In this document: one piece after another, positions 1 to 37,390 of the stretch
Numbering within the stretch: the first letter of the stretch is position 1
Layout of the letters: every line of letters begins with the position of its first letter
NCBI GenBank assembly: GCA_021740625.1
Contig: JAIOZK010000034.1
Location: 1-37,390 of the forward strand
Source: Bacteroidales bacterium
GTDB lineage: Bacteria; Bacteroidota; Bacteroidia; Bacteroidales; JAIOZK01
Direction: 5' to 3'
Length of the DNA: 37,390 bases
Notes under the pieces: generated by a model
Seen by the model: only the letters and a program-made list of their open reading frames with translations
The model's database searches: none
What the model was told of the DNA's origin: nothing
Position numbers and translations under genes: made by a program

Positions 1-144
1 GTAGGACAGGTAGTATACGATGCCACTGAAGTTGAAGAAACAACAGTGAAACTCGACGTATCTACTTATGAGTCCGGCGTATACTTCATCAAGGTAGAAA
101 CCGCCGAAGGACTGACAACAGAAAGAGTAACGGTTACAAGATAA
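1..144 (+). CDS. T9SS-secreted protein, C-terminal end only (partial)
   Basis: Frame 1 is open from the window edge to a TAA at 142-144 and encodes 47 residues. They form the last beta strands of a Por secretion system C-terminal sorting domain (TIGR04183 type): ESGVYFIKVET, then a short hairpin and a TER-V-TV tail. The domain directs export through the type IX secretion system and attachment to the cell surface. The segment aligns without gaps to 9061-9204, the end of the large T9SS protein downstream, at about 80% nucleotide identity (27 differences in 144 by hand count). The two are therefore paralogous, at least in this domain. The rest of the gene lies outside the window, so its catalytic or adhesive role is unknown. 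A hairpin terminator follows 28 bases after the stop. Confidence 0.9.
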   Translation, partial: VGQVVYDATEVEETTVKLDVSTYESGVYFIKVETAEGLTTERVTVTR

Positions 145-171
145 CCTTCTGCTCCATATTTTGCTCATAAG

Positions 172-207
172 AAAAAAGGGGAATCCGGATGGGTTCCCCT
201 TTTTTTT
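172..207 (+). terminator. Rho-independent terminator of the upstream T9SS gene
   Basis: GGGGAATCC at 178-186 pairs with GGGTTCCCC at 191-199 around a GGAT loop (one G-T wobble). It is preceded by six A and followed by eight T. The same stem recurs at 9233-9255 after the next T9SS gene. Confidence 0.9.
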
Positions 208-208
208 A

Positions 209-420
209 TTTTCTTAAAATGTTAAAAAATTTATATATTTTTAATCATAAGAAAATCAGGGCATAGAACACCATATTGGTCAAATAAAACCCTGAATCCT
301 TCTATTTATTCCAAAATATGATGCAACCATCTGAAATTAGAATTTGTCTGAACTGCAAAATGATCTTATGGATATTGACTTTAATTTTTTGTAAAATAAT
401 CAGAGTTAATGTTCGAAAGA
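209..420. other. AT-rich intergenic stretch, no gene seen
   Basis: The gap between the terminator and the promoter of the large T9SS gene is very AT-rich and holds no plausible reading frame. A weak inverted repeat, TCAGGG near 256 and CCCTGA near 290, brackets about 28 bases. I see no RNA gene or riboswitch that I recognise. Confidence 0.5.
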
Positions 421-450
421 TTTGCAAATTAACGAAAGTTGTTATATTTG
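421..450 (+). promoter_or_regulatory. Bacteroidota sigma-ABfr-type promoter for the 2898-residue T9SS protein
   Basis: TTTG at 421-424 (-33 element) is followed after 18 bases by TATATTTG at 443-450, which matches the -7 consensus TAnnTTTG. This predicts a transcript start near 457 and a leader of about 50 bases before the ATG at 508. Confidence 0.75.
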
Positions 451-507
451 CATTTGGATTTGAAAATTATAATTAACCTTTATTACTAATCTTAAATTAC
501 ACACCTT

Positions 508-3500
508 ATGAGTAAATTTACAAAAGTAAGTTTGTTGCTTCTGGTATTTCTGGTATCAGGAGTAGGTGTATTTGCACAGTCGCAGTACGAGATTTCCAAT
601 GAAAAGGAAAGAATGGCTGCTGAAATGCAAATGCTTCAAGAGAAGCATGGCCCTACAACGGTCGTGCCGCCCTCGAATGGAAGTCGCGCAACAGGTGACG
701 ATTGTTCTGATCCTATTGTTGTGAACATTCCTTCTGACCTTCCATTTTCAGATGTCGATCAAACGACATGTGGACGTGGAAACAATTACGATGCTACTTG
801 TTTGGGAAGTTATGATGGAGGTGAGGATGTTATTTATGAAATAACCCTCAGCGCGGATGCATCTTTGAGTTTTGCATTCGATCCACAAGGAACTACCTGG
901 ACTGGTATTGCATTGCTTGACGATTGTCCTGATGTAGGTAACTGCATCGTTTATGAAACCGGCTATTCCTCCGATCCGAGGGAACTGGTTGCAGACCTTA
1001 CAGCAGGAACATATTATTTTATGGCAGATACATGGCCCTCACCGGATTGTATCCCGAGTTTTAACCTGAATATCACCGAAGCAGGTGCTCCTCCGATTGC
1101 ATCATTCCCCTATTTTTATGACTTTGAAACAGGGATGTTTGCAAACGAAATGGAAGCCGTTGAAGCTGATGAGTCACATCTCGTTGTAAGTGATGAAGCT
1201 GGCTTTGGTTCAACCTATGGTGCCTTGTTTGATGGTGGTAGTTATTCCGGCTGGTCCGGAGGTTCTTCATCAACCACGCATGATCAGGCTTTCAATGACA
1301 ATACCGATCACATTGCTTCAATGAACATGATCGTTGAACCCAATGGCAGTGGTGACCTCATGCTAGAATTCGACCTGAAAGGTAATTACGGCTACGGAGC
1401 GAATTACTCCTGGTTCAGAGTACTGGTTGATGGTGTTGAAATTGCCGATATAAACGGAAATTCTTATTTCAATCCTGATAGTTACGATGGTGAAGGTGAG
1501 TTTGATCATATCGTTTATGACCTGACTCCTTACCAGGGATTGACAAGTTTTGAGCTGACTCTTCAATCTTCCTGTAAATACGAAATTGGTGGTTATCGCG
1601 ATGGTGATTACTGGATGGTTGATAATTTTGACCTTTACTTCCTGCAATTGGGAGATGTGGAAGGTTATACCTTTAATGGAGATGGTCTGATCGTTTCCGG
1701 TGCCTCTGTTGCAATTGAGGATGTTAACCAAACCCTTTCGGGTTCAGATGGTTATTACCTCCTTACTGGTATTCCAACAGGTCCACAGGACTTGCTGGCC
1801 TGGAAAGATGGCTACAACCTGGTAACCTATCCTGTTAATATTATCGGCAATGATGTTATTTATCAGGATATTACTTTGACTCAGCCAACCATGATCATCA
1901 ATCCCTTGCAGTTGGACGAAACCCTCAATCCGAATGAATTTCTGGAATCAAGTCTGGGTATTCTGAACAATGGTGATGGTCCGTTGGATTGGACTGCTGT
2001 TATCGAATATAATGATGATGGTGATGCTGCCAACGGAATCAGTATTCCGAAATTCCAGGGAAGCATCAACCATTCAGAACCCGATGCAGGATTGGCACCT
2101 GTTGATCCTGAAGGTCCTACTGGTGGAAGCGCTTTGAGAGGATCCGTAATTTTCGGACAGGAAGCGCTTGCCAATAATTTCATCGATTTTGATGTTGATG
2201 ATGTATCCAACTATTCTGTTGTCGGACCTTATACAGGAAGCGACTTTGTTAGTGGTATGGCTTTCCCCATCGGCGATGAGGAAAATGCTTATGCAACTGT
2301 GTACAACAGTACCACACTTTACATGGTGGAACGTTCTTCAGGAACAATGACAACAATAGGAAATATGGCTGGAGCCGTTTCCTTCAATGATATTACAATT
2401 GATCCGACAGATGGTACTTTGTACGCAACTGACGGAACAAATCTTTACACAATTGATCCTTCGGCACCCTCAGCAACCAATATTGGTGCACACGTGAATG
2501 CTGATCTCATGATCGGTATTGCATGTGATGCCGCAGGAGACCTCTGGGCCTTTGATATTGGCAATGATGAGTTTTATTCGGTTGACAAAGCTTCTGGTGT
2601 TGCTACTTCTATCGGCTCCATCGGATTTGATGCAAACTATGCACAATCCATGTTTTATGATGCCGATGCAGATGTGATTACACTGGCTGCCTACAACCTA
2701 TCAACTTCAGCCGCTGAGATCCGTGCCGTTGATGTTACAACCGGTAACACAACCATGCTGAGCTCTGCAAGCGGTAACGAAATTACAGGTTCTGCTATGC
2801 CTGTTGGACCTGCAGGTGGCGGTGGCTGGCTCAGCCTCGGGCAATACCAGGGGAATGTTCTCCCAAGTGGTGGTACATTCAACCTGCCGGTATATTTTGA
2901 TGCTACTGGTTTTGAAGCCGGTGATTATGTAACCGCAGATATTATATTCACTTCTTCACCCGATGTGGGTACCATTACAATTCCCGTTTCTATGACAGTT
3001 ATTGGAGATCCTCTTACACCTCCCGAAAATCTGGAAGCAACACTTGTTAGCCAGGCTACCGGTCAAGTAGATCTCACATGGGAATATAATAGTGACCTGG
3101 CTTTCCAATACTTCAGGGTTGAGAGAGATGGGGTATATATTGGATCTACAACCGATTTGTCTTTTACAGACATGCCTCCGGAATATGGTACATATTGTTA
3201 TACTGTAAAAGCAGTTTATGACGAAGGTACTTCTGCTCCGGCAGGTCCCGAATGTGTCGACTGGTTGGTTCCGGATCTTTGCTATGCACCTGCCAATCCC
3301 GAAGAATGGGTTTGGGAAGGATATACAGAAAACGTTGACCTCACACTCGAAAACTGTGGCGAAGGTATCCTGGAATTTTCATTCCCCGAATACGTTGCTC
3401 TTGACCTGCTCAATGATCCCAACATCAAACAAAATCAAACAGGTGATCCTTTTGCAGGACAAGACCTTACAGTTGAAAAGGGACAGAATGATCCCCGTGA

Positions 3501-6500
3501 AGGACAAGGATATCCTATCGTACTGGGTGCCGGTGGCCCCGATGATTTCGGCTATCTCTGGATTGATAGTGACGAAACAGGTGGACCCAACTTTAACTGG
3601 ATCGACATTTCAGCTACTGGTACTGAAGTTACAGGCTTGAGCGACGATAACCATGTTGGACCTTACCCAATTGGTTTTGACTTCCCATTCTATGGCGAAG
3701 ATAAATCTCAATTCTGGGTAAATTCAAACGGTACAATCTCGTTTATCGATGAGTATATTTCACTGAGTAACCAATCAATTCCTACAGGAAGTTCATCAGA
3801 CAATGACTTTATTGCATGGTTCTGGGATGATATGGACCCGGTTGGCTCAAATGTGTATTACGAAGTTGTAGACGGAAAATTGGTTATACAGTTTGATCAT
3901 TATTATGAGTATCCTGACGGAGGTGAATGGGTAGACGCTCAGATGATCCTTTATCCTTCAGGACAGATCAAAATTCAATATGATTATTTCGAACCTGGTT
4001 TCGACATGGACGGTATGACAATTGGTATTCAGTCATCCGATCCTGACCTCGGACTTCAGGTTGCTTACAATACAGAATATGCACACGACGGACTGGCATT
4101 GCTTTTCGACCTGCCGGCTCAATTCATTGTTGATGTTGAACCCGCAACAGGTTTCATTGGCTCAGGCCAGACCAAAGATATCGTTATGACATACAGTGCC
4201 GAGAATTACGGTCCTGGTACATATAACGAAGATCTTGAAATTCATTCAGATGCATTGCCACCGAATGATGTGGTATTTGTTCCGAATACAATGCATGTAT
4301 ACACACCTGCACAATTTGCCGGACAGGTAACAGATGCAAACACCGGTGCCCCGATCGAAGGCGCAGTTGTTACAGCTACATTCCTGCCTGATCCTGATAT
4401 CACATTCTCAACATCTACTGATCCCAACGGTGATTATTCTGTCATTGTTGACCCGGGTGATTATGATGTTGAATTTGCCAAAGCAGGTTATCAAAATATT
4501 ACAGTAGCTGATACAAACGCTGCAGAAGGTGTTGTTACACCGATCGACCTGGCGATGTACGAAGAACTCTACAAACCAGGTATGGTAACAGCCACAGTAA
4601 ATGATGATGATACGGAATGTCTGGTTGAATGGACCTTACCATGGGGCCCCTATGAGGTTCTTTATGATGACGGTTCAGCAGACGATTTCCTCGTATACAG
4701 TGTGACCGGAAATGCACATGCTGTTAAATTCACCCCTGCAGGTTATCCTGCAACCATTGCCGGTGGATCAGTATATGTAGGCGACGGTTCATTCCCGGTA
4801 GGTTCCGATTTCATGGGATCCACTTTTGGAATGGCTGTAATCGATGATGACGGAACAGACGGCATGCCCGGAACAGTTCTGGATTCAATCGAAGTTGTAG
4901 TCGATAACTATGGCTGGATCACATTTGGTGACCTGAGCGCAACCATCGATGATGGTGAATTCTACCTGGCAATGTTCCAGGGCTCGGTTCCTCCGAATGC
5001 TGCTCCCATCGGTATCGACCAGTCTATGCCAACTGTGTACCGCAGTTATTCATATATTGCTTCAGCCGATATGTGGTCACTTTCCGCATACCAGGATTTC
5101 ATGATCCGTGCAATTGTCAGTGGACCGCAATCAGGCGACAATGTTGTGATGAACAGCGAAACTGTTTATCCTCCAAAAGCAGTATATGAACATTATATTG
5201 CTACTGGTAAACCCAATGGTATACCCGGTACAGTGAAATCAGGAGAAATGCGCCCTGCAAATGATTACGCAATCGAAGGTGGACGTGATGCTACCGGCTA
5301 CAAAGTTGCACGCTTCAGCGGTTTCAATCCTGATAATACACCAACCGAAGGTGATACTTCTGTACTTCAGAACAATACTTCTGCCTTGAGTTATAATGAT
5401 GCAGCCTTTGGCGGCCTTCCCGAGGGATGGTATGCTTATGGCGTGGCAGCCCGTTACGACCAGGGAGGAAACGTATGGAGTGATTATGCCATCAGTAACA
5501 TTGTAGGTCATCTGAAAGAAGTTGCTGTAACCGTAAACGTTACAACAACTGATGGCTCGATAGCCGACAGTGTGGAAATCATCCTGACTGGCCTTGAATA
5601 TCCTTATGAAGTATATACAGCACTGACAGATGAAAGTGCCACACATACTTTCGATCCTGTATGGAAAGGTTTTTATGACCTCTGGGTATACAAACCCGGT
5701 TATGAAGCTGCCTTGTATGAAAATGAATGGATCAATGAAGATAAGATCTATGATGTTGTATTGGGTGAGAAGAAATATGCTCCTTTCAACCTCTATGTGG
5801 ATCCGTTAACTTCAATTGCTACCTGGAATGAACCTAGAATAACTGCATTGAGAGAGAATTTCGAAGGTGAGATGTTTCCGCCCGAGGGCTGGACTTCTTC
5901 AACCAATAGTTGTGGCTGGTTCCGTACCGAAGATGGCAGCAGTGATAGTTGGACCATCCCCGCATGGGACAGCTATTATGCAGTAGCTAACGATGATGCT
6001 TGTGGAAGTGGTGAAGACGGTAGCGTTGACTATCTGATCACTCCAGCCATGGATCTGAGAGAAACCGGTGGTTATTCACTGAAGTTTGATCAGTTCTTTG
6101 ATGGAGCATTCGGTCAGATGGCCATTGTAGAATACAGCCTCGACGGCGGTGCTACATGGGAAGTACTGGAAAACATGAGCCCGACAGCCGGAGAATGGAC
6201 AAGTGAAGAGATTGATCTCTCACAGTGGTCTGGCGACTGGAACATCCCGAACATCTGGATTGCATTCCACGCTGATGACGGCGGAGAATGGGCATCCGGT
6301 TGGGCCATCGATAATGTTGAAGTATCGGTTGGCAGCGACGGTGACTGGCCTCCAATGGGATATCATGTATTCCTGGATGACGCCTTCATCGCAGAAGTAC
6401 AGGAAGAAACATACACATACCTGAACCTCGTATACGGAACTGAATACACAGCAAGTGTAGGAGCATTGTATACTTCAGGCCTCTCAGAAAAGGATTATTA

Positions 6501-9204
6501 TACCTTTACTTCAGAATGGCTGTATCCTCCGGAAAATCTGGTTGGAGCAACATACGACAATGCCGTACATTTGATCTGGGATCCTCCATGTGCACCCTGG
6601 TTTGACGTGCTGTCAAGCGGACCGCGTGAGGAACACCCGAATCCGAATACGGAAGCATCACCCGTTTACAGGGAAATCAAGAATAACTATCCTGGCGCAA
6701 GAGACCTTTGGGATACACAATTTGAATTCCCCTGTGGAGATGCATCCGGTGAAGCAGGTATCGAATCTGATGGTAACTATATTTATACAACCAAGTGGAA
6801 TGCAGGAAACGGAACCTTCTTCCGCTACGAACTCGACGGAACCTTCCTGGGATCCTTCGTAGTATCCGGCGGAGCAATGGATATTCGTGACCTTGCATAC
6901 GACGGTGAATTATTCTGGGGCAGTAATGCCGGAACCACCGTATGGGGCATGAACTTCGACGACGAGATCGTGGAAGAAACAGTCAATGCTCCTGTAGCTG
7001 CACGTGCTATTGCATACGACGGAGACTTTGATGGTTTCTGGGCCAACAACTGGGATACAGAAATCACACTCTTCGATAAAGACGGTGTAACACTGAATAG
7101 CTTTGCAGTAGGTAGCTTTGGTAGCTATTACGGCTTTGCCTGGGATGAACAGCTTACGGGCGGACCATACCTGTATGGATTCAGCCAGAGTGGCAGTGGT
7201 GCTGTAATCGTTGAGATGGAAATTGCCACAGGAATGGAAACCGGTGTTACTTATGATGCTATCGGTTTCAGTACGACAGGAACTGGTCTTGCTGGTGGTC
7301 TTGCCATCACATCAGGCATAGTACCTGACAAACGTACCCTGCTTGGTATTGTACAGAACGAAACCATCTTCGGACTTGAGTTTGGAGACGGTGGAGGTAC
7401 ACCTACCCAGTGCAGCACGCCCGACAATGTGATCGGTTTCAATGTATACCGTAACGGAGAATTCCAGGAGTATGTAGAATACTTCGGTGAAGAACAGGTA
7501 GACTGGTGGCAGTACGAACTGATGCCGGCCTGTTACGATTACAGTGTAACTGCTGTATACGACCTGAGTCCTTACGGACAGTTTGGCGAAGAAGGCGAAT
7601 CCATGGAAGAAGGACCAGCTACAATCTGTGTATCTTACGGATTCCCGCTGCCATTCATGGAAGACTGGGAAGCCGGTACTTTCGAAGACAAAAACTGGGA
7701 AGTACAGTGTGAAAACTGGGATATCAGTTCAGTGATCGGAAACGACGGTAGCTCAGCCACATTCCAGTGGGATCCTGTACAGGAGAACTACGACTGTGGT
7801 ATTGTTACCTATCCATTGCTTGGCAATGATGTGATCGACGGTGATATTTACCTAGACTTTGATCTTAAGATCGACGACAGGTTCGATACCGTAACCACAG
7901 AATTGATGACCATCCGTGTATGGGCCGATGGCGAATGGACAGACATTACATCCTTTGCAGCCGAAGGCGACATGGATTGGGAATCACATCATATTGATAT
8001 TTCGGGTCCTGCCAAGGGCAATGATTTCCGTGTAGGCTTCTTTGCCAACGGAGAAAGTTCCCTGAACATTGATGGCTGGTACATCGATAACGTACATATC
8101 TATCAGCTTTGTGCAGAACCCTTTGACCTGACAAGCGATAAGGTGTACGAAACACAGGATATGGGCGTAGTAGAATTGAACTGGGTATCACCCGGAGCCA
8201 CCGTACAGGAATGGATTTCCTATAACGACGGTACTTTCGAAAATGCAATTGCATCTACCGAAGGCGGCGCCGGACTGGCTCAGATGTTTACACCGGATGA
8301 ATATCCTGTAACCATCACAGAAGTACGTTACTTTAACAGTTCATTCGAACAGTACATGCAGGAAAATGAGATCTGGATCCTGGCTGGCGACGGTGAAACC
8401 GTGCTGGCAGGACCTTACTATGTGGAAGATGGCCCGGCAGATGACTGGGTAAATGTTGACATTGATGATGTAACACTCAATGAAGGTACCTTCATGGTAG
8501 CAACATTCAATGTAAATGCCGGCGGACCTTACGTAGGTATGGACGACAGTTTCTATGATGGCTCATTGTACTTTGGTGCAATCGGAGACCTCACAGAAAT
8601 GGGAGAATTCGGATACTTCTATGTAGGAAGTCACGAAGCACTGGTTGAATATGAAATGGGCGACAATGTAGTTGTCAACTCAGTTCTGACAGCACCCCAG
8701 GCTTCGAACAACAACCAGATTTCCAACATTAGCTTGTCAGGCACAGCAGCAACAGCTCCTGCACCTGCAAGCAGGGATCTGACCGGATACAACATCTGGA
8801 GAAACGATGAGCTGATTGCCAGCAACTGGCCTGATGTAACATACAACGATACGGTTTATGATGCAAATGAATATTGCTATTACATCAGCGCGGTATATGA
8901 TCAATGCGAATCCGATACAGTGGGTTACGTTTGCGAAACCTTCTACACAAATATAGAAGACCCGACAAGCGGCGTACTGGATATTTATCCAAACCCGACC
9001 AAGGATAACGTAACGATCGAATCCCCGGCAGCCATCGAAAGGATTACCGTGATGAACTACGTTGGACAGGTAGTATACGACGCCACTGAGGTAGAAGAAA
9101 CCACAGTGAAGTTAGACGTATCAGCCTACGAATCCGGTGTATATTTCATCAAGGTAGAAACCGAAGATGGAATGACAACAGAGAGAATTACAGTGGCTAA
9201 ATAA
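508..9204 (+). CDS. Giant multidomain T9SS-secreted surface protein (adhesin-like)
   Basis: This 2898-residue secreted protein opens with a signal peptide (MSKFTK, then a LLLLVFLVSG core, cleavage after VFAQ) and ends in a T9SS type A sorting domain (about 2823-2898, starting LDIYPNPTKDN). In between I see: a PPC-like beta domain (about 64-190); MAM/cleaved-adhesin-like jelly rolls (about 200-380, 1781-1940 and 2381-2532, with FEGEMFPPEGW and A-IDNVEV signatures); carboxypeptidase-regulatory-like domains (about 380-455 and 1271-1335); two propeller-like tracts rich in YDG/SDG turns (about 577-770 and 2080-2290); and fibronectin type III domains (one at about 838-918). The cleaved-adhesin modules resemble those of gingipain/hemagglutinin proteins, which supports a role in surface binding. 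I see no catalytic motif. It is flanked by its own promoter and terminator, so it is probably monocistronic. The ligand cannot be read from sequence. Confidence 0.9.
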   Translation: MSKFTKVSLLLLVFLVSGVGVFAQSQYEISNEKERMAAEMQMLQEKHGPTTVVPPSNGSRATGDDCSDPIVVNIPSDLPFSDVDQTTCGRGNNYDATCLGSYDGGEDVIYEITLSADASLSFAFDPQGTTWTGIALLDDCPDVGNCIVYETGYSSDPRELVADLTAGTYYFMADTWPSPDCIPSFNLNITEAGAPPIASFPYFYDFETGMFANEMEAVEADESHLVVSDEAGFGSTYGALFDGGSYSGWSGGSSSTTHDQAFNDNTDHIASMNMIVEPNGSGDLMLEFDLKGNYGYGANYSWFRVLVDGVEIADINGNSYFNPDSYDGEGEFDHIVYDLTPYQGLTSFELTLQSSCKYEIGGYRDGDYWMVDNFDLYFLQLGDVEGYTFNGDGLIVSGASVAIEDVNQTLSGSDGYYLLTGIPTGPQDLLAWKDGYNLVTYPVNIIGNDVIYQDITLTQPTMIINPLQLDETLNPNEFLESSLGILNNGDGPLDWTAVIEYNDDGDAANGISIPKFQGSINHSEPDAGLAPVDPEGPTGGSALRGSVIFGQEALANNFIDFDVDDVSNYSVVGPYTGSDFVSGMAFPIGDEENAYATVYNSTTLYMVERSSGTMTTIGNMAGAVSFNDITIDPTDGTLYATDGTNLYTIDPSAPSATNIGAHVNADLMIGIACDAAGDLWAFDIGNDEFYSVDKASGVATSIGSIGFDANYAQSMFYDADADVITLAAYNLSTSAAEIRAVDVTTGNTTMLSSASGNEITGSAMPVGPAGGGGWLSLGQYQGNVLPSGGTFNLPVYFDATGFEAGDYVTADIIFTSSPDVGTITIPVSMTVIGDPLTPPENLEATLVSQATGQVDLTWEYNSDLAFQYFRVERDGVYIGSTTDLSFTDMPPEYGTYCYTVKAVYDEGTSAPAGPECVDWLVPDLCYAPANPEEWVWEGYTENVDLTLENCGEGILEFSFPEYVALDLLNDPNIKQNQTGDPFAGQDLTVEKGQNDPREGQGYPIVLGAGGPDDFGYLWIDSDETGGPNFNWIDISATGTEVTGLSDDNHVGPYPIGFDFPFYGEDKSQFWVNSNGTISFIDEYISLSNQSIPTGSSSDNDFIAWFWDDMDPVGSNVYYEVVDGKLVIQFDHYYEYPDGGEWVDAQMILYPSGQIKIQYDYFEPGFDMDGMTIGIQSSDPDLGLQVAYNTEYAHDGLALLFDLPAQFIVDVEPATGFIGSGQTKDIVMTYSAENYGPGTYNEDLEIHSDALPPNDVVFVPNTMHVYTPAQFAGQVTDANTGAPIEGAVVTATFLPDPDITFSTSTDPNGDYSVIVDPGDYDVEFAKAGYQNITVADTNAAEGVVTPIDLAMYEELYKPGMVTATVNDDDTECLVEWTLPWGPYEVLYDDGSADDFLVYSVTGNAHAVKFTPAGYPATIAGGSVYVGDGSFPVGSDFMGSTFGMAVIDDDGTDGMPGTVLDSIEVVVDNYGWITFGDLSATIDDGEFYLAMFQGSVPPNAAPIGIDQSMPTVYRSYSYIASADMWSLSAYQDFMIRAIVSGPQSGDNVVMNSETVYPPKAVYEHYIATGKPNGIPGTVKSGEMRPANDYAIEGGRDATGYKVARFSGFNPDNTPTEGDTSVLQNNTSALSYNDAAFGGLPEGWYAYGVAARYDQGGNVWSDYAISNIVGHLKEVAVTVNVTTTDGSIADSVEIILTGLEYPYEVYTALTDESATHTFDPVWKGFYDLWVYKPGYEAALYENEWINEDKIYDVVLGEKKYAPFNLYVDPLTSIATWNEPRITALRENFEGEMFPPEGWTSSTNSCGWFRTEDGSSDSWTIPAWDSYYAVANDDACGSGEDGSVDYLITPAMDLRETGGYSLKFDQFFDGAFGQMAIVEYSLDGGATWEVLENMSPTAGEWTSEEIDLSQWSGDWNIPNIWIAFHADDGGEWASGWAIDNVEVSVGSDGDWPPMGYHVFLDDAFIAEVQEETYTYLNLVYGTEYTASVGALYTSGLSEKDYYTFTSEWLYPPENLVGATYDNAVHLIWDPPCAPWFDVLSSGPREEHPNPNTEASPVYREIKNNYPGARDLWDTQFEFPCGDASGEAGIESDGNYIYTTKWNAGNGTFFRYELDGTFLGSFVVSGGAMDIRDLAYDGELFWGSNAGTTVWGMNFDDEIVEETVNAPVAARAIAYDGDFDGFWANNWDTEITLFDKDGVTLNSFAVGSFGSYYGFAWDEQLTGGPYLYGFSQSGSGAVIVEMEIATGMETGVTYDAIGFSTTGTGLAGGLAITSGIVPDKRTLLGIVQNETIFGLEFGDGGGTPTQCSTPDNVIGFNVYRNGEFQEYVEYFGEEQVDWWQYELMPACYDYSVTAVYDLSPYGQFGEEGESMEEGPATICVSYGFPLPFMEDWEAGTFEDKNWEVQCENWDISSVIGNDGSSATFQWDPVQENYDCGIVTYPLLGNDVIDGDIYLDFDLKIDDRFDTVTTELMTIRVWADGEWTDITSFAAEGDMDWESHHIDISGPAKGNDFRVGFFANGESSLNIDGWYIDNVHIYQLCAEPFDLTSDKVYETQDMGVVELNWVSPGATVQEWISYNDGTFENAIASTEGGAGLAQMFTPDEYPVTITEVRYFNSSFEQYMQENEIWILAGDGETVLAGPYYVEDGPADDWVNVDIDDVTLNEGTFMVATFNVNAGGPYVGMDDSFYDGSLYFGAIGDLTEMGEFGYFYVGSHEALVEYEMGDNVVVNSVLTAPQASNNNQISNISLSGTAATAPAPASRDLTGYNIWRNDELIASNWPDVTYNDTVYDANEYCYYISAVYDQCESDTVGYVCETFYTNIEDPTSGVLDIYPNPTKDNVTIESPAAIERITVMNYVGQVVYDATEVEETTVKLDVSAYESGVYFIKVETEDGMTTERITVAK

Positions 9205-9228
9205 AGCCTGTAAATCATATAATTTCAC

Positions 9229-9261
9229 AAAAGGGGAATCCCATGCGGGTTCCCCTTTTTT
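9229..9261 (+). terminator. Rho-independent terminator after the giant T9SS gene
   Basis: AAAAGGGGAATCCC (9229-9242) pairs with GGGTTCCCCTTTTTT (9247-9261) across a short ATGC loop. The stem is nearly the same as that at 178-199. It contains the ATG at 9243, which is therefore unlikely to start the next gene. Confidence 0.9.
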
Positions 9262-9274
9262 CATTCTATTCCTT

Positions 9275-9282
9275 TATCTTTG
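9275..9282 (+). promoter_or_regulatory. -7 promoter box of the ABC-F gene
   Basis: TATCTTTG matches TAnnTTTG and lies 17 bases before the ATG at 9300, immediately after the preceding terminator. No convincing -33 TTG is visible. Confidence 0.6.
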
Positions 9283-9299
9283 TGCCTCCATTTGCTATT

Positions 9300-11246
9300 A
9301 TGTTTTCTGTTAATAAACTATATATACATTACACAGGCGAGTACATTTTGCAAGATGTGTCCTTTATCATCAATCCCAGAGACAGGATCGGATTGATCGG
9401 TAAGAATGGTGCCGGGAAAAGTACACTGCTGAAAATCATCGCCGGTATTATTAAACCAGAAAGTGGTAACTTTTCCAAACCTTCCGGAAGCACAATAGGA
9501 TACCTGCCCCAGGAGCTGGAGGTTAACAGCTCAAAAACCGTTTTCCAGGAAGCAATGTCTGCCTTCTCTGAGGTGCTGAAAGTAAAAGATAGCATTCAGA
9601 AAACCAACCGGGATATTGCTGATACAAATGACTTTGAATCGGAGGGGTATAAAAAATTGCTGGACAAACTCCACGAACTGACAGAAAAGTTCAATATACT
9701 CGACGGGAACAACATAGAAGCCGATACAGAAAAAGTTTTGCTGGGACTCGGATTTCTCCGGGAGGAAATCAACAATCCCATGCAAAGTTTCAGTTACGGA
9801 TGGCAAATGCGGGTAGAACTGGCCAAAATACTACTTCGGAAACCCGACCTGCTTTTGCTGGATGAGCCCACAAACCACCTTGATATTGAATCCATACAAT
9901 GGCTGGAGGGTTTTCTGAGGTCTTATCCCGGTGCGGTAATCCTTGTTTCGCACGACAGGGCCCTGCTCGACAATATTACCAATCGTACCATCGAAGTGAT
10001 CAACCGGCAAATATATGATGACAAGGCATCTTATTCAGCCTATATACGAAAAAGGGAAGACCGCATTGAACTGCAGACTGCTGCCTACAATAATCAGCAA
10101 AGGGAAATCAGGCAGATTGAACGATTTATAGAAAGGTTCAGATACAAGAACACAAAAGCCCGTCAGGTGCAATCTCGCATCAAGATGCTCGAAAAAATGG
10201 ACAAGGTGGAGATAGACGACAAAGATGAGAGCAGTATACGTTTCGAATTCCCATCGGCCACGGCATCCGGTAAGATTGTGCTGGAGGCTGAAAACCTGAC
10301 AAAAAAATACGGCGATAAGCTGGTCCTTGATCAAATTAATTTTGTCGCTTTGCGGGGAGAAAAAATTGCATTTGTCGGCAGGAACGGAGAGGGAAAATCC
10401 ACTTTCTCAAAAATCATCACAGGCCATTTAAATTATCAGGGAAACTTCAGGATTGGACATAATGTCAGCATAGGTTATTATGCACAAAACCAGGCCGAAA
10501 TGCTCGACCTGGATAAAACGGTCTTTGAGACCATTGACGAAATTGCCGTGGGGGATATCAGACCACGCATCAGGAATATCCTGGGGAGTTTCCTGTTCGG
10601 AGAGGAGGATATTGATAAAAAAGTCAGGGTGCTGTCAGGGGGCGAAAAAGCACGTCTTTCCCTGGCAAAACTTTTGTTAACACCCGTAAACCTGATTATT
10701 CTGGATGAGCCCACCAATCACCTGGACATGCAATCGAAGGATGTATTGAAGAATGCACTCTTGCAATACAAAGGAACCCTGATCATTGTATCGCACGATC
10801 GTGATTTTCTGGAAGGCCTTACGGATAAAGTATTTGAATTTAAAAACCGGAACATCAAAGAATTCATAGGCGATATTTATGAATTCCTGAATCAGCGAAA
10901 AATCGGTATGCTTTCGGATTTGAATACCGACAGAAAAAAGAGTAAACAAAAAACAGAGAAATCCAAATCCCATAGCAAGCTGCAATGGGAGGCCAGAAAG
11001 CAGCATGAAAAGCAGATCAGGAAACTGGAGAAACGCATTCGTTCTGTTGAAGATAAAATAGAAGAAATTGAAAAGGAGATAAGCCGCCTGGATGAGCTTA
11101 TGAGCAGACCCGAAAAAAACAAGGAGTCTTTAGCCTCCGGTGAGATCTTCAGTGAATATGATGATTTGAAAGCCAAGCTGGACCAGGCAATGGAGCAATG
11201 GGAGAAACTGCAGGAAGAATTGATGGAACTTACACCAGATCAATAA
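9300..11246 (+). CDS. ABC-F family ATPase (ribosome-associated, Uup/YheS/YdiF-like)
   Basis: This is a 648-residue cytosolic protein with two tandem ABC ATPase domains and no membrane segments, the layout of ABC-F translation factors. Domain 1 has Walker A GKNGAGKST (34-42) and Walker B LLLLDEPTNHLD (from 184). Domain 2 has GRNGEGKST (360-368), signature LSGGE (445-449) and LIILDEPTNHLD (from 465). The linker (about 240-320) is basic and helical, like the P-site tRNA interaction motif. A Lys/Glu-rich coiled coil fills about 545-645. The domain 1 signature reads SYGWQ instead of the usual SGG. I chose the ATG at 9300 because the upstream in-frame ATG (9243) sits inside a terminator stem and ahead of the -7 box. 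Family members rescue stalled ribosomes or confer antibiotic resistance; which applies here is not decidable. Its stop overlaps the convergent synthase gene by 7 bases. Confidence 0.93.
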   Translation: MFSVNKLYIHYTGEYILQDVSFIINPRDRIGLIGKNGAGKSTLLKIIAGIIKPESGNFSKPSGSTIGYLPQELEVNSSKTVFQEAMSAFSEVLKVKDSIQKTNRDIADTNDFESEGYKKLLDKLHELTEKFNILDGNNIEADTEKVLLGLGFLREEINNPMQSFSYGWQMRVELAKILLRKPDLLLLDEPTNHLDIESIQWLEGFLRSYPGAVILVSHDRALLDNITNRTIEVINRQIYDDKASYSAYIRKREDRIELQTAAYNNQQREIRQIERFIERFRYKNTKARQVQSRIKMLEKMDKVEIDDKDESSIRFEFPSATASGKIVLEAENLTKKYGDKLVLDQINFVALRGEKIAFVGRNGEGKSTFSKIITGHLNYQGNFRIGHNVSIGYYAQNQAEMLDLDKTVFETIDEIAVGDIRPRIRNILGSFLFGEEDIDKKVRVLSGGEKARLSLAKLLLTPVNLIILDEPTNHLDMQSKDVLKNALLQYKGTLIIVSHDRDFLEGLTDKVFEFKNRNIKEFIGDIYEFLNQRKIGMLSDLNTDRKKSKQKTEKSKSHSKLQWEARKQHEKQIRKLEKRIRSVEDKIEEIEKEISRLDELMSRPEKNKESLASGEIFSEYDDLKAKLDQAMEQWEKLQEELMELTPDQ

Positions 11247-12211
11247 TCTCTTTGTGTCATTTCATGTATGATTGCCTTCAGGTTTTCTTTGCTGGTATCG
11301 GGTATATCCAGTTCTTGCAGTAAGCCTGCTGCCTGAGCAGAATAGAATTGTACCTTTTCCCTGGTGATCTCCTCAATATTCAACTGATTGAAGATACCCA
11401 CAATATCCCGTATTTTTTGTTCAGGCTCACAGGTATTCTTATACTGTCTGAGAAGTTCTTCTTTCAGGCTGGAATCTGCCAGTTCAAGGGCTTTCAGGTA
11501 CAGGAATGTCTTTTTACCTTCCATGATATCTCCGCCTGTCTTTTTACCGAATTTTTCCGGATCAGAAAAGGTATCAAGCAGGTCATCCATTAACTGAAAA
11601 GCCATACCCATGTTGATCCCACAATGGTATATTGAATCGATATTGTCTTTTGTCGTCCTGCTGATGATGGCGCCGATTTTAAGGCTTGCTGCCAGCAATA
11701 CTGCGGTTTTCAGTCGGATCATTTCAAGGTAATCTTGAATACTCACCTTTTCTATACTTTCAAAGTCCATATCGTACTGCTGCCCTTCACAAACCTCTTT
11801 CGCCGTGCTTGTGAATACCGCAAGTATTTCCGGAAGCAGATCTTTTTCAACCCTGGAAATGTATTCATATGCCATTACAAACATGGTATCCCCGGATAAT
11901 ATAGCTGTATTGGGATTCCACTTTTTATACACACTGGGTTTTCCTCTTCGGATGGGTGCATTGTCCATGATGTCATCATGCACCAATGTGAAATTATGAA
12001 AGATCTCAACTCCTATGGCTGGATAGATCGCCCTGTCAGGGGTACATCCAAACATATCGGCAGCCATCAACATCAATACGGGCCTTAATCTTTTGCCACC
12101 AAGGGACAGGGTGTAGTCAATGGGCTCATAAAGTTGTATGGGTTCCTTGACAAATCTTTCGTTTGCCAGGGAATTATTGAACTTATTCAGCAGCGATTGA
12201 TATGTATTCAT
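11240..12211 (-). CDS. Polyprenyl (probably geranylgeranyl/farnesyl) diphosphate synthase
   Basis: This 323-residue trans-isoprenyl diphosphate synthase condenses isopentenyl diphosphate with allylic diphosphates, making precursors of quinones and undecaprenyl carriers. The sequence shows GGKRLRP (38-44), the first Asp-rich motif DDIMD (79-83) and the second DDLLD (209-213) followed by FGKKTGGD. The first motif lacks the two-residue insertion of bacterial type II FPP synthases. The residue five before it is aromatic (Phe74) and the one four before is Thr75, a pattern reported for type I (archaeal-type) GGPP synthases; C20 product length is therefore an inference. It starts 3 bases after the rmlA stop, so the two are probably cotranscribed. 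Its 3' end overlaps the convergent ABC-F gene. Confidence 0.93.
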   Translation of the reverse strand: MNTYQSLLNKFNNSLANERFVKEPIQLYEPIDYTLSLGGKRLRPVLMLMAADMFGCTPDRAIYPAIGVEIFHNFTLVHDDIMDNAPIRRGKPSVYKKWNPNTAILSGDTMFVMAYEYISRVEKDLLPEILAVFTSTAKEVCEGQQYDMDFESIEKVSIQDYLEMIRLKTAVLLAASLKIGAIISRTTKDNIDSIYHCGINMGMAFQLMDDLLDTFSDPEKFGKKTGGDIMEGKKTFLYLKALELADSSLKEELLRQYKNTCEPEQKIRDIVGIFNQLNIEEITREKVQFYSAQAAGLLQELDIPDTSKENLKAIIHEMTQRDY

Positions 12212-12214
12212 TTT

Positions 12215-13081
12215 TTATGAATGTTCTGACAGGCGCATCAAATAATCACCATAACCGCTTTTCAACAGTGGATTTGCTATATCATGCAGTTGCTCTTTAG
12301 ATATCCAGCCTTTTCGGTACGCCACTTCTTCTATACAGCCAATCATCAGTCCCTGCCTGTTCTGGACCACTTCCACAAACTGAGATGCCTGCAGCAGGGA
12401 TTCAAAAGTTCCTGTATCGAGCCAGGCTGTGCCCCGGCTCAGGATGCCAACAGATAGTTTTCCTTCTTCAAGATAATGCCTGTTTACATCGGTGATCTCG
12501 TATTCGCCTCTTGCACTGGGTTTAATGTTTTTGGCAACTTCCACCACAGAATTGTCATAAAAGTACAAACCCGGAACCGCAAAATTGGATTTGGGCTCAC
12601 TGGGCTTTTCCTCAATGCTGATGGCATTGTTGTTTTCGTCAAACTCAACCACGCCATATCTTTCGGGATCATTGACGTGATAAGCAAATACGACACCACC
12701 ATCCGGATCATTGTTTTCCTGCAACAGATGTTGCAATCCCCGTCCATAAAAGATATTGTCACCCAGAATCAGGGCTACCTTTTCCTTCCCGATAAACTCC
12801 TCTCCCAGCACAAATGCCTGGGCCAGTCCGTTGGGAACTACCTGTTCCTTGTAAGAGAATTTACAACCGATGCGGCTGCCATCTCCCAGCAGATGTTCAA
12901 ACTTGGGGAGATCGTAGGGGGTTGAAATGATCAGAATATCGCGGATCCCGGCCATCAGAAGTACCGAAAGCGGGTAATAAATCATGGGCTTGTCATATAT
13001 GGGCATCAATTGCTTGCTTACTGCAAGGGTTAAAGGATGCAGGCGAGTACCTGCTCCACCGGCCAAAATTATACCTTTCAT
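12215..13081 (-). CDS. rmlA: Glucose-1-phosphate thymidylyltransferase
   Basis: This 288-residue enzyme makes dTDP-glucose from glucose 1-phosphate and dTTP, the first step to dTDP-L-rhamnose and related surface sugars. Diagnostic features are the N-terminal nucleotide-binding motif [51 protein letters not shown] and the late ITDVNR and TAWLDTGT motifs; the length is typical of RmlA. I place the start at the ATG complementary to 13079-13081. The longer frame to 13195 would add 38 unrelated residues and overlap the upstream exporter gene. It lies between the RND exporter (46 bases upstream) and the prenyl synthase (3 bases downstream). No other rml genes are visible in the window. Confidence 0.96.
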
Positions 13082-13127
13082 CAGAATTGTTTTTAATTTG
13101 ATACGAAAATATAAAAAAGCATTCAAA

Positions 13128-15530
13128 TCAAGCTGATCCGCGGGTGTCAATATCTTCCACTTCCAAATCTTCCAGGTCAATGTCGTGTTCTTCATCGAAC
13201 AGCTCGATCAGGGGCTCTCTGAATCGTTTGGTAGTTGTCCATTTATTTAGTGATAGCAGCAATGACGGCAGTACAAACAAATTGGAAAGCAAGGCGATGA
13301 CCAGTGTGAAAGATATCAGGTACCCAAGTGATTCCGTTCCACCGAAAGAAGAAAGCGTGAATATGATAAAACCAAAGAATAATACCACGGATGAATAAAC
13401 CATGCTGTAGCCTGTTTCGCGCAGGGCTGCCAGTACGGATTCACGAATATTCCAGTTGTAAAGTTTTAATGCAAGCCTGTATCTTGAAAGGAAATGTATG
13501 GCATTATCAACCGAGATCCCCAGGGCAATGCTGAAGATCAGAATGGTAGAGGGCTTAATGGAAATGGCCAGGTAACCCATCATGCCTGCTGTCATAATTT
13601 GCGGGATCAGGTTGGGCACCAGTGAAATGGCGATCATCCTGGGAGAAGAGAAGAGCAGCGCCATCAATATGGAGATCGCTACCAGCGCTAGGATCAGACT
13701 GGTGAGCAGGTTCTTTACCAGGTATTCAGTTCCTTTCAGAAATACAACGCTGGTACCGGTAATTTCAACATCATATCGATCCGGTGGAAAAATTTTGTTG
13801 ATGATTGGGATCAGTTCACCCCGGATCCTGGCAATATCATGCGTGCCTATATTTGCCATTTGCACACTGATCCGTGTAATCCTGAGGTTTGTATCAACAA
13901 ATGAGTTGATGATGGTTTTTTTACCACCCTTCATCTCCGGCAGATAATCCAGCATAAAATTCAGTTCATTCCTGCTGGGGATTTCATAAAAAGCGGAATC
14001 CCCACCGTAAAAGGCCTGTTTGGCAGATTTGATAACCTCCGCTATGGAAAGTGGTTTGGAAAGTTCCGGATAGGTAGCCAGTGAATCCTGGAGTTGTTCA
14101 ATTTTGTGAATGGTTGACAGGCGAAGCACTCCCTTGTCTTTCTTTGTATCGATGGATATCTCAAGAGGCATCACCCCCTTGAAATGTTCCTCCATGAACA
14201 TCAGGTCCATATAAAGTGGGTCTTTCTTCGGAATATCGTCAACAATATTGCCGGTAGTCCTGAGTTTGGTGGTGCCATATATGCCTGCACCAATGATCAG
14301 CACGGTAATGATGTAAACTGTATTTCGATGATTCAGCACAATATATACGACCCGGTCGACAATTCTCTTGGCAAGGCTTTTTTCCAAATGTTTGACATGT
14401 CTTTTCTTTGGCGGGTTCAGGTAGCTGAAAAAGATGGGGATCAGGAAAAGTGTAAGCAGGTATGCCACCATGATGTTGATGGCAGCGATGATCCCGAATT
14501 CAACCAGTAGCCTGTTGCCGGTCACGATAAAAGCTGCAAAACCTACGGCAGTAGTGGTGTTGGTGAGGAAGTTGGCATTGCCTATTCTCTGTACAACTCT
14601 TGACAGGGCTTTGATTTTATTTCCATGGCTGCGGTATTCACTGTGGTATTTCGTTAGCAGAAAGATGCAGTTTTCAACTACGATCACAATCAGGAGAGGA
14701 GGCAGAATACCAGTAAGCATGGTGATCTTGAAATCAAAGATCACGATGGTTCCCAGTACCCAGATCACGCTGATCATCACAATGATCATGGTGAAAAATA
14801 CGGCTTTAAACGACCTGAAAAATATGAGCAGTATGACAGAAGCAATGATCAGAGCAGCCCAGACAAAAAAGCGAAGCTCTTCCTCAACTTTTTTGGAGGT
14901 GATGGTGCGGATGTATGGCAGGCCCGAAAAATGAACATCGATATCATGCTTATTGCTGAATGCCTCCACCGTATTTCTGATCTCATAAACCAGTTCGACC
15001 CTGTTTTTGGTATTTAGCATTTTTTTATCCAGGGTAATGGCCATGAGGGAAACATCGTTCATGGAATTGAAAAGAAGGCCCTCATAAAAAGGCAAGGCAT
15101 ATACCTGACTTTTCAGGGTGTCGAGCTCTTCCTGTGTTTCCGGTTTATCGGTAATCAGGGGTTTGAAATCAAATTTCCGGGTGCTGTCGTTTTTGTATAT
15201 GTTGTAGATTTTGGCACTTGAGATGATCTCTTCAACCCCGTCAATCTCTTTAATTTTGTAAGTCAGGTCGTACCAATCCCTGAAATGCTCAAGCTGAAAA
15301 AGTTTTTCATCTTTCACACCGATGAACATTACACTGCCATCTTCCCCAAACCTGTCCTTGAACTCTTCGTAAATAATACTGGTGGTATCGCTGGCCGGAA
15401 GCATCTTGGTAAATTTGTAGGAAAGTTTCACATCAAAAGCATTGTAAGCCATAAATGCCGTTATTAAGAAGATGGCAATAAGGTTGAAAAACCTGTAGCG
15501 AATGATAAGTCTAACCAAAAATGTCCACAT
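13128..15530 (-). CDS. RND superfamily exporter (MMPL/COG1033 type)
   Basis: This 800-residue inner-membrane protein has the two-fold architecture of RND permeases. TM1 is near residues 12-30, followed by a large periplasmic domain to about 220, then a five-helix block (about 220-370: [18 protein letters not shown], then others). TM7 is near 405-420, with a second periplasmic domain to about 610 and a last helix block (about 615-765). It resembles the MMPL/COG1033 predicted exporters of lipids or hopanoids (HpnN-like) more than the AcrB drug pumps, which are about 1000 residues. The C-terminus is acidic ([17 protein letters not shown]). No periplasmic adaptor or outer-membrane channel gene adjoins it. 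The substrate is unknown; its position before rmlA and a prenyl synthase suggests envelope-lipid traffic, as an inference. Confidence 0.88.
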
Positions 15531-15662
15531 GTCCCTGTCCCAGTCTGTTGTAGCTGCTTAAATGCCTCTGAATTATAAAATTACACTAATTCTTCGAATC
15601 TCCGAAAAAACAGCGAAATTAATACATTCATTGCAATTATTAAAGTTGAATTGGAACGATTG

Positions 15663-15694
15663 TTGCCGATTTTGACGCATTATTGTTATTTTTG
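15663..15694 (+). promoter_or_regulatory. Promoter of the lipoprotein-serA unit
   Basis: TATTTTTG at 15687-15694 fits TAnnTTTG, with a TTG at 15663-15665 placed 21 bases upstream. The ATG follows at 15715. It lies in the 184-base gap shared with the divergent RND gene. Confidence 0.6.
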
Positions 15695-15714
15695 AATGAA
15701 TAAAAATAAGCGCC

Positions 15715-16860
15715 ATGCAGAAAAAACGCATTACCATCTTCAGCCTGATTGCTTTGTTTGCATTTGCATGTACTTCTCCAAAACAACTCGTTAAAAAGGG
15801 GGAGTATGACAAGGCCATCCACATGCTGGTAGAGAAACTAAAACGCACGCCAGACCATCAGAAATCCATCAGTACACTTCAGGATGCATACCTGAAAGCC
15901 AATACTGAGAATACCGTCCGCATCAAGCAATTGCGGGAAACAGGACAACCCGATATTTGGTATGATGTCTTCAGAAACTATGTGGCACTCGACAAACGTC
16001 AAAAAGTCATTCAGACATTGCCGCAGGAGGTTTTAAAAGCCATTCATTTCGAAAAACAGAATTATGATTCATACATTGAAAATGCACGCAAAAAAGCCGC
16101 TGTCTATTTATATGCACATGCAAAGAAATTGCTGAATGAAGGCGATAAGGAAGATGCGCGAACAGCCTATCATGAATTGAAAAAGATAACAACGCTGTTT
16201 ACAAATTATAAGAAAGTGGATGTGCTGCTCAGAAAAGCGCTGGTTAAAGGAACTGATAATATTGAATACGAGGTCAGGAATCTTTCCGCCTCTGTTTTGC
16301 CGCATTATTTCATAACATTGCTTCAGAATATTGACCTGAGCAGTCTGGACGAACAATTCGTGCAGTTTCATAATTATCCTGAAAGGGGGGTTGATTATGA
16401 TTATAAAATCAGGCTGACAATAAGTTCCGTGAAGATCACCCCTGACAAGAGAAGCACAGATCAATTCACGGAAAGCCGCAAGATACAGGTCGGATGGATA
16501 GAGGAAAAGGACAGTACCGGGAAGACCAGAAAAATTCCTGAATATAAAGAGGTATCCTGTGATATAACTGTGGTGCAGCAATACAAAGCGGCCAAAATCA
16601 GGGCCTATCTTGATTTTATTAGCAACAGCAGTCGAAAAGTCCTGATCAAGGTGCCGGTGGAAGCCGAATCTATCTTCAGCAATAAATTTGCAACAGCCAG
16701 CGGGAATACAAAAGCCTGTTCCATGGAAGTACATACACTGCTTAACAATCCCAGGCTGGTGTACCCGGCGGATGATGACCTGATCATGGATGCCATCAAA
16801 AAGCTGAACAATACTGTTAAACAAGTGATCTGGACAGATGAGGATTATCTCAAAAATTGA
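15715..16860 (+). CDS. Lipoprotein with helical/TPR-like repeats, function unknown
   Basis: This 381-residue protein carries a lipoprotein signal peptide: MQKKR, the hydrophobic core ITIFSLIALFAFA, and lipobox Cys19 followed by TSPK. The mature N-terminal half is helical with a TPR-like look (LVKKGEYDKAIHMLVEKL near 25-42, and repeated Ala/Tyr/Leu heptads such as ARKKAAVYLYAHAKKLLNEGD). The C-terminal half is predicted beta-rich (VDYDYKIRLTISSVKI, VSCDITVVQQYKAAKIRAYLDF). I recognise no enzyme motif or named family. Similar TPR lipoproteins sit in the periplasm or on the outer membrane. It ends 3 bases before the serA-like gene and is probably cotranscribed with it, though no functional link is evident. 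Confidence 0.85.
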   Translation: MQKKRITIFSLIALFAFACTSPKQLVKKGEYDKAIHMLVEKLKRTPDHQKSISTLQDAYLKANTENTVRIKQLRETGQPDIWYDVFRNYVALDKRQKVIQTLPQEVLKAIHFEKQNYDSYIENARKKAAVYLYAHAKKLLNEGDKEDARTAYHELKKITTLFTNYKKVDVLLRKALVKGTDNIEYEVRNLSASVLPHYFITLLQNIDLSSLDEQFVQFHNYPERGVDYDYKIRLTISSVKITPDKRSTDQFTESRKIQVGWIEEKDSTGKTRKIPEYKEVSCDITVVQQYKAAKIRAYLDFISNSSRKVLIKVPVEAESIFSNKFATASGNTKACSMEVHTLLNNPRLVYPADDDLIMDAIKKLNNTVKQVIWTDEDYLKN

Positions 16861-16863
16861 TAG

Positions 16864-17820
16864 ATGTTGGAAAAGAAAGTGCTTTTCATCGATGCGGTCC
16901 ACCCGCTGATATACGACAAACTGGAAGAGGCCGGGTATGTTTGTGAATTCTTCAGAGATTATAAATATGACGATTATCTGAAGATCATCTCTGACTACGA
17001 AGGTATCATCATCCGTTCCGGGATCAAACTGAACAGGGAGATATTACAAAAGGCGGCAAGGCTCAGGTTCATTGGCAGGGTAGGAGCAGGCATGGAAAAC
17101 ATCGATGTGGATTTTGCCCGTTCGAAAGGGATTCAGTGTTGTAATTCTCCCGAAGGCAGCCGGGATGCGGTTGGAGAGCATGCAATTGGACTTTTGCTTA
17201 CCTTGATGAGAAATATCACAATATCTGACCGCCAGGTTCGCAATGGTGAATGGATACGGGAAGGAAATCGCGGGACTGAGATCAGGGGCAAAACCATCGG
17301 CATCATTGGGTGTGGAAACATGGGAAGTTCTTTTGCTGAAAAGCTAAGCGGTTTCGGGGCAAAAGTGATCGCTTACGATAAATACAAAAAGAATTACTCC
17401 GATCCGTATGTTTCAGAAACTGATATGGAAGAAATCTACCATGATACTGATATCCTGAGCCTGCATGTTCCACTGACGGATGAAACCAAATATCTGTTTA
17501 ACAGGGAATATCTCAGCAATTTCAAAAAAAATATTTTCCTGATCAATACAGCCCGTGGAATGAATGTGAACACAGCAGATCTGGTCGATGGCCTGAAATC
17601 CGGGAAAGTCAGGGGCGCCGCAATGGATGTGCTGGAATATGAGGATCTGTCTTTCGAACATCTTGATAAGGAAAACTTACCGCATGCCTTTCAATACCTG
17701 GTGCGGTCGGATAAAGTGATCCTGACTTCACACATTGCCGGCTGGACGCATGAATCGAAAGTGAGGTTGGCGGAGGTGCTTGTGGACAAAATCCTGGATG
17801 ACAAGACGCGAAGGAAGTAA
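16864..17820 (+). CDS. D-2-hydroxyacid dehydrogenase, phosphoglycerate dehydrogenase-like
   Basis: This is a 318-residue NAD-dependent D-isomer 2-hydroxyacid dehydrogenase. The Rossmann motif GCGNMG spans 149-154, with an acidic residue after the second strand (Asp172), which favours NAD over NADP. The catalytic set is Arg231 (NTARG), Glu258 or Glu260 (DVLEYED) and His290 (SHIAGWT). The closest match in kind is 3-phosphoglycerate dehydrogenase (SerA, serine synthesis) of the short form without an ACT domain; other substrates such as glyoxylate or hydroxypyruvate are possible. No serB or serC is adjacent. The last residues, DDKTRRK, are encoded by a copy of an intergenic repeat (see 17802-17837), so the native C-terminus was probably altered by repeat insertion. 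Confidence 0.88.
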   Translation: MLEKKVLFIDAVHPLIYDKLEEAGYVCEFFRDYKYDDYLKIISDYEGIIIRSGIKLNREILQKAARLRFIGRVGAGMENIDVDFARSKGIQCCNSPEGSRDAVGEHAIGLLLTLMRNITISDRQVRNGEWIREGNRGTEIRGKTIGIIGCGNMGSSFAEKLSGFGAKVIAYDKYKKNYSDPYVSETDMEEIYHDTDILSLHVPLTDETKYLFNREYLSNFKKNIFLINTARGMNVNTADLVDGLKSGKVRGAAMDVLEYEDLSFEHLDKENLPHAFQYLVRSDKVILTSHIAGWTHESKVRLAEVLVDKILDDKTRRK

Positions 17821-17950
17821 CCGCCAAGACGCGAAGGCGCTAAGTTAATAAGTAAAATACTTTTGTAAAGACACCCTAATTAAATTAAATTCATCAATTT
17901 ATAAATGCCTTTGCGCCTTCGCGCCTTGGCGGTTAAAAACTTAGCGCCTT
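17802..17950. repeat. Inverted/direct repeat cluster between convergent genes
   Basis: CAAGACGCGAAGG occurs at 17802-17814 (inside the dehydrogenase gene) and at 17825-17837. A 27-base arm at 17818-17844 is the reverse complement of 17909-17935 with two mismatches, enclosing a 64-base AT-rich loop. An extra inverted piece of 11 bases, CTTAGCGCCTT, lies at 17940-17950. The cores resemble the dispersed CGCCAAGGCGCGAAGG-type intergenic repeats I recall from Bacteroidota genomes. It may act as a bidirectional terminator between the convergent genes. Confidence 0.8.
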
Positions 17951-17954
17951 AATC

Positions 17955-19181
17955 CTACCAATTCAAAATCTTCTTAAAATCAAACTCCTCCGGATCTACT
18001 TCAAAATATTCCCGAACATTATCATAATCATTTTCGCTTATGTATTGCAAACCATCTTCATACACCATCTTTGCTTTTTGCGAGTCCATCTTCACGAGCC
18101 TGGGCTGGATTTTTCCCTTTTCATTGGTCAGGTCTTCGAGATACAAGGGGGTCACATCTCCTTTGGGATCGGAGGTCACCATGGCTCCGGTTATACCCTG
18201 GTCGAAAAGTTTCTTTACACCGTAGCCCAACAGGGCGCAGTACATCAGGTCGAAAGCGATGGGACGGACACAGCGTATTTCATAACCCAGTTCTACCGGA
18301 CGACTCTTTAATTTGATCTTTAATTCCTGCAATCGTCTCTGCAAAAGAATATTAAAAATATGGGCTTTGCTCACATTCCCGAGTTCGGGATGACCATGCT
18401 CATCATATGTAAAGCTGATATCCGTGGCTTTGATCTCGGCTTCGCTCAGAAAATGGAAAACACCTTCGCTGATACAGGCAACACCGTACGGGATGCCCAG
18501 CAGTTTTCTTTTGATAATTGCAGATATGACCAGATCGATGATTTTGCTGAAAACGATTTCCGTTTTATTGAACATCTCGGGGATGATGATCATGGGGTAA
18601 TGACAGGCGGCGCCGATCCCGAATGCCAGGTGACCGGCTTCCCGGCCCATGGCTGAAACAATGAACCAGTTGCCGCTGGTGCGGGCATCTTCATATATCG
18701 TTTGGGCGATCTGTACCCCGGCTTCCTTGGCAGATTGGTAGCCAAAGGTTGGCTGCCCTTCGGGCAATGGAAGATCATTGTCAATTGTTTTGGGTACATG
18801 CAGGTTTTGCATTTTTATATCTTTCTTTGCCAGGAATTTGGAAATGCGCGTAGCCGTAGAAGCCGTATCATCTCCGCCAATGGTTACCAGCAATTTGATA
18901 TTATTTTTCACAAAGAAGCTGGTATTGAATTCACTGTCTTTGGGTTTATAACGACTCATGCGCAAGGCAGAGCCACCCTGCTTGTATATCCTGTCTGACA
19001 TTTCGAAATCCAGGTCGATGGTCTCAGGTAGCCCTTTGAAAAGGCTGCTGTATCCTCCATGTATGCCAATTACCCTGAATCCGTCGTTCAGGAATACTTT
19101 GGCAACGGTTCCGATAACAGTGTTAATTCCGGGTGCAGGCCCGCCCCCGCACAGAATGGCAATTGATCCTTTGTTTTCCAT
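17955..19181 (-). CDS. pfp: Phosphofructokinase, diphosphate (PPi)-dependent type
   Basis: This 408-residue enzyme of the phosphofructokinase superfamily interconverts fructose 6-phosphate and fructose 1,6-bisphosphate. The glycine loop CGGGPAPGIN (11-20) has the PAPG form. The two donor-specificity positions read GGDDT (102-106) and PKTIDND (130-136): Asp and Lys where ATP-dependent enzymes have Gly and Gly (GGDGS, PGTIDND). By established structure-function work on the family this predicts use of pyrophosphate and a freely reversible reaction. The MGREAGHLA segment lines the sugar-phosphate site. The gene is divergent from fructose-1,6-bisphosphatase across a 128-base gap with a long palindrome. 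A minus-strand -7 box (TATTTTTG) lies about 30 bases before the ATG. Confidence 0.93.
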   Translation of the reverse strand: MENKGSIAILCGGGPAPGINTVIGTVAKVFLNDGFRVIGIHGGYSSLFKGLPETIDLDFEMSDRIYKQGGSALRMSRYKPKDSEFNTSFFVKNNIKLLVTIGGDDTASTATRISKFLAKKDIKMQNLHVPKTIDNDLPLPEGQPTFGYQSAKEAGVQIAQTIYEDARTSGNWFIVSAMGREAGHLAFGIGAACHYPMIIIPEMFNKTEIVFSKIIDLVISAIIKRKLLGIPYGVACISEGVFHFLSEAEIKATDISFTYDEHGHPELGNVSKAHIFNILLQRRLQELKIKLKSRPVELGYEIRCVRPIAFDLMYCALLGYGVKKLFDQGITGAMVTSDPKGDVTPLYLEDLTNEKGKIQPRLVKMDSQKAKMVYEDGLQYISENDYDNVREYFEVDPEEFDFKKILNW

Positions 19182-19210
19182 AACTGTTTTTTTGTTTCTT
19201 TAGATTTATG

Positions 19211-19218
19211 CAAAAATA
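19211..19218 (-). promoter_or_regulatory. -7 promoter box of the PPi-phosphofructokinase gene
   Basis: On the minus strand this reads TATTTTTG, matching TAnnTTTG. The predicted transcript start is near 19204. No clear -33 TTG is seen; that position falls inside the neighbouring palindrome. Confidence 0.6.
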
Positions 19219-19266
19219 AGAAAAAGGGTCTAAGACCCGTCGAAAGGTCTTTGACCCTTTTTCTTA
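19217..19266. promoter_or_regulatory. Long palindrome between divergent pfp and fbp (candidate operator)
   Basis: Bases 19217-19230 pair with 19253-19266 (14 pairs). After one T-T mismatch, 19232-19237 (AAGACC) pair with 19246-19251 (GGTCTT). An 8-base loop remains. Smaller palindromes are nested in it: GGGTCTAAGACCC (19226-19238) and GGTCTTTGACC (19246-19256). It lies between the two -7 boxes and upstream of both predicted transcript starts, so it should act as DNA and not as an RNA hairpin. Confidence 0.7.
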
Positions 19267-19286
19267 GAATGAGTCTAAATAATATA

Positions 19287-19294
19287 TACTTTTG
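19287..19294 (+). promoter_or_regulatory. -7 promoter box of fbp
   Basis: TACTTTTG matches TAnnTTTG. The ATG follows at 19310, giving a leader of about ten bases. No good -33 element is visible 19-21 bases upstream. Confidence 0.6.
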
Positions 19295-19309
19295 TAAAAA
19301 TTTCATCAA

Positions 19310-20329
19310 ATGAAGACATTAATTGAATTTATCAATGAGAAACAGGCTGACTTTCCATATGCCACTGGCGAATTTACAAGACTTCTTAACGACATTGGCA
19401 TTGCTGCCAAGATCGTTAACCGGGAGGTGAACAAGGCAGGATTGGCCAACATCCTGGGGTATGAAGGCAATACCAATATTCAGGGAGAAGATCAGAAAAA
19501 GCTGGACGTATTTGCCAATAAAGAATTCACAAAAGCATTGAAACATGGCGGACAATGTGCTGCCATCATTTCAGAGGAAGATGAGGAGGTGGTTATTTTT
19601 GATAACGAAACCTCAAAAAAGGGTAAGTACATTATTGCCATCGACCCGCTTGATGGTTCTTCCAACATAGAGGTAAATGTATCCATAGGTACCGTATTTG
19701 CCATTTACCGGCGTCGCGATCATCATGAATCCGTTCATAATGAAGACCTTTTGCGTCCTGGTGTTGACCTGGCTGCGGCTGGTTATGTGATCTACGGCTC
19801 TTCCACCATGCTGGTGTATTCCACCGGGAATGGGGTGAACGGATTTACCCTGGATCCTTCCGTTGGTTTGTTTATTCTTTCCCATCCGGAGATGAAGCTC
19901 CCTGAAGATGGCGCTATTTACAGCATCAACGAAGCTTACTACAACAATTTCCCTGAAGGGATAAAAAGATACATGAAATATTGCCAGGAAGAAGATCCTG
20001 CTACCAATCGTCCTTACAAAACCAGATACATTGGTTCCCTGGTAGCGGATTTCCACCGCAACCTCATCCGTGGCGGTATCTATATTTATCCCGGAACCAC
20101 GAAAAACCCTGCCGGGAAATTGCGATTGCTTTACGAATGCAATCCGGTTGCTTATCTGGCCGAACATGCCGGTGGCAAAGCCTCCGACGGCTTCAAGCGG
20201 ACTTTGGAAATACAGCCAAATGATATTCACCAAAGAACACCGCTTTTTGTAGGTTCAAAAAAAATGGTGGAAAAGGCAGAGGAATTCATGCGGAAGTATT
20301 CAAAAGATTTTCCAGATGAATATTTGTAA
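19310..20329 (+). CDS. fbp: Fructose-1,6-bisphosphatase, class I
   Basis: This 339-residue class I FBPase hydrolyses fructose 1,6-bisphosphate to fructose 6-phosphate in gluconeogenesis. The metal-binding elements are present: [12 protein letters not shown] (56-67), the EE pair at 89-90, and the signature [18 protein letters not shown] (111-128). The later [20 protein letters not shown] and [11 protein letters not shown] segments build the sugar-phosphate pocket. Length and motifs are those of the animal/E. coli Fbp family, unlike the larger class III enzymes known in many Firmicutes and some Bacteroidota. The gene is divergent from the PPi-phosphofructokinase, the enzyme running the same step in either direction. 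Confidence 0.96.
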
Positions 20330-20333
20330 AGCG

Positions 20334-20354
20334 GTCAGGTTTTTAATACCTGAC
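20334..20354. terminator. Hairpin after fbp
   Basis: GTCAGGT (20334-20340) pairs perfectly with ACCTGAC (20348-20354) around TTTTAAT, directly after the fbp stop. There is no proper T-run after it, so it may be a repeat remnant (ACCTGACAGGT core) and only a weak terminator. Confidence 0.4.
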
Positions 20355-20383
20355 AGGTTTGAAAAAAACACAAAATCAGCATA

Positions 20384-20428
20384 GCCCAGCGAGACCCTCA
20401 CTGGGAGTGAGGGCTTCGCCAGGTCACA
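20384..20428. repeat. REP-like intergenic hairpin
   Basis: CCCTCAC (20395-20401) and GTGAGGG (20407-20413) form a perfect 7-pair stem with a 5-base loop. GC-rich flanks (GCCCAGCGAGA before, CTTCGCCAGGTC after) are partly complementary and extend it imperfectly. The surrounding gap is AT-rich, so this looks like an inserted repeat. Confidence 0.5.
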
Positions 20429-20483
20429 TAGATTTGATGAAGCTTTGAGGACACATTGTATTCTTCGACCAATAACTACTTGT

Positions 20484-20495
20484 CTGTCATGACAG
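20484..20495. promoter_or_regulatory. 12-bp perfect palindrome upstream of mfd (candidate operator)
   Basis: CTGTCATGACAG is its own reverse complement. It ends 30 bases before the -7 box of mfd, where an activator or repressor could bind. No regulator is identified. Confidence 0.4.
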
Positions 20496-20525
20496 CCACT
20501 GACTAACCAATTCCCAAATTCTCCC

Positions 20526-20533
20526 TACCTTTG
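20526..20533 (+). promoter_or_regulatory. -7 promoter box of mfd
   Basis: TACCTTTG matches TAnnTTTG. The TTG at 20531 lies inside this box, which argues against it as the start codon of mfd. No clear -33 element is present. Confidence 0.6.
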
Positions 20534-20557
20534 CACCCGCAGAAAGGAACAGGTAGT

Positions 20558-23500
20558 TTGGATTTAAAGGATTTACAACAGCTCTTTAAAAATCGTGATG
20601 AAACCCGGGATATTTTACAGGCTATAGAATCGCGACCTGAAAATCGTCTCGGGCTGCGGGGGCTTATTGGCTCTTCCAAAAGCCTAATGGCTTCAGCGGT
20701 TTTTGATGTTCATGCCGGATTTCACCTGTTTATCCTACCGGAGAAAGAATTGGCAGCCTATTTTTACAACGACCTCGAAAGTATCTTCGGTGAGAAAAAT
20801 GCCGATTTCAACAAAAAGAAAATACTCTTTTACCCCACCAGTTACAAACGCCCTTACGAGATCGAGAAGATTGATAACACCAATGTGCTTCTTCGTACGG
20901 AAGTCCTGAATCGCATTGCCTCCACAAAAAGGAAAACAGCAGTGGTTACCTATCCCGAGGCGATGAGCGAAAAAGTGATCACCCGCAACTATCTTTCGAA
21001 AAATACGCTTAAAATGAAAGTGGGTGAGAAAATAAGCCTGGATTTTACCACAGATCTTTTGATGGAGTATGATTTCGAGAGAGTGGATTTTGTGGTGGAA
21101 CCAGGACAATTCTCTATTCGTGGAGGCATCGTGGATATTTTCCCATTTTCAAATGATTACCCTTTCCGCATTGAATTTTTCGGAGATGAGGTGGATTCCA
21201 TCCGTACCTTCGATACGGTAAGCCAGCTTTCAAATTACAAGGTTGATAAGATCACCATCATCCCGAACGTGCAGGACAGGCGGATTGAAGAGAAAAGACA
21301 GTCCTTCATTGAGTACCTTCCAGGCAATACCATGATCTGGATAGAAGATGTGGATTTTGCCCTGGATCAGTTGCAAAGCGAGTTTGAGAAAGCCAGACAG
21401 GCTTATGAAGCTTTGCAGGGGGAAGTGAGTCATTTGCCCCCGGATGAGCTTTTTGTTGATCAAAGGAATTTCTACCGGGCCTTACAGGAGCATCAGATCA
21501 TCGAATTTGGTAAACATCTGCATTTTAAGGAAGCCAGGGTTATCGATTTTGATGTGATACCCCAGCCATCCTTCAACAAGAATTTTGAGTTACTGATCGA
21601 GGATTTGAAAGAAAAAACTTCCCTTCGTTTCAGGAATGTGTTCTTTTCTGAAAACCCGAAACAGATAGAGCGTATTTACAATATCCTGGAAGATATTGAA
21701 CAGGGTGTGCTGGAGGAAAGGATCAACTTTTCACCCATTCCCATTGCCTTGCATGAAGGCTTTATCGATCGCAAACTGAAACTGGCCTGTTATACAGATC
21801 ACCAGATATTTGAGAGATATCACAAGTTTCACCTCAAGGATAGCTTCAAATCAAAAGAGGCCATCACCTTGAAAGAACTTTACGATCTTCAACCGGGAGA
21901 TTTTGTTACCCATATCGATCACGGTGTGGGCCGTTTCGACGGACTCGAAAAGATCGATGTGAACGGCCGTGAGCAGGAAGCCATCCGGCTGATTTACAAA
22001 AATAACGACTTGTTGTATATCAGTATACATTCCCTGCACCGCATCGCCAAATATGTGGGCAAGGAGGGGAAGGTCCCTCAATTGAACAAACTCGGTTCCA
22101 ATGCCTGGAACAAGCTGAAAAGCAAAACCAAGAAAAGGGTCAAAGACATTGCCCGGGAGCTAATCGCCTTATATGCCAAACGAAGGGCTTCGAAAGGGCA
22201 CCAGTTTCCACCCGATAATTATATGCAGCATGAACTGGAAGCCTCTTTCATGTATGAGGATACCCCTGATCAGTTGAAGGCCACCAATGATGTAAAACAA
22301 GACATGCAGGAAGAATTCCCTATGGATCGCCTGGTATGTGGTGATGTGGGTTTTGGTAAAACCGAGGTTGCCATCAGGGCGGCTTTCAAAACCGTGAGCG
22401 AAAGCAAGCAGGTTGCTGTGTTGGTTCCCACAACCATTTTGGCTTTGCAGCATTTTAAAACTTTCAGCGACCGCCTGGAGACTTTCCCTGTTACGGTGGA
22501 TTATATCAATCGTTTTAAAAGCACCGCAAAGCAAAAGGAAACACTCAAAAAACTTGAAGAAGGTAAGATTGATGTACTCATTGGTACCCACCGCCTGATC
22601 AGTAAAGATGTGAATTTCAAAGACCTGGGATTGCTGGTCATAGATGAAGAGCAGAAATTCGGGGTGGCAGCCAAGGAAAAACTCAAGTCTATTAAAGTCA
22701 ATGTGGATACCCTGACATTGACGGCCACACCAATACCGAGAACATTGCAATTTTCGATGATGGGAGCCCGTGATCTTTCCATCATCAATACCCCGCCACC
22801 CAACCGTTACCCGGTACAGACCGAATTGAGGGCATTTGGGGAAGAGGTGATCCGGGATGGAATCATGTATGAAGTGCAACGCGGCGGCCAGGTATTTTTC
22901 GTGCACAACCGCGTGCAGAACATCATGGACGTGAAACACATGATCGAAAAGTTTATCCCTGATATCAGCATTGCTGTAGCCCACGGACAGATGGAGGGTC
23001 GCAAGCTGGAAAAGGTTATGCTGGAGTTTATTGATGGTAAATATGATGTATTGCTTTCCACCACCATCGTCGAATCGGGCCTGGATATTTCCAATGTGAA
23101 CACTATTTTTATCAATGATGCCCAGAACTTTGGCCTGAGCGATCTGCATCAGCTCAGGGGGAGGGTGGGACGTTCAAACAAAAAGGCATTTTGCTATTTG
23201 CTTGCACCACCCTTATCAACCCTAACTTCGGAAGCCCGGAAACGTTTGCGTGCCATCGAGGAATTTGCCGAACTGGGCAGTGGATTCAACATCGCCATGC
23301 GGGATCTCGACATACGCGGAGCGGGAAATATCCTGGGTGCCGAGCAAAGTGGGTTCATTTCCGAGATCGGATTTGAAATGTATCAGAAGATACTGGACGA
23401 AGCCATTGCCGAATTAAAAGATGTTGAGTTCAAGGATGTTTTCAAACATGAACGCAAAGATTATTTCGTGAAAGATTGTGTGATCGAAACCGATCTTGAG

Positions 23501-23953
23501 ATCCTGATACCCGATGATTACATTACAAGCATTACCGAACGTTTAAGTTTATACAAAGAACTGGACAGCATTGAAACAGAAGAAAATTTAATGAAATTCC
23601 ATGATATCCTGATCGACCGTTTTGGTCCCATTCCACCACAGACAGCAGAACTTATCAATACCATTCGCTTGCGATGGCAGGCAAGAAAGATTGGTTTCGA
23701 AAAGCTTGTCCTGAAATTTAACCGCCTCACAGGCTACTTCATCTCCGACCAGGAATCGGATTATTACCAGTCGGCTTCATTTTCAAAAGTGCTTAAGTTT
23801 ATAAAAAACAATCCTCAAAAATGCCAGATGCGGGAGAAAAAAGAAAAGCTGCTGTTGCGGATCGAAAATATCACATCCATCAATGATGCGATTCAGGCCA
23901 TCAGGCCCATGTTGATTGAAAATTCCAAATATCAAACTCCAAATAACAAATAA
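20558..23953 (+). CDS. mfd: Transcription-repair coupling factor
   Basis: This is a protein of about 1131 residues that removes stalled RNA polymerase from DNA lesions and recruits UvrA. In order: a UvrB-like N-terminal module (to about 340); the CarD-like RNA polymerase interaction domain (about 441-500, PGDFVTHIDHGVGRFDGLE); a superfamily 2 translocase with Walker A GDVGFGKT (595-602), a DEEQ box (696-699) and TATPIPRTL; the second helicase lobe with VESGLDI, QLRGRVGRS and the RAAGN-like RGAGNILG motif; and a C-terminal TRCF domain. I prefer the TTG at 20558, which follows a purine-rich AGAAAGGAACAGG. The in-frame TTG at 20531 overlaps the -7 promoter box. The next in-frame ATG is far inside the UvrB-like part. 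Confidence 0.95.
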   Translation: MDLKDLQQLFKNRDETRDILQAIESRPENRLGLRGLIGSSKSLMASAVFDVHAGFHLFILPEKELAAYFYNDLESIFGEKNADFNKKKILFYPTSYKRPYEIEKIDNTNVLLRTEVLNRIASTKRKTAVVTYPEAMSEKVITRNYLSKNTLKMKVGEKISLDFTTDLLMEYDFERVDFVVEPGQFSIRGGIVDIFPFSNDYPFRIEFFGDEVDSIRTFDTVSQLSNYKVDKITIIPNVQDRRIEEKRQSFIEYLPGNTMIWIEDVDFALDQLQSEFEKARQAYEALQGEVSHLPPDELFVDQRNFYRALQEHQIIEFGKHLHFKEARVIDFDVIPQPSFNKNFELLIEDLKEKTSLRFRNVFFSENPKQIERIYNILEDIEQGVLEERINFSPIPIALHEGFIDRKLKLACYTDHQIFERYHKFHLKDSFKSKEAITLKELYDLQPGDFVTHIDHGVGRFDGLEKIDVNGREQEAIRLIYKNNDLLYISIHSLHRIAKYVGKEGKVPQLNKLGSNAWNKLKSKTKKRVKDIARELIALYAKRRASKGHQFPPDNYMQHELEASFMYEDTPDQLKATNDVKQDMQEEFPMDRLVCGDVGFGKTEVAIRAAFKTVSESKQVAVLVPTTILALQHFKTFSDRLETFPVTVDYINRFKSTAKQKETLKKLEEGKIDVLIGTHRLISKDVNFKDLGLLVIDEEQKFGVAAKEKLKSIKVNVDTLTLTATPIPRTLQFSMMGARDLSIINTPPPNRYPVQTELRAFGEEVIRDGIMYEVQRGGQVFFVHNRVQNIMDVKHMIEKFIPDISIAVAHGQMEGRKLEKVMLEFIDGKYDVLLSTTIVESGLDISNVNTIFINDAQNFGLSDLHQLRGRVGRSNKKAFCYLLAPPLSTLTSEARKRLRAIEEFAELGSGFNIAMRDLDIRGAGNILGAEQSGFISEIGFEMYQKILDEAIAELKDVEFKDVFKHERKDYFVKDCVIETDLEILIPDDYITSITERLSLYKELDSIETEENLMKFHDILIDRFGPIPPQTAELINTIRLRWQARKIGFEKLVLKFNRLTGYFISDQESDYYQSASFSKVLKFIKNNPQKCQMREKKEKLLLRIENITSINDAIQAIRPMLIENSKYQTPNNK

Positions 23954-23985
23954 ATTCCAATGCTTTCTTCTTCTGAATATTTCCT

Positions 23986-23993
23986 TATCTTTG
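23986..23993 (+). promoter_or_regulatory. -7 promoter box of the small lipoprotein gene
   Basis: TATCTTTG matches TAnnTTTG, 31 bases before the ATG at 24025 and 32 bases after the mfd stop. Confidence 0.6.
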
Positions 23994-24024
23994 AAATGAT
24001 TTCAAACTAAAAGATTCAACAATA

Positions 24025-24309
24025 ATGAAAAAAGTATTGTATTCTATTATCGTACTGGGAATGATAGCGTTCATGTCTTCCTGCAATACAAATTCAAAAG
24101 CAGATAGCTGGAGCGCAGAACAGGAAAAGGAATGGAAAAGCAACTGCAAGGAACTGCTTATGGATAACGGAGAAGATAAAGCAACCGCCGAAGATTATTG
24201 CGACTGTATGTTTAAAAAAACCGCTGAAGCCTATACACCGGAAGAAGCAGCCAAGCTGACAACAAAGCAGGAGCAGGAAATTTGGGACAAGTGTGATTAT
24301 TCCTGGTAA
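24025..24309 (+). CDS. Small Cys-containing lipoprotein, function unknown
   Basis: This 94-residue protein has a lipoprotein signal peptide (MKKVLYSIIVLGMIAFMSS, lipobox Cys20, then NTNSKADS). The mature part is short, charged and helical, with four further cysteines (Cys near 39, a CDC pair near 60-62, and one near 90). The disposition KxxCKELL...DYCDCMFKK...WDKCDYSW suggests two disulfides or a metal site. I recognise no named family, though small Bacteroidota lipoproteins with this Cys pattern are familiar. It has its own promoter and is separated by 185 bases from the next gene. Confidence 0.82.
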   Translation: MKKVLYSIIVLGMIAFMSSCNTNSKADSWSAEQEKEWKSNCKELLMDNGEDKATAEDYCDCMFKKTAEAYTPEEAAKLTTKQEQEIWDKCDYSW

Positions 24310-24392
24310 GTGAAGTGATCTGCTGTGTTTGCTGGAAAGAAAGTGTTTACAGCAGGCGCGGGATGAATTTGAAGGATAAAAAGGAAGCTTTG

Positions 24393-24427
24393 CCAGTGTG
24401 CCGGTGATGATGGCCCGCTGGTTTTTT
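24393..24427 (+). terminator. Possible terminator after the small lipoprotein
   Basis: CCAG (24393-24396) pairs with CTGG, with an inner GCC/GGC pairing and an internal loop, followed by six T at 24422-24427. The stem is imperfect, so this is a weak call. Confidence 0.4.
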
Positions 24428-24431
24428 ATGC

Positions 24432-24464
24432 TTGCTGTAAGCAGGAAAATTATTCATAATTTTG
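24432..24464 (+). promoter_or_regulatory. Promoter of the lamin-tail T9SS gene
   Basis: TTG at 24432-24434, then 22 bases, then TAATTTTG at 24457-24464. The transcript start is expected near 24471, which supports the ATG at 24495 over an upstream in-frame TTG at 24474. Confidence 0.65.
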
Positions 24465-24494
24465 CCGTGAATCTTGAATCTAAATCAAAGCAAT

Positions 24495-25481
24495 ATGAAA
24501 AAAATTTTACTTTTAACGCTTAGCATCGGAATGGCATTCATGCTGCAGGCACAGGACTGTTCCGATCTTTTTATTTCTGAATATGTCGAAGGATCGGGAA
24601 ACAACAAAGCCATCGAACTTTATAATCCAACTGATCAGAATATTGATCTTACGGCCTACAAACTTGTCAGGTATCGCAATGGCGGATTTGTTCCCAACGA
24701 TGTTCAACTCAGCGGAACCATTCAGGCAAAAGGCACTTATGTTTTTGCCCTTGATAAAAGAGATCCGAATGGGACAGGATATGAACAGCCCATCGACAGT
24801 GCCCTGATGGAAAAAGCAGATGCCTTTCTTTGCCCGGTATACGAGGTAAACAAAATGATGTATTTCAATGGGAATGATGCCGTGACCCTGGAAAAGATGA
24901 CCGGTGAGATCGTGGATATTTTTGCCATGATTGGCCCCCCCATGCAGGAAGATGACAATGGCTGGACCAATATCACCGATACCACCATCACATGGAACAA
25001 TGGTGGTGTGCAGGAAGAATACACCATACAGGATTATATTGTAGGGCCTCTCTTCTGGCTTTCCTGGACCGAGGATCATACACTGATTCGCAAGCCTTCG
25101 GTAAGGCAGGGCGTGAAAGATAATCCGGACGTTTTTAAAGTACACGATCAGTATGATTCTATCCCGGAAAACACATTTGATTCACTGGGAATTCATACTT
25201 GCGATTGTCAGACTTTTGGCATTACCCAGCCGGCAGCAGCTCATCAGATTGAGTTATACCCCAACCCGGTGAAAGATGGACAATTTAGCGTTGAATCATC
25301 TGCACCTATTCATAAAATTGAGGTGATGGATATTCCCGGATCCCTGATCCTGTCAAAGGAATTTTCAGGTACATACCCGGATTATCTTTTCGATCTGCCG
25401 GAGGTAAAGAAGGGCGTTTATTTCGTTCGGATACATTTCAGTGATCAAAAAACGCAGACCAGGAAAATCATTGTTGAATAG
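24495..25481 (+). CDS. Lamin-tail-domain protein secreted by T9SS
   Basis: This 328-residue secreted protein has a signal peptide (MKKILLLTLSIGMAFMLQAQ) followed at once by a lamin-tail domain (LTD, about 22-130): LFISEYVEGSGNNKAIELYNPTD, then LTAYKLVRY and NDAVTLEK. An unclassified segment with conserved aromatic residues follows (WLSWTEDHTLIRK, to about 235). The last 80 residues are a T9SS sorting domain (IELYPNPVKDGQFSVES, then GVYFVRIHFSD). LTDs are common in secreted nucleases and surface proteins and are thought to bind ligands. Here the domain has no attached enzyme, but a TonB receptor and a secreted endonuclease follow on the same strand. The start is chosen by the signal peptide and promoter position. 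Confidence 0.88.
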   Translation: MKKILLLTLSIGMAFMLQAQDCSDLFISEYVEGSGNNKAIELYNPTDQNIDLTAYKLVRYRNGGFVPNDVQLSGTIQAKGTYVFALDKRDPNGTGYEQPIDSALMEKADAFLCPVYEVNKMMYFNGNDAVTLEKMTGEIVDIFAMIGPPMQEDDNGWTNITDTTITWNNGGVQEEYTIQDYIVGPLFWLSWTEDHTLIRKPSVRQGVKDNPDVFKVHDQYDSIPENTFDSLGIHTCDCQTFGITQPAAAHQIELYPNPVKDGQFSVESSAPIHKIEVMDIPGSLILSKEFSGTYPDYLFDLPEVKKGVYFVRIHFSDQKTQTRKIIVE

Positions 25482-25523
25482 CGGAAATTTATGCTTCGTT
25501 TCCGGGAATGATATCTTTACAGA

Positions 25524-28316
25524 ATGCTCAGAAAAAGAAATTTCCAAAAGCCTGGTTTGTGGCTTAACTATTTTGTCCTGCTTATTTTTATGACGGTTTT
25601 TGCCAATCCCGCTTTTGCGCAAAAATATACCCTAACAGGGATCGTCACCGACAAGACCATGGGTGAGCCCCTGATTGGTGCCAATGTATTGTATGCTGAG
25701 GGAAAAGGTACGGTGACCGATATCGACGGAAAATTCAGCCTTGAACTGGAAAAAGACACATATGAAATCCGGGTTTCTTTTATCGGCTTTGAAAATGCAG
25801 TCAGGCAGGTAGAATTAAACCGGGATATGTTTATCAGTTTTGAACTAAAAACCATTATGCTGAACGAGGTGGAGGTGGTTGGCGACCTAGCCAGAACACG
25901 GGAAACCCCGGTGGCTTTCTCGAATGTAACTCCCATTCAGATGGAGGAACAACTGGCAGCCCAGGACATCCCCATGATCCTGAATGCAACACCAGGAGTT
26001 TATGCCACGCAGCAGGGTGGAGGTGACGGAGATGCAAGGATCAACATTCGCGGGTTCAACCAGCGAAATGTTGCCGTAATGCTGGATGGTATCCCGGTGA
26101 ATGATATGGAAAACGGCTGGGTTTACTGGTCGAACTGGTTCGGACTGGATGTGGTGATGCGGAATACACAGGTGCAAAGAGGACTGGGTGCTTCCAAACT
26201 GGCCATCCCTTCTGTGGGAGGAACCATCAATATCACCACCAAAGGAATAGATGATAAAAAAGGGCTGGTTTTAAAACAGGAGGTCGGAACTGCCGGTTAC
26301 TTGAGGACTTCTGTCGGCCTTACCACAGGCCGCATGGACAACGGCTTTGGTGTGACCTTTGCCGGTTCTTACAAGCAGGGCAACGGATGGGTGGATCAAA
26401 CCCAAACAAAAGGATACTTTTATTTTCTGCGCGTGGACAAGGAACTTGGAGATCATATTCTCAGTTTCACGGCGATGGGAGCACCGCAGGAGCATGGACA
26501 GAGGAGCTACATGAAACATATTTCCTCATTTGATTCGGCTTATGCAGTGGAATCCGGAATGGATCCTGCATTCATTGGTGAACTTGATTCGACAGGAATC
26601 CCAACAAACATGGGTTTGCGCTATAATCCGAACTGGGGATACCTGAAGCGAATCAAAATAACCGAAACCGACACCATAATCCCAAACAGGGAAGAAGTGA
26701 GTACTGCATACAATTATTACCACAAACCCATGTTCTCCCTGCGCGATTTCTGGAATGTGAATGATCGCCTGTATATTTCGAATATTGCTTATTTGTCGAT
26801 CGGTACCGGTGGTGGAAGATCATTTTCCACTACCCCTGAATATGACCAGGAAACCATGCAACAAAACCTGCAGAAAGAATACAATGCCAACCTGAATTAC
26901 CCTTTCGGCTTCAACAAGGACCGCTTGTCATCCGATATCATGCGCAATGCGGTCAACAATCATTTCTGGTTTGGACTTCTCTCAACCTTTGACTACGAAT
27001 TGAGCGAGACTTTTAGTTTGTCTGGAGGTATTGATCTGCGAAGCTATAAAGGCGAACATTACCGGGAGGTTCATGACCTTTTTGGCGGCAGGTTTTATTT
27101 CGATGACGGAAACCAGAATGAATGGGACAGTACAAAAAAGTACGTTGGCGATAAGATCGGGTATTATAATGACGGACTGGTAAGATGGGGCGGATTGTTC
27201 GGTCAACTCAAATATCAGAAGGAGAAACTTACTGCTTTTATCAACCTAACAGGATCCTATACCGGCTATAAAAGGATAGATTATTTTATACCCAGACTGC
27301 TGGATGTTGAAGATACTACCCTGCAGATTGCCTATGATCAAAAAGTTGAATACAAAGGCCAAACATACGATCATAACAGCCCGGGACTGCGGGTCAACGA
27401 AACCGACTGGAAGTGGATACCCGGTTTTACCGTGAAAGGTGGCGTAAACTACAACCTCAATGATTATATGAATGTTTTCATGAATATGGGGTATATGTCG
27501 AAAGCACAGCGGTTTAACAATGTTTTTGATTATAACAATAATTTGTTTGGAGATATTGAAAATGAAAAAGTACAGGCGCTTGAACTGGGTTATAGTTTAT
27601 ACGGGAACAATGCTGCCGTGAATATTAACACTTATATGACTGTTTGGAAGAATAAGCCATCAGATAGAGGATTAACTTTTGTTGAAGATGATGAATTAAG
27701 GAGAGTGAATATCAATGATATGAATGCACTTCACAAAGGAATTGAATTTGAGTTTGCATATAGAATCCTTGACAATCTGATGCTTGAAAGCTTATTGTCT
27801 ATTGGGGATTGGAAATGGACATCAGCTGATACGGCAAGGATCTATGATGATAATGGACAGTTAGTAAGCAAAAAGCCATTTAATGCAAAAGGATTGTACG
27901 TTGGTGATGCGGCACAGGTCCAAAAGCGAGAAAGTCTTCGATGGGAAATTATACAAGGTTTGTATTCAACAGTTGTGTTTACATATTTTGGCTATCATTA
28001 TGCAGATTTTAATCCTCTGGATTTTGATCCGGAGGAAAACCCAAATTCCTTTGATAAAGAAGGAAATCCTAGACAATCATGGAAAATTCCCGATTATTGT
28101 ACACTGGATATTCATGCCGGCTATTCATGGAGAATTCATGATGCCAAAATTAGTATCAGAGCCAGCATATTAAACCTGCTGAACGAAAAATATATCACGG
28201 ATGCTGAAAACAATGATGAATATCTATACCATCGAAGTACTTTTGATGCAAACTCTGCCGGTGTCTTTTTCGGCCTCGGCAGAAGATTTAATCTTTCAAT
28301 GAAAATTACTTTATAG
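25524..28316 (+). CDS. TonB-dependent outer-membrane receptor
   Basis: This 930-residue outer-membrane transporter has a signal peptide (to about 33, NPAFAQ), a carboxypeptidase-regulatory-like domain (about 36-110: LTGIVTDKTMGEPLIGANVLY, then VSFIGFE), a plug domain (about 120-235: NATPGVYATQQ, INIRGFNQRNVAVMLDGIPVNDMENG) and a 22-strand barrel ending in LSMKITL with a terminal hydrophobic residue. No SusD-like lipoprotein gene is adjacent, so it is not a classic Sus pair. The secreted endonuclease gene begins 3 bases after the stop, implying cotranscription and perhaps a DNA-derived substrate. From about 27430 the G+C falls from roughly 50% to 33% until the stop (see findings). The substrate is unproven. 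Confidence 0.93.
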   Translation: MLRKRNFQKPGLWLNYFVLLIFMTVFANPAFAQKYTLTGIVTDKTMGEPLIGANVLYAEGKGTVTDIDGKFSLELEKDTYEIRVSFIGFENAVRQVELNRDMFISFELKTIMLNEVEVVGDLARTRETPVAFSNVTPIQMEEQLAAQDIPMILNATPGVYATQQGGGDGDARINIRGFNQRNVAVMLDGIPVNDMENGWVYWSNWFGLDVVMRNTQVQRGLGASKLAIPSVGGTINITTKGIDDKKGLVLKQEVGTAGYLRTSVGLTTGRMDNGFGVTFAGSYKQGNGWVDQTQTKGYFYFLRVDKELGDHILSFTAMGAPQEHGQRSYMKHISSFDSAYAVESGMDPAFIGELDSTGIPTNMGLRYNPNWGYLKRIKITETDTIIPNREEVSTAYNYYHKPMFSLRDFWNVNDRLYISNIAYLSIGTGGGRSFSTTPEYDQETMQQNLQKEYNANLNYPFGFNKDRLSSDIMRNAVNNHFWFGLLSTFDYELSETFSLSGGIDLRSYKGEHYREVHDLFGGRFYFDDGNQNEWDSTKKYVGDKIGYYNDGLVRWGGLFGQLKYQKEKLTAFINLTGSYTGYKRIDYFIPRLLDVEDTTLQIAYDQKVEYKGQTYDHNSPGLRVNETDWKWIPGFTVKGGVNYNLNDYMNVFMNMGYMSKAQRFNNVFDYNNNLFGDIENEKVQALELGYSLYGNNAAVNINTYMTVWKNKPSDRGLTFVEDDELRRVNINDMNALHKGIEFEFAYRILDNLMLESLLSIGDWKWTSADTARIYDDNGQLVSKKPFNAKGLYVGDAAQVQKRESLRWEIIQGLYSTVVFTYFGYHYADFNPLDFDPEENPNSFDKEGNPRQSWKIPDYCTLDIHAGYSWRIHDAKISIRASILNLLNEKYITDAENNDEYLYHRSTFDANSAGVFFGLGRRFNLSMKITL

Positions 28317-28319
28317 CAT

Positions 28320-30494
28320 ATGAAAAAAATTACAATTACTATTTTAGCTTTTATCCTGAGTGTGTTGCTGTATGCACAGGAAACAGGATACTACAACGGA
28401 ACAGCAGGAAAAGAAGGCGATGCACTGAAATCGGCCCTCAATGATATTATCAGCGGGCATACACCGTATTCTTATTTCTTTGCAAAACAAATTTTCAAGC
28501 AATCGGATGCCGATCCCGACAATCCCAACAATGTGATCCTGGTTTATACGGGGCGTTCGCAGGATAACGAAGATTATGGAAACGGAGGTGACCAGATCAA
28601 CCGTGAGCATGTCTGGGCCAAATCACATGGAAGTTTCACCGATGTGCCTCCCATGTACGGTGACGTTCACAACCTAAAGCCCTGCGACGCATCGGTCAAC
28701 CAGGATAAAAGCAACTTCGATTTTGCCGAAGGTGGAACACAGCACCCTGAAGCCACAGGTTGTTATTATACGGATGAAACCTGGGAACCCAGGGATGAAG
28801 TGAAAGGCGATATTGCCAGGATCATCTTCTACATGGCAACACGATACGAAGGCGAAAACGGCGAACTTGACCTGGAAGTGGTGGATGAGATCAATACTTT
28901 TCCCAACCCGACCCATGGCAAGTTGTCTGACCTGCTGACCTGGAACCTGCAGGATCCGCCGGATGATTTTGAAAGAAACCGGAACAATGTGATTTATTCC
29001 TATCAGCAAAACAGGAATCCTTTTGTGGATAATCCTGATTTTGCCGAATTGATCTGGGGAGGAGCACAGCCCAATCCCATTGCGATGGAGGACTTTGAGG
29101 TAAATCCTGCTACACTCCATGCAGGTGAGCCTGTTGAGATATCGGTCAGTATTACTTCAAGCCAGGCATCCATTGAGGAGGCGGCCATTTATTGGGGAAA
29201 TGATTACGACAACCTGGAAAATGAAATCTTTATGCAGTCCAATGGAGATGAGTTTACGGTTGAGATTCCTGCTCAGCCTGAAGATACATATGTTTACTAC
29301 AACATAGAAGCTACTGATGGGAACAACCAGAAAACTTCAGTAACCTATCGGTATTATGTTCCGAAAAGCTTCAATGGTACGATTACCAGGATTTACGACA
29401 TTCAGGGTCAACAGGATGTTTCTCCTTACGAGGGAGAAGTGGTAAGTACTACCGGTATTGTAACCGGAAACTTCGGCACAAATTACTTTATCCAGGATGG
29501 AGCGGGTGAATGGAACGGATTGTTCATTTATGATGCGGGCAGAAATCCATCCATAGGCGACAGCATTGTGATCACTGGTGAGATCGATGAGTATTTTGAT
29601 AAAACAGAGATGAAGGAAATCCAGGATTATTACTTTATTTCCGGGAATCACCAATTGCCCACACCTGTCACAATCACAACAGGCGATGCAGGTGAGGCAC
29701 TTGAATCCACTCTGGTCAGGGTGGAAGATGCTACCTGCACGGATGCAAACTACCAGGCCAATTATTTTATGTGGGCCGTGAACGACGGCAGCGGGGAACT
29801 GCTGATCCACAATACTTCCGTTTTCGAATATGAACCTGTGGAAGGGGAATCCTATAATATTACCGGGCCTTTGAACTACGACTTTGACGAGTGGAAAATA
29901 GAGCTGCGATTCGAAAGCGATGTCACCAGCGGTGATGACAACACACCACCGGAGGTGATAGAAGTCGAGCCCATTCTCAGTACCAATATCAAGGTTCTCT
30001 TCAGCGAAGATGTTGAAACTTCCACAGCCGAAGATGTATCCAATTATTCCATCAGCAATGATGTGGTGATTGAATCGGCTTCCCAACATGCTTTTATCAA
30101 ATCACAGGTAAATCTCACGGTATCAGAAATGCAAAACGGTGACTTTGAGATCTCGGTAGAAAATGTGGAAGATATGGCGGGCAATATCATGGAACCCCAA
30201 AACATTCAGTTTACCTGGGCCAGTATTCATGAAATGATTGGCCCCGAAGGAGTTAATGTTTTTCCAAATCCAACCTGTGAACACCTGAATATTTCTTTTT
30301 ATGCAAGAAAAGGTGGTCGGGTGAAACTTGAATTGCTGAATACAAATGCTCTGGTGGTAATCAGCAAACTGGCTGATATCAGTCAGGGGGGAAATCAGAT
30401 CGTTTTTGATTTGAATGGCCTGCCATCCGGTTTGTATTATCTGAAGGTGTCTGGAAGAGATGCTTCGCTGAAAATGAAAGTGGTGAAACAATAA
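28320..30494 (+). CDS. Secreted endonuclease I-family nuclease with T9SS sorting domain
   Basis: This 724-residue protein has a signal peptide (MKKITITILAFILSVLLYAQ). The endonuclease I (EndA/NucM, beta-beta-alpha metal) domain spans about 22-250: REHVWAKSHG (95-104) with the catalytic His, DVHNLKP (115-121), SNFDF, GDIARIIFYMATRY (163-176) and a final RNNVIYSYQQNRNPFVDNP. Next come a beta domain (about 255-350), an OB-fold-like domain (about 358-500: GIVTGNFGTNYFIQDGAGEWNGLFIYD) of the type found in extracellular nucleases, a Big/Ig-like domain (about 505-625, TPPEVIEVEP) and a T9SS sorting domain (about 640-724: VNVFPNPTCEHLNISF). It should cut DNA or RNA outside the cell or at its surface. 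It starts 3 bases after the TonB receptor stop. Confidence 0.93.
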   Translation: MKKITITILAFILSVLLYAQETGYYNGTAGKEGDALKSALNDIISGHTPYSYFFAKQIFKQSDADPDNPNNVILVYTGRSQDNEDYGNGGDQINREHVWAKSHGSFTDVPPMYGDVHNLKPCDASVNQDKSNFDFAEGGTQHPEATGCYYTDETWEPRDEVKGDIARIIFYMATRYEGENGELDLEVVDEINTFPNPTHGKLSDLLTWNLQDPPDDFERNRNNVIYSYQQNRNPFVDNPDFAELIWGGAQPNPIAMEDFEVNPATLHAGEPVEISVSITSSQASIEEAAIYWGNDYDNLENEIFMQSNGDEFTVEIPAQPEDTYVYYNIEATDGNNQKTSVTYRYYVPKSFNGTITRIYDIQGQQDVSPYEGEVVSTTGIVTGNFGTNYFIQDGAGEWNGLFIYDAGRNPSIGDSIVITGEIDEYFDKTEMKEIQDYYFISGNHQLPTPVTITTGDAGEALESTLVRVEDATCTDANYQANYFMWAVNDGSGELLIHNTSVFEYEPVEGESYNITGPLNYDFDEWKIELRFESDVTSGDDNTPPEVIEVEPILSTNIKVLFSEDVETSTAEDVSNYSISNDVVIESASQHAFIKSQVNLTVSEMQNGDFEISVENVEDMAGNIMEPQNIQFTWASIHEMIGPEGVNVFPNPTCEHLNISFYARKGGRVKLELLNTNALVVISKLADISQGGNQIVFDLNGLPSGLYYLKVSGRDASLKMKVVKQ

Positions 30495-30579
30495 GCCATT
30501 TTCAACTGTTGTTATTTTTTCTTAAAATGTCATTAAATTGATGCGAAAGCCTTATTTTAGCCAAAGTAAAATTTGAATT

Positions 30580-31320
30580 GTGTCAGACAGTCTTGTAATC
30601 ATACCAACTTACAACGAAAAAGAAAACATTGAGAGCATCATACGCAAAGTGTTTTCACTGGAGAAGGATTTCAACCTACTCATCATTGAAGATAACTCAC
30701 CGGATGGAACCGCAGATATCGTAAAAACGCTCATGAAAGAATTTCCCGACAGGCTTTTCATTGAAGAGAGAAGGGGAAAGCTGGGACTTGGAACAGCCTA
30801 TATACACGGATTTAAATGGGCGCTTGAAAGAGAGTACGAATATATTTTTGAAATGGATGCGGACTTCAGCCACAACCCGGAAGATCTCGTAAGATTATAT
30901 AAAGCATGTGCGGAGGATGGTGCTGACCTGGCTGTTGGTTCCCGCTATATCACCGGTGTAAACGTGGTTAACTGGCCCATGGGGCGTGTGCTGATGTCTT
31001 ATTATGCATCATCTTATGTGCGTTTTGTTACGCGCATGAAAGTCAGGGATACCACGGCAGGTTTCAAATGTTACACACGAAAGGTACTTCAAACGATTGA
31101 TCTCGACCGGATCAAATTTACCGGTTATGCTTTCCAGATCGAAATGAAATTTACAGCCTGGAAACTTGGGTTTAAAATCGTCGAAGTCCCAATCATCTTT
31201 ACCGACCGTACCCGCGGAGAATCGAAAATGAATAAAACCATTTTCAAGGAAGCCATCTTCGGTGTCATAGACCTCAGAATGCGCGCACTCACCAATAAAA
31301 TTAAACCCAGACAGTCATAG
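30580..31320 (+). CDS. Polyprenol-phosphate mannosyltransferase-like GT2 glycosyltransferase
   Basis: This 246-residue member of glycosyltransferase family 2 is of the dolichol/polyprenol monophosphomannose synthase (Dpm1/Ppm1) type. Such enzymes transfer mannose or another hexose from a nucleotide sugar to polyprenyl phosphate on the cytosolic face of the membrane. Motifs are VIIPTYNEKENI (6-17), IIEDNSPDGTAD, the DXD-like EMDADFSHNPED (about 88-99), AVGSRYITG and the acceptor-site RGESKM. There are no C-terminal membrane helices, so it is the short soluble form. The start codon is a GTG at 30580, followed directly by a well-conserved family N-terminus. The gene is 85 bases from its upstream neighbour and looks independent. 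Confidence 0.93.
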   Translation: MSDSLVIIPTYNEKENIESIIRKVFSLEKDFNLLIIEDNSPDGTADIVKTLMKEFPDRLFIEERRGKLGLGTAYIHGFKWALEREYEYIFEMDADFSHNPEDLVRLYKACAEDGADLAVGSRYITGVNVVNWPMGRVLMSYYASSYVRFVTRMKVRDTTAGFKCYTRKVLQTIDLDRIKFTGYAFQIEMKFTAWKLGFKIVEVPIIFTDRTRGESKMNKTIFKEAIFGVIDLRMRALTNKIKPRQS

Positions 31321-31384
31321 TTCAGAATTTATTTATTAATTTAGATCGGGTTGAAACCAATTTTCTCTGAACTTTATGGTGTGC

Positions 31385-31450
31385 TCTGTGTTTTCTGTGT
31401 TAATTTTTAAACACAGCGTATCAAAGAGTTAAAAACACAAAGACCATTGA
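31385..31450. repeat. Short repeat/hairpin upstream of pyrC
   Basis: CTGTGTT occurs at 31385-31391 and 31395-31401; the second copy pairs with AACACAG (31410-31416) in a 7-pair stem. Together with AACACAAAGACC near 31434 it resembles low-complexity intergenic repeats that I recall from Bacteroidota. It has no T-run and is not a convincing terminator. Confidence 0.4.
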
Positions 31451-31501
31451 GCTTCAGGAGAAATTAAAATTGTCTTTTTTAAAATAAAAATCAACTGCGA
31501 T

Positions 31502-32857
31502 ATGAAAGCCAACTACAGAATCATAAATGCTTTGATCATCAATGAAGGAAAGCGGGTTAAAGGAGAAGTGCTTTTGAAGGATGGCCGCTTTGAGCGGATC
31601 ATTGATTACGCAAATGTATCTTTTGATGGTAATGAATCTGATTATGTTACGATAAATGCTGAAGAAAAGATCCTGATACCCGGCGTGATCGACGATCAGG
31701 TTCATTTCAGGGACCCGGGACTTACCCACAAGGGTGATCTTTATACCGAAAGCAAAGCAGCCGTTGCCGGGGGCATCACCAGTTATATGGAAATGCCCAA
31801 TACCATGCCACAGGCATTAACCCAGGAAATCCTGGAAAAGAAATATCAAAAGGCTTCTGAAGTTTCGCTGGCGAACTATTCCTTTTATATGGGTGCTTCC
31901 AACGACAACATAGATGAAATTGTAAAAACCGATCCGAATAATGTATGCGGTATCAAGGTTTTTATGGGAGCCAGTACGGGCAATATGCTTGTCGATAATC
32001 CTGTTGCCTTGCGGCAGATCTTTGCAAAATCCAATTTGCTGGTGGCTGTGCATTGCGAGGATGAAAGTACGATCAGGGAAAACTCGGCTCAATTCAAGGA
32101 AAAATACGGGGAAGATATTCCGGTTCGATATCATCCCGAAATCCGTTCAAGGGAAGCCTGCCTGAAATCCTCCGGCCTGGCAGTGGACCTTGCGAAGAAA
32201 TACAATACCAGGTTACACATTTTGCATATTTCTACTGAAGATGAACTGGCTTTGTTCGACAACCAGAAATCACTCGAACAAAAACGGATCACTTCTGAAG
32301 TATGTATACACCATCTATGGTTCAGCGATCAGGATTATAAAGCCAGGGGAACAAAAATCAAGTGGAATCCGGCCATCAAGACTGAACGGGACAGGGATGC
32401 TCTTTTCCAGGGGATGCTGGATAACAAGCTGGATGTTATTGCCACAGATCATGCCCCCCATACGATAGAGGAAAAGCAAAACACTTATTTTAAGGCTCCT
32501 TCCGGTGGACCGCTGGTACAGCATTCACTCACAACCATGCTTGAGTTTTACCACCAGGGTAAGATATCTCTGGAAAAGATCGTTGAAAAAATGTGTCATG
32601 CCCCGGCTGTATGTTTCCAACTGGAGGAGAGGGGATTCATCAGGGAAGGCTATTGGGCCGATTTCGTCTTGCTTGACCTGGATTCTGAGTGGCAGGTTGA
32701 AAAAGATAATATCCTGTACAAATGCGGCTGGTCCCCGTTCGAAGGTATTGCATTTCATTCGAAGGTTTCTCATACCTTTGTAAACGGAAATCCCGTTTAC
32801 AATAACGGGGAGTTTCATGAGGAAAATAAAGGAAAAAGATTGACTTTTAAAAGATGA
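31502..32857 (+). CDS. pyrC: Dihydroorotase
   Basis: This 451-residue zinc amidohydrolase of pyrimidine synthesis closes N-carbamoyl-L-aspartate to dihydroorotate. Visible are the metal-site region IPGVIDDQVHFRDPGLTHKG (59-78), the probable carboxylated lysine in GIKVFMGAS (Lys152), His184 (VHCED), the HILHIS segment (239-243) and the catalytic Asp316 in ATDHAPH. The length and the DDxVHFRDPG form are those of the long Bacteroidota type. The usual HxH metal pair reads QxH (Gln66, His68). The next gene overlaps its stop by 4 bases (ATGA), which implies translational coupling. Confidence 0.94.
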   Translation: MKANYRIINALIINEGKRVKGEVLLKDGRFERIIDYANVSFDGNESDYVTINAEEKILIPGVIDDQVHFRDPGLTHKGDLYTESKAAVAGGITSYMEMPNTMPQALTQEILEKKYQKASEVSLANYSFYMGASNDNIDEIVKTDPNNVCGIKVFMGASTGNMLVDNPVALRQIFAKSNLLVAVHCEDESTIRENSAQFKEKYGEDIPVRYHPEIRSREACLKSSGLAVDLAKKYNTRLHILHISTEDELALFDNQKSLEQKRITSEVCIHHLWFSDQDYKARGTKIKWNPAIKTERDRDALFQGMLDNKLDVIATDHAPHTIEEKQNTYFKAPSGGPLVQHSLTTMLEFYHQGKISLEKIVEKMCHAPAVCFQLEERGFIREGYWADFVLLDLDSEWQVEKDNILYKCGWSPFEGIAFHSKVSHTFVNGNPVYNNGEFHEENKGKRLTFKR

Positions 32858-33294
32858 TGATCATGATCAAAAAAACCCTGATGATCTTTTTTTCAGTGAT
32901 GATGTTGATGGCCTGCACAGGCAAGGTCGAACAGGAAATTGAGGAGACTTTCGAAAACGGCAATCCTAAATTGGTCCGTTTTTACAAACAAATTGGAGAG
33001 GACAGGGAAATGATCCGGGAGATCTCATACTATCCCAACAAGCTGATCCGTTACGAAGGAGAATTCAAAGATGGCAAGCGCCACGGGAAATGGGTTTATT
33101 ATTATGAGAATGGGAATAAGTGGAGCGAAGGATATTTCTTTGAAGGAGAAAGAGATGGAGAAACAACAACCTGGTTTGAAAACGGGCAAATGCGTATACA
33201 CGGGGAATATACTATGGGCGTACGAACCGGCAAATGGCAATTCTGGGATGAAGAAGGAGCGCTAAAAAAAGAAATTGATTATGATAAGGAGTAG
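32854..33294 (+). CDS. MORN-repeat lipoprotein (YwqK-like)
   Basis: This 146-residue protein has a lipoprotein signal peptide (charged start, then MIFFSVMMLMA and lipobox Cys21). The mature part consists of MORN-like repeats of the YwqK antitoxin-like family: YEGEFKDGKRHGKWVYYYENG, then SEGYFFEGERDGETTTWFENG, then HGEYTMGVRTGKWQFWDEEG. These are beta hairpins about 22 residues apart. Despite the family name no toxin gene is nearby, so a toxin-antitoxin role is not supported. The ATG overlaps the pyrC stop. Several Met codons lie at the start (MMIM), so the first used is uncertain by 3 or 9 bases. It converges on the EEP lipoprotein gene 35 bases away. Confidence 0.85.
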   Translation: MMIMIKKTLMIFFSVMMLMACTGKVEQEIEETFENGNPKLVRFYKQIGEDREMIREISYYPNKLIRYEGEFKDGKRHGKWVYYYENGNKWSEGYFFEGERDGETTTWFENGQMRIHGEYTMGVRTGKWQFWDEEGALKKEIDYDKE

Positions 33295-33329
33295 TTTCTG
33301 CACCTGAGATATATCCTGTAAAACAATTC

Positions 33330-34367
33330 TCAAGGGCTCAAATAAACAAAAACCGGCAGGTGGTCGCTGTACCCACCATAGTAAGTATTCCTGCCTTTTG
33401 TCCTGCTTGGTCGTTTCACACCGTTTTTATCTTCGAACAATATCCAATCCGGTTTATGAATGAATTGTTTGTAAGGTGTTATTCGCAAACCTTTTTTTTG
33501 TCTGAGCAAATTGCCCGAAACAATAAACTGATCAAACATATCCCAGCTCTTCCAATAAAGGGTTCCTTTACCCTGATCATAAAGATCCCATGACAGGTTG
33601 TACAATGCCTCTTTATTAATGTTTCTCTCAACCAGCTTTGCATCAAGGGTTTCGGCCAGGCTGATGTTGTCGGGATTATCGTTAAAATCACCCATCATTA
33701 GAATGTTGGGATTGTCAAGGACTGTATTCAAAGAGTCCACATATCCGGCGAGGACGCCTGCAGTGTGTACCCTGAACTCTTCCGTTTCTTGCTGGCCTCC
33801 CCAGCGCGAGGTCCAGTGGTTCACAAAAACATGCAGGGTGTCGCTGCTGATAATTCCTTTTACGTAGAGTACATCCCTGGTTTTTTCCGTTGTGTCGAAT
33901 GGAAAGGACAATGGGATAAATTCGGCATCCACAGGCTTAAAAAACCTGGGGTTGAAAAGCAGGGCGACATCGATACCTCTTTCATCGGGGCTGTTTTTAT
34001 GGATCAGGCTGTATCCGGGTTTGTTCAGCGGTTCTTCATGGATCAGATCAAAAACAACGTATTTGTTTTCCACCTCGCACAATCCGATAATTTCGGGTAG
34101 TTTGTTATCATCAATGGTGGAAATGGCTCTTGCGATGTTCTTCAGCTTTTGCTTGTATCTTTCGCGTGTCCATGATACTTTGGCCCCCGGAGTATATTCC
34201 TCATCCCGGATCGTGGGGTCATCAATGGTATCGAAAAGATTTTCCACATTGTAAAAGGCAATGATGTGATTGCCCTTTTCCTGATCTTCATAATTTACAT
34301 CCGTTTTACATGCATGTAGCATGATTGATGCGATGACCAGTAATCCCAGCGTTTTTAAATGTTTCAT
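33330..34367 (-). CDS. Endonuclease/exonuclease/phosphatase-fold lipoprotein
   Basis: This 345-residue protein has a lipoprotein signal peptide (MKHLKTLGLLVIASIMLHA, lipobox Cys20) and a complete endonuclease/exonuclease/phosphatase (EEP) fold. The metal and catalytic positions are visible: FYNVENLFD (38-46), LCEVEN (96-101), VNHWTSR (182-188), GDFNDNP (226-232) and YSDHLPV (333-339). Bacteroidota members of this group are annotated as secreted nucleases or phosphodiesterases; the substrate could be nucleic acid or a small phosphoester. The lipid anchor places it in the periplasm or on the outer membrane. It lies 7 bases after the S4-domain gene and is probably the last gene of the era-der unit. 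It could complement the secreted endonuclease at 28320-30494. Confidence 0.9.
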   Translation of the reverse strand: MKHLKTLGLLVIASIMLHACKTDVNYEDQEKGNHIIAFYNVENLFDTIDDPTIRDEEYTPGAKVSWTRERYKQKLKNIARAISTIDDNKLPEIIGLCEVENKYVVFDLIHEEPLNKPGYSLIHKNSPDERGIDVALLFNPRFFKPVDAEFIPLSFPFDTTEKTRDVLYVKGIISSDTLHVFVNHWTSRWGGQQETEEFRVHTAGVLAGYVDSLNTVLDNPNILMMGDFNDNPDNISLAETLDAKLVERNINKEALYNLSWDLYDQGKGTLYWKSWDMFDQFIVSGNLLRQKKGLRITPYKQFIHKPDWILFEDKNGVKRPSRTKGRNTYYGGYSDHLPVFVYLSP

Positions 34368-34374
34368 GATCCTG

Positions 34375-34755
34375 TTAAAACTTTTTCCTTTTTAAATAAT
34401 CTATCATTCTTCTTTCCTTCTTGGTGGGCCTTCCCGCTCCCCTTTCCCTGTATTCGTAATTTGTTTCCCGCATCTTTTTTGGTTTGTCGTATTCTTCCTG
34501 GGGAGTAAGATCATTCATGTATTTATCGACCAGTTTGGCAGAAACCCTTTTGTCAAGCAGTTCCTTTACTTCCACGGTCTTTTCAAATATCTTCAGGTCG
34601 GTCTTGATGATATCACCGATCCTGACCTCCCGCGAGGGTTTTACCTCCTGTTCGTCGATCTTTACCTTACCTTTCCGGCAAGCATCCGTCGCCTGACTGC
34701 GGGTTTTAAAGATCCGCACACTCCACAACCATTTGTCAACGCGAAACCCTTCCAT
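34375..34755 (-). CDS. S4-domain RNA-binding protein, Hsp15-like
   Basis: This 126-residue protein starts with an S4 RNA-binding domain (MEGFRVDKWLWSVRIFKTRSQA, then CRKGKVKIDEQEVKPSREVRIGD) and has a very basic C-terminal tail (RGAGRPTKKERRMIDYLKRKKF). This is the layout of Hsp15 (HslR), which binds stalled 50S subunits carrying nascent chains. I chose the ATG complementary to 34753-34755 because the frame extension to 34830 adds 25 unconserved residues and would run into der. It begins 4 bases after the der stop. Its company with der and era fits a ribosome assembly or quality-control role. Confidence 0.9.
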   Translation of the reverse strand: MEGFRVDKWLWSVRIFKTRSQATDACRKGKVKIDEQEVKPSREVRIGDIIKTDLKIFEKTVEVKELLDKRVSAKLVDKYMNDLTPQEEYDKPKKMRETNYEYRERGAGRPTKKERRMIDYLKRKKF

Positions 34756-34759
34756 AGCT

Positions 34760-36067
34760 TTATTTTTGCCTGAAATACAATTGAACGGGCACGCCCCTGA
34801 AATCAAATGCTTTCCGAAGTTTTCTTTCAAGAAAGCGTTTGTACTGCTCTTTTATTTCATCCGGATGGTTGCAAAAAAATGCGAAAGCCGGGAAATCCAC
34901 CGGCAATTGTGCAACATATTTTATTTTTATCATTTTATTCCTGGAACCCATGGGTGGTGGAGTTGCCTTGATCACCGGAAGCAGGGTTTCGTTTAGTTTT
35001 GATCCCGAGATCTTCTTTGTTTTGTTCTTATAAGCCTGCATTCCTGCTTCTAAGGCTTTGTATATCCTCTGTTTGTTGACAACGGAAGTAAAAATGATGG
35101 GCACATCGTTGAAGGGAGCGATCTTGCTCCTGATCCTGTCTTCGTATTCTTTGTATGTATTTGTCTCTTTTTCTACAAGATCCCATTTGTTGACCAGGAT
35201 TACAACGCCTTTCTTGTTTTTCTCCGCCAGGTGAAAGATGTTCACATCCTGAGATTCAAAATCACGCGAACCATCCACGATCAGCAGGCAAACATCGCTT
35301 TTTTCGATTGCCCGGATGGATCGTAGCACGGAGTAAAACTCAATGTTTTCTTTCACCCTTGTTTTTCTACGCAGACCAGCAGTATCCATGATCATGAACT
35401 CAAAACCATAAAGGTTGTATTTTGTATTCACCGTATCTCTTGTGGTTCCGGCCACAGGGGTAACGATATTTCTGTCCTCCCCGATGATGGCATTGATAAA
35501 AGAGGATTTGCCGACATTGGGCCTCCCGACCACGGCAAACCTGGGCAGGTCTATCTCAGCAGCATCTTTTTGTTCCCCGAATTCCTGTACGACTGCATCC
35601 AGCAACTCTCCGGTACCACTGCCATTGATGGCGGATACGGAGTAAACTTCTCCCATTCCCAGTTTATAGAATTCTGTTGCATCCGCCAGAAGTTTCGAAT
35701 TATCCACCTTGTTGGCAACAATAAGGACTTTCTTTTTTGTTTGCCGCAAAATTTTAGCGACATCCTGGTCCATTCCTGTCAGGCCCTGCATGCTGTCCAG
35801 CACAAAAAGTATAACATCGGCTTCTTCGATGGCGATCTCGGCCTGTTTGCGAATTTCCTTCTCAAAAACATCATCCGAACCCTGGATATACCCGCCCGTG
35901 TCAATCACTGAAAAGTCATATCCGTTCCAGTCGCCCTTGCCGTAATGCCTGTCCCTGGTCACACCGCTGGTTTCATCCACGATGGCCTGTCTGCTTTCCG
36001 TCAGCCTGTTGAAAAGCGTTGATTTTCCAACATTCGGTCTTCCTACGATTGCAATGATATTGCTCAT
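34760..36067 (-). CDS. der: Ribosome biogenesis GTPase Der (EngA)
   Basis: This 435-residue protein has the double-GTPase layout unique to Der, which acts in 50S subunit assembly. G domain 1 has GRPNVGKSTLFNRL (8-21), DTGGY and NKVD. G domain 2 has GRPNVGKSSFINAI (starting near 181), DTAGLRRK and NKWD. The C-terminal KH-like domain (about 350-435) includes KIKYVAQLPVDFPAFAFFCN, with the usual final RNA-binding surface. It starts 6 bases after the era stop, so era and der are cotranscribed. Confidence 0.97.
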   Translation of the reverse strand: MSNIIAIVGRPNVGKSTLFNRLTESRQAIVDETSGVTRDRHYGKGDWNGYDFSVIDTGGYIQGSDDVFEKEIRKQAEIAIEEADVILFVLDSMQGLTGMDQDVAKILRQTKKKVLIVANKVDNSKLLADATEFYKLGMGEVYSVSAINGSGTGELLDAVVQEFGEQKDAAEIDLPRFAVVGRPNVGKSSFINAIIGEDRNIVTPVAGTTRDTVNTKYNLYGFEFMIMDTAGLRRKTRVKENIEFYSVLRSIRAIEKSDVCLLIVDGSRDFESQDVNIFHLAEKNKKGVVILVNKWDLVEKETNTYKEYEDRIRSKIAPFNDVPIIFTSVVNKQRIYKALEAGMQAYKNKTKKISGSKLNETLLPVIKATPPPMGSRNKMIKIKYVAQLPVDFPAFAFFCNHPDEIKEQYKRFLERKLRKAFDFRGVPVQLYFRQK

Positions 36068-36073
36068 ACTGCT

Positions 36074-36958
36074 TTATTCTTCGTATCCAAATCTTTTTAA
36101 TTCCTTCGGGTCATCCCGCCAGTCTTTGCGAACCTTGACACTCAGTTCGAGGTATACTTTCTTACTAACGAATTCTTCAATATCTTTCCGGGCCTCGATC
36201 CCGACCTTCTTAATGGCCTTGCCCTGCTGCCCGATAATAATGATCTTCTGGGATTCCCTTGAAACGTATATGTATGATTTGATCCTGATGATATCGGCCG
36301 TTTCCTTGTATTCATCCACCACTACCTCAACAGAATAGGGAACCTCTTTGCGGTAATGTTTCAGGATCTTTTCCCGGATGATCTCCGAAACAAAGAAACG
36401 CATGCTTTTGTTGGTCAGGGTGTCTTTTGAATAATAGGGCGGATTCTTGGGTATTCTGTCTTTTATTTCCATCAAAAGCTTTTCCAGGTTGAATCCGGCG
36501 ATTGCAGAAATGGGAATGACTTCGGCACCGGGAAAGATCTCTTTCCATTCTTTGATCTTCACCAGCACGTCTTCTTGCTGTGACAGGTCAATTTTATTGA
36601 TCACCACCAGGATGTCGGCATCTTTATTTTTGGCCTTTTCAATTCTTTCCTTGATGTTTTGTTCTGCTTTGTCTTTGGCTTCTGTGATGAGTACAATGAC
36701 ATCTGCATCCTCCAGGGCAGAATCCACGAATTTCATCATGGATTCCTGCATTTTATAATTGGGTTCAATAATCCCGGGCGTATCAGAAAATACGATCTGA
36801 TGTTCCTCATCATTATAAATTCCCAGTATGCGATGCCTGGTTGTCTGGGCTTTAGGAGTGATGATAGAAAGCTTTTCTCCGATCAGGGCATTCATCAAAG
36901 TAGACTTTCCCACATTGGGTTTTCCAATGATATTTACAAACCCGGATTTATGCGTCAT
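36074..36958 (-). CDS. era: GTPase Era
   Basis: This 294-residue GTPase binds 16S rRNA near its 3' end during 30S maturation. The G domain shows GKPNVGKSTLMNAL, the DTPG motif (VFSDTPGI) and NKID. A C-terminal KH domain carries GQQGKAIKKVGIEARKDIEEF. I chose the ATG complementary to 36956-36958 (MTHKSGFVNIIG). The frame to 36985 would add nine unconserved residues and run into the divergent promoter region. It is the first gene of the era-der-S4-EEP unit. Confidence 0.96.
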   Translation of the reverse strand: MTHKSGFVNIIGKPNVGKSTLMNALIGEKLSIITPKAQTTRHRILGIYNDEEHQIVFSDTPGIIEPNYKMQESMMKFVDSALEDADVIVLITEAKDKAEQNIKERIEKAKNKDADILVVINKIDLSQQEDVLVKIKEWKEIFPGAEVIPISAIAGFNLEKLLMEIKDRIPKNPPYYSKDTLTNKSMRFFVSEIIREKILKHYRKEVPYSVEVVVDEYKETADIIRIKSYIYVSRESQKIIIIGQQGKAIKKVGIEARKDIEEFVSKKVYLELSVKVRKDWRDDPKELKRFGYEE

Positions 36959-36974
36959 ATTTACAGGTTTAAAC

Positions 36975-37005
36975 TTGCATAACAAAGAAACAAAATATAT
37001 CTTTG
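36975..37005 (+). promoter_or_regulatory. Strong plus-strand promoter driving the tRNA-like repeat array
   Basis: TTG at 36975-36977, 20 bases, then TATCTTTG at 36998-37005: a near-ideal Bacteroidota promoter. It is divergent from era. The only thing downstream on this strand within the window is the 125-bp repeat array. Confidence 0.75.
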
Positions 37006-37090
37006 CACACCCGTTTGAGAGCGGGAAAAGTTCTGAGAAATATAGATTTTAAGATATATTGCATTGTCCGCCGAAATGAAACGGAGGCGG
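37006..37090 (+). promoter_or_regulatory. rRNA-operon-like leader
   Basis: GAGAGCGGGAAAAGTTCTGAGAAAT (starting at 37017; quoted in part as GCGGGAAAAGTTCTGAG) resembles the leader that follows rRNA promoters in Bacteroidota, including an AGTTCT boxA-like core. It then runs into a degenerate inverted repeat (CCGCC near 37068, GGCGG near 37086) and the repeat array. The likeness is from memory, not from alignment. Confidence 0.4.
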
Positions 37091-37174
37091 GCGGGGTGGA
37101 GTCCCGATAGTTATCGGGAGTAGCTCGTTGGGCTCATATCCGCCGGCTGGCGGACAGTGGTTCGAATCCTCGCA
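37091..37174 (+). pseudogene. Initiator tRNA-Met-like sequence, copy 1, with palindromic insertions
   Basis: The 5' GCGGGGTGGAG, the core GTAGCTCGTTGGGCTCATA (37120-37138, anticodon CAT at 37135-37137) and the T-loop GGTTCGAATCC (37159-37169) match the bacterial initiator tRNA plan. The D-loop, however, is an 18-base palindrome (37102-37119). The 3' anticodon stem and variable loop are replaced by TCCGCCGGCTGGCGGA (37139-37154). The T-stem and 3' acceptor strand are shortened (CCTCGCA), leaving about two T-stem and three acceptor pairs. It is unlikely to be a working tRNA. Confidence 0.7.
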
Positions 37175-37215
37175 AAGAAAAAGGTTCATTAAATAATAGC
37201 GCAAAAAGAAATATT

Positions 37216-37299
37216 GTGGGGTGGAGTCCCGATAGCTATCGGGAGTAGCTTGTTGGGCTCATATCCGCCGGCTGGCGGACAGTGGTTCGAATCCTCGCA
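37216..37299 (+). pseudogene. Initiator tRNA-Met-like sequence, copy 2
   Basis: Same structure as copy 1, shifted by 125 bases. The D-loop palindrome is perfect here (TCCCGATAGCTATCGGGA, 37227-37244) and the second palindrome lies at 37264-37279. The second base is T, which weakens the acceptor stem further. Confidence 0.7.
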
Positions 37300-37340
37300 A
37301 AGAAAAAGGTTCATTAAATAATAGCGCAAAAAGAAATATT

Positions 37341-37390
37341 GCGGGGTGGAGTCCCGATAGCTATCGGGAGTAGCTCGTTGGGCTCATATC
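37341..37390 (+). pseudogene. Initiator tRNA-Met-like sequence, copy 3 (partial)
   Basis: First 50 bases of the third unit, with a perfect D-loop palindrome at 37352-37369 and the CAT anticodon at 37385-37387. The sequence stops at the window edge. Confidence 0.7.

Follow-up and report, generated by a model that had tools for sequence, protein, structure and literature searches.

The window that we analysed, a stretch of 37,390 nt, comprises positions 1-37390 of contig C8 of a Bacteroidales genome of 4.02 Mb (G000; 52 contigs, assembly 95% complete), and it ends in a series of altered tRNA copies. These form the only tandem array in the window, at 37091-37390, to which TRF assigned a period of 125, 2.4 copies and 97% matches without indels, confirming the two full copies and one partial copy described in the initial annotation. 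The copies (37091-37215, 37216-37340 and the partial 37341-37390, all on the + strand) are 94-100% identical to one another, and an initiator-tRNA core is present in both full ones (GGGCTCATA, TTCGAATCC). Neither ARAGORN nor Rfam at the gathering score called a tRNA anywhere in the window, and the covariance-model scan that had been proposed thus places the units outside functional tRNAs; the genome has 40 matches to RF00005, 38 of them over the cut-off, and the window units are absent among them. A known structured RNA was rejected as the identity of the units on the basis that Rfam gave no match at the gathering score in the window, and only two tRNAs in four further loci. At the other end of the window, 508-9204 encodes a protein of 2898 aa in which a CarboxypepD_reg domain and a tail for secretion sorting (PF18962, Por_Secre_tail) were recognised.

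Upstream of the array on the + strand lies a putative promoter of the Bacteroidota type (36975-37005), predicted from sequence, in which TTG at 36975-36977 is separated by 20 nt from TATCTTTG at 36998-37005, in agreement with what we take to be the Bacteroidota consensus. Its TATCTTTGCACACC is identical at the corresponding locus of a species of the same genus (L316 in G001). The array had been said to stand behind a strong promoter, a description that we cannot uphold, as a sigma-70 scan gave 2 sites compared to 0.8 (sd 0.9) in shuffled sequence, which is approximately chance. The leader between promoter and first copy (37006-37090, + strand) contains an additional imperfect hairpin (TCCGCC at 37067-37072, GGCGG at 37086-37090) that, judging by eye, the sister species does not have.

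Each unit carries two hairpins, one of 18 nt in the D-loop, TCCCGATAG(T/C)TATCGGGA, and one of 16 nt after the anticodon, TCCGCCGGCTGGCGGA. The former was matched three times in the window where 0.01 matches were expected and the latter four times (two places, both strands) where 0.13 were expected. In the first copy with its spacer (37091-37215; defined by TRF, repeat comparison and own-genome search), the D-loop hairpin TCCCGATAGTTATCGGGA at 37102-37119 replaces the 5 nt CAGTG of the intact gene, the swap being placed at tRNA nt 13-17 from the matching copy on contig C43. The anticodon-stem hairpin at 37139-37154 replaces tRNA nt 37-46 (ACCCAAAGGT; scored on the same C43 copy), taking the place of the 3′ strand of the anticodon stem and the variable loop. 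What follows is a leftover T-arm piece, CAGTGGTTCGAATCC, without the 3′ acceptor strand (37155-37169), and a spacer into the second copy (37170-37215) that appears leader-like by eye (GTTC..TTAA.., with ATATT at its end). The second copy with its spacer has its hairpins at 37227-37244 and 37264-37279, and the third, which is cut by the contig end, has one at 37352-37369. The units are therefore initiator-tRNA copies that have lost the 3′ acceptor strand and in which hairpins stand in place of part of the D-loop and of the 3′ anticodon-stem strand. These observations support the earlier view of tRNA-derived repeats amplified once their shared lesions were in place. The lesions are indeed present in every unit; they are not products of random decay, since they consist of precise hairpin swaps.

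The last 53 bases of the window are identical to the first bases of contig C43, and extension of the contig, which had been suggested as a check, carries the array onward. C43 begins with the rest of the broken copy; an intact initiator tRNA, preceded by the same spacer, comes next at 128-200, and then a terminator-like stretch. Further 3′ are one more broken copy, which has hairpins at the anticodon and in the T-loop, and the remnant of a GIY-YIG frame with a stop after 27 codons. If the join between C8 and C43 is true, the fMet locus comprises three broken copies upstream, one intact copy and one broken copy downstream, although repeats could be collapsed. The initial annotation had anticipated that intact initiator tRNAs might lie beyond the window and expose the lesions as sequencing errors; an intact gene does lie there (C43:128-200), but the lesions are not sequencing errors, because hairpins occupy the same two positions of the tRNA in a congeneric species that was assembled independently, and their sequences differ from those seen here.

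In that species (G001), the orthologous fMet locus has the same neighbouring gene start, in a gene that is Era-like by its GTPase and KH domains, and the same promoter sequence as our genome. A single broken copy there precedes the intact initiator tRNA, after which come a terminator-like stretch and a GIY-YIG frame that extends as far as the contig end. The hairpins of this broken copy, TCCCGATAACAATCGGGA and TCCGCCTCAGGCGGA, occupy the tRNA positions seen in our genome and differ in sequence, and the T-stem of this copy agrees with the intact copy of its own species and not with that of the other species, which suggests either that the copies evolve together or that the same sites were hit twice. 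By eye, the broken fMet copies of both genomes match the intact one apart from the hairpins, with two changes in the second window copy, whereas differences from the intact gene are visible in the Gly-CCC copies of our genome and in the Lys copy of L146. We compared occupied and plain loci in three genomes of the order besides our own, one of which (G002) gave no match; the locus is occupied in G000 and G001, and in the 500 nt inspected in G003 it is a plain gene. Upstream broken copies thus number one in the sister species, about three in our genome and none in G003.

Six tRNA loci of our genome are alike. Besides fMet, a second tRNA with a CAT anticodon has array-type copies on C31 and a piece at the end of C1; Gly-CCC (C6) has four copies upstream with a period of 78, whose 5′ halves drift and which have unique flanks inside the contig; Ser-GCT (C14) has at least three copies upstream with a period of 82; Arg-CCG (C18) is surrounded by copies and accompanied by two GIY-YIG genes, the hairpin there being a 20-nt insertion at nt 22/23; and C37 has two copies at the contig end, the intact gene being absent from that contig. 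Among the 38 tRNAs over the Rfam cut-off, Gly-CCC, Ser-GCT and Arg-CCG each occur once and CAT twice. Judged by eye, 13 of the 17 exact TCCGCCGGCTGGCGGA sites in the genome are within tRNA copies and 4 are outside, as are 2 of the 5 exact sites of TCCCGATAGCTATCGGGA. One exact site of the latter (18 nt; L014, C39:3120-3137) may be in a coding region, possibly as an in-frame palindrome. We also noticed a dispersed element of about 200 bp, apparently unrelated to tRNA (L047, L048, L095, L096 and L097; on C3, C4, C36, C47 and C43), with the layout ..GAGCAGC..GTATCAAAAG.AAAAACTTG-hairpin-TTAAA.., which carries TCCGCCTACTGGCGGA and other hairpins. Gain of such hairpins is therefore not tied to tRNA or to GIY-YIG genes. 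Finally, the leader of an intact Gln-CTG tRNA (L071, C9:19702) has two hairpins (TCCGCCGATGGGCGGA and one that has a GGGCGGAA arm), and no tRNA copies occur within the stretch inspected.

A pattern combining TCATA with a hairpin was found in 3 of 99 genomes of the order and a pattern combining the D-arm with a hairpin in 7 of 393, our genome included in both cases, while the reversed control gave 0 each time. A scan of 84,980 species with the pattern AGCTCAGNNGGT, 1-30 nt, TCCGCCNNNNGGCGGA, run without a control pattern, matched 97 stretches, of which we read 80 loci: 50 from Bacteroidota, 14 from phyla of the Patescibacteria group, 2 from Balneolota, 1 from Kiritimatiellota, 3 from Actinomycetota or Pseudomonadota, and 10 unassigned by name, some of which bear Patescibacteria titles. 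The Actinomycetota and Pseudomonadota loci (L168, L174 and L190) look like chance matches and were counted as misses. A cognate intact tRNA was present within 600 nt at 61 of the 80 loci and a GIY-YIG ORF at 29. Bacteroidota loci with the latter usually begin with the broken copies, followed by the intact tRNA, GIY-YIG and sometimes one more broken copy; in Patescibacteria, a broken Lys copy is often followed by GIY-YIG and an intact Lys tRNA. Isolates with such loci include Niastella populi, N. caeni, Longitalea luteola, Sunxiuqinia dokdonensis, Pedobacter sp. BS3 and Chryseolinea lacunae. Loci of this type thus exist for several tRNA isotypes in both Bacteroidota and Patescibacteria. The initial annotation had missed this breadth of isotypes and phyla, along with the hairpins, the GIY-YIG frame and the intact copy, all of which required other contigs and other genomes. 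In a Chryseobacterium MAG (L142), one otherwise complete Gly-CCC gene has a hairpin, and in a Bacteroidota MAG (L216) Val occurs as four broken copies, and the last of these has three hairpins; neither locus has a cognate intact tRNA near.

We tallied hairpin sites in loci with clean collinear flanks, giving each locus one vote; these votes are slightly inflated, since the same genome appears in two collections for L206/L234, L110/L235 and L084/L263. The hairpin was at nt 23-32 in 6/6 Gly-CCC loci, at 25-34 in 2/2 Val-CAC loci and in 7 Val-GAC loci (with three other sites in single loci each), at 24-31 or 25-32 in 14/14 Lys loci, at 39-48 in 7 elongator Met loci and at 37-46 in 3 initiator loci. 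Asn had it at 26-35 in 3 loci and at four other sites besides, five in all, and Arg-CCG and Arg-ACG showed pure insertion at 21-23. Most swaps exchange one strand of the anticodon stem, with 8-10 nt mostly replaced. The hairpin site thus follows the isotype in most loci scored, with the reservation that most of these loci came from a pattern that admits only hairpins with TCCGCC arms lying 1-30 nt beyond the GGT of the D-loop; where loci were chosen without that pattern, the usual site was found in 2/2 for Gly-CCC, 2/4 for Asn and 1/2 for Val-GAC. Stem arms vary by locus (TCCCGA, TCCGCC, CCTGCC, TTCCGT, TCCGTC, GATCCG and others), some being dispersed in the genome, and they differ even between copies of one locus (Asn in G001). 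It is therefore the pairing that is kept and not the sequence.

The GIY-YIG ORFs encode about 80-90 aa and often adjoin the tRNA copies on the same strand. All four of the proteins submitted matched PF01541 (1.4e-17 to 7.3e-16), one of them also T5orf172, and NCBIfam gave the submitted proteins no name above its cut-off. Their sequence kin in the PDB are UPF0213 (8.6e-11), SLX1 (3.3e-6), whose chains are longer than the tRNA-linked proteins, and I-TevI (0.0059). Y5, Y16, G18, R26, H30 and E63, which are presumably the catalytic residues, are invariant among 14 GIY sequences. We know of no tRNA-linked elements among the GIY-YIG domains of UPF0213 or SLX1. A group I intron with a GIY-YIG ORF was considered and set aside, as Rfam detected no intron RNA core in the window or in four further loci. 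Phages and plasmids were likewise rejected as carriers: tblastn with one GIY protein found no phage record at E 1e-5 and a single distant match among plasmids, from Azospirillum.

Within the hairpin loci, a test of GIY-YIG proximity gave a weak result (Fisher p = 0.038), because its background consisted of neighbouring tRNAs from the same locus, and we therefore searched in the reverse direction, from nuclease to tRNA. A profile of 14 GIY-YIG proteins from hairpin loci matched 50 of 149 genomes of the order at 1e-15; this search is independent in method and not in origin, because the profile was built from hairpin loci. We fetched 82 GIY loci and kept 80, dropping two with no GIY match of at least 40 model positions. 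ARAGORN placed a tRNA within 300 nt of 51 of the 94 GIY domains in these loci, on the same strand in 51/51 cases; four of these tRNAs have an undetermined anticodon and are possibly altered copies. There were 59 tRNAs in the 80.8 kb near GIY domains compared to 0 in the 99.4 kb farther off on the same stretches. The number of ARAGORN tRNAs near GIY was exactly one at 42 of the 80 loci and more at 7, and 31 had none on the stretch. Counting intact and broken genes together, 65 of the 80 loci had a tRNA and 15 had none that was recognisable. A hairpin of at least 6 pairs, a few of which may be tRNA stems, was present in 101 of 128 broken pieces and in 7.2 after dinucleotide shuffling. Two GIY-YIG subclades have no recognisable tRNA adjoining (L298, L305, L307, L308, L311 and L314; L271, L281, L290 and L299).

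Across host families, GIY-YIG lineages are tied to tRNA isotype. On a GIY tree that had few columns and many weakly supported forks, and on which 65 of 90 rows were labelled (the labels of up to 18 loci being set by hand from tRNA fragments), isotype changed 17 times compared to a shuffled mean of 40.6, and none of 200 shuffles was as low. A tree that included Patescibacteria and other named loci gave 20 isotype changes compared to 59.4 after shuffling. The isotype was shared with the nearest labelled GIY from another host family in 46 of 65 cases, which span 34 families; shuffling by locus gave a mean of 11.0 and a maximum of 25 in 500 shuffles. A comparison of these 17 isotype changes with 50 host-family changes was dropped, as the family label has many more states.

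Our best reading of such loci is that one working tRNA stands among copies killed by hairpins, and we consider it probable that the array is debris of a homing-type GIY-YIG element nested in the initiator-tRNA gene. The nuclease would cut its cognate tRNA gene, and repair by recombination from a homologous copy would duplicate the leader and tRNA in tandem, as with phage SegB. Copies with hairpin swaps would neither be re-cut nor work as tRNA, leaving one functional copy beside the element, and recombination between broken copies would remove the element and leave the cell without that tRNA. At the fMet locus of our genome, the nuclease is already dead, and the array would be a fossil that kept growing, from one upstream copy to three given a true join. 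Several points count against this reading. At about 80 aa, the protein has no part outside the GIY-YIG domain that would bind DNA, which leaves target specificity unaccounted for; the intact tRNA adjoining the nuclease should be a target too; and, as noted above, fewer than half of the hairpin loci have a GIY ORF. None of the entries for Gly-CCC (6), Gly-GCC (5) and Val-CAC (4) in the hairpin-locus table has the ORF; in the reverse search, GIY did accompany Gly-CCC at one locus (L239).

Similar arrangements are known from other systems. SegB of phages T4 and T6 is described as a free-standing GIY-YIG homing endonuclease that cuts inside tRNA genes and drives tandem amplification of the tRNA-nuclease segment through recombination of the 5′ region of the tRNA with the 3′ region of the nuclease; amplification requires catalytic residues and recombination proteins, and the motif RAWTSGAAC, which we read as the T-loop on the other strand, occurs at 23 of 83 sites (PMC13096335). 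A GIY-YIG nuclease beside tRNA genes and tandem tRNA arrays are common to both systems; SegB differs in being phage-borne, its amplified tRNA is full-length and raises tRNA dosage, and its arrays collapse without selection (PMC13096335). A word search of the whole text of this paper found no mention of palindromes (PMC13096335). Passages on mobile ORFs of fungal mitochondria (Glomus, Allomyces) describe an endonuclease ORF in an essential gene together with a duplicate piece that restores the gene, so that the displaced native piece is left behind and a working copy is kept; these ORFs (LAGLIDADG or GIY-YIG) are in mitochondrial protein genes, and tandem arrays or hairpin swaps do not appear in the passages (PMC3630166). 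The same layout of nuclease ORF, duplicated target piece and working copy was found here, given the tRNA material at 65/80 GIY loci.

It is possible, if rather unlikely, that a minimal SLX1-like GIY-YIG family uses the tRNA gene fold as its address and attacks an extruded branched structure, each event leaving a hairpin-exchanged copy, in the manner of an addiction system. The part exchanged would be either a loop close to the central junction or one anticodon-stem strand, and the sole working copy of an essential tRNA would be fenced by dead ones.

Other explanations were weighed against the nested element. With a similarly low probability, neutral decay may account for the loci, with host-wide palindromic repeats inserting under relaxed selection, for example in tandem tRNA duplicates, and the GIY-YIG gene an independent hitchhiker. 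Short hairpins dispersed in the genome, sometimes inside genes, are known as Rickettsia RPE and REP elements, and the absence of GIY from many arrays, as well as like hairpins outside tRNA copies (TCCGCCTACTGGCGGA in the dispersed element, 4/17 TCCGCCGGCTGGCGGA sites and 2/5 TCCCGATAGCTATCGGGA sites), are consistent with such insertion. Here, however, the 8-10 nt are usually replaced rather than only inserted into, the site mostly follows isotype (in loci limited by the search pattern), the arms vary by locus and a nuclease gene often adjoins. Moreover, nearby tRNAs are on the GIY strand in 51/51 cases, GIY lineages track isotype, and G001 and G087 have such loci despite only 3 TCCGCC(N4)GGCGGA sites in each genome.

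It is doubtful that the hairpin copies are a working RNA of the tRNA operon, either a leader or decoy that tunes the amount of the downstream tRNA or its processing, or a sponge for tRNA-cutting toxins or phage factors. The copies sit between the putative promoter and the intact tRNA and are probably co-transcribed, pairing is kept while the arms vary, and the window unit has a folding energy of z = -2.28, with 5 of 200 shuffles as low. On the other hand, two hairpins account for most of this low energy, few relatives show the pattern, the 5′ halves drift in the Gly array, and upstream copies range from one to about three within the genus and are missing in G003. Refolding into a tRNA-like shape was rejected as the function of the unit: GCGGGG closes with CCTCGC, yet z is only the value just given, and units of the Gly type appear by eye to lack such closure. 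The decaying tRNA cluster and the structured RNA offered in the initial annotation both seem weaker readings than a nuclease-linked element. An assembly artefact, another source that had been raised, or a contig mis-join is highly improbable, since, although the window array and several others are at contig ends and copy number may be collapsed, the C6 array has unique flanks inside its contig, an ortholog exists in an independently assembled species and isolates carry such arrays (Niastella, Pedobacter sp. BS3, Sunxiuqinia dokdonensis).

To our knowledge, tRNA genes are usually treated as untouchable save as integration sites. If the nested-element reading holds, essential tRNA loci of Bacteroidota and Patescibacteria have repeatedly been rebuilt around a tiny nuclease, with the extra copies killed by hairpin swap. 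We found no description of hairpin-bearing tRNA arrays or of their hairpin sequences in the open-licence PMC literature, nor of GIY-YIG homing in Bacteroidetes tRNA genes or a link between GIY-YIG and tRNA in the Candidate Phyla Radiation; tRNA-nested GIY-YIG loci with hairpin-killed tRNA copies thus form a widespread class that is undescribed in the literature searched. If cutting occurs as proposed, these loci would be cellular counterparts of phage SegB and a naturally occurring example of a core translation gene taken hostage by selfish DNA, and they would account for part of the small GIY-YIG genes, which were matched in 50 of 149 genomes of the order. They would also be a warning to annotators about broken tRNA calls, as ARAGORN reports some copies as Phe-AAA or undetermined. 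Altered copies with such calls are seen at a Val-TAC locus of G003 (L246, C3, 831-2572), which has two intact Val-TAC genes, two GIY-YIG genes and many near-complete tRNA copies in which the anticodon arm is replaced by an AT-richer hairpin, TTCCGTCTTAAAACGGAA.
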